A DNA stretch of 64,000 nt from the NCBI GenBank assembly GCA_036674765.1, contig JARVKI010000126.1, positions 40,275-104,274 of the forward strand, in the 5' to 3' direction. This DNA comes from Seiridium cupressi (taxonomy: Eukaryota > Ascomycota > Sordariomycetes > Amphisphaeriales > Sporocadaceae). Made by a program: the position numbers and the translations under genes. Under the pieces are notes generated by a model. The model searched no databases and was not told the origin of the DNA. It saw only the letters and a list, made by a program, of their open reading frames with translations. Position 1 is the stretch's first letter. Every line of letters starts with the position of its first letter. Shown piece after piece: positions 1-64,000 of the stretch.

Positions 1-1072
1 ATGGACTTGGAGCTTTCGTCGCTTGACCTGTAGAGTGCGCAGCGTTCTTGAGCCGCAAAGCAGGTCTCCCAGAAGTGGTTGAGCGTTTGCTGCGTGTCTG
101 GAAGGTTGTTGCTCCAAGCCTGTGCATGCATTGGTTAGTTGCCGAGTTCCTGAGATGGGATATGGGGAGTGCTCAGCGTGTGAGACAGGGTACGTTGTAG
201 ACTCACTGCAGCGTAGTAGTCGTCAACATCCTCGACAGCTTCGAGCGCCACGCGGCCAACCCTGCCGGGGAACATGGACGCGAAATAGTTGCCCAGCACT
301 GTACCGTATGAGAAGCCCCAGTAATTGATCCGCGGTGTAGAGTCAACTGCATTGGCACCTGACCGCAACTCCAGGCGCCTCTGTTCGTTAGCTTCTTGGC
401 CCATGGTATGCTGCTGTTTCTCTTCATCATTCCGTAGTTCGGCAAGCTTGTCAACAATCTCGACCATATCTCGTGCTACACTGCTGGTAGACATAAAGTA
501 CTTGATGTCATCCTCGCCGTCCGCCCCATGCGTACACAGCTCCCCAAACGCTTGAGCGAGGCTATATAGCCGTCTCACGACATGGTCGCCCTCATCAGGC
601 GCCCCTAATCCGCGCTGAATGAGTGTCCCGGTTGCACGCGCGAATTCGTCGCGGTAGCAGTCCGAGAAGGGCTCCGTGAGGCCGACACCACGGGGATCGA
701 AGCTCAGGATCTCGAACTTGTGAGTATCGGAGCTTGCCGTGCGCTGAACGACCTCGCCGGCGCGGAGCACGAAGTCCACGCCCGAGCCCGATGGGCCGCC
801 GGGTTAACGATAAGGGTGCCTCCAAATGTAGGATCCGACTCATTGACAGTGGCCGGCCGCGTGATGATGGCCAAAGTCACGCACTTCGGGTTGCTCGTGT
901 CCAGCCAATCGAGTGGCACCGTTAGCTTGGCGCATTTGTGGGTGGCGTTGTGACACGGGCGGTAGTCCAGCGCGGTCGAGGCATTGATGGTGGTCCAGTC
1001 GAACTCTTCAACTTTCGGGTGTGCTGCTGCCAGCGCAAGGTGGCTCGCGAGGAGCAGAGTTGTTCTTAACAT
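1..1072 (-). CDS. Secreted alpha/beta hydrolase (TAP-like peptidase family), partial, frameshifted
   Basis: Start at 1072 gives a signal peptide (MLRTTLLLASHLALAAAHP), then conserved blocks of the serine-hydrolase/tripeptidyl-aminopeptidase-like family: a DPRGVG strand and the nucleophile elbow GFSYGT. An intron is visible at 120-206 (GTGAGT...CTAAC...CACAG); after it the frame continues (AWSNNLPD...) to the left edge, so the C-terminal part with the catalytic Asp and His lies outside the window. Near position 800 the frame changes by one base exactly in the oxyanion motif: upstream ends in GTLIVNP, and one extra G would read NPGGPSGSGVDF into the downstream frame. No intron can explain this, so the copy is either a recent pseudogene or carries a sequencing error. 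The natural substrate is not predictable. Confidence 0.75.
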
Positions 1073-2081
1073 CGTTCTGTGGTGATGAGTTTATGGACTC
1101 CGTGGTCTGTATTGACTCACCTTCCCCTGTATTTAACGTTGAGCGCGTGGTCGCGCGGCACAGCCGCAAGACGGAGTTCAGCTACGCCGACGTTCATTCC
1201 GAACCTTCGGAGTAGCGCTAGCAAGGCGACAACCAAACAAGGAAAATAATTTCCAGTAAGGAATATCTCGAAATTGATCCCATGATCCCATGGAATTCGT
1301 GATTTACAGTCGTTGCATGGTGTCAGTTTGTTGATTGAATCTCTTATCTCAAGATACATACTGGATCACCTCCAGCAAGACGGAACAGTTGTAGCGCAAC
1401 CTCTCCTCAGCGTCTCTGGATCGAAGCGACGCGTAGCAGGGTTATGTTACCTATATGTCTCTCAGCGAGGGTAACTAAATCTATCATAGGCTGGCTAGTT
1501 TGAAGCCCAACGATTGTAAGGAAGTCTATGCAGGGTCTATAGGGGTTTTTGGAATATTGCCATTGGATAGTAATTTCAACCCCGGCTATCAATAACATCC
1601 AAGGTATACTTATCCGGCAGAGTCGGCTAGAAACTCGTCTTAGTTTTCCGTGTTACCGAAGTGACGGACTTCCATGCAGTATCCATTCTACCATTACCCT
1701 GCACTTGATGCGACAACTTCTTTCCATGCTGGGCGCCCACTAATGCAGCCCCCACCAGCTCGACAGATTAGGTCTACGTGCAATCTCACTGTCCAAGCCT
1801 ATCCACACCACGCTATCAACCCACAGTACATGGAAAATATCCACAAGGCTAGGATCCTGGAAATAAGTTATTAGCCTTCTTGTTTTGTTTTATTGGAAAG
1901 ATCGCAGGGTATACCTCTCCAAACAAGTGAGATTGCTTACTGTGAACGAGCTCATAACAATACAGCGTCTTTCTTGGCGTATCCTTGGCTGACTGGACAC
2001 GTTCTGGGTCACTATCTCCATGTGCCTGATCGACTTAGTCAATAAAGTCTGAGGGATGATCCAAGAGCAGGCCTGTTTGAC
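1073..2081. other. Gene-free stretch upstream of the hydrolase
   Basis: Only short open frames without recognisable motifs. It holds the presumed promoter of the minus-strand hydrolase that starts at 1072. Confidence 0.5.
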
Positions 2082-2390
2082 TCATTCCTTAAATAGAAGC
2101 TCATAAGACAGTGTCTTCATTGACAGACCGAAGTAAGAATATTCAACACTCAGTGCCTGCTCGTATACCCCGTGGGCTGTTGAATCTCCATTTTTATAAG
2201 GAATCAGCTACTGGCTCTCCGTTGCATTTTGATACTTCGCTACTAAGTAGCGGGATATTGCCCGGGACTCGAAAAGAGTGGCTTCACCATCGTCGGGAAC
2301 CGGGATAACCCCGAAGGGCTGGTGGTTTTGGACGTAATCAGGATTCTGCTGTACAGTCAGCCCGGAATACTTGGGCTCTCGACAAGATGG
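2082..2390 (-). pseudogene. Glutathione S-transferase relic
   Basis: The minus strand reads a typical GST N-terminal domain end: HQPFGVIPVPDDGE, then LFESRAISRYLVAKY, the thioredoxin-fold segment that binds the glutathione gamma-glutamyl group (ESRAI). A TAG stop follows NATESQ, but the same frame then continues with a C-terminal-domain-like stretch (EQALSVEYSYF...LSYELLFKE) before a second stop at 2082-2084. No start codon or complete N-terminus is visible. The match to the GST family is by motif only. It reads as a dead fragment rather than an active gene. Confidence 0.6.
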
Positions 2391-3423
2391 TCACTCGAGT
2401 TTGTGCTCGCCCTTTGTCGTATCTATGTTTTCAAGCTCATATTGCAATCCAAGTTCGTATAGTACAAAGAGCACTCTCTGAGTGCAAGTTGAGTACAGGG
2501 CGCACATAAATTTTGAGGGACATTTTGAGTGCAAAGACTATAAGTATGGAGAGCTGGATTGCAAAATTCGAGATCAAATCGAATCGTCGTCATTATAACT
2601 CAAGTTATGCGTCGCTGTATCTGCCTTATGCCTAGTAAGAAGAGACATAGATTCGGCAATCCCGGGTCTAAATTCGCCTCAGCCGATAGATGAGTGGGGC
2701 CGTTGCCGGCACATACGGAGACGGCTGTTCCGTCCACGGGACAACGGAACCCCTGTGAAGCTCCCGAAGTCCTTTAGTTCCTGCCACCGTTGCTTGAACC
2801 AAGAGTATCAGGGGATATGAGATAGGTAGGATGCAGATGTTGAGAGAATTTATTTCATACGAGTAAGTATTTTCTCTCGTGCAATTCCTCACAACTTGTT
2901 ATTATACTTGACTCATCATGCACCACCACTGCCCAAATTGATGACACCATCCCAATAGCGGGATCAAAAAGGACCGAAACGGGTTTGCGCGATATTAATG
3001 CCTCCGTCATCCCGTTGGAGGATGAACAGTGGCCGGTGATCATCCCAGGGTCAAGTATGATTGGTATGACGCTAGGCGCTCTCCTCGGTTTCCATATGTG
3101 TGTATCAGAGTCCCCCAAAACAAGTCGAATGTGACTGACGGTGCTTATATGGTCAAATCTGTGTCTTTCGATCGTCATCTATCGACAGATTCGCCTGAGA
3201 GCAGCTTTGTTTCTCTTGCGCTCGAAATTTGCCGCTAGACGGGGTAGCAAAATCTGTGCTCTAGAAAACGTTCCTGGACAATATCCCTCCTATTGATTAT
3301 AACTTCTTAGCGTGGAGAAAATAGATCTCAAGAAGAGCTCGATTTGGTTAGTTGTGCGATTGGCCATGGTGTTATACCACGAGTTGACCGGAAGTATGAG
3401 ACAGAAAGTAGATGACACCAAGT
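2391..3423. other. Gene-free stretch
   Basis: No supported gene. The longest open frame (minus, about 2855-3178) has no family signature. A plus-strand patch near 3040-3110 reads vaguely like a dinucleotide-binding turn but is too weak to call. Confidence 0.4.
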
Positions 3424-4716
3424 TTATTTACTAGTTATCGAAAATAAAGTAGGTTCAAAGATAAAATCGCCATGTGGCTCTCGCGCATAAAACCCAATCT
3501 CTCGATGCCAAAACTTTTCTTCGTCGCCGGTGGCAGTGGGAAAGGCCAGATTGTGGTTGTATTCCTCATCGAGGATGTCCCAAAGCCACTGGGGACTAAA
3601 CGGCAGCTGGCTAAAACAAACATTAGTACAGCGAGGCCAGGACCTACACTATACGAGAGAAACGCACCGTGGGGGCCCAGGAAGTTCAACGGTAACCCGT
3701 CGTGTTAATGGGTGCAATACTTCGTGCCAGTGGTAGTACGGCTCCGTTCTTGCGTCCTCCATGCCGGTCACATCCTTCTTAATAGACTGGATTATCATAG
3801 CTGCTGGTCGCGCGTACTCTAAAACCATATAGTCTGCCAAGGTTCTAGTTTCTATGGTGATGTAGAATGTGGAATCGTCAACCATCGTGAATGCCTCGTG
3901 ATGTTGATATGTGTTATCGAGAATTTTGAAGCCCCAAGCAGCGAGTCCGTCGACAGTGACACGGTCGTACATTGGATCTGCAGCGTAGAGCTCTACAGTG
4001 CGGTTTTGAGTCTTCTCTACTTGTAATTTGATGTACTTGGCAAGGACGTGTTGCATGGTCGAGGATCCCACAGCACAATTCAACACCACTGGACGACCAA
4101 GACCGACGCAGACCACCTTGTTAATCTCGCAGAATGCGGAAACTGACTTTAGACACTCATCCACGCCTTTAATCAAAGGCCCCCCATGAAATTTCCACCA
4201 ATACTCCTCGAGAATAGAGCACAGACTTTCCATATTTGTGCCGCTGTGCCCCCATTGGTTCAACACGCTTTCATGGGAAAGTATTTTAGCGAAGGGAATA
4301 CTGAAAATCCTCAGGAGTCTGCGAGTGTTAGAGAAGCCTGCCACGTAGTAATAGGGCGTTTACCTCTCAGGAGGAATAAGTTCCTGGTCAGGAGGTCTTT
4401 CATGGGCGGCACAGAGCTCTGCAACCTCGTGCTGGGTCCATCCAACACAATAGACCCCAAAGTCTGGAGAGTCGCGAATCAAAATGTTATCCCACATGTA
4501 CCAATTCGCCCTCTGAATTATGATGACTTTCGCCAACTCGATGTCTCCTGCATCCTTGCTATCAAGCAATGATTTTATTCTTTCGTAGTCCAGTGGCCGT
4601 TGGCGGAACGCAGAGGCAGTCAATTCGGAACGTGGGTAGGCAACCGGCTGTGGATTTATCCCAAGTTCCCCGTTTGTGAATGGTCCCGTCCTGTCCTTCT
4701 GTGAGCTACTGTGCAT
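3424..4716 (-). CDS. SRR1-like domain protein
   Basis: Three exons join in frame: 4716-4364, 4318-3668 and 3610-3424 (396 aa). Intron 1 (4363-4319, 45 nt) has a CTAAC branch site eight bases before its AG; intron 2 is 3667-3611. The middle exon carries the features I associate with fungal SRR1-like (PF07985) proteins: a glycine-rich strand VVCVGLGRPV, a following QHVLAKYI helix, the ELYAADPMYDRVTVDGL segment (aspartate-containing 'DP' motif) and the HEAFTMVDDSTFYITIE strand. The C-terminus (LPFSPQWLWDILDEEY...) closes the fold. Related proteins are described as regulators (plant circadian SRR1, yeast Ber1), but fungal biochemistry is unclear. It is a free-standing gene; no partner is visible. 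Family assignment is fairly sure, function is not. Confidence 0.75.
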
Positions 4717-5814
4717 CGTTGTGCTGGTTCAAGTATGAATGATATAGAGTGAACTTGAGGGTGTGCTGACACCCGACATTGACGGTGTCATTTTCCCCCC
4801 TTAAATACTCATGTTCCTGAGTGTGATTCTGGAGTGACCCATATGGTAGTGTAGCGCATTGTCACTTAATACAGGACCATATCACCGCAAACTATCAAAT
4901 CAGAGTTTTGGGTGTCACCACGCTATCCAGTACCCTTGTGCTTCTCCATGGGAGTTGAACCCAGTACGACATCGCTCTCGCTCTCCTACTCGCCAGCATG
5001 TCGCAAGCCCCGCTGTTTCTTCTCTGGGTACTGTGAACCGATCGGAGAGGGAATGGGTGCATGTTGCAGCCATCCTGCATCGGCGAGAGGTCGCACCAAT
5101 GTTGATTGACCGAATATTACAGTAGTTCCAATAAAAGCGCGGACCCTGAGTTTCTTTTGAACGCACGAGGCTACTGAGCTGCCACCAAGAGTGATCGTCG
5201 ACCACATTGACATAACACCACTTATGATAGAGATGATCATATTGTGGTACTGGAAGCAGCCCAAGCACAGCGCTAATTGTGTTCGGAACGGTCAATTTAG
5301 ACAGTCCCAGGGCAAAATGAACGGGAACATGTCACTTCTTGAGGCAGTAAAGGCGATGAAAGGTGATGTCGATTCGCAATTATCGGAATCTTTAGTTGGC
5401 AGTGTAGAGGTGGCACATCCAACTCAAATTCAAAGCCCGATGCGAAATCAGAATCATCAAGCTTAATAGTGATAGCTTAAGATTGGGCAGTGGCACGGAG
5501 TAAATTTTAGCCGCTTTAGCAGGCATGGCAGGCAACCAGAATAGTACGGGCCGAGGAGCGTAAGCACTAAAATCAGCCATCGCAGGTTCAAGGGTCATGC
5601 TTCACATTGCCAGGCGCCAGTTTCAGACCCCAAACGGGCAGGACTGCCCTATGCGTCTTAGGCGCCTCTGCCTTGGTCAAAGCTGCGCAACGATCGAAGG
5701 ATCTAGGTTTCATTTTTCTCTTCCTTTCTTCGCTTCACTCATCGCCAGCAACCATACTGACAGGCGCGACCTTTTCGCACCACTGCACGTTGCACGGACC
5801 GGGAAATAATCACC
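4717..5814. other. Divergent intergenic region
   Basis: Separates the SRR1-like gene (minus) from the membrane protein at 5815 (plus), so it should contain both promoters. A pyrimidine-rich tract precedes the start at 5815 (about 5710-5750), which is common in fungal promoters. Overlapping short open frames between 4860 and 5600 have no motifs and I do not call them. Confidence 0.45.
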
Positions 5815-6948
5815 ATGACATGCGAGCTCTCGCCCTCTGCAAGCGCATTTAGCGCCATGCTCTCACCATTTATCGGATCTGTGATCAACGGCCTGACGTC
5901 GGGGTGGTTCGTGGCGTTCATGACGGGCTGGATCGCCTGGCTAGCGCTATTCCGCGTCCTATGGGGAGCTGCATACATGTTGTATCGAAACATCACGGGT
6001 ACCTGGGAACCCGAGTACGATGCCTTGAGGCAAGGAGAGGACGACACCTATCCCATGACTGGGCAGATCAGCAGCCGCGAGGCCGTGGCCCATCCCGTGG
6101 AGGGAAGCTATCAGAGATACGGCTGGGACTCCCATGATCCTATAAGCTACCAAACGCCGCAAACCATCCCGGTCAGACCCGGGTTTTTCAGCGTTATCTG
6201 GCCGAGCCCTTCTGACGTGAGAGCCTTTAAGATGCACGCCCCCAAGACGGCGTCTTCGCGTAACCCCTGGGGCCCGCTGAACCGTGATGTCACGTTCCTT
6301 GGCTGGGTGGGCTGGGTCTGGACGGCATTGTACGCTCCCATCTCCCAGATCCTGTGGGTCGCTGCCAACGTTTCCAATCAATCCAATGCGGCCGTCAAGA
6401 TCGTCAAGGCCTTGGCAGTGGCCGTTACGGCTCTGCCGCTATGCATCGACTGTCGGGTGCGCTATGGTGAGGCCCTAGCCGGCCGGATTGGAGTGTGGGC
6501 GAAACATCTGTTTAACTTCACCAACAGCTTAAGCTGCTTATTGCAGGGCGTGCTGTGTGCCGTCCTCCTGATCACTGGTGCCCTTGGTCTCGGAAGCTCG
6601 GATTCTGGCATTCCAATTCCCATCCTCATTATTTATCCAATCTTCTCACTGGTATGGATGGCTGCCAGTCTCCGGTTGCTGCCCGTACGTGACGGTGCAC
6701 GGCGCAGAGCTGCACAGAGACACTGGACTGGGATTCTCCTTGACATAGGGCTGGGCGCATTTGCAGGTTTATTCGTCGCCGCACCTGCATTCGCCCTCTA
6801 TCAGAGCGCGTCATTCGATGAAAACTACTCTAGCTCGGGCGGCTGGACAAGCAGTAGTAGCAGTGAGTCGGTCGGGGCCAGTGGATTGTCGGAGTACCTT
6901 CGTTGTGAGACACAAGTCTGGAAGAAGTTCACGGCCGTATTTCCATAG
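5815..6948 (+). CDS. Multi-pass membrane protein, unknown function
   Basis: A single uninterrupted frame of 377 aa. Hydrophobic segments that look membrane-spanning lie at roughly residues 31-57, 158-185, 235-258, 268-292 and 310-335, with a weaker one near 195-212, so five or six passes. The first luminal or cytosolic loop is polar and acidic (EYDALRQGEDD). The tail is Ser-rich (GGWTSSSSSE) and may be unstructured. I do not recognise the family; such lineage-specific membrane proteins are common in ascomycetes. The start was chosen as the first Met of the frame and follows a CT-rich leader. No signal peptide is obvious, so the first hydrophobic segment probably acts as a signal anchor. Confidence 0.7.
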   Translation: MTCELSPSASAFSAMLSPFIGSVINGLTSGWFVAFMTGWIAWLALFRVLWGAAYMLYRNITGTWEPEYDALRQGEDDTYPMTGQISSREAVAHPVEGSYQRYGWDSHDPISYQTPQTIPVRPGFFSVIWPSPSDVRAFKMHAPKTASSRNPWGPLNRDVTFLGWVGWVWTALYAPISQILWVAANVSNQSNAAVKIVKALAVAVTALPLCIDCRVRYGEALAGRIGVWAKHLFNFTNSLSCLLQGVLCAVLLITGALGLGSSDSGIPIPILIIYPIFSLVWMAASLRLLPVRDGARRRAAQRHWTGILLDIGLGAFAGLFVAAPAFALYQSASFDENYSSSGGWTSSSSSESVGASGLSEYLRCETQVWKKFTAVFP

Positions 6949-7384
6949 TGACCTAGATGGGATTACTTGTCACGCTATGGAATACCAGGCAAGTCGTATT
7001 GTGGCTGGCCCACCTCTCCGCGGCTGACTGAAATCACTTGATTAGGGATTCTAGCCGGACATCGACACATATGAAATTACGATATGAAGCAAGAGTTGAT
7101 CGGTCTGATATCCGAGCTGAATTCATGATATTTCTGTAGGCCGGTGACAATACGGCTACTCAAAAAGTCCCTGTCACATGATAGCTCCCAACAAATAGCG
7201 CTTGACCACGCCAACGCCGATCAAATGCTGACAGTCAAAAGCGGAGAAATTGCGGCGCCGACGGGCTTGGATGGTCATAAATACTTTTCCGACGGAAGCG
7301 GGCTGCGTAGACGACGTAAATACAAAACTCTATGAACGCTCTTGGTGCGTCTTCCAATAAATTTACCGATAAACACGAAGAACA
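6949..7384. other. Intergenic
   Basis: No feature seen between the membrane-protein stop and the epoxide-hydrolase relic. Confidence 0.4.
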
Positions 7385-8742
7385 ATGGTACTTCTAGATG
7401 AGCATGAATACCTTCGCGAAAATGGACAGGTGGCATTTTACCTGGCAGCCGGTCCACCCGATGGGCCGCTGATGATTTTGTGTCATGGCCCACGACTGCC
7501 AAGACATTGCATGGGCAGACCGAAGCACTGGCAGCACTGGGGTATCGATTTATTGCCACTGATATGCCTGGTAGTTCGAAGAAGGGCCCGCGTGACTGGA
7601 GAAGTAAACTGATCACCCACTAGGATACGGTAGATCAACTGTGTCAAAAGTAGTTGAAGATCATTCACTAGGAAGAGTCAACCAGGTCATGGCATCCTAC
7701 TCGCCCACTGTGCGCGTAAAGCCGCTATATAGATTGGTACGCAGGTTCCCAGTCTTGCCATCAGCAACTCTGTATAGGTAATCACTGTTAAGCATTGCAT
7801 TTGTACGTCAGGATTGGGGAGCTGTGGCAGTATGGAGCTTTGCCGCAGTAAGTGTACAAGTTCACCTATAGCCACTTCCGATGCAGTCCACTGAATTATG
7901 CAGCATTATTCAAAGAAGAAAGTGGCAGTAGTGGGATTGACACGACCGTACCCACTTCCGAGCTGGTCTGAAAGAAGCCACAGGCCATATCAAACGCGAA
8001 ATGTTTCCCGAAGAAATTCATCCGAGCGATCAGTATCACTACCAGGTCTACTTCGAGAACTCTCCGGAGGAAGCTTCTGCGTGGTTTGAGAAGGACGTGG
8101 GCGGAATCTTTAAAGCGATATACGCCAAAGGAGACCCCGGAGAGTTGGGCAAGCCAGGCATGACAGCCACCGTGACGAAGAATGGCGGTTGGTTCGGCGG
8201 CTTACCTGCGCCGCCACCTATGCTTCCGGCTATCCCAGCACAAGCACTTTGCGTTGCATAAGGCTTACTAGAGGAGGTCTATGTATTCATGGAAAGGACC
8301 GGGTTTAAGGGCGCTGACAACTGGTATCTGAATCATGCTGGCAACGCGCATCCTCGTTGGAGAAATGGAACAATGATGGATGTCTGCACTTGCCAGCCAG
8401 TGCTGTTCATCGGCCCAAACTACGATCCAATCAAGGACATTGCTATCACTACGATAGAAGACGCTCAGAAGAAGTACCGTACCAATCTACGGGAAGTATA
8501 CCTTGATGGGCACGCATTATGGGTGAGAAGCAGTATATTGTGCGTGGTGAAGAAAGAGGAGGAGAGAAGCTCCAACTCCAAGCCGTCTGGCCTATCTACT
8601 GGAGGATACTGGTCATTGGCCTACATTGGAGAAACCTGATGAGGTCAACACAGCAATCACGGAATGGCTTGCGCAGTCTGTGCAAAAGCCGCAGACTCGC
8701 ATTTCTATTGTATCGGAACATACCGCGACGAAACGAATATGA
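7385..8742 (+). pseudogene. Decayed alpha/beta hydrolase (epoxide hydrolase-like)
   Basis: Pieces in the correct order but in different frames spell an epoxide-hydrolase-type alpha/beta hydrolase: FYLAAGPPDGPLMILCHG (HG oxyanion strand), then after a frame change LHGQTEALAALGYRFIATD and MPG, then GYGRSTVSKVVEDHSL, an AHCARKAAI*IG segment with a stop, and DWGAVAVWSFAA, which holds the nucleophile Asp. Later come REMFPEEIHP and the cap-domain-like stretch AWFEKDVGGIFKAIYAKG, ERTGFKGADNWYLNHAGN, QPVLFIGPNYDP and the catalytic-His motif TGHWPTLEKPDEVN. At least four frame changes and several stops separate them; one or two of the breaks could be introns, but not all. The terminal stop is at 8740-8742. 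Catalytic motifs are still readable, suggesting fairly recent loss. Confidence 0.8.
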
Positions 8743-9799
8743 TTATACTTACGAGATCTGAATCTTTCAAACAGCGGCAGGGAGCATGCAAAGAGATTCC
8801 CCCTCGATTACACCATATTTGAGCTCCACCTGATATCCTAGTAGCAATTTGCGAATGTGTTTCCATGTGTCCCCAACTACTAGGTATCGTGGTGATCGCA
8901 TTCGCGGGGTGGAATGACTCGATTCCTACCACTCCACTAGATATGCTATCGAAATCGTTTTCTAGACTAGATCTTCTTGCTATCAATTAATGGGGTACTT
9001 GGAGTGATCATTTACTAAGCAGAGTATACACTTTGCCCATGTCGACTAGCTCGGCACCTGTGGATACGCATCGGTATGATCAACCTTTGCTGCCGAATTG
9101 TGGCGTTTGCACCCTGTTTGCATTGTAAGGCGATAAATACCGCCGATAGTCAGGTTAGAGCCGTCCATATGATCTAGGCTTGCGGGGTGCTTTTGTACGC
9201 TAAACATAGCTTGCTACCCTGCTCCAGGATTTCTCTTGGCATGTTCCATGCAGACTCCGCCCCATCCCTTCTACCCCACCTTTTGGCAAGGTACATATAA
9301 CCAGAGACCTACATTGTACCTATAGCGAGAAAAGCAAGGACGCATCAGAAAGTTTTCAAAATAAAGCCCATGTTCATGTCTGGTAATAGAGTCTTGAGAG
9401 CACAAGCTTTTTAAAGCTTCAGGATGCAAGTATGGGCTTGGTTCTAAGCTGCAGCTTTCCTGGACCATCTCCGCTGCATCTCAGCCTTGCGCACGGCTCA
9501 CATGAGATGATCATACAATATTAGTAAGCTGCATAACACTAATGTAAGTAACAAGGAATGATCCGGTCCCGTCTGTGTGGCGGATCCAATGCTGATCGGT
9601 CTTCCTCCTTCCTGAAACTCAAGCGCGAGTGCGCCTGCTTCTCCAATTTCGAGGCGGTGGCTGAGAAGAAAGTCCAAAATCGGATAAATCTCAAGAAGTC
9701 ACATCCTCGAGCGGAAAGCTGGTTTCTCAGACATCCATCCTCTTCATATCGTTGTTCCACGCAATGGTGTGATGCAATATGTACGAAACGCCTGCACGG
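8743..9799. other. Gene-free stretch
   Basis: No gene recognised. It includes the presumed promoter of the DUF7707 gene starting at 9800. Confidence 0.4.
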
Positions 9800-11201
9800 A
9801 TGCTTTTTGTCATCTTGGCAAGCGCAACTATTGTTTCTGCGGGCGGTTCCACCTTTACTATTGATCCTAGCTCCGTGAGTCTTTCACAAAGAGGTGCGTT
9901 CTCATGTCATGTTTAGTCTATCTATGTATTTACATAACGAAGCGCGACGACCAACTGACTTGAATTGACCCAGCCACCTGGTGCACCTCCGAGACCAATG
10001 TCTGCGGTGATGTCTGCAATACTAGCCAGAACAGCTGTGATCCCGTACGGAAAATCCGTTCGGTGGTCCGTGAATGCAAGCTAAACCGTATAGTCCACGC
10101 TTGATTACGACTGTTCTTGCAGCGATGGCACCACGCCAGATATGAACGAGTATGTGAACTCGTTGCCTTACGTAAGTTTGACGCCCAACTCGAACGGTGA
10201 CTGATGTACACCGAGAATTATACTGATCAAGCCTGCTACTTAAGTTTATCTGTGAGCAAGCCTATGAAAACTGCATCACGGACAGTGCCGGCAGCGCAGC
10301 CGGTCAGGGGAATTGTACGACAAGCATCAAGGACAAGTGTGGTACAAAGAATGCTACCGACCCGACAGCTTCCTCAACGAGTAAATTTCAGTCTGTTACC
10401 ACTCCGACTGCCACCAAACCTCCGACAAGCGCCGTGATCACTTCACTCACTTCACCCACCGAAACCACATCAACGACTCCAACATCACTCCCTGCTTCTA
10501 CGACGGGATCATCGTCCACTACACTCACAGGTTCTAGTACAGGTGGAACGTCGATCAACACTTCGTCGCCTCCTGGGAGCGGATCCACGCCTGTGGCAAC
10601 GGACAGTGGGCTGTCGACGGGCGCAAAAATTGCAATTGGGCTTTCCGTTCCACTTGCCATTATAATACTCGGTCTGGTTGGCTGTCTGCTCTACAAGCGA
10701 CGCAGACGAAAGTCAACTACGCCTGTGGATGGCCAAGGGACGCAAGATTACAGCAAGCGTGGGGGATCAGGGTTGATGGTGGTGGATGCTGAGGTCTACC
10801 CAGCAAAGCCAGAGCTGGATGCCCAGGCCACCTCATTGACGCCCTCTCAATTTCAGATGTCCCTCTCGTCGGGTGCACACGAGCTGTCTGGAACTGATAA
10901 TGGACGGTTGCCAGAACTCGCTACTGATTCCGGTGTTATCATGGCGAATGGGTACTCACACCAGCGGACGGAAATCAGCGATTATAGCCGCCATGATGAT
11001 CCATCCGATTTGAGCGGCAGAGCACGTATGCAGGAGACAACTGGGGTTGAAACCGTTGAGGACCTAAGAGCACGACAGGCGAGTATCATAGAAGAGCGAG
11101 AACGCCACGAGCAGATTTTACTGCTCCGGGCCGAAGAAGAACGGATACGTCGTCGAATATCGGAAATGCAAGCAGGCCGTTCGTTACATAACATGCAGTA
11201 G
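9800..11201 (+). CDS. DUF7707 cysteine-rich surface protein with transmembrane and coiled-coil tail
   Basis: Four exons fit together: 9800-9893, 9974-10044, 10094-10171 and 10245-11201, giving 399 aa. An in-frame ATG at 9779 exists, but starting at 9800 gives a clean signal peptide (MLFVILASATIVSAGG). The ectodomain follows the DUF7707 cysteine pattern: TWCTSETNVCGDVC, NSCDP, DYDCSCSDGTTPDMNEYVNSLPYFICEQAYENC. A Ser/Thr/Pro-rich stalk (about residues 130-205), likely O-glycosylated, leads to a membrane span (about 210-231) with a stop-transfer RRRRK. The cytosolic tail ends in a charged helix (EERERHEQILLLRAEEERIRRR) that should form a coiled coil. Most DUF7707 proteins I know of are predicted GPI-anchored, so the single-pass receptor-like layout is notable. 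It should sit in the plasma membrane facing the wall; ligand unknown. Confidence 0.8.
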
Positions 11202-11410
11202 TAAGTAAAGACCGGGAATCAACAAATCAACCAGACTTTAATAAATATACAACGCCACAGAAATATAATCTCCGGCTTCGTCGTGGTGTTTCTATCTTTA
11301 TGTTTGCTAACCAACCGCGATTGGTTGGGCAAGCATCAAGCACTTCACTTTGGTAGAGGAAGGATTAGCCTGGCTTGTCGGCAGATCAGAAGTTGCCATA
11401 GGATTGAGTA

Positions 11411-12610
11411 TTACTCTTGTGTTAGGCTCCTTTGCGATGAACAAGCCTCCAGCTCGGCTGGCGAGCTCATACTAATGGGGTTGCCTGCATCATAGAGTTC
11501 ATGGCCCCTCGTGCTTGCATCCATTTCGGCAGGTTGCCCTTGAGCCCGGCCATTCTCGCCTAAGTCAGCTCTCCATGAGTTGCCGAAAAACCGCTTCCAT
11601 ATACTTGTATGGGCAGCGTCTAACTCCTGCATTCCGCAGCCATGAGCATCTCGTTGATGTCGGCGTTTCCTCCAAAGCCAGATGGAGATTGCTAGGAAAA
11701 ACAACAAAACCGACAAACCAACACCAACTCCAAGGCTTATTTCAGCCTCTTGACTTGAGATCCGAATTATCTAGCAGTGAAGTTTGGATGGGTATGGTGG
11801 TCGCCTTCGTTGCCGATGCCACGAGCGAGGACTCTTCGTCTCGTCGGCTAGAGGAAACTTCGGCAGGAAAAAGGCTCAAATCGACATCTCGCCATATAAG
11901 GGTGACAGGTTCGTGCGAGGCTGTCACAGCCGAGACTCGCGTATATTATATACGTCAGAGGTCTTGATCATGGAAACCACTAATACTGGTGTTGGAGTTG
12001 CCACAAAAGACTGGCATTCGTTGGAGGCCAATGAAAACCCACTACCAAATCACGACCGTCAGCCACTTGGCAACTTTGTAACATTAATTTGAGCTCTATA
12101 CCTTTGACAACAAATCTCCGTGTATTGTTCATCATCAACTTGCGAGCTCAGCACGGACATGAAGCCCGGACAAATGCCGGGGCTGTATGTAAGAGTAAAT
12201 GAGCTGACTTTGCTCCATGGCTGGCATCCATCGAACAATCTATCTAAAGCACCACTCATGATCGCGGAGTCAAGAATGGTATCGTAATAGAAACAACCTA
12301 GGCAAGAAAAGGCGGCGTGAAAATGGTTGTCAAGCGCACGTTAGTTCTGGGTCTGTTAATTGAGGCTATAGGACGTACCGAAAACGGATTTGTTCTCTGT
12401 ATGCCTGTCTCGAGAAGAAAAGTCGGTGTTGGCTGAGGATACTGAAGGAAGTAATGCGTTCACCAAAAGTGTATCTTTGCCAACGAAATATACTGTTATG
12501 GTAGGTATGATGCTGTTATATGGGCTACGAGCAATTTGGTACGTCGTGTTCGACATTCGGCCGCCGGATGTGTCTGGATTGTCTGCCTTAGCAACGAGGA
12601 TATTCAGGCT
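11411..12610 (-). pseudogene. Relic of a Cys-rich single-pass membrane protein
   Basis: Read on the minus strand, exon-like pieces follow a common fungal surface-protein plan. One ends ENKSVF, then an intron (GTACGT...CCTAG) leads in phase to GCFYYDTILDSAIM, CQPWSKVSS and TYSPGICPGFMSV...TEICCQ. A 60-nt intron then gives SGFSLASNECQSFVATPTPVLVV. Next the frame breaks by one base before HEPVTLIWRDVDLSLF and again before the membrane span ISLGVGVGLSVLLFFLAI with stop-transfer WRKRRHQR; the tail ends at the stop at 11411. The second break could be avoided by a weak GTGGCA intron (52 nt); the first cannot. I therefore call a pseudogene, but a wrong exon model is possible. The 5' end (upstream of about 12610) is not resolved. 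Confidence 0.5.
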
Positions 12611-12774
12611 GTGAATCACCACGCCCAGGTTACTTACAAGCAATCACGCCTGTTTCACTGAGAAAATAAACCATTAGATAGATCTGTTACTTGATCTGGT
12701 AGATTTCGCTTCATCTACGTAGCTAAATCAACTTATAAAACAAAGATACAGCACAATCAACAATAAAAGCAATC

Positions 12775-13900
12775 TCAAACAACCACCACCGTCATTTTGC
12801 CGTCAGCAATAGTTATTAAGATACACGTTGGCACCCCACCAGCCATTATACGTCTCCTAACTCGAGCCAACCCGATAATGATCATCCAAAGCGTGGAATA
12901 TTTGTCGTCCAGGAGGCAACATATGCGTCGGAGGGTAGGTACAGTAAGCAACGTACCATCTCCGCCATCAAAATAAGGAATGCCACGATATAAGGGCATA
13001 AACCCACCTGAACGAGCAAGTCGAACGTCCAGTCTGGCACTATTTCAAGGAAACCGATATGCCGACCAATCAACCAGTTTAGTGACCAAAGAAACCCCTT
13101 GAACAACCAGACAAAAGGCAAAGCTACATAGATGCAAATGAAACGAAGATATCCTACAAAACTATTGATCAGCCAGTGTTGAAAAGTTCGGTTCTAGGCC
13201 ACCATATGAATGGCGCCGAAAAGTAAGACAAATAAGCTTGCCAATTTACATATACTGAGACTTGCGATTGTGTCTATGCTATAGTTTTTTTCACCTTTAT
13301 CATCGCTACTCAGCTACGTTAAAAGATATCTTCTGAAACGGATTGGGTTCCTTTATTTGACTTCTGAATGCTTGATTCCATTTCCTTTGTCAAGTTAATG
13401 CTCTTTCATTCTATGCTTGTAGCACAAAAACGAGAAATATTCTCCAAGTATGAAGCTAATGTTAAAGAAGCTGAACCTTTGGTTTGAGTAGTATACGGAA
13501 GTAAACCCTAGTGCCGATATTGACCGCCTTGGGCTTGTCAAATTAGAGGCATCATGTGACGAGAGAAAGTACAGCAAACCTGCGACCGCAACTTCGAGCT
13601 GATAGATGTGTAGATCACGTGTAAGCCTGAAGATTATGTCGACGAGGAACCAAAAGATTTGCCACATCGCATGGATTTTTGGCGAACGACCCGTCTTTGG
13701 ATTAGTCTTGCATCACCTGCGTAGAGATAGGCTGCTCTGGTAGCATTAGGCCGCAGCCTGTAGCGGCGGAATCTACCTATAAAAGCGCCTTCACCAAAAC
13801 CAACTCCCGCTTCCAAGCCTGAGCCCTTGACAGTGTAGCCTGAGCTATTACTCAGCAGACATGAGCTGTGGCTGAAGCCTCCTGAGCTCACGTCTTTAGC
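12775..13900 (-). other. Possible remnants of a multi-exon membrane protein gene
   Basis: Several minus-strand pieces look coding but do not assemble into a convincing gene: a Gly/Ser-rich piece (about 13891-13640), an amphipathic or membrane-like piece FWFLVDIIFRLTRDLHIYQLEVAVAG (about 13667-13560), and GYLRFICIYVALPFVWLF...FLEIVPDWTFDLLVQ (about 13150-12990) preceded by a good acceptor (TTTTGTAG). I do not recognise a family. It could be a decayed gene or chance hydrophobic frames. Confidence 0.25.
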
Positions 13901-14526
13901 GGTTGAGCCGGAGCATTATCTATAACCCGTCACAGACTGGTGATAAACAAGCGGTGTGAGTACCTCTTAACACACCTGGGAAGCCACCTGGATCGAGCAC
14001 TGTGTATATATTTGGGACTAGCAGCCCTAACAACGACGAACGCATTACAAACGTTCTGAAGTGGACTAGAGATGGCATGGGTGGCGATACAAGAGGCAAG
14101 CTGTTAGCGAAACAGAACTTTGACGACCGTCGATGCTATCAACTCAATAACGGTCCTATCTCACTCAAATGCCAGAAACATTTTCCCGACCCCATTACAA
14201 ACATCAGGCGCGAGCTTCACTTGTGCGGAGATAAGTTTTCACAATTATTATTTTCTGGTCAACTTCGAGTTGTTTAATTAGGCGGCAGAGGGCATTAAGA
14301 AGTTTGGATCAATACATTTCTCTTTTAATGCCCATCAGTGTAAATTTTAATGCTATTCCGTCCTTGATTGGCTTAGGATCAACCAGAATTCTCAGCTTCA
14401 TAATTCCCTTGCATCTCTTGAGCAAGATGTAGTGTCTTATACGCGTTGCATTGGAAGAGAAAGAGCTATATATATATACTTGCAGTGCGCGTTGTCGGTA
14501 CAATTCCTCGTGTTGGCAGAACCTTC
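13901..14526. other. Intergenic, downstream of the monooxygenase
   Basis: No gene seen. It contains a short TA dinucleotide run near 14466-14478, downstream of the minus-strand monooxygenase stop. Confidence 0.4.
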
Positions 14527-16413
14527 TCACGAACAGCTGAGTTCGAACCCCTCCAATATGTTCTCACGTCGGCTCATATAAGATTCCACCATTTTTTGGA
14601 ATTCGTTGATACCAGTCCCCCAGTTTGCCTTCTTCGCCTTCAGTCGAGCCTCTTCTGCTGTAGCCGGCCGTTGTGTGAGTGTTCCTTCACCTGTGAAATA
14701 TGTGGGGGTACAGATTCTCAGAGCTGCAGACCCCAAGGCCCGACTGCTCACTTCCCTAACGTACAAGTCCTCACTGGCCTTGGAGGCTTCAATGACCAAT
14801 CTGTCGGGATCCTCTGCCTTACGAGACGCTTCGGCGATAACGTAGGCAATGAGCTTAGCACCGATATCGTACCCCGAGGTCAAATTGTATGAAGCAGTTC
14901 CACCAGGGAAGAAGCTGGCAAAGTAGTTGGGGAATTGATGTAGAGTTATCCCAAACAGAGTCCCAAAGTCGGCACTTGTCCATTTGTCTTCAATCGACCT
15001 CCCGTTCCGGCCGATGATAGGCGCGTCTAAGCGTTCTGATGGTGTTTGGGTTCCTCCGGAGATGAAACCGGTGGCTAGGATCAGCACATCGATCTCGAGT
15101 TCCTGGCCTCCTGCTTTCAGGCCGAGCTCCGTGAAATTTTCAATTCCTTTACCATCAGTGTCAACGAGTGTGACGTTTGGTCGGTTGAAAGACTGCAGAT
15201 AATCGTCGTTGAAAGTCGGTCGTTTGCACCACCCAGGATACCACGGCTTGAGTTTCTCTGCGATCAAAGGGTCGCGGATTTCTCGGCCGATTCTGTCCCG
15301 GACCTTGTTCGCTTGTGGCGTATCGACCTGCACCAACTCGTCTATGAACTGGTCGACAGTCTCTGGTGTGACACGCCGCGGTGAACCAATCAAGCCGGCG
15401 GCCCCAAGTGTGGCTGTCCAGCCATCATTGACCAGATCGACATCCACGGGATCATTGGTAACGAAGTGATTGAAATTAATTTGTCTCTCACGTTGCCACC
15501 CTGGATGTCCGGATATCTGCGCCCAGGCATGGGGATCGGTTTCCCTCTGGTTTCGTTCACCGCAGTAGGACGGTGTTCTCTGAATGACGTAAAGGTGTTT
15601 GGCCCATTTGGCAAGCTCAGGCACAGCTTGAACAGCGGTGGCACCAGTACCGATAATGGCAACCCTTTTGTTTTGGAGGTTGACCATTGAAGGATCTTGC
15701 TGAGACCCACCGGTGTAGTTGTAATCCCAGCGTGACGTGTGGAAAACATGGTGGGAACGTCGGAATTCTTGAAAGCCAGGGGCCTTTGGGACCTTGGGAA
15801 TGCTGAGGACACCACCTGCAGAGAGAATAAACTGAGATGTGACAGTCATGTTCTCTGGCTCACGGCTAGGACCGAGGTTTCGAATAATCTTAACGGTCCA
15901 TTGCCTCTTGTCGTCATCCCACCTCTGCTCCTCAACCTTCGTACAGAACATGGCTTGGATCTTCCACTTCGCAGCAATTCTCTCCGACTGCCCACGGATT
16001 TCAGCACCATACGAGTATTTGTACTTCGGCATGTACCCAGTCTCTTCGAGCAACGGAAGATAAACATATCCTTCTACGTCGCACATAAGGCCAGGGTAGC
16101 GATTCCAGTACCAGGTTCCTCCAAATCCGCCAGCCGTGTCGACAATAACGATTTCCTCAGTCTTGAAACCAGCCTCAATAAGCCGAGCCGCAAATAAAAG
16201 GCCGTTATGCCCAGCACCGATAATCAAGAATCGAATATGGCTGTCATCTCGTAAAGGTACAGGTTGCTTAGCTAGGGCATCGTAGTCCACCCATGGGTCC
16301 TTCGCGAGGTCCTGAACACCAGGCGTGCGGGTATCCATGTACTGTTTGAGGCCATCAGGGCGGATGCGCTTGTTCCGCTCCAAGGCGTATTTCTCGGCTA
16401 GGTCGATCGTCAT
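14527..16413 (-). CDS. Flavin-dependent Baeyer-Villiger monooxygenase (CPDMO-like)
   Basis: Intact single-exon frame of 628 aa, typical length for the larger Baeyer-Villiger monooxygenases. It has the FAD-binding Rossmann motif GAGHNG (residues 66-71), the conserved GGTWYWNRYPG segment (about 98-108) and the NADPH-binding motif GTGATA (255-260). The region normally holding the FxGxxxHxxxW fingerprint reads HHVFHTSRWDYNYTGG (221-236): His and Trp are kept, but the Phe and Gly of the fingerprint are replaced. The C-terminal ATGF-like motif is present (LILATGFISGG). The enzyme should use NADPH and O2 to insert oxygen next to a ketone, giving an ester or lactone; the substrate is unknown. It is cytosolic (no signal peptide). 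Neighbours give no pathway context. The first Met of the frame is used; an N-terminal extension of about 60 residues precedes the Rossmann fold, as in this subgroup. Confidence 0.9.
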   Translation of the reverse strand: MTIDLAEKYALERNKRIRPDGLKQYMDTRTPGVQDLAKDPWVDYDALAKQPVPLRDDSHIRFLIIGAGHNGLLFAARLIEAGFKTEEIVIVDTAGGFGGTWYWNRYPGLMCDVEGYVYLPLLEETGYMPKYKYSYGAEIRGQSERIAAKWKIQAMFCTKVEEQRWDDDKRQWTVKIIRNLGPSREPENMTVTSQFILSAGGVLSIPKVPKAPGFQEFRRSHHVFHTSRWDYNYTGGSQQDPSMVNLQNKRVAIIGTGATAVQAVPELAKWAKHLYVIQRTPSYCGERNQRETDPHAWAQISGHPGWQRERQINFNHFVTNDPVDVDLVNDGWTATLGAAGLIGSPRRVTPETVDQFIDELVQVDTPQANKVRDRIGREIRDPLIAEKLKPWYPGWCKRPTFNDDYLQSFNRPNVTLVDTDGKGIENFTELGLKAGGQELEIDVLILATGFISGGTQTPSERLDAPIIGRNGRSIEDKWTSADFGTLFGITLHQFPNYFASFFPGGTASYNLTSGYDIGAKLIAYVIAEASRKAEDPDRLVIEASKASEDLYVREVSSRALGSAALRICTPTYFTGEGTLTQRPATAEEARLKAKKANWGTGINEFQKMVESYMSRRENILEGFELSCS

Positions 16414-18819
16414 TTTGGAGGGTAAAGTGAAGAGCGTAACTAGAGGCTGGATGATTGGATTGATTTTTCACAGGTTATGTATAGGACTGCAGATCGCATC
16501 TTATACTTCAAGTTTGTGCACAAGTTATGCAACTGGAAAAATCCGGGAGACGGAACGAACTCGAAAATAAATTAAACCGATTGAGGGATCTCCACTTGTT
16601 TAGTAGAACAATCATTGATTGGCTGCCAAGCCTCCCTGATCACGGTGTTAAGGCCCAACGGACTCGAACGGACTCCGGATCCCTACTTTGACCTACAATT
16701 TAGGTGGGTTTCGGAGTGTTTTCCATATTTTTCATAAATGAGTGCCCGGCCTCAGCAATTGCCGAACCAGGAGGCGTCGCGTATTGCCGCTGGGTCCGTG
16801 ATTACTCCAGCTGTTTTGATAAGACTGGCAACCACTGTAACGCCCCACTGTAATGCAAGCGGGGAGTGGTACGGAGGTCGCCGCCAAAAGTCATGGGCCG
16901 CCTAACGTGTGCACAGTGATGCAACAGCTGGCATCTAGCTGTCGACCAGCCGGTTGGGGAGACTGCTCTCAGCTGCTGACGAGCTGACAGATCTTGTAGC
17001 AAGTACATCAGCTGAGCTCAGCTGTGGAACACAGCATTGTCAGCTGCAACTGACTTCCATCTGTTTAAAAAGTAGTGCAAAAGTGGGGCGGCTCATGACT
17101 AATGACCGCGACCTCCGCACGGTTTATGCGATGAGAAATGTTCTGCGGGTCCGTGCTCGGTTTCCGATCCGATAATTTTTTGCGAGAAAAAATAGGGGGT
17201 GCGGGGACGGGCACGTCGAGTATACCGGTATGTATGGATGAGCATATGTATGAGGAATGATCTGAGTTGCGGACCAATGACTTGAGACGCGTCATAAGCC
17301 GAAAGACTTTGGCAAGCTGCCTCGTTTAGAGACATGAGGGCGTCGAACCGCTACGGCATACATCGTAGCGTACTAAGGCAGCCAGAGTATGGGCAAAAGA
17401 CCAGTAACCTGGCGTTGGTGTTTAGGGACAGTCAGAACTTCAAGAGCTACACAGCGGTACTCTTTTTCTACCCTCATCAGTAAACGGGTCAACGCCTGCG
17501 CACAGCGTCGAGGTCAATACCAAACTTCTTGGCATACAGTAAGCGGCCATTTCCGCTCGAATTTGATAAGCGACGTCGGTGGTAAGATAACCGAACGAAC
17601 GCAGCAGTCGCTTCAAGCCTCTTCGAAGCTTCATGTTGCCGAATTGATGCCAGTCTGCTGACGGGGGTCTAGCTGCCCGGCTGGTGTTCATTGCGCGAGA
17701 TCAAAGGGGTCCTCGACTATGTGCACAGCTTCTTATGCAGTCTATGTTGGTCGAGCGGAACAATCGGAATCTTGTCAACAATTCGCTCTCGAACGAGGCT
17801 GGAACTGAACTACCAATGTCATGGCATGGTCCTCTTACATATATGAGGGCCAGGTTGCAGGTCTATACGCAGCTCCGGGGCGCGCGAGCGACCCTTGAGG
17901 TATACCTCCAGCTTACATTGACGTTGGAATCGTTGAAGTCGCCTTTTTGTCGCTGACCACCTCCAGTGAAGTGCCGAGTAGATGGAAGCGATGAGAGTCA
18001 AGACGCAAGGCCAGACGATACTCAGTGTGGACCGTAGTGGTGGAGCTGCGACGTAGTTCACGTTGCGGTCGGGGAAATGCAGTCGAGAGAGACTGTAGTC
18101 AAAGTCATCGCAACATCCCGATAATCTTACGGCCAATGATAGCTGTCTTCTCTAGCTACGCGTAAAGACTTGGGGATTTGCGTGGCATATATGACGCGGG
18201 GTCGTCCGAAACGCTTGGGCAAGGCAAAATGGAATTTCAAGATGAAAAGTTGAGACGAGCAAAAGCTTTTAGCTGGGAGTTTACTCGCTTTAACATAGTT
18301 TCACGTGCACGCTGGTCGTCGAAAGAGAAAGCCGGCAATGATTGGTTGTGTTGTAGGTTTCAATTAAGCGCCCGATTTACCAGGTTTCAGCGTGGCTGAA
18401 CTTATGCGCTACCTATTTTGGGTATCGTCGCCACCTACATAAGATTATAAAGTTTCGTTGCATATTTGACACTGCATGCCCAGCCTGTCTCTTCGCCTTG
18501 AAAGCACGTTTACGTGAAGTGGTTGCTGTCATGCAGCCTAAATATTATGGACAACCAGACAAGTTATGGGTTTACTGAAATATCGGGATTGTACTGTCTA
18601 CCAACAATACTATGAATCCTGAGGCCAGCGTCCTAATGTAAAGACGTGACCATAAAGCAGTCCGAATGGATCGAAGCATAACCGACCGTGACGACATCAT
18701 ATTTATTGAAAGCTTCGCCTGATCTGATGGCGAAAGTCTCGAGATCTCCGGACGCCGCAAACACAACCAAATGATGAATCCAGCGCAGGTATCAAACAGA
18801 ATGCATCCAGAAAAGCTGT
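16414..18819. other. 2.4-kb gene-free stretch with a CAGCTG cluster
   Basis: No protein family was recognised in any frame. The first few hundred bases hold the monooxygenase promoter. A dense run of CAGCTG/AGCTG words lies at 16925-17046 (listed separately). The rest is unremarkable intergenic sequence. Confidence 0.4.
16925..17046. promoter_or_regulatory. Cluster of palindromic CAGCTG hexamers
   Basis: CAGCTG occurs at 16925, 16970, 17009, 17019 and 17041, with two further AGCTG words near 16937 and 16982, all within 122 bp. CAGCTG is a palindromic E-box (CANNTG) that bHLH factors can bind, so this may be an upstream element of the monooxygenase (start 16413) or a structured region. Function is inferred only. 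Confidence 0.3.
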
Positions 18820-21040
18820 CTACAGGAACATGTGTCGGCTATCAGCATCCTTCCTCGATGCGCCTGGTGCCGTATAGTCCACGCCACTCAAGCTGGTGAG
18901 GTCCTTCTCGAACGTAGCCTGGATCTTGGTGACCTGCTGCAAAGTCTTCAGATCCAACTTGATCTTGTCGAATGTCGCCAAGCTCTCGGCCGCCTTGATG
19001 ACGTTCTTGATCTGTCGACCGTTGAGGTCGTGCTCTGCAAGGATGGCGATGCCGACATCATCGATGTCTACACCACCTGGCACCATCTTGCAGAAGTTGC
19101 GCCAGATCTGCATGCGCGACTCGATCGACAGATCGGTATACCTGATCGGAATGTGGATTCGCGACTTGAATGCATCGTCGAAGGTGTTCACTCGGTTCGT
19201 GGTCAAGAAGAGGATGCCGGAGTAGTACTCCAGGACGCGAAGAAAGACGCTGACCATAGCATTGCGGTGGAGATCATGGAGGGATCGTTTCTCGAGGAAG
19301 ACGTCAGCCTCATCGATGAGCAACACAGCGCGCCATGTCGATGTCATGTCCATGATCCGTGTAAGTTGGTGATCGAGATCCCCACTGGTGGTACCGAGGT
19401 CGCCCGAGGATACCATGTAGAGAGGCCGTCGAACGAACTCAGCCACGCACTCTGCTCACACGTTAGTAATTGTCATTTCATTTCATTTCATTTCATCCAT
19501 GGCACAAGGACATACCGGCCGTCAGAGTCTTTCCCACTCCCGGTGGGCCGTGCAGCACACACACAAGACCTTGGCCTTTGCCCTTAACGATGTCGTCAAA
19601 GGTCTCGCGCTTCTCTGAATGAGTGGACACGAGTGCTTGCACGGTCTTCTTCGTGCCGGCGTCCAATACCAGATCATCGAAGCACCGCGTGTTCCACTCG
19701 ATGGGGAAGAGCTGGTCCGCGAAGAACTCGAGGAACTTTTTGGCCGTAAATGAGTAGCCTCGCACTGTAGCATTGCAGAGCAAGACATCCTCATCGGACA
19801 ACCTGTCATGCACGACCTCCTCTGACACAAACTCGGTGTTGCCACGAGCCCGCTTGCGTGCGCGATCATTTTTGGCAGATTCATCATTAGTCAACACCTT
19901 GACATGGAACGAATCGTTAGGCTCGATTCGATGGTAGGTCTTGCAGTCGATCATAACACGCCCGGTGACATTGAAGCGCGCGTATCCCTTTTGCATCTTC
20001 TTGAGCGCGATTCCGTTGTATTGGACGAAGTGCTGGCCGATGTAGCTCTCAAAGGTCCTGCCACGCTCGTACAGGTCCTCACGCACTGCATTGGCATCTT
20101 CCAGTAGATGAAGCGGCATGGTGGGCAGCTCGCCAAGTTCCTGTGTGCCACCGTACTTAGGAATGAATAGCTCCATCTTGCGGTTGCCGAGTCGCTCGCC
20201 GTCGAAGTCGACGAACTTCACCTTCAGGCCTAGACCTGGTAATTCGCCATAATCGTACCACGACTCCGTGACGCGGAAGGCTCGATGCTGCTCGAGAAGC
20301 TCACTGTAGATGATTGTGCTGGGCGGGAACAGCGTCCACAGATAGTCGTATCCGATAGCCTTGACGTCGCCATTGACACATCTCTTGTATGCGGCAGTGT
20401 CCGTTTCGAAATGTGTGGCGATCCAGGAAAGCAGCAACTTGAGCTGTGACAATGACTCATTGTCCTCGTCTTCCTCAAATCGCTTGACGCCTTGCGACTC
20501 AATCTCTTCTCGGTAATAGAATAGTGCGTGATATGGTGCCTCGATCTGGACATCATCCACGTCAATCGGGTCCGAGGGGTAGCTGCCAATGACATCGTAA
20601 AGCAGCTGTCTGATGGGCTGTGGGTTCACGTAGAGCCGTGTGTAGCTGAGCTCATTCTCTGTGTCGTAGTGCCTAACCAGGCAGAAGGCAAACAGCCGCC
20701 ACCAGTCCTTCTGCTTGGGCTTCTCAACGTCGTTCTTCCGCTCCTCAAGGTACTGCTCGTCTTTATCGTCATAACGACGATCGAGATGCTTGATCTCGCA
20801 CTTCATGGTATCGTCTTGGGGCTCTCCGTCTGATGACTCTTTGCCCTTCACTCCCGCCTCATCCTTGACGTCGTCGGTCTTGACCGAAGCCTCGCCGTTG
20901 GAAGTATCAGATTCCTTCTTGCCGTTGACATGGCCATTGACGATGGGAATGATCACATCCTTCGTTGAAGAGGTCGGCTCACCACCTCCCTCCCCGGTTA
21001 CGAGAATGCTGGGGGCCATTGTAAGGAATGTAGTGGCCAA
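18820..21040 (-). CDS. DUF7025-AAA ATPase
   Basis: Two exons, 21040-19516 and 19451-18820, join in phase across a 64-nt intron and give 718 aa. The N-terminal 90 residues are low-complexity and acidic. A central region of about 250 residues (WWRLFAFCLVRHY... to ...GRVMIDCKTYHRIEP) fits the fungal DUF7025 domain found ahead of AAA modules. The ATPase core has Walker A GPPGVGKT (498-505), split from its following helix by the intron, Walker B LLIDEAD (552-558), sensor-1-like FLTTNR and a C-terminal lid (LNGRQIKNVIKAAESLA). It should hydrolyse ATP to remodel a protein or complex; the Bcs1/spastin-like class is the nearest broad group, the client is unknown. The intron carries a pentanucleotide repeat. 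No signal peptide or membrane span. Confidence 0.9.
19474..19498. repeat. CATTT pentanucleotide microsatellite inside the AAA gene intron
   Basis: Four to five perfect copies of a 5-bp unit lie inside the only intron of the AAA gene (19452-19515) and occupy over a third of it. Length changes here would not touch coding sequence but could alter splicing distance. Confidence 0.85.
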
Positions 21041-22329
21041 GTTGTGAAATGAGGATAGTTGGTCTGTTTAGAAATTTGCAGGAAGGTGCCAAGAGGTGGT
21101 CAGTACCCGCCAACCAGCTTTGAGAGATGGGGACAGGAAGTGAAAGGGAACAAAATGCGATGAAAATTTTCAAGAGGTCAGATTCGTAGATCGAAAGGAC
21201 GATATATCGTTTTCAGAATCGTTGTGTGACTCTTACCGACCAATGGCCTTCAGCCACCGGAGCTACTCCACATTTCCCGCCAGGCAGCACGACCCATGGA
21301 CCGAATGAGCCATCGAATTCACTTATCTCAGAGTCCACAACATTGCGCCCTGTTGCCTTGTGTATGCGCGAGAGGCGACGGATCAGTATCCGTCGTTCCA
21401 CACCTTGTAACCATCGGCCGGCGATCCGACTTGGTCAGGCAGCATCGCGGCTGAGCTGACCACTGAGGCGGAGGCAGCCAGCCTTACCAGCCTACAACCC
21501 CCAATGCGCAGTCGATCCGACGACTGTGTTGTCGCATAGATTGCGGTGATCCTTTCATTGTTCAAGATGGCAGTGCTATTCAACGATGGCGACTTTTATC
21601 GAGGTTTCTCATGCATGGGTGAGCAAAGAGAGGTCAAGACATTGCCGTTAGATGGACTTTTTCCACTTCGGTCAACGGTCGTGCCGGACCCCAGGCCGGG
21701 GCACGGCCAACCCCGCTCAGTGGACCGGGGCCTATCTGCATGCCGGCACAAGGGTTGCGATGCAAGCAGTCTAACTTATTCTTGCTGCTGTCTCACCGTG
21801 TCTTTCCTCAGCCTGATGACATTGGCTCTGCTCTGTTGAACCTCGCAGTAGCCCGCCCTGCCTATCTTGGCGCTGATTCTGACCATGTTCATTGTATTTC
21901 CCCCCAGGACAGTCATTCACTGCTGCAGACACCAACGAATGATGCTCTGCTAACTTGGACGTATGGCTTCTAGGCCTCCGACGCGGCATGTCGAGGTTAG
22001 ATGCTCCAACCCCAATCCAATCAGTTCTAATCGACCTTTTGTGGGTTCTGGGTCTTTGTCCCATCAGGCTACTGCCAAGAAGCTCGTGGTGTGACAATAA
22101 GCGGGTGCATCTAACCGACATACATAGTTGTGTAGCCTGCTGCAGGCACCGAAGATCAACGCCCGCTCAACCTCAATCGCCAATGTAACTGCATAAGCTG
22201 CCTAATGACATCAGTCAGAGGACCGGTTGCCTGCCATTGGGTCTATAACGACTCTGTCGATCACTGATGGAGGGGTCGCTGACTCACAGCGAAGCAGATT
22301 GAACCTCAGTAGCGAAAGAATATTGCATC
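21041..22329. other. Intergenic between the AAA gene and the DUF1593 relic
   Basis: Holds the AAA-gene promoter at its left end. No coding relic recognised. Confidence 0.4.
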
Positions 22330-22349
22330 TAGCTATCTGACTAAACTTC

Positions 22350-23000
22350 GGAACATGGAGCGGTAGATACAACCGACCAGTCGCTGGAGTGGACTAGGCT
22401 GAGGGAGGCGCCGCCAACCATTTCGTCAACACCATTGAGACTGTTATTGGCGCCGACGGGGCGACTTGGGCGACGCATCAAGCATCGATTTGGCGATGGC
22501 GGGCAGAAAACCAAGAGGATTTCGTGGCTCACATGCAGTAGACACTGCCGCCAAACTTCACCGAAGCCGGCCATCCTCTCATCGTCAACCTGAACGGCCA
22601 TAAGGGACCTGATCCCTTATTCCTCAAGATCACTTCCACCCAGACCTACACCTTCAATGCGAGCTTGACGTATGATCCCGACTCTCCAGCAGACAACAGT
22701 AAGCTGTCATTCGAGTGGGCTCTATACTCCGATCCAACCAAGTTTCCGACGGACCTTGATGTCCAAATAGAGGCAGTTGGTGAATCAGGCGGTGTGTTGA
22801 AAGTGAATGATGCTGGGTTCTCCAATGCGACACTGGGCCAGCAGATACAGATCACTGTGCCGGAGGTCGAGAGGAACACGGGTGCTAGGATTTTGGCCGA
22901 TTTCCATCTCCTCTTGCAGGTCACCATCAGTGGCGGCAAGTACCCTATCCGGAGATATCTGAGGATCGTCTGCGAGTGCCCAGTCGGTGCGGTCGCGGTA
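22350..23000 (+). other. Inverted block D of the DUF1593 pseudogene (C-terminal domain)
   Basis: A 651-bp block carrying the C-terminal half, reading on the plus strand against the rest of the gene. It is bounded by TTC (22347-22349) and GAA (23001-23003), a 3-bp inverted match. Turning it back joins NGIF to GTWSGRY in frame and places GTT TAG directly after VAVE, i.e. a stop codon at the expected protein end. Confidence 0.8.
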
Positions 23001-23100
23001 GAAAATTCCGTTCTGAACCAGCCATAGGAAGCTAGGCGTGTCGCCCTCCATGGTGTAAATGATCTGAGGATACTGAGATCCGAGCAGCCCAAGTCAGATA

Positions 23101-23254
23101 GGCGCATGGATCCGTTGTAAATACCCGGATATCTTTTACATCGTTTCCATTCCCCTTGGAACGACTATGACCTGGCCACATGGACATGTATCGGTCTGAA
23201 GACCTGCACATGTGCAGAGAAACAGGCCGTGCAGAAAGCGTGGCTGGATGAGAA
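23101..23254 (+). other. Inverted block B of the DUF1593 pseudogene
   Basis: A 154-bp block bounded by ATA (23098-23100) and TAT (23255-23257). Turning it back joins SDQDDI to GAWIRC and WLDEN to I*LGLLGSQYP, both in phase. It contains a 14-bp perfect palindrome at 23204-23217. Confidence 0.8.
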
Positions 23255-23850
23255 TATGTCATCCTGGTCGGATATAGTGTAGAGCCTGATACGCGATCGC
23301 AATTCGCTGGCATCCGATAGCGGTAGAGTTTGATCCATCTGTAGTAAGGCTTGAGCGACAATGTTGGTGTCTCCCCAGACAGCGACAAAGAGCGGTTCGT
23401 CGGACTCCTGTAGGCTGGCAATGAGACGTAGTTCACCCTCGCTGACCGTCTCATTGAGAGCGGCTCATCCATATGTCTGTGGTGTATTAGCAATCACTAA
23501 CGGCTTGATGCACGAGAAAAGCTATACCTTTGGCCCAGACGTAACGACCTGGGTCAAGTTTTCGGCGTGCTAATATAATGCACTCGGATGGACATGTTGA
23601 TTCAGATCATCCACCACCTATCCATACTTGCCAATGATGCTCTCCATTTCCTAAGGGTGGGTTTCGTTCGGAAGCCACCATGACGTCGTAGCACATATGC
23701 CTCTCGTGTCAAACTCATTCATGAAGATAGCGTACGAGCGACATGGAATCGTCCGGCTCGTGAAGTATATTGGACATGATGAAGATCCAGGGCTCGTAGT
23801 CGAATTGCTGCAGGTATGCTGTAGACGAATCCTCGCTATGATCGCGACTG

Positions 23851-25441
23851 TTCAAGGGAGGCCCCGGCGATTTGCAGAGCAAAATGCGCATAAGACCCCC
23901 GAGAAAGCTGATCCAATCATCTTCCTCCACGTTGGAATTGATTGGGAATTCTGGATTCAGGGTGCTTCTAGTGCTCGGTCGTATGGTAAAGTATTTATGT
24001 TATAGACCTCAACTTTAGTAAGTCGACCTGTGTCAAGCGTGGGCCGCGCTCAGTTCAAATCTCACCATATAAACTCTGCCCTCGTACTCGTAAAGGTTCA
24101 TTGCACACAGATGAACAACCGACAACCGTGCTTTATATATCAACAGCCAATATATAGAGCGTCGCTGCCAATTACCCATAACATCAAGGACATGTCGCCA
24201 GAGCGCTGACAGAACCCTAGGGCGGTTCGCCATTCCCATTCGGGCCATGGACAAAATCCAAATCTATAAACGGTTCCCCACAAGCCAATCACGAGGTGTG
24301 GATTCCTCCTACGGCAATGGAAATTTCTTGCTTTCCCGCTCATCGGCATGTCAAGATCAAGTACCGAGACCCTGGGACAAGTGTGGGGGACTTCTGTGGA
24401 GTATGGGGAAACATTATCCGCCTATTTACATACAGTAGTGCCCACCAGTAGCGTGTTCTAGGGCCCTTCTTCCAATATTAAAAGGTGTGATTTTATCTCT
24501 CACCGCAGATGAGCTTGTTAAATTGTGTTGTCAATCGGCCTTTCCACTGCATGGGGGCTATGTTGCGGACAACTAGCCGACATCTGATTATGGGGAGCTG
24601 TGCAGGGTTGAGGGACTATCATGGGCCAACAGAGGCTTGCCGATTTCGCAGCCGCAACTGGCTATTCTTGTCCAAGGCACAATGCTCTAAGCTCATATAA
24701 TGTATAACTTGGCTTCATTCCTAGGTTCTGAGTGTTCTATGTACTTGGCTCAAGGGAGACGGCTGTAACACCTAGGACTGAACATGGCCGACTTCGCCTC
24801 TTACCGTATGGGTATCTCAAATAAATCAAATGGCGGCTCACGGAACCATCAAGATTATCGAGCACAACAAGGCATAGAGACTTTTATCAAATCCGCTTTA
24901 TTGCGTCTACAATCTAGGGCCAGTAGATATGTGGGCAAAATCCGGCCAAACCAAACCAAACCAAACGCCTGCCACATAACCTGTGGACTTCCATTTTCGC
25001 TGCGAGCCATGCCAAACCGTGACATAAGACATTCTATACCATATAAGAAACCTTTTCAGATCAACCAATGGTAGAAATAGACATTTCGCAGTTTTTGAAT
25101 TTGTTGCTGGCTTTCAGTTAACCGTGCTGGAGTTTTACATCCAGCAAAAAATAATGCATGTGGAGTCGGCGGCAGCTCTATTCTCAAGAGTTCCTCAAAT
25201 AACTTCAACACATGCAGGCGATCGGATGGCCCTACCGTGGAGGTGGAAAGAGAACAAAGAAATGCCAGCATAATCCAATGGAATCACCCTATTGTTTACT
25301 AGGCTCTTCAATGACGCGGCCATGGCCAGTGACTTTCGATAGCGACCGAGACTTGTTTATGATGGATTGATGACCTAAGATCCGCTCAAGGTTGTGAGCC
25401 TTTCTGGCAGCGTGCTTCTTGGCGCATGGCCCCATCAAGGC
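23851..25441. other. Intergenic, downstream of TFIIB
   Basis: No gene recognised. A plus-strand frame at 24784-25074 has no motifs and spans the CCAAA repeat; I do not call it. Confidence 0.4.
24946..24966. repeat. CCAAA microsatellite
   Basis: Four tandem copies of a 5-bp CCAAA unit plus a trailing C, in the gene-free stretch downstream of TFIIB. Confidence 0.8.
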
Positions 25442-26594
25442 CTAGTTGCTGGGCAGCTTGGCCATGTTACCAGGGCCATCAGGCTTTAGCCATGACTTCT
25501 CAATCAGTTCGTCTCTAGCTTGGTAGAGGAACTTGTATGCGGTCTTGATGGTACCATCGCTGACACCCGCTGCGGTGGCGATATCACGCGACGGACGAGG
25601 ATCATCCAACAAGTTGCAGATCATGTAGATGCAAGCAGCAGCCACTGAGAGAGGCGATCGTCCAGCCAGGTCCTTGACCGTAGAGCTCTTGGACGCCAGC
25701 AATCTCGAGTACTTTTCCACCTGGTGGGGGTTGCGCAAGTTGAGCTGACTGCAGTACCGGCCACAAAGCTCCTCGGCACCGGTGGAATTGGTGTTCTCGT
25801 AGGTATCGAGGGAGTACAGGTTGGCATTGGCTGCATCATGCTCTCGCTGGGTCATCAAGAACTTTTCGAGTTGCTTGAACGTCCTCCCAATCTCCTTCTT
25901 GGACACATTGGTCAATCCATGGATTTCCTTGAAGGTACGGGCAAGGCGAGCCTGGCGGCATGCAATGAAGATGCAGCCAGCAATGATGGACTCTTGCGAC
26001 TTGCCCTTGAAGAGCTTGGCGTCGTCTGTCATCTTGTAGATGTGCTTGGCGCTCTCTTGCACGGTCTTGGGGATGTGGACAGCATCGCACAGTGAGCTGA
26101 TGTCGCCATAGGCAGCGAGAAGGCCCTTTGTTGCCTTATCTAGTTGCGAACGGTTCTGCGCACGGTGCAACTCTCGAGCGCGGCCACCTTCACCGAATGC
26201 GATACTTGTCTCGAGCTGTGAGCCGTTGAGGAGTGGGTTCATTGCGTCGCCGACACGCGAGGGGTCGTCATTGTTCTCGTCGTTTGCAAAGGTACGCCAT
26301 TCGGATCGAGTATCGATGATGCGATCGCCTAAGACCAAACCGCAGGTGGCACAGACAAGGTCGCCGCTCGAGAACTCCTCACTGTAGAACAATGTTAGTC
26401 CCCATTCTTATATGCCGATAGATAGGAACGGAGGGGATGTACGTCAAGTTGGGGGGATCCTCTTTGCACTCGGTACACATCAAGCGCGAATTGAGGTTCT
26501 CCCGAAACTCAGTCTTCTTCTGGCCATTCTTTAATTCCTCTTGCTGCTGCTTGTAGACGGCGAACGGGTCTTGCGCAACTCCAGCGGTAGCCAT
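25442..26594 (-). CDS. SUA7: Transcription initiation factor IIB (TFIIB)
   Basis: Two exons, 26594-26443 and 26381-25442, join across a 61-nt intron (26442-26382) to give 363 aa, normal for fungal TFIIB. The N-terminal zinc ribbon uses CTEC (Cys40, Cys43) and CATC (Cys61, Cys64), split by the intron after LT. The B-reader/linker follows (RIIDTRSEWRTF, DDPSRVGDAMNPLL), then two cyclin repeats, with diagnostic stretches KGKSQESIIAGCIFIACR and SPLSVAAACIYMI. The protein bridges TBP-bound promoter DNA and RNA polymerase II in the nucleus and sets start-site choice. An N-terminal extension of about 35 residues rich in Gln, Glu and Lys precedes the ribbon. This is a single-copy essential housekeeping gene and an anchor for synteny. 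The symbol is taken from the budding yeast orthologue. Confidence 0.95.
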
Positions 26595-27812
26595 GGTTGC
26601 TGTTTCTGCTCAGATGGCCAACTCAAAGTGCTGAGGGACTGAGCTGACGAAACAACAATGATTGCCGTCGCCTGAGCTTCAATTTTGATGGCGACGCGTC
26701 GTGGCTGGGACTCGACAGCGTGGTGACGACGAGAGCGAGCGACGTGGTAGGAGTGAACAATGGCGATTGCCTGGGATTGAGGCTGATGATGCTGAAATGC
26801 AGATTGGCTGCCTGAGGTCGAAAGAGATGAGTCAGCTCGTTGCTTAGAAACGCCACTTTTCTTGAGAATGACCTGGAAGGTGGAGCAGTCGCGCTAGCTG
26901 TTACCGTGGCTGTGCACCGCTTCACCAGGTTGCAACGAGCTCACCAGATGTGGGATGAAACAGAGAGACTCTTGCCAAATGTCAAAAATTGCAAGTCAAT
27001 CAGAGATTGCGAGTCCGGCGATCCTGTAATCTATCGGTGATCGACGCACGAGCGAAAGGATGTGTAACCTTGGTGTGAATCTCTGTCTCCCGATCGATGA
27101 AAGACGAAAGTGGGTGTAGGAAAAGATGTGAGAGACGATTAGAACGGTGTGAATTACGCCGTAGAAAGTCGGCGATTTGATGATTGTGTGATGGAAGATG
27201 CCGAGTTGATGGCCTAGTCATGGGAGGAGTGTTCAAGTAGCACTCGTGATTGCAGCAAATGCTGGAACAACCGGCGGAACAATCAAAGTCTACAGGACAA
27301 TCGAAAATAAGCGGCAGAACAATGGGTCAAAGCTGCGCAGACCAGCAAAGTTCACTATCGACAGATACCACTCCCACAATCAAGTAAGGACGTTTGTTCC
27401 CGGATGCATTTCACGTTCTCTTTGGAAAATAAGCACATGTAGTTTCCACTACCAGCACTTGTTCATAACTCACTAATGCTGATGTGCAGCACCGGGACTC
27501 ACTGCGACTATCCCTTCATATCCCTTCGCGAGTCCCTGCTTGCCAATTGAGCAGTACTGCCAGATCATCAAAGGTGTACCTTCTCAGCCCTCATTTCAAT
27601 AACATGTGTGCCAAGTGCCAACGCCTTCCGAGTATCCAGCGCCAATGTGTGCCTCTGTTCCTGTTCGCCAAGTATGCGACCAGATTAACGCCGTGCTCAT
27701 TTGTCCCAACCTGTATTACGCCTTTTCAAAAATAAAAAACAGCCAAACTCCTTGTTGCTATGGAATCACATGCGGAATAGCAGAGCCTTGCTGCCCCTCA
27801 AGCCTATCTCGC
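26595..27812. other. Intergenic between TFIIB and the single-pass membrane protein
   Basis: Contains the TFIIB promoter and 5' leader. Open frames between 27240 and 27800 are short, overlap one another and show no motif. Confidence 0.4.
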
Positions 27813-28505
27813 TTAACGCACATTCGTCGGCCGCCTGTAAGGTGGTGGCGGTGGTGATGGTAGAGGCGGTAATGGCAGCATCTGCCTTGGTCCCTTCGTG
27901 TCGTGAGATGGCGATGGTACTCTCGCCTGCCTTGGTATCGGCAGGTCTTCCAGCTCTTGAGCCAGAGCCGGATGCGAATGTCGCCCCAATGCCAGCTCTT
28001 CCAGCCGCGAATATCTTCTATCACCCGATACTTGCGCCTCCCACTCCTTCCACTCATTCTCTCCGCGCTGCTGGGTGGACTGTATCGGTAGGTCATATTC
28101 GGGCACTCGGGAGCTTCGCGCGCTCTCAAACAGACGAGAGTCCTGGGAGCCGATACTGCTGAGTGTTGTCCGACTAGCGAGCGACTTGCGAATCATGATG
28201 CTCCTCTCCAGTTCCTCCGCCTCTCGCCGCTCAGCTACGCTCATCTTTCTCCTTCTGTGAACCAGGGCGTCAACGTTGCTTATAACGGGCAATTGTTGGT
28301 TTTTTTTTGCGACGCGACGTCTTCTCATGAAGTATAGTACCACAAACACCGCTATCGTCACAACGACCAACACGCCGATGATGATTGCCACGATCATCCA
28401 TGGCGACAATGTTGCTACTTTCTCATCCCCATCCTTCGCCTGCTTGGTTTGTGAGTCGTGGTTGAAGGCATCTTCTCGTTTCGATTGCAAGTGAGGTGCC
28501 ATCAT
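27813..28505 (-). CDS. Single-pass membrane protein with charged, Pro-rich cytosolic tail
   Basis: Intact 230-aa frame. Residues 35-60 (PWMIVAIIIGVLVVVTIAVF...) form one clear membrane span followed by the stop-transfer cluster RRRR. The remaining 165 residues are charged, with likely phosphorylation-rich Ser/Arg patches, and end in a Pro-rich stretch (LPPLPSPPPPPYRRP) that could bind SH3 or WW domains. The N-terminal 34 residues are short and polar with no signal peptide, suggesting a signal-anchor protein with most of its mass in the cytosol, or a missing upstream exon with a signal sequence. Two adjacent Met codons open the frame; either could start. Not recognised as a known family. Confidence 0.65.
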   Translation of the reverse strand: MMAPHLQSKREDAFNHDSQTKQAKDGDEKVATLSPWMIVAIIIGVLVVVTIAVFVVLYFMRRRRVAKKNQQLPVISNVDALVHRRRKMSVAERREAEELERSIMIRKSLASRTTLSSIGSQDSRLFESARSSRVPEYDLPIQSTQQRGENEWKEWEAQVSGDRRYSRLEELALGRHSHPALAQELEDLPIPRQARVPSPSHDTKGPRQMLPLPPLPSPPPPPYRRPTNVR

Positions 28506-29688
28506 GAGTATAATTGAGTGATTAAGGAAAGTATATCAATAGCATACATCCTCCAAAATGGCGACAACAGGTTGAGGAAATACGAGAAAAGTCGAGGGTC
28601 AGATCCAAGATGGATGGGGGAATCCTGCCAACTTATGCCCATAGCAGGACTCCCCGCACCATAATCGTGTAGTTACACGGAGAGTATCAGCCTGCTCGGG
28701 GACACCAGGCATCGCATACGAGGCACCCTTCACCCACCGACAATGAAGGGCCAAGCCGGGAAGGACATCCCTGGCCAATGGAATCCATGCGTGTGTATCG
28801 TGTTGCATGCATGCTAAGGCATGTCTCGGAGCGGGCCCGTCAGGATAGAAGGATAAAAAAAAGTTGGGGTCGCCCAGGATGGGTACCGGCGTTGCTATAA
28901 TTGGCCCGGCATGATTTCATAGTGCAGGAACTGCTTCGTGTTGGCTATGGCTAGCGAGGGAGACACCCCTGCAAGGCTTCGCAACAAACGTGCAGGCCAG
29001 GGATACGAATAGGCGATGGGCCGCTAAATTATCGCTATCGGGAGTGCTACGGGAAGGATTGGGGGTGATTGGGGCGATGCTTTCTGTGCTTGACGAGAAC
29101 AGAGGACGCAAACATTGAAAGGGCGAGGCGACCCCACCACCGTTGCTGCAATGCTGCACCTAATATTCCCTGCCAAGCACCTAAAAGAACAGCGGGAGGG
29201 ACCCAAATGTTGGCTGCCTTTCGGGGGCTGAGCTGATGGAGATCATATCATCCCACGTTGCGTTTGCCGTTGCGTGGCCCCAAAGTTCAATACATTACGG
29301 AAGCAGCCACTGTAGCAGAATGCCCACTGTAGAACGTGCTGCTTAGCGCCGGGATGCGCTGAAGCTAATGATTTGGTTGCAGCGCCCCGTCTTTGAGGTT
29401 CGTTCTCTCGGTCTTTGTTTTTCCATGATCTGGTTCCATTCTCATACCCAACAAGGCGCAGAGGGCATTGGCATAGTTTTTGGACCCCTCTATTGCATCC
29501 CGACTTGCATTTCGAGGGCTTTCTGTATCGTGGACTCGAGGCGATGACACATCTGCCGCTAGGCTGATCCTGCGACACCAATAAATGCAAATCATGTGCA
29601 TAAATGCGGAACGAACTGCGCTCAGCTCGACGTCATGGTGATCCATTGGAAAATCAATATCTGCGAGTCTACATGTAGGTATGGAGTA
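28506..29688. other. Intergenic
   Basis: No gene recognised in either strand; short frames only. Confidence 0.4.
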
Positions 29689-31291
29689 TTACCTTATCGC
29701 GCCTTTATCCTTCATTCCTTCTATCTCATCCTTTCCGAATCCCAGCACCTCACTCAGCACCTCGTGCGTGTGCTGACCTAACGTTGGTGGTGGACTCCGA
29801 ATCCTTGGATCGCTCTCGCTGTACTTTACAGGGGTGTTAACCATCTTGATGGGTCCGCATTGCTCGTGCTCCATTTCCACCACCATGTTTCTCGCCAAGG
29901 TGTGTTCATGGTTCAGCGTGCCCTGCACATCGTTCACGGCTGCATACGGCATGCCTTTGCCCTCGAAAACATCTAACCATTCCTGCGTCGTTCGCTGCGA
30001 GGTGATTGCCTCGATTTGTCCCTCGAGCTCGTTCCGGTTCGCGACCCTCTGCGCATTAACCGAGAATTTCGGGTCCGTCTTCCATTCGGGGCGTCCCACA
30101 CTGTCGCACAGGATTCCAAAGAGGCGATCATTGCCACCCCCAAGAAGGACGTCCCCATCTTTCGTTTTGAACGATTTGTAGGGCACGATCGACGCTGTCT
30201 TCGTCAGCATATCACCACCACGAGTGGAACGATTGCCGTATATAAAAAGACAGATTACTCACGATGAGCCGTTCCCCATCTTCCCGAATCCTTTTCCCCA
30301 CTGACTAGGCAACTACTGGCGATGTTTGCTAATGTCGCCGTCTGACAATCGCTCAATGCGACGTCGATATGCTGGCCTCTTCCTGTTTTCGCTCTCGCGA
30401 GCAAGGCCGCCATGATTGAATTGCTAGTATAAAGACCTGTGGTCAGATCAGTAACGGCGACGCCCACCTTGACGGGCGGCCCATCTCGATTTCCAGTAAT
30501 GTGCATCAGCCCAAACTCGGCCTCCACCATCACATCGTATCCGGCGCGGCTGGAGTATGGACCAGTCTGGCCGTAACCCGTGATACTCGCATATATGAGA
30601 CCAGGGTTGATGTCGCGCAGAGTGGCGTAGTCCATCTTGTACTTGGCAAGGCTGCCTGGCAGGTAATTCTCGACTAGGATGTCGCATTTCGCAGCCAGCT
30701 TGTGCAGGATTTCTACGCCCTCGGGGTGTTGGAATGAAAGACCGAGTGACTTTTTGTTGCGATTCACCGCGAGGAAGTAAGCTGATTCGCCGGGTCCTGA
30801 CAGCTCAGACTCTGAAGTGTAGGTCGCGTAAGGCGGTCCCCAAGCCCTGGTGTCATCTCCTCGTGTCGGATGCTCAATCTTGATCACTTCTGCACTTCGA
30901 AAGTGTAAGCATGGCGACTTCGTGTAATCTTCGTGTGTCACGGTAACTCACCCAAGATCACCTAGAATTTGTGTGCAATAAGGCTGCAGAAACAGGGTGT
31001 CAGCAAGTGCTCTGTGCGGGTAACCTGGCTCCATCTCCCTCAATCTATCATCCTGGAAGCAGTCCCTGCATGGCACCCGTCGGCTGCACGATCTAGGAGG
31101 TAGATACTCACCCCAGCTAGAACTCGTGTCATATCCAAGACGCGATAGCCCGCCAAGGGCAGGTTCGAAGTCCCGTCATCGATTGCCATTGAGTAGTGGC
31201 GACGAGCGAGATTGTCGACACAGAATCCATGTCTTCTCCAAGGCCTTGTCACAGCCGTTGAAACAGCGCGGCATAAGGTGCGAGACTGCAT
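29689..31291 (-). CDS. Mitochondrial CoA-transferase family III (SUGCT-like)
   Basis: Four exons (31291-31112, 30983-30952, 30894-30263, 30194-29689) join in phase to 449 aa; the second exon is only 32 nt. The start at 31291 gives an Arg/Ser-rich presequence (MQSRTLCRAVSTAVTRPWRR) fitting mitochondrial import; an upstream in-frame ATG at 31354 would add 21 residues. CoA-transferase family III (CaiB/BaiF) motifs are clear: VLDMTRVLAGPYCTQILGDLG, AEVIKIEHP, LSFQHPEGVEILHKL, GRGQHIDVALSDC. The C-terminal part FKTKDGDVLLGGGNDRLFGIL resembles succinyl-CoA:glutarate CoA-transferase (SUGCT), which re-activates glutarate in lysine breakdown and is about this length. Another dicarboxylate acceptor cannot be excluded. 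No linked pathway genes are visible. Confidence 0.88.
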
Positions 31292-33080
31292 CTTTATCCC
31301 GTGGCCTTTGTTTCTCTCAGCTCGGCGTTGAGCGCGTGACGGCTGAGCCCGCAAGCTTGCGTGACGTCAAACAAAGCCACCGGATGTCCGAGTTGGTGTG
31401 GTCCAAAAAGGTCGTCCGTGACGGCGGATCAGCGTCTCAGGGTGCCTTCGCTCTGCCGGACAGGAAAGTTGCTTGATGCGGAGAGTTTGAGAGCTTGCAT
31501 TGGTGTGCAACAGTCAGAGACATGGTGACCGCTCTCAAACCTCGGCGACATGTTCCTGCAGATGGGGGCTACCACTGTGGTGATGGGGTCGCTGTGGGGT
31601 TGGTCTAAAGTCGTTTCTCCACACTTGCGGATAGTGGCTTGCCGAGGCCAGAGACAGCAGTTTCCAAACCTTGGCTGTAAGCAATTATGTACATTGGTTC
31701 TTTTTCTCAAAAGAACTTTCTTTAGTTGCTTCATTATCCATAGATTGATGTCGAGCTTACTTCATTTCAAGATTCATTATAGCAGGCGTTGCCATGGAGC
31801 GACACTATCTTCGGTGTCGAGGCACAGCCAGTGCAGCGAGTACGACTGAATACACTCCAAGCTAGTAAGTATGAACTATAGAGGATCAAGATAAATTGCG
31901 ACTCCCATTTCCAGCCTTAGCACTCTTGGCCACGAACGATAAGCCATATGGAGTACATAAGGGTCATCATGTGGGGGAGAGAAATATGACGAGCCACCGC
32001 AAAACTCTTAACAGTCAACGCTCCAATCCTCCGATCAATACCACTCTCAGAGTTCTCGCCCTGCCAATCAGAGCCCGCAGGTCATTTAGGCGTCCACATA
32101 GTAACTTCTGGGTAACCACTCAGCTTTTGGAGCAATGCCTGCTTTCAGGGCTGCGCTCCGAGTTCGTAGATCCTGAGAGCCGCTATAGATTTCGGCGCTT
32201 TTCGAACTGCCTTGCAGGGTGTTGAACTCGCGTTCCACCTTGATAGGCCACATCAACCAGAGACAATCTTGGGACGAGCCCATAACTAATGAAAAGATGA
32301 GTGAGTTATTCCAGGGTGGTATCTAAATCTAGAGAGAGAATTCTGATAGACCTATGCAGTATGAGTAGAGTTCCCTCGAGCTCAAGGATTAAGCCACCGC
32401 TCCCCTCAACAAGTCGCCCATCTTCGATCCTGTCACGGTCTTGGTGCCGATGGAGATCAAGGTAACGGTGTCACGGTTTATTGGGGTCAAAAAGGCTGAG
32501 CTGCAAGGTCCCAAATAAGTTGTGTAAATTACAAAAGCTGGAGTGCGGAAGGTAAGCTCCAAGCTCCTACCTAGATACTCGGGTCTGCCAGCTTGATGGT
32601 GACGTGGGAAGTAACGGCACCTCTCACAACCACGTGCTTTATAAGCACGATATTAGAGCTTATATCACAATGCGAGACGTGATAGACCCGAATGGCTAGA
32701 CTATATGCGCTGAAAATGTTGACGATGGTGTTTTTAACTATGCGTTGGGATATTGAACCATTGTATTAAAAACCCCTACTTATACATGAGCCTTGTCTTT
32801 TGTTCTTGTGGCACTTTTTGATAACAAAATAACCTGAAGAGCTTGAAGATAGTCGCGCTATGATCCGGCCGCCATTTTTTAGGCTTGCTAATGAGCGTTC
32901 ATAGCAACATCCTCCGTAGCGGTTGAATCATGTCATCGGAAACCCAAAAACTCGTCAACGGACGCCTGGCTGTATGAATGATGTGAATAGAGCAATTGAA
33001 TAGTGCTTAGTTATCACCTCTATTTTACCAACGACACCTAACATGGCCGTTAGAAGGCGTTTGTCACAGTTTTCTTTTTG
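31292..33080. other. 1.8-kb gene-free stretch
   Basis: Lies between two minus-strand genes: the CoA-transferase start on the left and the F-box gene's 3' end on the right. No coding relic recognised. Confidence 0.4.
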
Positions 33081-34406
33081 TCATTTCTTGGTGAGAACCA
33101 TCTTATCCCAGCGATGCCACACGCTCCAACCAAGCTCTGCTGCGTCTCCTGTGAATTCCTCGTCACGTTTTAGCTGTAATCTCCGAAGTTTTGGCATGGA
33201 ACCTTCTTGAATCAAGCCTGTAAGCTGCTCATCTAGATCTTCTTCATTCTCCTGACAAGTTAAAAGACGCATAGTCTCCAGTGAGTCCGGTAGAACTTGG
33301 TCGAGCCTGAATGTTCCTTCACCATCCTCGTCTCCTACCAACATATCCTGTGCGATTACTAGTGTCTTGAGTCTTGTCAGCTCGCGTAGAGAGCCCACTC
33401 TTCCCCCACTATTACCCTGCGTATAGCTCAGATCCTCGGTGCAATCTAGTGCTAACGTGTGGAGCCTTTTTGCGTGCCGTCGAATCGCATCGCCCATAAC
33501 TCCAAAATCTAGTGGGAACGTGGGCATTCTCGATGAACTGCCCCAGACGATCCGAAGTGTTGCCAACTCAGGACAGCGACCAAGCAGGTCATCTAGCCCA
33601 GTGCCATTTATGGTAGAATCAACTATCTCGATATTTTTCAGCCTTAACCGGGAAGCTATGCACGTTGGCCTCCCTTGCCCGCTATCGGGGTGGATCTCCC
33701 AGTTGATGCCACATGCTTGTAGCTTTTCGACCGAGTCGCGCAATAGCTGTTGAACCTGGGTGATGCGCGTCGTGTTCTCGCCGCTCCAATGGCGTAAACG
33801 TAGCTCGGACAGCTGAGAAATTTGGACTACCTCTCTCCCGTCTAGCTCCATTGGTAGGCCACTAAAGAACTCTGTTATTATTCTGTTGGATCCGATGTAG
33901 CCGCGATACTCGAGTGTGTCAAGGTTCTGGAGCAGAAGAAGATGTAGCACAGCTTCAGCGCCTGTGTTGTTCAGATCATCGCCCACGCGATCAATAGCTT
34001 GTCCCAGATGTGCCTCAAACGTGGCTGGCAGAGCAAAGCGAGACTTCACGGCATCAAATGTTTCGCGCAGACTGGACATCGGCATACCGGTGTGACTCAA
34101 ATCAATAGCTTTCACCAACCTGGCCAAGTCTGCGCTCTTGGCCAGATTCCCGAGTAGCTTGACCGAAGTAGTGGGGGTGGTAGTGTACAGGAAGGGCAGG
34201 GCTAGTTTCCGAAACTGCTTCGATGCAATTGAGATGTTCGAGAGAGTGAGTTGGCGGGCGGCCTCTTCTTCCAGTTGCGCTGCACCGACATTGTCGAAGG
34301 CATGACCGTGCCCTTTGTTTCGGAGGCTGACCTGGAGGTAAGAGAATATTTGTTGGAGGATTTCGTTTGGCAATATCAGTGGCATTTTTTGTGTACTCCT
34401 CACCAT
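33081..34406 (-). CDS. F-box-like protein with leucine-rich C-terminal region
   Basis: Intact single-exon frame of 441 aa. The N-terminus MPLILPNEILQQIFSYLQ matches the start of an F-box, the Skp1-binding helix bundle of SCF ubiquitin ligases. A run of leucine-spaced segments follows (LDTLEYRGYIG, LSELRLRHWSG, LATLRIVWGS, LHTLALDCTED, LKTLVIAQDM, LETMRLLTCQE, LRRLQLKRDEE) like degenerate LRRs that would hold a substrate. This is the usual fungal F-box/LRR plan; the target is unknown. No membrane or signal segments. Confidence 0.8.
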   Translation of the reverse strand: MVRSTQKMPLILPNEILQQIFSYLQVSLRNKGHGHAFDNVGAAQLEEEAARQLTLSNISIASKQFRKLALPFLYTTTPTTSVKLLGNLAKSADLARLVKAIDLSHTGMPMSSLRETFDAVKSRFALPATFEAHLGQAIDRVGDDLNNTGAEAVLHLLLLQNLDTLEYRGYIGSNRIITEFFSGLPMELDGREVVQISQLSELRLRHWSGENTTRITQVQQLLRDSVEKLQACGINWEIHPDSGQGRPTCIASRLRLKNIEIVDSTINGTGLDDLLGRCPELATLRIVWGSSSRMPTFPLDFGVMGDAIRRHAKRLHTLALDCTEDLSYTQGNSGGRVGSLRELTRLKTLVIAQDMLVGDEDGEGTFRLDQVLPDSLETMRLLTCQENEEDLDEQLTGLIQEGSMPKLRRLQLKRDEEFTGDAAELGWSVWHRWDKMVLTKK

Positions 34407-35925
34407 GGGGTCTCTGCTGCAGATACCGAAGGGCGACTCCAGTGGAAATTGGTACTTAGTTCTGGGCCCGTGTATCGTTCTGATCGTCCTTGAAGAGGTG
34501 CCTAAAGTCTGAAGTCTGTGGACGCCGATTTCTGACTGGAATTAAATTGCGGGTTCAAGGTGAATGTACATCAGCTTGATTGAATCCGGGCGCCACAAAG
34601 GATTATGCAAGGTGAGATTCAAGAATGCACAGCACACCACAACCAGCCAGTGTTGGCCTTGCTCCTGCGGCGAGTGAGCGTCTCACCCACCACCCCACCT
34701 GCTAATATGACGTCGTTTAATGCGCCTCTTTTCTTCATGACTACATTAATGTACATTGTATACAATCGGGCAAGGCCACAGCCAAAGCTCCTACCAGAAC
34801 AACAGCATGCATATTCGTTGTAAATATCTCAGTAGCATGGAGCTGTGCATTGTATTGTATTGAATCTTATATCTTTCAGCAAATAAATTATAGAAACGTC
34901 CACAGCACTCCATGCCAATTCTTATCCACTACCCAAAGCTGTTCATACACTTCTACGTTCTATTGAGCACGGGTTGTCATCAATCGATGCCGGATTTTTG
35001 AAACTGGCCTTCGCATCCTCAATCTTGACTGTCAGCTTCAAGCCCAGTCATCAACGCATCAGCGGCGTACAAAGCCCCTGTCCACTACATTTCCCAGATG
35101 CCTAAACGCCTCCCATTGAGTGATCTTACGTTCATGCTATGAATGTGTCACACATAATTGAATAATCTAAATATAATCCTTTTCGTGGAACACGAAATCC
35201 AACCTCCGCCGTGGTGAGTGCACTTGGTACAAGACCCCAAAGTCGTGACCCCATCTAACAAGTCTTCATTATCCACCTGAATTTCCGATATTGCTTCAAT
35301 TTGACGGAGTGATTATCGAACCGACAAAGTTGATCATGTTACAGTTGTTCGGATCCTACTTACTATAGTCCCAAGTTGTAGATACCATTTTCGGTGAATG
35401 CAGCCACACCAACTGAGGGTCAGTGTATGGGCGCTTATGGGTGTCATGAAAACGCAGATCGGGCCACGCCGACCAATTAGGCTGTCGACTGCCCACAGGA
35501 CGGTCAGAAAACACTTCACATCTTGAACCAGTCTTGACAGCAAGGGACCATTCCTGTCAGACAGTTCAACAAACAAGCGGGCTGAGTGAATCCCACTAGA
35601 CTGAGTCTATATCCTTGAAGGATATACTTGACTACTCACACTGAAGCCTCTAAGTTCATAGTGTCAGTTATGGGAGTGCTTGCTTATCACATCCAAACCA
35701 CCAGCCCCCAATAAGGATTCACAACGTCATTGCAGCGGCCTGGGGCAAGCGTACAGACCTACTAGTAGCCACTCCATTTATAGTGTAATATGAGTGAGAT
35801 GTTCTAGGTTCTTAATCTATATTGCCTCAAGGAGGGATGATCATATGCGAACCACATGATTAAGCCCTTGGAGAGGTTGTAGACTTCCATTAGGATCAGG
35901 ATGAATTGCGGCGTAGCCATTTGGG
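34407..35925. other. Gene-free stretch, divergent promoters
   Basis: Lies between the F-box gene (minus) and the NucA/NucB-like gene (plus). No coding relic recognised. Confidence 0.4.
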
Positions 35926-35933
35926 TATAAAGG
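35926..35933 (+). promoter_or_regulatory. TATA box of the NucA/NucB-like gene
   Basis: TATAAAGG about 120 nt upstream of the ATG at 36053, a usual distance for a fungal TATA element with a 5' leader of about 90 nt. Confidence 0.55.
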
Positions 35934-36052
35934 TTCGTATGCTCGTTGCGATGATCATGTAGAGAAAGGGTATCTATCGGCTGTTTGATTCATATCTGTT
36001 CCTCTGTTTCTTGATTACTTTCAAAGGATATAGAACAAGATATATAGTAAAA

Positions 36053-37693
36053 ATGAAACTCATCACCACATCCTGGCTCGCGGCTTGCATCAGTATTTGC
36101 TATGGCCAGACAAGTACAGTCAATGGTAGGGCTGAGTATGAGGGCACAGCCGTTGCGACCAACCCGTTAGGGATACCCACGATGGCTTACAACTGCGCTA
36201 AGATGCCTAGCATCTGCGAGAATGTGAACGCCAATTCGGCGCGGAACGGACGTGGCAATTACGCCCTCCGCAGAGACAACAACGGCCACTTAGGTAGGCT
36301 TGCCAACGTGGACTTTTTGGAACCCAACGTCGATACGGACCAGGACCGTATCGACAACCGCAGAGACCAAGAGTCGTGCCCGGGAAATTGGAAAGCAAAT
36401 CACCCTTGTCCTGAAACCAACCAACCCCTTGTGGTTCCCGAGCCGTTCAACAGGGGCCACCGTACTGTATCCAATGGCTTTGTGGGCCAGCGCCTGAGTC
36501 CTAATCTGCCACAGGGCGCGGCAGGTTCATATCAGATAGCTGATCCTAGTGGCGCTGACGCCGGTATGGCCTGGACGTGCGACGAGTTCCCGCCAGCATT
36601 TTCCGTTGAAGGCGACGATGATGCGAACGGTGTTTCGGCCAACACCTATTGTGCACCATGGGGCTTGGCAGCGTGCGATGGTGCTTTCACGTTGTCAGAA
36701 CAGGATTGGCAGAGCAATGCCCATGGGACCATCAAGCAAAGAGCCGGGCCGACCCCTGGCGCAACGGGCATTTTTACGATTCGTTTCGTGGCCGATTTCC
36801 TTGATGACGATGATGCATGGGCTTCGAGGGTGGACTATTATGTCGAGGGCGGCGAGGCTGGATTCATCTACGGTGTCAGCGAACTGGCTCAGCGTCGGTC
36901 CATCGCTGATGACCTATCACTGGTCAGCGAGCGCACTTTTGATAACGGAACCATTGTTCAATTATCCAAAAGGGTCCCACTAGACCACGGCCGCCGTAAC
37001 TTGTTATCATCCAGAGACGGCGACGAGATCGATGAGTTCGCAAAGAGAGACGGAGTACCCGTCGCGACACGGACTATCTCCGACGCCACTTTAGTCGCAC
37101 GTGAAAAATGCACACAGCCAGCCTACACAAAAGACCCTGCCCAGAGCGGCATCGAGAACCCCACCCAGCCTGCTAAGCCGACAGTCAGAACATCCACCTT
37201 TACAACAATCTCTACCAAGGCCACTAGCAAGCCAAGTACTACACCCACTAGCACACCTGACATATGCAAATTGACGATCGAAGAGATCTGGACCTGCGAG
37301 GCGTCTGATACCAACCTCTATGCCAGCATGAGCCTGACGGATGCCAACGGCAAGAAGATCTATTCCACCCCGGGCTCAACCTCGAGCCCCGGAGTTCCAA
37401 TTGATGACCCTAAGGGCTACTCAGTCAAAGAGGACGGAATGGATACGGAGCTACTAGTCGTAGGCGAGCATACGAAGGATTATATCCAATTCACCTATGG
37501 CGACCAGTCGTGGACAAGCTCCTCAACATCGGGGACGCCGAGCTGTAAGCTAAATGGAGACAACTGGGATTCCTCCGGTCCGAAGTGTCCAGGAGCGGCA
37601 CAGGTAAGATTATTTATGTGCTTTTGAATATCTTTGCTCGCTAATGGTCACCCTTCACAGACCCGAACGTATGACTGTACTTATAAGTGCTGA
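36053..37693 (+). CDS. Secreted protein with NucA/NucB-like nuclease domain
   Basis: Two exons, 36053-37603 and a last exon of only 33 nt at 37661-37693 (TRTYDCTYKC and stop), give 527 aa. The ATG at 36053 yields a clean signal peptide (MKLITTSWLAACISICYGQ); an upstream in-frame ATG at 36011 would bury it. The central part has the hallmarks of a NucA/NucB-type DNase domain: a basic segment DNRRDQESCPGNW and the acidic cysteine motif MAWTCDEFPPA (CDEFPPA at 176-182), which resembles the CDEYPFA-type active-site motif. A Ser/Thr-rich linker (about 385-405) separates it from a C-terminal Cys-containing domain. It should be secreted and may degrade extracellular nucleic acid. The domain call is by motif and should be tested with a profile search. 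Confidence 0.75.
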
Positions 37694-37851
37694 GTAACAA
37701 GTTAGGTGTTGTAAGCTGTGGATTTAGGTTCCATATATTATGTGTTTTATCAGTGCGACTTTTGGTTTCTTGTAGCACTGGAAAGCCAACAAAGGCTATA
37801 CATGTCAGCAATGGAGTTTGAGAAAGTAGGAGATTATGGGCAAATCCACAC

Positions 37852-38220
37852 TTGAATATAACAGAACCGCTTACAGCTTCATCACTACCGGATAGTGTGC
37901 ACCATTGCAAACATAGTGAAACGTTCAATTCAATAGGAGAAATTGAGGACCCCGTATTTTATGCCTTGATAAATGGGTCGAATATTTTGGCGATTAGTGA
38001 ATGCAGGGTGTTCATTCGTTCAGAGAACCTGCGGTGCAAACAAGTTACATTTCTAGAGGCTGACCAGGTTGCGTTCGCATGTCATGATCTCGAGAAAGCT
38101 TTGCCAGGTTCCTACGGCCACTTGGAGGAAAGTTTTTGTATCTGGGAGGATGAACTGCTCATAATTACATGCCCATTGAGAAGTTCATATGCACTACAAG
38201 CCCTGGAGGACTGCGGATAG
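37852..38220 (+). other. Orphan open frame, possibly a coding relic
   Basis: A 122-codon frame starting from a non-ATG codon, protein-like in composition (QVTFLEADQVAFACHDLEKAL, FCIWEDELLIITCP). No ATG opens it and no partner exon was found. It may be the remnant of a larger gene or a chance frame. Confidence 0.25.
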
Positions 38221-39279
38221 AAGCAAACTTGCCACGCCTGGCAATGGCCCTTGAACGGCGTGTTGACTATGTGAGATTGGTGCTGACCCAGTCATTTGTA
38301 TATCATCATGCACAATTCGCAGCTCAGCTGTTGAAGAAGTAGATCCATCCAGACGGTTACTCAAGACGTGTGGTGAACTTGCCGGAAACCGCGAAACATG
38401 ATATAGGTCTAGATGGATCATTGCAGGATGTAGTCATTCAATGACTTTTCCTAGTTAGCGATATACCTCCCTTACTGTCTAGGAAGCTTATTTCTTTGTC
38501 CACACGAGGGGGAAATAGTCACCAGCAAAGTAATTGAGATTCCTCGAGGACGCAGTTTATGAATTATGCCATTGTTTTGTCGATATATTCACTGGACCTG
38601 ATTTGACCGCCTCCAACTCTAGTGACTGAGATCGGCTGCGAGAACAAGGCAAGTCCTCGTAAGGAGCTAATCTACATATCCGCTAAGTGAGGTGCGTAGC
38701 AATGAGCTTCAAATTTGTTAATAATTCTGTTCGTTCACATAGACAGGATCGCACCAAGAGAAAGTTGCAAGCAACGACAATTGCCATGGAATTAAATTGC
38801 GATGGTAAATGGATGTATCGACCCCTAGCACAGCAGTCAGCGGGCAGTTTAAGCGTCAAATATCTATTAATAAACAAGCTCCCCAATAGTACGCTAACCG
38901 ATAGATTCATGTACCATCAAATGGATGGTTGTGTTGTGGTTGTAGCCTGGAAGGCAGTTTATGATTATGGATCATTTTGGAACATATGGTTACTAATGCC
39001 ACAATTAAGGCGACGCATGTTGCGTAACCGGCTTTCCTACATATGGTTAACGGCGGCGGCGGGCATTTGTCACCATCGCGTATTTCCTCGGTCACTAAAC
39101 GCGAGCGCTGGTTCCGTCATTCCATTCCAATTTGTAAGCGCTAGGCGATGGTCCCACTCCATGAACCCGAGCTGTTGGGCAGACTAAACCGGGGTTCGGT
39201 CATCCGGAGTTAGTGGGTTCCTGGGGTTGTCAGCAATCAGATATTGAGGTTGAATGAAGCAGTGAGGGGGACAGAAGTC
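38221..39279. other. Gene-free stretch before the SDR
   Basis: No supported gene. A plus-strand frame at 38687-39187 lacks motifs and has unlike codon use. Confidence 0.4.
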
Positions 39280-39290
39280 GTATATATAAT
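39280..39290 (+). promoter_or_regulatory. TATA box of the SDR gene
   Basis: A TATATATAAT element lies about 175 nt before the SDR ATG (39461). It is followed by an A/C-rich leader (39310-39455), typical for efficiently translated fungal mRNAs. Confidence 0.6.
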
Positions 39291-39460
39291 ACCCCGCCCT
39301 TTCTAAACCAAGCTCAATCTATCTGAACCGCCCTTCGAACACTCACAACACTTACAATAACACCTTACCACCTAGAAACCTGAACCAAGAGCAATACCAC
39401 ACCATCACAAACCCTATTAGTCTCCATACTCCCATCCATTTCAATATACAATCAAGCGAG

Positions 39461-40459
39461 ATGGCCAAGTTATCCCAAATTCGTTCGGCCAACGCTTCCC
39501 TGAAATCAGCCCGCTCGGGTCTCACAGCCGTGGTGGTCGGTGGGACAAACGGCATTGGCCAGGGCTTTCTAAAGGCATTGGCCGCCCAAACCGATAGCCC
39601 TAAGATCTATATTGTGGGCCGTGGTGCAGAGAGGCTTTCTGCCATAGTCTCAGAACTTCAATCATTAAACCGTACTGGAACGTACATTCCGGTACCAGCA
39701 GCAGATCTCACACTGCTCTCCGATGTTGAGAAGGCGACAGCTCAGATTCTGGAGAAGGAATCAAAGGTGGATCTTCTATTCATGTCGCAAGGCTTCCTCA
39801 CATTCGCCGCCAGGAATGAGAGCGTGGAAGGACTCGATAAGGCCACCTCCATCCGTCACTACGCCCGCACACTGTTTATTCTGAATCTCATACCGCTCTT
39901 GAATGCTGCACCATCGCCACGTGTGATTTCCGTTTTGGCAGGAGGCCAGGAAGGCGCTATCATCCCCGATGATCTCGAGTTCAAGGGCCCAAAGAACTAC
40001 ACTCTCGGCAAGGTCAACAACGCCACAAGCAGTTACGTCACCCTGACACTTGAGCAGTTGCAGAAGCGGAACCCGAAGATCAGCTTCATACATGCCTTTC
40101 CCGGGCTTGTCAAGACAAATCTATTCAATACAGAGCACTTTGGGCTTGCAATCTCATTTCTGGTCAATTGGATCGTCATCCCACTTGTGGGCCGCCTCTT
40201 CTTCACCTCACAGGAGGGCGCAGGAGAGAAGTTCTTGTTCGTGGCTTCGAGTCCGAGCTTTGGCGCTCAGGGCGACAGCAAGGACTTGGCTGTCGGATCC
40301 AACGGTCAGAAGGGTAGCGGTGCCTATACGCTCGATGAGGCGCCAGAGGCTGTGCACAACGATACAGTATTGGCGCCTCTGAGGAAAGACGGGTGGGACA
40401 TCAAGATTTACGAGCACACGATCAACAAATTGGAGAGCGTTCTGGGCAGGAAGTTTTGA
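39461..40459 (+). CDS. Short-chain dehydrogenase/reductase-like protein
   Basis: Intact single exon, 332 aa. The cofactor loop VGGTNGIG (residues 26-33) and the following IYIVGRGAERL strand fit an NAD(P)-binding Rossmann fold; the Arg after the second strand suggests NADP. The expected strand with the catalytic Ser is present (PRVISVLAGG), but the YxxxK pair is not: the region reads SSYVTLTLEQL, so Tyr is followed by Thr where Lys is expected. The segment ISFIHAFPGLVKTNLF matches the PG-V-T loop of the family. This SDR subgroup is common in secondary-metabolite clusters, but no cluster is visible here. It may work with an altered mechanism or serve a non-catalytic role. No signal peptide; a hydrophobic stretch around 228-250 may touch membranes. 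Confidence 0.88.
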   Translation: MAKLSQIRSANASLKSARSGLTAVVVGGTNGIGQGFLKALAAQTDSPKIYIVGRGAERLSAIVSELQSLNRTGTYIPVPAADLTLLSDVEKATAQILEKESKVDLLFMSQGFLTFAARNESVEGLDKATSIRHYARTLFILNLIPLLNAAPSPRVISVLAGGQEGAIIPDDLEFKGPKNYTLGKVNNATSSYVTLTLEQLQKRNPKISFIHAFPGLVKTNLFNTEHFGLAISFLVNWIVIPLVGRLFFTSQEGAGEKFLFVASSPSFGAQGDSKDLAVGSNGQKGSGAYTLDEAPEAVHNDTVLAPLRKDGWDIKIYEHTINKLESVLGRKF

Positions 40460-42249
40460 GAAGTTGGTACAGAATTAGGAGACAGTGGTATAAGGGGCCT
40501 GTAATAATCTTAATACACATGTAAACCTAAATACGGGACCCCTTCAAGGCGAATATCACAATCATCGGTTAATTACAAGAAGTTATCCTGCGAGTCTTTC
40601 CTGTTTCCAAGTGCAGTTTGCTTCTCTTTCGTTTTGCATTCTTTTCCTAGGGTAGCGAGGACACCAATCTACATACAGTTTATCAATGCGGACGACTCAA
40701 CATGCTTACTATTATTTTGGTAGCGAGTGTGGAGCACCAGTCTCGGCGGCTTACGGAGACCTGTCCCCCTTTCAGCAAAGTGCACCGAACAGCCCTGGCG
40801 ATCATGCGCGGGGTTCTTATGTTCACAACAACGTACTTATACACGAGACCTTTCCCGTACGTAGGATATGGGGTGTAACCTAGAGTATCAGTGATTGTAG
40901 ATTTATCTCACCTACGACTCTCAGCTCGAGACATTAAAACTCTATTATTTTCCAAATGCTGCCTGAACTCGCTGTTTTGCATGCCCCATCGCCTGAGACG
41001 CTAAAGTTTCGGCATCCGTATAGACCCTGCAAGGATGGGTACTTACGATGGCTGCTTAAGATAGCTGGGAATTGCACGCCTCGCTTCTTTTCGTGAATCG
41101 ATTCGTTCTGCCCCAAGGGTTGCTCTGCTTCTACCTTGTCAGTACGCTTCGTAAGCAAACTTCGTATTTGCTTTGCTTAGCGAGATACCCAGCCCTAAAT
41201 CAGCAGACTTTACGCGCACTTCATGCGAGAAACGCAGCAAGAGTCATGAGGTGAGTTGGATTCACAGCATGTGCATTTCGCATAGGCCTGTGCCACAATT
41301 TCGATTGACTAATGTGAATCATGGCTTTGCCGAGACATGGATAGAGGTTCATGGGTGGGCGAGAAGATAGCAGAAAGCAGAAAAGGCAGAGGAGTTTCCC
41401 CTCCGGTCTGTCAATTGCTTGCAACTGGACGAGCTGTCACGTGGCATACGGCTGATACCATGTCCAAGGCCTACCGAACATGGTGGCTGCTAGACATAGT
41501 AACCATGCACTGGCCAGGCGACTCTTGCCGGTGGCGATATTTGAACAGGTGCTGCTCTTTTAGATACCGTTTCTAGGTTTCTGCTATCTTATATCTTACC
41601 GAAGGCCTGCATATAAAGATACTCCTGCTATATCCATCACGCTCTGCTTCCCTTCCAATTTGTAGTACTAACATGACACTTACGAAAAACCATTGACCTT
41701 GTGATGGTGACAAGCGACCAATAGAATGGCGACGCGTAGACAATTCCATCTAAGTTGAAGTTATGGGCTGAGCTATGCTTTGAGAACCCTACAGGCATTC
41801 TCGAGAGCGATGAGGTTAGCTTGACATGTTGTCCTTTGTTGTCATTGTTTCGGATTGTCCCCTTTCGGAAACAGTATTCACATGCTCTGATACAAAATGA
41901 GGAGGGGGATTCATCGAAACATACGAACGTCAGCTCTCTCACATCCATCTAAAATATTAACCTCGATCTATATGAGGAGAGTCCGAATTGGTGAGAAGAG
42001 CAAGCGTATACGCGATAGGTCAGGCAGCTGCCATAGACCGCTGGAAGTCAGCTACCGATGAACGCCTGGCTTAGGGGTAGCTAGACATTCAATGATGCTG
42101 AGACAGGGGAACTTTGGTACTAGTAAATCAATAGTATTTAGAATCATACATCATTTCTGCATATACCGGCTATAGTGCGATGGTAGGTGTGATTTCCTAG
42201 CAGCAAAGTTGCATCCCATTGGTGGACTTGGTTTCTAGATAGTGGAACT
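40460..42249. other. 1.8-kb gene-free stretch
   Basis: No coding relic recognised. Confidence 0.4.
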
Positions 42250-43040
42250 CATGATTTTACAACCCACTCTCTTTGAACCAAAAGCTCTAGAGGTTCTTCC
42301 AAAATGAAACATGTCCGGGACAATATCACTTCTTTCTTCAAAGTCTTCCCACCACAGAAGCTTACAGAATCTCGCATACCAGTCAGCAAGAGGCTTTAAA
42401 TTGCTCATTCCTCAGCATGAATATCCCATATATCAGGTCGATGAACCTCACATTTGAGGCAAGGGTCACATCAGCTAAACCTGGGCCACTGACACCTGGT
42501 GTGATCCATCGGTTTTTGGACAGTCCGTTCTGCTCCGCCCATGCTTGTAATTTGAGCAGACCTTTGATCTCGTTGGTTGGGCATTTAGTGCAGTCGCACG
42601 TTGCTGTCCGGCACAGTGTTTCGGAGAAAATAGTTGGTCTCAAGTGCAGTTATGTTGATTTTCCCGACCATGTCCATCATCATTGCGCGCTCCACCGCGG
42701 ACTTCGGCTGCATAGGATGCTCCGGGTACAGTACCTCAAGATACAAGATAATTGACGTGCTCTCGTAGATGAATCATGTTTTGCCGGTCGACATATCGGT
42801 AGTTCGCATGCAGGGATTCGATGCCCCCTCCGGTTGGGGATCAGCTGAATCACCACAGACCCAGCCTTTGGTTGTGTCGATCTTGACAGGATTGATGCGA
42901 AGGTCGGGTCTTGTAGTCTTCCCCTGAAGAAGGTCCGTGGCCGAGTCCACAAGACCCTTAATCAAGAGGGTGTACATCACTCTCCGAGAGAATGCGCCCT
43001 CTGTCCACAGCCAAAGAGTATGTTGGCGATCCATGGTCAT
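42250..43040 (-). pseudogene. GST-like protein pseudogene
   Basis: From an ATG at 43040 the minus strand reads LWLWTEGAFSRRVMYTLLIKGL, DLLQGKTTRPDLRINPVKID and GWVCGDSADPQPEGASNPC, then hits a TGA after STGKT. The same frame continues as FIYESTSIILYLEVLYPEHP, the ESxxI glutathione-site motif, and AMMMDMVGKINITALE. A one-base shift near 42600 leads into LLKLQAWAEQNGLSKNRW and GPGLADVTLASNVRF, the GST C-terminal helix with its conserved Asp. A further shift gives ADWYARFCKLLWWEDFEER. One nonsense codon and two frameshifts make it a pseudogene of a fungal GST-like family. The stop after STGKT could be read as an intron only if the following motif were ignored. Confidence 0.75.
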
Positions 43041-43573
43041 TTTGGAGGAGAACAGCAGAGTATCGGCGTAAAATTGCGAATTGATGAGCCTGGGTTCAGG
43101 AGATAAGAGCGAAGAGGGTACTACTGTAGTTATAATAGCTATACAACATGGGGCATATAACACCGGACGTCCAATTCCTATTAGTATGCACGTCTGCGAC
43201 TTACAGTGTATTGACAATTTTGCGAATAGTCGCCGACAAGACACCGGCGACCTGTGTTCGAAGTGCGTCTACATTAAAATGGGAATTGAATTGTAAAAGA
43301 AAACCCACTTGTTTATGGATATCCAAAAAGTTTCCGAGATGGAGCCGTCACCCTGCACGATATTCTATGATTATATAGAGATGACATGGATACTTGCACT
43401 GAGGACAGAATACTTACATGATTGGGTGCGATCATTACTTTATTGTTGAGCGGGCATTTACCGGCAGCTCTCTAATATCGTTAACACGGTATGGGTCTCA
43501 CAATGAAAGATGAGTATTTGAAATTCTGCACGCTCCTTTCTTACATGAAATTCGTGCAGTTGAACTAGAGCAG
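43041..43573. other. Intergenic between two diverging relics
   Basis: Would have been the shared promoter between the GST-like gene (minus) and the O-methyltransferase gene (plus), or holds the lost 5' end of the latter. No coding signal seen. Confidence 0.4.
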
Positions 43574-44177
43574 ATGGGTCCATATAGGCAACGCTGCATG
43601 GGTATGAACTTGTGGCATTCATTGGTAGGCTGCGAGATGAACCCCATACTTACTGCACTGCTCCACCAAATTGGTTTGATGAGAATCTACAATTACACCT
43701 CAGTCAGTTCACTACCCTATACATATTGCATTTGTCCGGGATCTCGAGTCCATTATCGCCAAAGCCCAGGAGAACGTGCCGTCAGACCTTTCCGGCCGAT
43801 TTACCTTGATGGGTGATAACTTCTTCGAGCTACATCTAGTGTCCGGCTCAAACGTATAGTTTTTTGGATGGATATCTCACAACTAGCCCGAAAAATACTA
43901 TACCAAGATCCTAAAGATCCTCATCCCAAATTTACGGTCTGGCGCCAAAGTAATTGTCAGGAAAGTTCTTCCTAGATCTGGCGAAATCCCAAGAGGAACG
44001 AAGGTCCGGATGAAGAGTTTCAACGTCATGACTTCCATCTAGAACGCTAGGGAGAGGTAACTAGGCGTTTGGGCGGAACTATTTTACAAGACAGACGACA
44101 TGTTCTGTATTGAGGGTGCTACACAACCACCGGGATCAAACAACACGTTGATGATGGCGGTCTGGGAGGAGAATTAA
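43574..44177 (+). pseudogene. O-methyltransferase pseudogene, C-terminal half
   Basis: Plus-strand pieces in family order: HYPIHIAFVRDLESII (counterpart of the VQDLP strand), VPSDLSGRFTLMGDNFFE, a TAG where the DVYLLR strand should be, FFGWISHN then another stop, TKILKILIPNLRSGAKVIVRKVLP (the LxpGakvLI strand), MKSFNVMTSI followed by stop, and LFYKTDDMFCIEG...MMAVWEEN ending in TAA at 44175-44177. Several stops and frameshifts are present, and the SAM-binding GxGxG loop and most of the N-terminal dimerisation domain are not visible. Intact relatives methylate hydroxyls of aromatic secondary metabolites using SAM. Confidence 0.75.
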
Positions 44178-44300
44178 AAGTCGTGGTAAAACATTTATAA
44201 CTTACAGGCTATAGTTTTATGAATCTTTTTATCTTCAGCAACTATTTATCATCCTTCCCTGTTCGTTCCCAACCTTGATGTCACACTCAAATTCTATGCC

Positions 44301-45203
44301 CTACCAAAGGGTTGGCGGGGGATTATAGTAGACGGGCGGCTGCGGAGCTGTAGCAAGCGTTATCAACATCTCGAGTTCCAGACCTGACTTCGTTTTTTTC
44401 CTATTTGCATCATCCTGCTTTATTTCTTCCGTTTCCTCCTTGGGATTCTTCCCTAAGATAAGGCTGACAAGCGAGAAAAACCTCTCAGTCTCGGTTGCGA
44501 ACCCATGTAGGTCCTTGACCATCTGGCAACCATAGTCACCTGCTGGTAAATTCTGTAGCCGTATAAGAGCATCTCTAAGAGATACACCAACGATCTTATA
44601 GACACTGGTAAACATGGAAGCCGTATTACTCTCCTTCGAGCCCGGAACAAAATTCTCTCGGAACCATTGCTCAAACAATCTTAATAGGGTACTATGTTGC
44701 TCGCTAAGATCGTTCAATATGCAGCGAATCTGATTTAACTCCCCTTTGGAGACTGCAGCCTGTATTTTGGGTGGAGGGTTGAAGCTCGAGTAGAATGCCG
44801 GTCTTCTTGGCGGCGTTGGACCGGAGGAAGGATCAAAAGACCGTAGTAGGTTATTATTGTTGTATTGCGCGACGGACTGTGGCACACTCGTATTGGAAGC
44901 CGCTGTACTGTCGGGTCCTTCTTCCGACACAGCAAACAACAAGTCGTAGCACTCACGAATCTGAATGAATTTTTCATGAGGTTGTGTCGACGAACTTGCC
45001 TTGTCTGGGTGGTGTTTGAGCGCTAACTTGGCGAAAGCCTTCTTGAGCTCGAGCCGGCTTGCTCCAGTGCTAACACCTAGAGTTGCCCGAGCTTCCTCGA
45101 ATGTCAGATTGGCGCGATTTGACATGTTGATAATGGTAAAAGAGAAACTTTGGTGCAGCGATAGAGCACCAAATGTGGCGTGGGAACTTTTATTTGAAGA
45201 CAT
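44301..45203 (-). CDS. J-domain (DnaJ-like) protein
   Basis: Intact frame, 300 aa from the first ATG; a second in-frame Met at residue 27 (MSNRANLTFEEA) directly precedes the domain and may be the true start (274 aa). The J-domain covers about residues 33-90 and has the HPD motif at 65-67 (LALKHHPDKAS) needed to stimulate Hsp70 ATPase, with a normal helix IV (KFIQIRECYDLL). There is no Gly/Phe region and no zinc finger, so it is a class C J-protein. The remaining 200 residues are helical and charged, ending in a Lys/Glu-rich patch and a Pro-rich tail; they carry no motif I recognise and presumably determine the client. No organelle signal is evident. Confidence 0.85.
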   Translation of the reverse strand: MSSNKSSHATFGALSLHQSFSFTIINMSNRANLTFEEARATLGVSTGASRLELKKAFAKLALKHHPDKASSSTQPHEKFIQIRECYDLLFAVSEEGPDSTAASNTSVPQSVAQYNNNNLLRSFDPSSGPTPPRRPAFYSSFNPPPKIQAAVSKGELNQIRCILNDLSEQHSTLLRLFEQWFRENFVPGSKESNTASMFTSVYKIVGVSLRDALIRLQNLPAGDYGCQMVKDLHGFATETERFFSLVSLILGKNPKEETEEIKQDDANRKKTKSGLELEMLITLATAPQPPVYYNPPPTLW

Positions 45204-45745
45204 GTCTTACAAGAATACAGGACAAGCGACCTTTGTCCAACGTTTGATAATGCGGCCTCCTGAAAACTAAATATATGTCAAGTGGATAAGAGAAGAACAA
45301 TATACCTATGTTCTAATTGTTTCCTCACGAATTCGAAAGTAAGTTGATGTATATCAAGGCTTTAGGTAGACAAAGGACTAGTCTTATATGCAACAAACCT
45401 GAGTGGATCAAAGGTCCGCACTTCGTGCTAGCACTGTTCTTATCCCTTATCTCACTATACATGAGGTGGCGGTAAGCATCATGGCAAATCTATACTGCAG
45501 ATGAGTCTCTCACCGCTTTATACAAACGTTCTGATCTGTCTCTTGAACAGGTAACCCGGCATTCTCGTGTATTGCGCATAAAACATCCTGAATGTATTCT
45601 CTGCTACAAAAATCGGCGTATACTCAGACTATTCCGACTCGTACCCGATGATCCGAGCTAGCCAGCCAGCAGTGCCCATTATAGAATATGTAACTGCACT
45701 CATTAGAAACAGTTGGGCCTTGTCTCCAAACAATATTGGACCCTT
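45204..45745. other. Intergenic
   Basis: No feature seen. Confidence 0.4.
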
Positions 45746-46374
45746 CTAGAGGACTGGATAGTTATTGTGTGCCCAAGGTACAGTGAGGATGGACAAGAGT
45801 GTGGGAGTGTTGCCCAAAAGGGAAGTGTTTGCGTCGACTAGAAGACTGAGGATGTTCCGGAAGAAAAATTCCTTATCTCCATCAGCTGGCTCCGTCCACT
45901 CATTGACTCGCAGCTGCATCTCCTTGCTTGTTTGACCCTCTGCTGTGTTGCCAGCCCGTCCATAACGATGACTGGTACATCTTGGAATCGTGATGACTCC
46001 ATCGCTCCTCGTGAAGATAGCAGCGTGGCTGCCAATGGTAACAAAAGCATGCCTCTGGAGAACATGGACATATTCGGTATGCTTTTCGTGCCAATGTAGG
46101 CTGGTGGGGGTATATTGGGAAACAACCGTCTGAAACGATAACATCATTACCACCTAATAAGACCACGTATTGGCGTAGTGGCGACGACAACTCAACTAAG
46201 GCCAGTATTGGGTGCATTATCCGAGGGCTCGAAGATGACGGCTGTGACTGACGTGGAGTAGGGTTTGGCAGCAAATTCGATCTCACCTAGCGGAATCTTC
46301 AACCTACTTTGAGTGCATGTAGCTGTCTGCACATTTTCGCCAGGGTGTTTCCAAATATAATGTTGCTTTATCAC
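45746..46374 (-). pseudogene. Small cupin protein, probably degraded
   Basis: The 3' piece reads a cupin barrel: SLHWHEKHTEYVHVLQ (metal-binding HxH and Glu), AFVTIGSHAAIFTRSDGVITIP and VNEWTEPADGDKEFFFRNIL, the last a conserved block in a fungal cupin family. The 5' piece (RLKIPLGEIEFAAKPYSTSV) fits the N-terminus of the same family but ends at a stop before the cupin frame opens at about 46153. A 43-nt GT-AG interval exists between them but does not keep phase, so I treat it as a pseudogene; another exon model could rescue it. Predicted role of intact relatives is unknown. Confidence 0.5.
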
Positions 46375-47721
46375 TGTTTAGGGGAAGCTTGAAGCAAACA
46401 AGCTTGTTTGCACTGTTCTCTGAGACGGGCTGTCTGATGTGATGTATTGTATCGGTAGAGTTGTGTGGGTGAATGACATATACTTGATGTTAGCAGCTCA
46501 CGAAACCTAACCGAAGTGTGCGACATGGATCGGAGTTCGGAGACTTTTCTTGAGATACGACTAGCTGACAAAATGCTGTTGTTGCCCCGCGTGCCCACTG
46601 TGTGAACAGCAAATCGCTCTGTCCAATCATAGACTAGCGCATTATAGGTTCTTAGCAGCCTTCGTAATACCAAGCGAGATGATTTGAGTAATCAAGGCAT
46701 GTGTTTTTCTTTTTTCCTTATTCAATCTCTCTAGACACACATAATGTATTGATGTCTAAGCGTCAAGTTGGAGTATGAGCTATACTGTAGTCGGCAAAAC
46801 ATCTACCTGGGTTCAACTACGTTCGATGGATTGGAATAGGGGCCGAGACGCAAAGCAGCCTTCTGAGACGTGAGCCATAGGCCATTCAATTGCGAAAACC
46901 GTGGCCTATGATAAGGATAGCGTGGCAGGCTTACCAATATAACCGTTAAGAATGTACGAAATACAGGGTGTCCCATCGGTGATAAGGTTGCGGGACAATG
47001 GGTACAGCCGTTGCCGTTTCGTCATGTCCGACTGAAGACGTCACATAAAGTTGCCAACCAGGAAAGCGGACCTACACCTCTTCAGCTAGTTCAAAATGGA
47101 GTCCATAGTCGCAAGTTGGTGGCAGGGGGGCACAATTCATGTCATTGCCATTTCTTAACATGATGATAATCTGTGCCGTCGCGGTTAATGAGCGGGATGT
47201 GATGCTGTTCTAAGTGGCTTTATTGTAACTCTATCCTGCTTTATTCAGTCGCTGTGATTCAATGCGTCTTCCGGTTTTCTTGGTCCTCGAAATCCACTCC
47301 CATCTTGGAAGGTGATTGGTTCACTGCTGGCCGCCATTCTCGTTCCTACATTAGATCTAAGTAAGATTTTCCCACTTCAGTGAAAGTTTCTGGCTACATT
47401 AAGGCTTAGGGTGCGCTGGGCCTGAATGCAGTCTATTGCTGAATTGAGACCTCATTGAGCTGGATACATTAAGCAGATGTGAGTATGCAAAAAGGGTGAT
47501 GATAAGCAACAGCAGGCGGAAAATTATAAACTGTGGATTCTGGACCTACAGTCTCCCCCGCAATTTATATTTACCCTCTTTACAATATTATCTCTACCAC
47601 GAACAAACACAAAAACAAAAAGTCCCGGCGAACATACTGCGGCTGAGGCCACAAGAACCAGATTCACCATACATGCACATCCAGGCATCCATCGAGTCGT
47701 CCATCAAGTCATCGTCAAGCA
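46375..47721. other. Gene-free stretch
   Basis: No coding relic recognised. Frames overlapping the small Cys-rich ORF start near 47496 in another phase and are not called. Confidence 0.4.
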
Positions 47722-47886
47722 ATGACCAACATACCGGGCCCCCGAATCCCTCGAGCTGGCGAGATTTGGTGGTATTGCTGCCGCTGTGACCCTAATTTCC
47801 AACGGCCGATCTACGCAGGCCGCTGGGCCTTTTGCCAGAACTGCCAAAACGATAGATGCTCTAATTGCAGATGGTTCAGAGCATAA
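47722..47886 (+). CDS. Small Cys-rich (zinc-ribbon-like) ORF, 54 aa
   Basis: ATG at 47722 to TAA at 47884-47886. The protein begins MTNIPGPRIPRAGEIWWYCCRC and then carries AFCQNCQNDRCSNCRWF. Cys pairs CCRC, CQNC and CSNC with CxxC spacing would fit two zinc-binding knuckles, as in short fungal 'WxCCxC' proteins of unknown role. Too short to judge by length alone; the regular Cys pattern is the main support. No signal peptide. It could also be the last exon of a larger gene. Confidence 0.45.
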   Translation: MTNIPGPRIPRAGEIWWYCCRCDPNFQRPIYAGRWAFCQNCQNDRCSNCRWFRA

Positions 47887-50286
47887 GCGTTAAAGAAACA
47901 GACATCGTTATGGGAGGCATAGAGCTGGAAAGGTTAGGCACTGTCTTTGACAGCTATGGCAGGGAGTTCGCGGTTTGAGAGAATAGAGTCGCCGGCTGTG
48001 AATCTATGCTTATCAACAAGCAACAGCTTTTATCTGGGAGATCACTTCTATGGGAATGGCTTTATATAGAAGATAGTTGTAAAAACACTTACGTTGTTTA
48101 GACAGAAACACCACTACTCGAGTCAACGGAAATATTGCCTAAGACTATGTCGGTATTGACCTTAAAATCCTTCAGATCTGGCCCATGCAGTGGAGACTCC
48201 TAAAGTTAGCTAAATGATTCTCGTGGAATAAACAAGGCTTTGAAATCACTGTATCAAAGCTTTATGCCTTGGGCTTATATTAGTTACCCAGCCAGCTCTA
48301 ACAGCTCCTGAACAAATTCGTTGGCTATAGCAATATCTTTGCCTACGAGCCCCATTGCCTAATCTCATTGTCACTCCTCGACGTTCAGAAATATTCGAGT
48401 TAGGTGTCGTTGTTATGGTCGCCGTGCTCAATCATGAGCAGGCCCGTGTTTGGTTAGACGGTGCGCCGCACCCCTTCAAGCCTCAGCATACGCGAGACTT
48501 CCGGCAATCGCCACCGATCCCTTGATTGTCCTTTCCACAGTCCTGGGGACACATCCTGATTGGGGCGCAACAGATTCGATGGCGACTTCAATGCATGGAA
48601 GGGGTATCACGGGCACGGCCCTTCAACCATCATCAACGACTGGGCCATCCCTCGAATGAACGTGACGTTAATGAAGTCTCCTGATTGACAGAGAATCTTG
48701 GCAGGGCTGGAGTTGTTAAGAAGCGTGGTTTCGAAGTAGAGTCAACAATCAAGTATCACGGCAGGAACGCTTCGCTGCCTAGTGGCATTGACCGCGAAAT
48801 AAACGTCTTTCGCTGGTTTAGCAGCAGACAAACTAAGCAAGCATCCACTTCTAACTGATTCGGAATGCCGTGCAAGGTTTGACTTCCAGGCAGTTGGCAA
48901 CGAGTCATTTTGAGAGCGTATTTGACTTGAGCAAGCCAACTTGGAGGGAGTCCACCGGTAAGACATAGAAAAAGTCAGAGAATGCTTTGGATCTTTGTGG
49001 ACTAGCCTTGATGAATTGGAATTTCTATGACAGGTCTAGATTCTATTTCCTCCTTCGACCGTGCCAATTGGACTCAAAGAATAGCAGATATCGTCCTCCC
49101 GATTCTTGGCAAACTGCCTACTCCCACAGCGCAAAGAAACTGTGCATCCTGGTACTTCTATGTGTTAATAAAAGTTCTCTGAGTAGGAACTGGAATGTTG
49201 CTTACATTGTGGTACGCTGTTTCGTAAAGATTCAATGCTGGACGTATAATACTGATCGCTGCGCCCCTGCTCTTCGGTCGGACAGACAAAGGATTTCCCT
49301 GTCTATCATTGGCAATCTCCGCATCCATCCATCATACAATATTGGGTATCTCCTTGTTGAAGTCCCTCAGCGCATCCGCCCGCCACCCCACTGGTTGTCA
49401 CTGCCTCTTCGCACATCAAAGTGGCGTCTTCCCAGATCTCACTACCGCATTGCTTGCAAGCATACTTCGTCCAGTAGATGGAACACATCATCAACGTGAT
49501 CTAGTGGCGGTCGTGGTGGATCGCAATGTCACCGCAGTTGGTTGTTGAGTATTTGGCAGGAGTATTGTGGAACAGATTGCCTATGAGTGATTTAGGCTTG
49601 AATTCTTTCTACGCTGGTGGAACAATGAGAAATACGAATCAAATGAATGGCGTCAATTAATGTCCAACATGTTGAGTCCCCATCAATTACTTCTGTGAAT
49701 GGGGTTGTTTGGGAGTGGAGCCACCCAAATGAGACTCGGATCAATCATCACAATTCTCGGTCACCAGTCCCTCTCAAACGTCGCTGAGGGGCCATTGTTG
49801 AAAGTCTAGAGTGCTCTGTTTGCATATGAACTTATCATCTGGTATCATCGCTAATCGAGATGCGTAAAAATGTTGTCTAGAATCTGGTAACACGTGATTC
49901 AGCTGAAGTAGGCGTATTATGCCACATTCGATCTCAGGACCACTAGTACCACTTAATGAGGTAGCACCCCCATCAAAACTAGCAGATGGACGATTATATT
50001 TATATCAAGAGAGATTTGATACGTACGCAATATTGGCCGAGGTTGTGAGCGATCTGCACGTAGCACATATAGTCAACATAAATCAAAGCCCTAGAGACAG
50101 GCAATAGAATAGAGCTCTAATGTTGTTGAGTATAATGTATATAAATAATGAAAAGTATTAATGCTTGAGCAAGCGTCTAACAAGTCTCGTACTTCCTAGC
50201 CCCCTCACCCCAAACCAACTACCCCGAGCTACTTTCACCTCGAATCGAATTCTAATATCCCCTTCCAGCCCAACCACGGTGATGCA
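47887..50286. other. 2.4-kb gene-free stretch
   Basis: Contains several open frames of 60-170 codons (for example plus 48987-49499) with no motifs and no consistent exon structure. Some may be very old relics; none can be named. Confidence 0.4.
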
Positions 50287-51668
50287 CTACTCTGGCGAAG
50301 TGTTGATCGCAATGGTGACATTTTGTATAGTGCAGCCGGAGGTGTTGTACAGCTCGGAGTAGCTGCCATCGAGGACTGCGGTAATGAAAGCCAGTGCATC
50401 ATCATGGCCGTTGTTGTACTCTGCTAGATGGCCTCCTATAGTGTTTCTCTGATAGAGGATGTTTGAGCCGGCATCACAATACGTTTGAACCAAAGCATCC
50501 GTTTCAGCCACAGGTGACAACTCATCGTTGATAGCCTTGTACGCGAAGACGGGCATTTGCGGCACACCGTGGGACCCCATGACGGCGTAATTGTCCACCA
50601 TGCTCTGCATCACCGGGTCATCAAAGGTGGCACTACCATTGACGAAGTAGTCAAACAGGTTCTGATCGGCATACTGCACCGAGTCGACGGTGGTATTCTG
50701 CGTGCGGGCAGCAAAGAAACCGGTAGCGTTGTACGGGCCGGTCGTTTTGAGCTGGCTCTTGATGTACTCTTCAGCAGCTGCGTCCTGACTGGCTAGGCCA
50801 AGAATAGCATTGACCAAAAGGGATACTTCGGCTCCTTCATTGTTAATCGCAATGAAGTTCGTGAAGTTACTGTTGGGTGTAAGACCTCCTAAAGCGACAC
50901 CTGCAAACTGCATCTCCGGCGCATACTGTGCTTGTAGCTCGGCAGCAAACTCCCCTGCCAGTGCGCCGCCGGAGTACCCCCATATAGCATATTTCGCGTC
51001 GGACGAGATGCCAAAACGAGGATCGAGGGCAGCACGCGTCGAGTCAATTGTCGCATGCCCGGACTGGATGCCGAATGCGAACGATGCCAGTGGACCTTCG
51101 TAATCGGCCACGTTGACATACCAGCCAAGGCCTAAGGCGGTCGGAATAGAAGGATCGAGGCGCCCGGTATAGAAAGTGTAACTGGGACTCATATCAACAC
51201 TCGCGCTGTCGTCTGCAGATTGTTAGCTAATATCTACTAGGTTTGAGGTAGTAGGAGAAGTATTTGGGACTGACAGGCTAGCTCAAAGTTGAGAAGGGAC
51301 CCTGGTGCAACACTCCCGGTAAAGTTCTGAGTTGTGTTGGAGAGGACGGCGGGAATCAGGAGTGTGGTGACCGCCCACGATGGCTGGTAGTTACTATCGG
51401 TGGTGCGGTAGAGAATGTTGTATGCTGCGGAGCTATTCGTCACGAGCGCAGACGTGGACGGGTTGTCACGAACCCGAAGAACGGTGCCCGGTGTAGTATC
51501 CTCGTAGTCATCTGGTGCGGTATACCAGGGATCCTGGCTAGGCGGTAGTGGCGAGCTCTCTGCGCTCCTGCATGAGACGGTAAGGAGGCTTTTGACTCCA
51601 GGCAGCGCAGAGATTGTCGTAGACAGAAAGGAATACAGAATGAGTGAAGTCGCGGCTATCTTGGCCAT
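50287..51668 (-). CDS. Secretory lipase (LIP family)
   Basis: Two exons, 51668-51275 and 51212-50287, join across a 62-nt intron with a GTCAGT donor and give 439 aa, normal for fungal secretory lipases (PF03583). The N-terminus (MAKIAATSLILYSFLSTTISALPG) is a signal peptide. Family features follow: DPWYTAPDDYEDTTPGTVLRVR, AYNILYRTTDSNYQPSWAVTTLLIP, a tyrosine-rich LNFELAYDSA junction rebuilt by splicing, and the nucleophile elbow WGYSGGALA with Ser212. The later Asp region (KAINDELSPVAETD) and His region (NTIGGHLAEY) complete a plausible triad. Extracellular triacylglycerol hydrolysis is the expected activity. Several N-glycosylation sites (NFT, NTT, NAT) are present. Confidence 0.92.
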
Positions 51669-52619
51669 TTTGACAAAGGAGGCAAGTCGCCGGTGAAGTG
51701 ATTAGAGTGGTATGTGCGTGGAAAGAGCCAAGTGGTTGATGAGAAATCTAAATGATAATAGAGAAAGTGAGTTATGGTAGAGATTATTTCTGTCTGTATG
51801 TAATCGCGAGAGTAGCAGCTATATATAATACGTAGCCGCGTGCGTCTTCTTGCTGATGCGATAGGGCCCGGCTTCATGAGCCTTGTCTCGGGTTGCCTAG
51901 CTACATTGTACATGTAGCTTGCAGCCGACGCGAGCAGGGTCCTTACGAGCTGTACCCCGTATTTTGGACTGCGCCACTCCGAAAACCCAGCCAAAGGATT
52001 CAATCACTTACATTTAGTCTAGTGCCTCAACATAACTCACAGTGGGTATTTGTTCTCAGTAAGATTTAGCTGTAATAATTCTTTGGATAATTTACCTGAG
52101 CGGGATGCTTGATGTTGCTGCCTGCGCTATGCATGTGCTCCACAACCTACAATGTAGTTAATTGATCTTTTGGGCGTGGGCGATTGAGGAGTGCATGGTC
52201 GCTCTTTGGCCACAATCAGGTTAAAATAACGTCATCGATGACAAACAACCGTCACACACTCCGATGAGGTCAACGACACGGGTAAGGGCAGCTAATACGT
52301 AAGTGGACTTTAAATGGCTTGTAAAGCAGTCATTCACTGGAATGTATACTTAGGGGAGTTTGTACGCAAAAGTCCTGGTGCAACTTTTCTTCCCCCTGAT
52401 GGTCAGAAGGACGTATAGTCTGGGCTAACGAGACATCGTAGTTTTTCGTTGTTCCTGCCTACTCATCGCAATCGGAAACTTATGACTACCGACCGGTTCT
52501 TGTGATAGGTAGATTTATTTTCCCATAAGCAGTCCCTGCTCCACCGCAAGAAAACTAAATTTTACCCATAATCCCGTAGCCTAGAACGCGACTTCCTCGT
52601 ATGTTTATAGATTTACAAA
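51669..52619. other. Intergenic with lipase promoter
   Basis: A TATATATA-like element (minus orientation) lies at about 51820-51830, some 155 nt upstream of the lipase ATG. Otherwise featureless. Confidence 0.45.
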
Positions 52620-53345
52620 TCAATTGTGTGACGCATACCACTTCTTGAGCTCCCTCAGATTCTCTACGCCGCGTTTCAGGAGCAGCTTCATATAAACCCT
52701 ATTTGCCTCCCACCCGTCAACTGCATCATTGTCATCCAGATCATCTTCCTGCAAGCTAGCAAAGCTGTCGTGCAGCAATCGTGGCATATCCTCAGCCTCC
52801 ACATCATCCAGCTCGCATTCTAGGATGGAGGAGTAGATGTGGATCAGTAAGTCTCGAAGAGAAGAGTGTTGATTCTCAACAGAACCCTGGGCGGGACGAG
52901 GCGTACTTGCTATCATGTTTTTTCTACCTATCACGTATTTATTCACTTCCGTGAAATGATCGACCCGTCGTTTTAGTGTTCTGCCAGCATCGTGCTCTGG
53001 TCCCTTTTCCTTGAAGTCTTGTTGCGATTGCTCCACGAGTGTCCACTTGAGAAAACCCATATGTGATACGATTGTCTGCACAAGGAAATCCGGTATTTGA
53101 AGTTCTTTAGTGAGGCTGTCGACCTCTTCCACGAGAGCATGAATCGACTCGATCAACGCCTTACATCGTGGACAAAACGGCTCGGTTGCCTTGGAATGTG
53201 AGAGATATTCCTTGTCGGGGCATTCCGATGGAGACTTCTTGACGGATATAGCAGCATTACAAGGCTCAGGCCTAGGGCCGGGTGGTGTGAAATCAGGATC
53301 GCGATGGTTGCAGAACTTGAAGACAATGACAGGGTAGCGACACAT
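52620..53345 (-). CDS. Hypothetical protein with Cys-rich N-terminus
   Basis: Intact 241-aa frame. It opens MCRYPVIVFKFCNHRD and has a second cysteine group FCPRCKAL near residue 58, a layout seen in a group of uncharacterised fungal proteins that begin MCRY; the cysteines could bind zinc. The rest is predominantly helical, with charged segments (EEVDSLTKELQIPD, NVREL-type end ENLRELKKWY). No signal peptide, no membrane span. Function not recognised; being small and fungus-restricted it may be a regulatory or accessory protein. Confidence 0.65.
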   Translation of the reverse strand: MCRYPVIVFKFCNHRDPDFTPPGPRPEPCNAAISVKKSPSECPDKEYLSHSKATEPFCPRCKALIESIHALVEEVDSLTKELQIPDFLVQTIVSHMGFLKWTLVEQSQQDFKEKGPEHDAGRTLKRRVDHFTEVNKYVIGRKNMIASTPRPAQGSVENQHSSLRDLLIHIYSSILECELDDVEAEDMPRLLHDSFASLQEDDLDDNDAVDGWEANRVYMKLLLKRGVENLRELKKWYASHN

Positions 53346-54848
53346 TGTGGGAAGCTTACTTCAATGATTTCGCGGAAATTCTGTCGTAGCATGCAATGCT
53401 TGGGTGGGATTGGGCATGGAAATGTGCGTTCATAAGGCCAGAACTAGGTTTATATACTCTCGGTTCTGAGGGTGAATCACAGCCGAAGGTATTGATTGCT
53501 CATTCGCATACCCGCTACCCAGCGTGTGAATCTCTCGAGAAGGATTCACTTTTGGTAAGAGGTTGTTAGACCCTTCCAGTACTCCATCACTTCCCCGATT
53601 GAAATACTGATCATTGTCCGCTTTAGCGGATTGCGAGTATTCAAGACATCTAACCATCCAGTTCACCAAGGCCCGAGTTTATGCAGTGAGTTCTTGCAGA
53701 CTATGCTGCAAATCTGGACCTACAATATTTGTTGACACATGTGCTTGTAAGTCGGCCACTTCTGTCAAGAGCATCCTTGCGCCATTCGCATCGGTCGGCA
53801 TGTCTGTCTTGTATGCATGTATGCCAAAATTAAGCACTGTTATGAAGTAGCCTTCCACCTCCATCGCTGTCAGTCGTACGGAGAGTGCTTGATGGTATTA
53901 GGTCTTCCTTTAAGGAGATGGGACGTTTTGGAAACGCAAGAAATCTAGAGTCAGCTATGGATCTATATTAACACTCTCCAATGATTGTATAGAATGAAGA
54001 CCATTGGTTGTTCTATTTGGTGTTAGCTTCTCTTCTGTCTAGTCTTATATGGTCATATACACCACCCGCCGTAAGTGTCTCGGAGGTCTCATTGATCTAT
54101 ACAATGTCAATTAATTTTGTGATTATTATATCTATGTTTCACTATGCTACTGGACCTGAGCCTTCAAATAAGTTGGGAAAAGCGCCATATCCAGTGTGTG
54201 GTCTCGGCAGAGCGGTCTTGAAGGGTGCAGACAATGGTAACAGACTATCGAATAGGCGTGGCTTATCATTAATCCTCTATTCCTCGTCGGCTTCTTTATG
54301 CATCGTTTCCTAATTAATTAGTGCCGTAATAGGCGAAATAGGCGAGATATGGGATCCCCGGCTACCAGGTCTTGTACGCCGTTATAGCCACCACGCCCTC
54401 GTATCGTGCTGTTATGCTATATTGGTTTAATCTCATACAGTCAGAGACGCTGTGTTGTGAAGCTGGTTGTCCCAGGATACCCACGATTGAAGCATCTTTC
54501 CAGATTCTCAATTCGTAGACTATAATGGAGTGGCCACTCAACAGCCGACGTTACTTCAAATGCGGTTGTAACATTACCACCGCCCCACATCTATTTGCCT
54601 TGGCGGCTATATACTTTAGCCGATAGCGTTGTATCTGCTTCCCACCTCTCCCCTTTTTTAGTGAAGGAGCTAGGCTCAGCTTCTTGTACCCCGCATTACA
54701 GTAACCTTGCAATCCAATATGCGTGAGAATACGGAGGCAGAGAGACCAACTTCCGTGACCACTATAACTAGGTAGTTAATATCGAAATAAGGTTCAACGC
54801 TGTCTCGCCCTACTGCAATTTACCCGGACACATGGATGGCTAACCATG
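53346..54848. other. 1.5-kb gene-free stretch
   Basis: No supported gene. Short frames at 53430-53864 overlap on both strands and show no motif. Confidence 0.4.
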
Positions 54849-54857
54849 TATAAATAA
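54849..54857 (+). promoter_or_regulatory. TATA box of the xylanase gene
   Basis: TATAAATAA about 100 nt upstream of the ATG at 54953, consistent with a strongly inducible secreted-enzyme promoter. Confidence 0.6.
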
Positions 54858-54952
54858 TGTGTGTTGCATGCAGGAGAAGTTCTTGGCATCATCTCTTCCT
54901 GCCTTATCCTCACTCCAAGATTTATCTGGGTTCAAAGACGTATACATCCAAC

Positions 54953-55685
54953 ATGGTTCATCTTAGCCATCTTGCGCTCGCTGTCTCGGCGATTGCAGGC
55001 GTTTTCGCGGGGCCGACTGCTGACCTCGATGCTCCAAACTTTGTCATTGGACCTGCGAATCTCGCCCGCCGCCAGGACTATAACCAGAATTATGAGACCA
55101 GCGGCACCGTCAACTTCTCGCCCACCAACAACGGATACTCTGTCAACTTCTCAGGCGCAGGTGATTTTGTCGTTGGCAAGGGTTGGAGTACTGGAACCAC
55201 TCGGTAAGGGAACGCAGACGCTCACTCTATAACCTTTGCAGAAAGTCTTCGCTGACATGTACGTTTCGTGTAGAAATATCACTTTCTCAGGTTCAACAAC
55301 TCATTCTAGTGGTACCGTGCTGGTCTCTGTATACGGATGGTCGAAGAACCCACTTGTAGAATACTATATCCAGGAATACGCGTCCGATGGCAAGGGGTCA
55401 GCCCAGGGAACCCAGGTAGGAACCGTGGAGAGTGATGGGTCTGTTTATGACATCTGGGAGCACACGCAGGTCAACCAACCCTCCATCGTCGGTACTACCA
55501 CCTTCACCCAGTACATCTCCAACCGAAGGACATCGCGTCCCGGCAGCGGCACGGTCACCACCAAGAACCATTTCGATGCCTGGGCCAAGCTTGGGTTGCC
55601 CTTGGGCACAATGGATTACCAAGTTCTTGCGACTGAGGGATGGGGAAGTGCGGGTGGCAACTCTCAGTACACAATTTCGACTTAG
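54953..55685 (+). CDS. Endo-1,4-beta-xylanase, glycoside hydrolase family 11
   Basis: Two exons, 54953-55203 and 55274-55685, join in phase across a 70-nt intron to give 220 aa. A signal peptide (MVHLSHLALAVSAIAGVFAG) and a propeptide ending in ARR precede the mature part. GH11 hallmarks are YGWSKNPLVEYYI with the nucleophile Glu113, the FTQYISNRRT thumb region, TVTTKNHFDAWAKLGL, and ATEGWGS with the acid/base Glu205. The enzyme cleaves the xylan backbone with retention, outside the cell. Oddities: the first strands usually seen in GH11 (the YYSFWTDGG block) are missing or replaced by a short DYNQNYETSG stretch, and the usual Trp in FTQYW is Ile. It may fold as a trimmed GH11 or have reduced activity. 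Confidence 0.92.
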
Positions 55686-55912
55686 GCAGCGGCTATGATA
55701 TCGAAGATGGTTTTTAAACTAAGGAGTTCCCTGTATGGTTGGATCACCTCTGTCCACAGACAATAGTCAAACAGATGGGCTTCTAGCCACTACATCATCA
55801 GGAATGTGCAATTGTGGACCTTCCCAAACGAATAAAATTATGCCGGCACTATTTGATTGGTCTCTTTTTATGTGATTAGATCTCCTGATTCACTGGTAAG
55901 CTGCCAGCCGAT

Positions 55913-56269
55913 CTAGCCGTCGCTAGCGCTGTCATTCTCTACACAACTCAGGAAGAGGAACCGTGGAACATCGAGTTTTGTAGACAGATCCGTGACGAAA
56001 AGACCCATTTCTTCGTCATCGGGCGTGGTTGCCTGCTTTCTTGCGGTGGGCCATGATGGAGTGAAGCGGAGGTAGTTGAGTCCAGGGAGGAAGTCCAAGT
56101 CTGATGAGATATCTGCAAGTTGATCGATCGAAATTCAAGGGCTATTCCTTTACCCAAATAACCCACCATGACGATATGTTTCGGGACGCGCGCATAACGA
56201 GACGATATCAAGGAGTTGCATCAGGGGAAAAATAGTTTCTGGAAGGCTTATCGCCGCCTTGTCACTCAT
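55913..56269 (-). CDS. Small two-exon hypothetical protein (100 aa)
   Basis: ATG at 56269; exon 1 is 56269-56167, intron 56166-56113 (54 nt, GTGGGT...TTGCAG), exon 2 is 56112-55913. Together they encode 100 aa beginning MSDKAAISLPETIF and running through DISSDLDFLPGLNYLRFT to DVPRFLFLSCVENDSASDG. The splice keeps phase exactly and neither piece alone opens with a good ATG, which supports the model. No family recognised, no signal peptide. It lies tail-to-tail with the xylanase gene. Confidence 0.45.
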
Positions 56270-57081
56270 GACCTTTCAATGCTGGCCAGTCTGTGATCAT
56301 TTGCCATGAGATTCTGCTCGGCATTTCATGCGCGTGCTTCAGAGTTACATCGGGGTTCATGTTATGCTTAAATCATGCGGGCATCCAGGTGGAGTTGGGT
56401 CACTTCTCCCAATTGGTTGAATGGATGCACCCTGCGTGTGACAAGGATTTGGGGATGAAGGTGGGGCTGATGCGCGCTCACTCTCTGAGGTTGCAGTAGC
56501 AATGTTATGAGAGCGTGAGCAGACGTTCATATTCACCTTATCACGACGAAGATGATTCTGGCATGTGGGGTTCCTAGCACTTCCAAATGTGAGCTCACTA
56601 TAACCCCAAATGGGCATTGAGATATCTTTATGGATTCTGTGTCTCACTGTGACTAGTGCTGCATATGGCTACATCGTACAGCTGTTTGAAGCTGGCTGAC
56701 TTGATACGTATCATCTCTTGCCAGCATTTGACCTTGAAGCTGTTCTCTAAGCCATCGGACGCTTTGCCGAGAGTCTCACGTGGGTCGTGCCTATGGCAGT
56801 GAATCATCCTACCCCATGATGAAATACGGCTGTGAGCATCGGTATTGTCGTGATTCACTGCGAACAGGTGAGATTTAGAGATAGAAGATTGGCAGGTGAA
56901 ACATATTGCAGTAATGGTTTGCTTCCTGGGTCAGTCGCCATAAGTAAGTGATTAACAACCGCAGAACGAACAAGCGACGTAAGGTATTTAATGTATAATG
57001 CCTGGCGGAGACAGACGTTGCCGTTCCATGAGCGTCTGGAGCCTCGCTTAAGATCTACCCCCCCAAGTTAACAGTTCGAAG
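56270..57081. other. Intergenic
   Basis: Promoter regions of the small gene on the left and the secreted protein on the right. No other feature seen. Confidence 0.4.
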
Positions 57082-58209
57082 ATGCATCTAGAAGTAACTT
57101 TAGCCACTTTGGCTCTTCAACTGGTCTCTGTGAACAGCCAGCGCCTGACGAAGCCCGCTCTTTGGCCCAACTTGGACAAGTTCGGCCCTGCGCTTACCTC
57201 TGACCTTCCGCGCCACAATATCGGTATCCAACCATGGCAGGCGGGTACGATATCCAGTGGATGTCGCGACGTGGCAGTCAGGGATGGGTTTAGTCCCAAC
57301 CAATTCCAAGCGTACTCCGTCACGTTTGACGATGTGAGCTCCTTCCCACCCCGATCAGATACCTTGGCTGACCAAGAGAGCAAGTGCGCGCAATCATGGA
57401 ACTTCTGCATCCAAACAGGTTCATCTCAATCGATCGAGGACTTAGCGGCCGCCTTCGGCCAAGCCCCCGTACGTATGAGGCAGTGGACATCGGAAGTCGT
57501 GCTCGAGGCCTCGGGTGGTGGGGCAAATGCCTGGAAACAGATTATCACTATGAAACAGCCAGGCACACCGCAGGTCTTCATTCATGAGATCTCGCATACT
57601 GCCGACAGTGGCGGCGGTTACAAGTCCCCCTCAGCCTCAAGTTAGTACATATGGCTACCGAAGGCTTCTCTCTGTACTGATTGTCTCAAAAAGCAAGCAC
57701 TGCTTGGGTGGGGGCATACAATGTGGACTTGGATGTTCCGGATACTTATGCTCAGACTAATCAGCAAGAGGTACTGTTTACTCCCATTCTCATGTCTGAA
57801 GACATCCCAAGGGCCTTATTTCCTGTTTCTAGTGATAAATACTGACGTCCGCCAATCATAGAACTTTGCGCAGTTTGGCAATCTCATCATTTACGACCGC
57901 ATCACGAACGGCCAACTGCGAAACGAAACGGATCTCTACAAGATCGGTAATCAGCTCAACACCATGGCCGACCAAGCCGATAACGGACAATATGGCGGAA
58001 GGTTGTTCGACGTTGGAAATGGTCTGACTTGTACCGCGCGTTATGCTAATACAGCTCCTGTCAATGTCAACGTCTTGGGACACATTGAAGATGAGTTCGC
58101 AAAGAACTTTACTTTTGAGGCGCAGATGGCCTTGGGTGTGGAGCATGGTATCTCGGTTATGGTGGAGCTACCGGCGGTAGATGAGCCAACCGCATGCCTT
58201 GGACTATGA
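57082..58209 (+). CDS. Secreted protein with HEISH motif
   Basis: Three exons, 57082-57640, 57694-57770 and 57862-58209, join in phase to 327 aa. The N-terminus MHLEVTLATLALQLVSVNSQ is a signal peptide. Cysteines are few and spaced (SSGCRD, SKCAQSWNFC, LTCTAR, TACLGL), consistent with a disulfide-bonded extracellular protein. The stretch PQVFIHEISHTADSGGG contains HExxH, the zinc-binding core of gluzincin and metzincin proteases, in a suitable hydrophobic-helix context, but I see no clear third ligand. It could be a diverged secreted metallopeptidase or a non-enzymatic secreted protein. No DNA-level damage. Neighbouring secreted enzymes (xylanase, arylsulfotransferase-like) suggest an extracellular function. 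Confidence 0.7.
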
Positions 58210-58455
58210 GAATGCTATTTCGGGTAGAGAATTTAGATAGTTCCATTTCTTTTTCAAATTGGATTATATATCTCTCAAATTTACGAGATCGACCTGTGTT
58301 TTCGATTGATTTTAGGGGAGGGTTGTTATAAGGCATTGGAATCATTGGTCATAGTTTAGATTCAGTACACCCAGTAAATGACAACATTAACTAGGAACTT
58401 AGTAGTGTTATATTATGATTCTAAGTACTACATTTCTAGATATCATAATATTTAA

Positions 58456-60040
58456 CTAACACTTGCCCTCAACGGCAACGACCACTGATGAACCCAGAGT
58501 CGTGTTGAGACCATAAGCCTCGGCACGTACATAGGTAGCGCCCGATCCAACGACAGCAGACGTTTCAAAGCCTGTCCTGACAGCGGCAGTAGCAAAGCTC
58601 AAATCTGATTGCGAAATGCCTGCATAGACGTTCCATGATGTGTACTCTGTTGCGCCGTTCCAGCTCATGTAGACCAGTGTCTGGTTGCTCGTCTGGTCCT
58701 TGCATGCCACGGCCTTGGGTAGAGTGTCCGGTATTCCGACCCACGGGAGGCGATAGGCGCGGTAACTGAAGACAGTGCCCTCTGAGGGGCCGAACTTGAC
58801 CGACATGGCAACAGAGCCGTTGGACGTATACTCCTTGATCCTGGGCGTTGAGCCGTATCCCATGATGGTGTGGCCATTGTCAAGGAGCTGCACGTTGCCC
58901 TGGGAATGGGAGTAGATGGCGTCAAGTGGATCAACGAGCTCCATCTGAAGAGTGGCCGTTCGGGCTTCAGTGTCCAAGCGAAGGTACAGACCGGTTGTCT
59001 GGTTGATACCGTTGAAGTTGGCGTTATTGGCGTTGTTGAAAAGGCTGACATCCATGATATTATCTCTGATGCTGTGGACCCGGATATCATGTTGATAGCA
59101 GAAGTTGACACCCGAGCCAAGAGTAAAGTCGCCGCCCGTTTGACCCTTTGGCTTGTGAGAACATGCCGGTAATTACAGATGCGGAGCCACTTACATTCAG
59201 AGTCCACTCAACAGAACCATTGGGGGAGATCTTGAAGACAGAGCAGTATTGTCTGGAAGAGATCAAATAAGACCCATCGTCGAGCTTGTTGACAGTGTTG
59301 ATGTGGAAAGGACCCCATGGGTATGTTTGGTTCTGACCCAGGTAGGACAGAGGATATGTCGCAACAGCGTCTGCGAGAGGAATCTGGTCTTGGTGCGCTA
59401 GTGCATTCCACTGGAAGAGAACGGTGTTCGTCTTGATGTCGATCTCATAGAATACACCATCGACGATCCAGCCATCTTCCGGACCTCCGACGGAAGTTAG
59501 GTCTGTCTGAGTGACGTTGTATGCAGTCGTCAGCATGGTGCCGTCCGGTGTGATGCGGTCCTCGTGCATGTCCAACCACGACTCAAAGCCACTGGTGTCA
59601 AGTGTGTCTATAGATACAAGGTGTGTACCATCGACAGAAACGTTGTAGATGCTCTGGTACGCATCGTCAAGGATCTGGATGATGCCGTAGCCCCAGCCCC
59701 AAGGCTCTAACAAGGTCAAGCCGTTGAAGAAAGTTAGGACTGATTGTCCTTCAAAAGTTTGGGCCTTGAATGCACTGAAGTCACCATAGCCTCCTTCCCA
59801 AACGAGTTCACCCTCGTCGGACATGATGAAAAGGCTATAGTTGTGACCATAGTTGCCATTCTGATCGAAAAACAGGTATCCGGGAGCAGTTGGACCGTAC
59901 TTGGTGATGTCGAGTACTGGAGGCTGCAGGCTAGGCTCCGACTTGAAAGTTTGCCATGGCCAGTAAGTATCGTTGTCCCCTTTTACAGGAATGGCTCCGA
60001 AGAGCGAGACTAGGGACGCGGACAAGATCGAGGGACGCAT
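58456..60040 (-). CDS. Secreted arylsulfotransferase-like beta-propeller protein
   Basis: Two exons, 60040-59195 and 59145-58456, join across a 49-nt intron to give 511 aa. Starting at 60040 gives a signal peptide (MRPSILSASLVSLFGAIPVKG); the in-frame ATG at 60091 lies too close to the TATA-like element at about 60134-60139 to be favoured. The sequence matches the fungal arylsulfotransferase (ASST, PF14269-like) pattern: PGYLFFDQNGNYGHNYSLFI, GELVWEGGYGDFSAFKAQTF, a DMHEDRITPDGTMLTTAYN repeat, GPFHINTVNKLDDGSYLISSR and VNFCYQHDIR. The first HIN and the QHD motifs sit where the catalytic His residues are in the family. Activity would be sulfate transfer between phenols, but fungal members are uncharacterised. 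Many N-glycosylation sites. Confidence 0.85.
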
Positions 60041-60091
60041 TCTCTTGTGAGGAGGGACTGGTGAACTCGGAACCGGAATCGTAGCGCACAA

Positions 60092-61430
60092 GCAGGCTAT
60101 TCGTTTTTACGCATCCTGGGCACCGACTGCATCTTTATAACTACGATGATCCAGGACGAGTATCCGGAGTCGGGCAGCTCATCGGTCATAGCAAGCCAGG
60201 AACAGGCCTAAAATCAAGGTTTTCGTCATGAAGAAGTACAATCCACCCCAGTAGAAACCCATGTCATGGATCGGAACAACCAATCACAAAGCACAGTTCC
60301 TGTCAACAGACCCAGAAATTGAGCCCATAAGACCTCCAACTGATGGATCAGATAAGATAAAATTCTCATCTTTGTGGGTCGCACCGAGATGCGAGCCGTG
60401 TCGGGCGGCACTCATCCCCCACATTGCACTACCGCCGTAGTCCATAAAAGTAGTGATCGGCTGAGTGATTTATTGCGGAGCAGCGTTCGGCTTGATGTTA
60501 CAGCATTTCAGCAGGGTACCGCGTCGCGAATTTAACTCCCAAATGCCGCACGCGTTCCCGAGGTGCAAACCTGCGAGTGCATAATACCAAAGAACTGCCG
60601 GCCTACAATGGAGGCCGGCGTGGACATCCCTGCACTTTACAGTAATACGGGTTTTCGTTCGAATGCACATGGCGTGAACACCTTTTGCTCTCCACTAGGC
60701 TGACTAAACAGCAAGCCCGCGGTGAACCCTGTGAATAGCCTCACGTAGGTTGTGCGCGCGGGAATCCATAGACGCAGGAACACTCAACTCCCGGCCGCCA
60801 AGTATCGGAGCATGGTTGTTCACCGGTCATCGGAGGAGAGTTCCTTCGTGGGGATCCACGTGCCTAAAGACGCCGATCGCCATATTCGGCTCGGTCATGA
60901 AATTCGGCGTAAGAGTTTTTCCGTGCCGAAGGATTGCATGCGAGCAACCTGGTGTTGACATTTCTTAGTCTTGTGAAGAAGACTTCCAAAAGAAAACCTA
61001 AAGTAGCCCGATAGATTGAATCAAGGGATAGAGGTTTACCCAACTGACAGCGGCTGAGGAGTTTGACGATGTGCACTTACGACCCGTGGCGCCATGGAAA
61101 GGCACATGCAGGGATTACTTACATCATAATCGGGCGCAATAGAGCGCGATCAGGCGTTCGCAATTTCGTATGTGTCACAGGGAAATGTCGGGAAGCGAAT
61201 GCTCTGGCGACGTGTCGAGACTGGGCCGGGCCATTATCGTGGACGCTAGGGCCGCTGGAATCCGGGGATTAGCCCCAAGGGGCTGAGCGCTCGGAATCGG
61301 CCGACAGTCGACCAACATCATCCCACTCTGGTGCCTCATTGTGCGTAACCAATTAACATATGCCTGATTTGTTTTCGTGTGCCCCTGAGCCATGAAAAGA
61401 CACGGAATGGCAGACTAGCATGATTCGAGG
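60092..61430. other. Intergenic, divergent promoters
   Basis: Contains the TATAAA of the arylsulfotransferase-like gene (minus, about 60134-60139). No coding relic recognised. Confidence 0.45.
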
Positions 61431-61437
61431 TATATAG
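61431..61437 (+). promoter_or_regulatory. TATA box of the small membrane-protein gene
   Basis: TATATAG about 130 nt before the ATG at 61563, followed by an A/C-rich leader rich in CACCA and CATC words, typical for fungal 5' untranslated regions. Confidence 0.5.
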
Positions 61438-61562
61438 GGCCGAGTCCAAAGCCTCCTAGTCGACTTCCATATTCGATACATCACCATCATCACGCTGCAT
61501 CTCACCACCAAACATCAACTCTCCACCAAATTACACTCTACACCAAACAGTAGTACCAGACT

Positions 61563-62034
61563 ATGAACAGCCCAACATATTTCGAAAGACGATACAGGAC
61601 TCTTTACAGTCCCGACGCTCTGAACTTTGCTGCTCGCCAGCCCCGCCCAGCCGTCGCTGCTATTTACTCGCCCGCTCCGACCGGCATTCACTGCGGACTT
61701 CCTAAGGGTGCACTTGTGGCAAGGAACTCCACCATCCTGCTGACACGCATTGCGCCTGTAGCGCTAGGTAAGTCAAACCTCCAACATTATCCCAAAGTAC
61801 ATTCAAGACTTTCGCTAACAAGTGATCTTCGTAGTTGCCGGTGTCGTAGCCGCCAGTGTCGTGACATACTTTGAAAGCGGATCGAGACAGAGTCAAACAC
61901 TGCCGCTAAGCAATAATACCGAATCACTTAATCCTGAAGCGCTGAGGAGGAAGAGGCTTATCGATGCATACGGCGATCGGGAAAGCCTAGAGAGACTTGC
62001 GGAAGTTACTGCAGTCTACGAAGCCACTCGCTAA
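61563..62034 (+). CDS. Small single-pass membrane protein (134 aa)
   Basis: Two exons, 61563-61767 and 61835-62034, join in phase across a 67-nt intron. The N-terminal half is basic and Ala/Pro-rich (MNSPTYFERRYRTLYSPD...ARQPRPAVAA), resembling a mitochondrial presequence or a cytosolic tail. One hydrophobic segment is rebuilt across the splice (ILLTRIAPVALVAGVVAASVVTY). A charged helix follows (EALRRKRLIDAYGDRESLERLAEV). A small inner-membrane mitochondrial protein is one possibility, but no family is recognised. A good TATA box and leader support expression. Confidence 0.6.
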
Positions 62035-62700
62035 GGAACAAGCAACACTGTACGAGCGGAACGGTGCATACGGGACTGCGCGATCTGCCACCCACCGGAG
62101 GGATTAAGCCTTGCGATATCCATGTTTGAGTTATAGTGCATTGGGATTTGTGATCTTATAGGCTAGACCCGTCGAACAGTCAGGGTGGCCAATGGCGTTT
62201 TTAGGAAGCAAGCAACTGCGGTCCCGGTCGTTGTTAGCATCAGTACCAGATCACTGGGAATGCATAGCATTAGAGCAATCTAATTTTCAGTTCATGGCGC
62301 AACAGGGGTTCTATCCATGTTTTCATTGACAGGTTCTTGTAGACTCAATTTTGATTGGGTTGCGGTGAGCTTCTGCAGTTTCAGTACGCGCTTTCCGACA
62401 AACCGTACAATGAAGCAGTAACATGATAAGAAAATCTAACCCCGATCTGTATGATCTAGAACTATACAGATCTGAGAGCAATGTGGAATGCAATACGCAT
62501 ACTCTGATTTGCTCTGCTCCCAAGCTAAAAGGTGAGCATAGCTGTAATACGGATGACGCAATTGGAGACCGGGATTGCTAACCCCCGAATGCTATTCCCG
62601 ACCCCTCAAGTCTCGGTCGCACTCTGTCCAATGCGACGGAAACTCAATACCTTTAATTGTAAAATAAATTTGTACCAAGAAAATACTCCGTATTCTCAAC
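62035..62700. other. Intergenic
   Basis: Upstream region of the dioxygenase gene; no other feature seen. Confidence 0.4.
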
Positions 62701-64000
62701 ATGTCAATCACTACCACACTCCTGGCACCAACTGTCTCCGGACCACCTGGGCAGCCGGACATTTCCTACGTGCCGGACCCTGCGAAATGGCGGGCCCGCG
62801 CCGACCAGCGGATCAAAGCCGGTGGCTTACCCAAGACAGTCCCGATCGGATTTCCGGAGCAACTAACCGGCGATCTCGTGTGGGAGGGCGATTCCATTGC
62901 GGAGAAGTATGATTGGACATTTTTTCTCAATGAGAGCCACCTTGAAGAGATTGACCGTGCCGTCCAGCACTTCAAGTGTAGGCTGCCATAATCAATGATG
63001 CATGCATGCACTCAATTGCTGAAAGCTTCTAGCACTAGGACTGCCCAATGGGCACATCAGTGCTGACACATTTCCGCTTCCCACACTACGCCTAGAACTT
63101 CGACGTCTTTCAGCCGAGCTGCACAGCGGCCATGGCTTTTTCGTCATCCGCGGCCTCCGTGTAGATGAGCATACTCGCGAGGAGAACTTGATCGCCTATA
63201 CTGGTATTTCCACGCATATCGCACCACAACTAGGACGGCAAGACCATAAATTCAACGGCGAGCCAGCTGATGTGGTCATGGCACACATCAAAGACTTGAG
63301 TTCGACTCAGATCGGGTCGATCGGCAGCCCGGCTTACACAACTGATAAGCAGGTATTCCATACTGACTCGGGAGATGTCATATCGTTGTTTGCCCTCGAA
63401 ACCGCTGCCGAAGGCGGTGCAAGCAAGATAGCCAGCACTTGGCGTGTATATAATGAGATTGCGCGAACTCGACCTGATTTAATTCACACCCTATCGCAGA
63501 ACTGGGATCAGGAGGTGTAAGCTCACACTTCCGTCCAATGATCCGCTCAAATGACTGATATGATGCAGTTTCGAGAAGTCGGAAAAGCAGTGGACGGAGC
63601 GGCCGTTACTCTTCTACTTCCCTGCCACCGACTCCACCCCTGAGAGGGTCGAGCTACAATACGGCCGGCGGTACTTTGTCGGGTTTGGCGCGCTGCCTAG
63701 AAGTGCGAACATCCCAGCCATCACAGAAGCCCAAGCAGAAGCGCTCGACACGCTGCACTTCCTGGGGGAGAAATTCTGCGTCAACACAAATTTCCAGAAG
63801 GGGGATATCCAGTATATCAATAATCTGGCTGTTTTCCACGCCAGAGATGGGTATACTGACACTGAAACCCAAAAGTAAGTCCCACGCGACATCATAAAGA
63901 GGTGCGGCAAGAAGCAATCATTGACTTATACATCATTAGGCGACATTTGCTAAGATTCTGGCTCCGTGATCCCGAGAATGCATGGCAAATACCTGAAGTA
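62701..64000 (+). CDS. TfdA-family 2-oxoglutarate/Fe(II) dioxygenase, partial
   Basis: Four exons are visible (62701-62977, 63033-63516, 63569-63874, 63940 onward) and all junctions keep phase; the gene runs off the right edge. Spliced protein features: an N-terminal PKTVPIGFPEQLTGDLVW segment, SADTFPLPTLRLELRRLS, GFFVIRGLRVDEHTREE, the metal-binding HxD in YTTDKQVFHTDSGDVISLF, and a late NNLAVFHARDGYTDTETQK leading to RHLLRFWLRDPENAW, which holds the distal His and the Arg that anchors 2-oxoglutarate. Fungal TfdA-type enzymes hydroxylate or desulfonate small acids using Fe(II), O2 and 2-oxoglutarate; this one's substrate is unknown. Donor choice at 62978 (GTAGGC) and 63517 (GTAAGC) was set by phase and by restoring the conserved FKSLGLP and QEVFEK joins. 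Confidence 0.88.

Follow-up and report, generated by a model that had tools for sequence, protein, structure and literature searches.

The genome of Seiridium cupressi (Ascomycota, Sporocadaceae), a fungus that causes cypress canker, harbours a DUF1593 gene whose segments lie alternately on the two strands. This raises the question of how parts of a single gene came to be reversed in place, and whether they were reversed together or at different times. The window, which is the whole stretch of 64,000 nucleotides that was analysed, corresponds to C126:40275-104274 within an assembly of 45.4 Mb and 228 contigs, and positions given below are those of the window. Neither a genome paper on S. cupressi nor a paired intragenic micro-inversion in a fungus was found in the literature searched.

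Identity, position and decay of the DUF1593 gene

The profile search returned two PF07632 rows at the locus (109.4 and 34.1 bits, curated cut-off 26.8), so that the nucleoside-hydrolase-like N domain is still detectable. The Sde0182_C domain (PF21027) was found on the plus strand at C126:62924-63247, window positions 22650-22973, with 35.9 bits against a cut-off of 27. The locus does not encode a working PF07632/PF21027 protein, as an intact reading frame is lacking on either single strand. Similar to the Sde182-like (DUF1593) proteins of Ascomycota, the window copy possesses both domains and is placed beside TFIIB, but stops, frame breaks and two inversions disrupt it. Among the matches listed, the nearest intact relatives are found in Truncatella angustata (P0121, 65% identity), Pestalotiopsis (P0122, 63%) and Neoarthrinium (P0123, 62%). 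Further relatives are DUF1593 proteins from other Sordariomycetes, and the read-through query shares 56-65% identity with the 23 orthologues compared.

Two paralogues are present elsewhere in the genome. The copy on C52 (L006, 499 aa) is an intact DUF1593 gene, and the copy on C82 (L007) is interrupted by an intron-like stretch and has an in-frame stop. In the whole-genome search with P0121 each of these copies lies on a single strand. The window copy is a third and more distant one, and a second DNA copy of the locus itself was not found in the genome.

A TFIIB exon is located at 25442-26392 on the minus strand, the strand of the original sense of the pseudogene, and this conserved neighbour marks the orthologous position. 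In Neopestalotiopsis clavispora the DUF1593 orthologue and TFIIB are numbered consecutively (G7054_g2855 and G7054_g2856), and in T. angustata both are listed with a contig of 2,455,471 bp. Judged by this gene order, the position of the DUF1593 locus beside TFIIB is conserved. On the other side, the minus-strand open reading frame at 19493-21040 has a DUF7025 domain, and by eye the minus-strand frame at 18820-19446 looks like the end of an AAA ATPase. The two frames resemble two exons of one gene, and the pseudogene lies between them and TFIIB.

Seven in-frame exonic stops were found in the gene, namely at 23651, 23618, 23570 and 23465 in segment 1, at 23094-23096 in segment 3, and at 22395 and 22539 in segment 4. 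An eighth stop lies inside a 51-bp GT-AG intron of segment 1 (23477-23527, minus strand). Two frame breaks were also found, one near 23724-23734 (segment 1) and one near 23152-23156 (segment 2). The window DUF1593 gene is dead, and the pseudogene is predicted to be non-functional as now arranged. The sequence-only reading had already called the locus a pseudogene, and the stops, the frame breaks and the alternating strands bear this out.

The intron of segment 1 coincides in position with the intron-like stretch of the C82 paralogue (L007 2761-2816), and the C52 paralogue has no such interruption. The C82 paralogue also contains an in-frame stop at L007 2964-2993, within an exon that otherwise aligns well. 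This copy may be decaying as well, or it may have a more complex exon structure.

Alternating segments and their breakpoints

The matches of DUF1593 homologues to the window fall into four collinear segments, in the strand order minus, plus, minus, plus. In tblastn with the C52 paralogue, residues 16-179 matched the minus strand at 23786-23258 in two frames, and residues 175-238 the plus strand at 23083-23258, also in two frames, with plus-strand homology proper from 23098-23101. Residues 240-277 then matched the minus strand at 23093-22980, and residues 276-476 the plus strand at 22344-22979. The alternating pattern was repeated with P0121, the closest intact orthologue, against the window as well as against the whole genome. 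It appeared again in the window tblastn with P0121-P0127, and with P0185 of Seiridium unicorne for the pieces which that protein covers. With P0121 the E-values were 8e-84 for segment 4, 3e-74 for the linked minus-strand pieces and 1e-13 for segment 2, therefore the alternating matches are above chance. A DUF1593 gene in four segments on alternating strands was the central claim of the sequence-only reading, which proposed tBLASTn with an intact homologue as a check and named a failure of the plus-strand segments to match DUF1593 as grounds for dropping the claim. The search gave the four collinear segments, and both plus-strand segments match.

Segment 1 (23258-23906, minus strand, tblastn with P0121, P0124 and P0125) is the unflipped N-terminal part of the pseudogene, with PF07632; its stretch 23819-23906 is matched only by P0123-P0125 and P0185, and partly. 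Segment 2, hereafter inversion A, is a 154-bp block flipped in place at 23101-23254 and now homologous on the plus strand by tblastn. It extends to at most 160 bp (23098-23257) if the ATA/TAT match of its ends is included. Segment 3 (22980-23097, minus strand) is the unflipped spacer that separates the two inversions, delimited by tblastn, orthologue comparison and a codon score. Segment 4, or inversion B, is a 630-bp block flipped in place at 22350-22979, now on the plus strand, with an ambiguity of 1 bp at its ends; it is supported by tblastn and by the profile match, as it holds the PF21027 domain. The ancestral gene's final two codons and its stop (E V stop, 22341-22349, minus strand) are unflipped, as indicated by the sequence and by orthologue ends, and inversion B now cuts them off from the remainder of the gene. 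Inversions A and B are spaced by 118-122 bp.

The breakpoints were set by comparison with 23 orthologues, picked from 120 listed, and the joins were read by eye from the window sequence and its translations against these orthologues. The precision of the four breakpoints is 1-3 bp. Segment 3 continues on the minus strand past NGIF, as NGIFYRDRTDW, to base 22980. All 23 orthologues have aligned residues at YRDRTDW, and in 17 of them the motif is exactly YRDRIDW. The stretch YRDRTDW (23000-22980) reached a score of 37.0, and among 5000 stretches of seven codons drawn at random from the window none came this high (best 17.6). Segment 4 accordingly spans 22350-22979 and 630 bp, because YRDRTDW belongs to the minus-strand segment 3.

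This moves one of the breakpoints proposed before. The limits of segment 2 at 23101-23254 hold, and the 3|4 join, formerly placed at 23000, lies at 22979/22980. The match of TTC and GAA, described earlier as microhomology, is consequently a chance match at a misplaced breakpoint, and the two ends of segment 4 have only 1 bp in common. The ATA/TAT match of 3 bp at the ends of segment 2 was correctly identified.

Read in the sense of the gene, the sequences across the joins are DQDD|IGAWIR, LDENI|(stop)LGLLG, RTDW|GTWSGRY and VCEC|EV-stop. All four are in frame and gap-free against the orthologues at codon resolution, with one residue at the 2|3 join being a stop. Four in-frame joins, including both joins of segment 2, had been predicted in the earlier reading, and of these NGIF/GTWSGRY is in fact RTDW|GTWSGRY. 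The end of the protein had been placed at VAVE and a following stop, which turns out to be an antisense coincidence. After VCEC, the last residues of segment 4, the gene read in its own sense goes on with E V stop at 22349-22341. Comparable C-termini are found in S. unicorne P0185 (VCESEV) and in P0122 (VCEYES), and most orthologues end in (C/L/F)EYxx or similar.

As the four joins are gap-free at codon resolution, both flips look balanced, with no detectable gain or loss of bases; the gap-free status was judged against proteins, so that balanced small changes could hide in it. By this comparison inversions A and B would both be classed as pure (balanced) micro-inversions, in which the reverse complement stands in place, the order is kept and no base is gained or lost at codon resolution. 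Given the four breakpoints, the only history of two reversals is one that flips segments 2 and 4 in place. Histories of one or three reversals over the same breakpoints were also considered, and they give no path.

The congener S. unicorne helps to date the flips. Its gene model P0185 (SUNI508_06981) encodes 316 aa, is devoid of the domain core and has an apparent out-of-frame stretch. The model looks broken, and the annotated protein is probably not real. P0185 was compared as a protein from this broken gene model only, and the 1|2 join lies outside its coverage; it is collinear across the other three of the four joins (2|3, 3|4 and 4|end), where it reads in a single direction from the 3' part of segment 2 through segments 3 and 4 to the shared ending. 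For this reason the flips arose most likely on the S. cupressi side, and they are likely to postdate the split of S. cupressi and S. unicorne.

Origin of the two inversions

End homology at the two inversions is short. The terminal inverted match is 3 bp in inversion A (P 0.05) and 1 bp in inversion B (P 0.44). The longest perfect inverted repeats linking the ends of the same inversion, within 15 bp of the ends, are 5 bp in A (P 0.42) and 4 bp in B (P 0.87), which is chance level. These statistics covered perfect inverted repeats, and nearly perfect ones were covered through a mismatch-tolerant list, in which no pair linking the two ends of either inversion was found. The Rfam and tRNA searches of the window gave no matches. 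No tandem repeats were found at the locus, the only array of the window being at 61501. Two clean micro-inversions with no long inverted repeat had been described from the sequence, and these results agree with that description; multi-copy sequence is likewise missing from the ends.

Non-homologous end joining after break and flip is expected to leave 0-4 bp of microhomology at the joins and no templated insertions. The joins here have 1 bp and 3 bp at the ends and no gap. On balance we favour end joining as the probable origin of the two inversions in place. Double-strand breaks would open at both ends of each block (23101-23254 and 22350-22979), the freed fragment would turn round, and non-homologous end joining would reseal it in reverse with no loss. 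The gene may already have been dead or dispensable at that time, in which case the flips would be neutral. Both could stem from one multi-break episode, a view suggested by the spacing of only 118-122 bp between them. Paired-break rejoining was one of two mechanisms put forward by the sequence-only reading, and it fits the balanced joins, the end matches of 3 and 1 bp and the block sizes. The other, fold-back template switching, is unsupported.

Fold-back template switching usually goes together with inverted repeats at the inversion ends. Since the own-end inverted repeats reach only 5 bp and 4 bp, at chance level, it lacks support here. More broadly, replication-based template switching or microhomology-mediated break-induced replication could have copied each block off the opposite strand and then returned, and these are known routes to micro-inversions. 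They were discussed for a set of 59 definite human-chimpanzee micro-inversions of 17-33 nt, with inverted repeats of 3-75 nt flanking every one of the 59 (PMC8755829). According to that study, the reverse complement matched exactly in 45 of the 59, and 8 of the 59 have 3-nt repeats only, which is as short as the end match of inversion A. An identical scar could also result from template switching that uses little or no homology. Against template switching, neither inversion has perfect own-end inverted repeats above chance, inversion B shares only 1 bp, and the blocks exceed those of the human-chimpanzee set in length by a factor of about 5-37 (PMC8755829). It would also need two precisely matched jumps per event in order to lose nothing. 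As an origin of the flips, template switching is therefore the less likely route, and we regard it as unlikely. Two-break end joining was set aside in the human-chimpanzee study, where breaks about 20 nt apart were deemed implausible (PMC8755829); this objection falls away here, because the blocks measure 154-160 and 630 bp.

A 10-bp perfect inverted repeat touches two of the breakpoints. Arm 1 (22333-22342) adjoins the outer breakpoint of inversion B, and arm 2 (23092-23101) sits at the 2|3 join, one of the breakpoints of inversion A. Eight of the 10 bp are within 15 bp of breakpoints, and with the four breakpoints slid along the window a match of this length has P 0.05 in inverted and P 0.09 in either orientation. 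The repeat is not significant, though its placement is odd. It could be taken to favour recombination between inverted repeats, or the action of a transposon or site-specific recombinase. Recombination at this repeat would flip segments 3 and 4 together, which is not the arrangement seen, and the locus has neither a second copy nor a tandem repeat. As a cause the repeat was rejected, since it pairs ends of different inversions at P 0.05-0.09, and recombination of this kind is extremely improbable. An assembly artefact, with the genome truly holding a continuous minus-strand gene, dead or alive, would agree with the collinearity of the S. unicorne model and of the orthologues. It would need two exact flips within one gene, in a genome with no second copy and no long breakpoint repeats to mislead the assembler, and the point decay exists independently of the flips. 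We consider an artefact very unlikely, if slightly less so than recombination.

The case favoured here, break and rejoining, can be set beside other systems. Like it, the human-chimpanzee micro-inversions are short blocks inverted in place in a pure, balanced form, and they differ in being 17-33 nt long and repeat-flanked, while the present blocks are 154-160 and 630 bp with end matches of 3 and 1 bp, two in one gene (PMC8755829). Flanking inverted repeats as in that set were not found here, although the 3 bp of inversion A would pass as its shortest class; with 8 of 59 having 3-nt repeats, inversion A by itself would not stand apart from the set. In mouse meiosis, pairs of neighbouring SPO11 cuts release fragments that measure tens to hundreds of bp and are inserted elsewhere (PMC12918824, preprint). 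Deletions in mouse can also carry locally inverted insertions, for which re-insertion or fold-back was proposed; these show microhomology at one breakpoint and are absent without end resection (PMC12918824). The likeness to the present locus consists of two nearby breaks, a freed fragment, end joining and inverted local sequence. The SPO11 products accompany deletions and use microhomology and resection (PMC12918824), whereas here nothing seems lost and the joins are near-blunt, and nothing at this locus points to SPO11.

Inversion is common in fungi, and 73 inversions were inferred in yeast gene-order evolution en route to Saccharomyces cerevisiae (PMC2675101). Those lie between gene blocks, whereas the present ones are intragenic. 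Micro-inversions disturb synteny in gene comparisons, as one study remarks in passing (PMC7028367). The present locus adds a clean case to a type of mutation already known; the pairing is unusual, and the locus is not a new system.

Inversions in the range of 100-1000 bp easily escape notice, as selection should purge them from functional genes and they tend to drop out of alignments. Where intact orthologues are numerous and a congener model is collinear, a dead gene serves as a natural recorder of short inversions. Close paired flips with no inverted repeats above chance suggest that clustered-break end joining, and not repeat-driven template switching, can invert DNA at this scale in this fungus. 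If this is true, micro-inversions should occur in clusters.

One episode or two

Two unrelated inversions may have struck the same neutral pseudogene at different times. Such a history is compatible with end joining and rivals only the single episode. A dead gene tolerates every change, and the sequence gives no relative dating of the flips. A chance double hit appears rare, as 0.0005-0.05 double-hit windows would be expected per genome with 10,000 neutral windows of 1.5 kb; this estimate uses the ape rate for inversions of 17-33 nt, about 1e-5 of substitutions (PMC8755829), with assumed divergences of 0.02-0.2, and may not suit fungi or longer blocks. We lean slightly towards one episode, and regard two separate inversions as somewhat less probable.

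Other strand-alternating genes were sought in the same genome with a survey of six families, in which 377 of 827 first-look candidates were scored and 375 rows obtained. Adjacent rows no more than 1 kb apart formed 75 pairs, every one of them on a single strand. Within 3 kb, 76 pairs were on one strand and one was on opposite strands. The opposite-strand pair (PF00732 on C43) was considered as a flipped gene and rejected, as its matches are each nearly full-length and lie about 2 kb from one another, which indicates two genes. No other strand-alternating gene was found in this survey, which has low sensitivity, the PF07632 search missing the flipped segment 2 at the present locus. The flipped pieces here do show with PF21027 or with orthologue protein searches.

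A more specific form of the single episode can be suggested tentatively, as a somewhat doubtful proposal of sub-kilobase "shatter and reseal". Four simultaneous breaks within about 910 bp would yield three fragments, which would be kept in order and losslessly resealed with the outer two reversed. In a bolder form, the breaks would fall at nucleosome entry and exit, where juxtaposed DNA ends would ease a lossless flip. The flipped sizes of 154-160 and 628-630 bp are close to one and four nucleosome repeats (157 bp), a match with a chance of about 18%, and the spacer of 118-122 bp does not fit this sizing. Nothing on inversion sizes in relation to nucleosomes was found in the literature searched. 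If the nucleosomal form were true, the lengths of micro-inversions would show a nucleosome-sized ladder.
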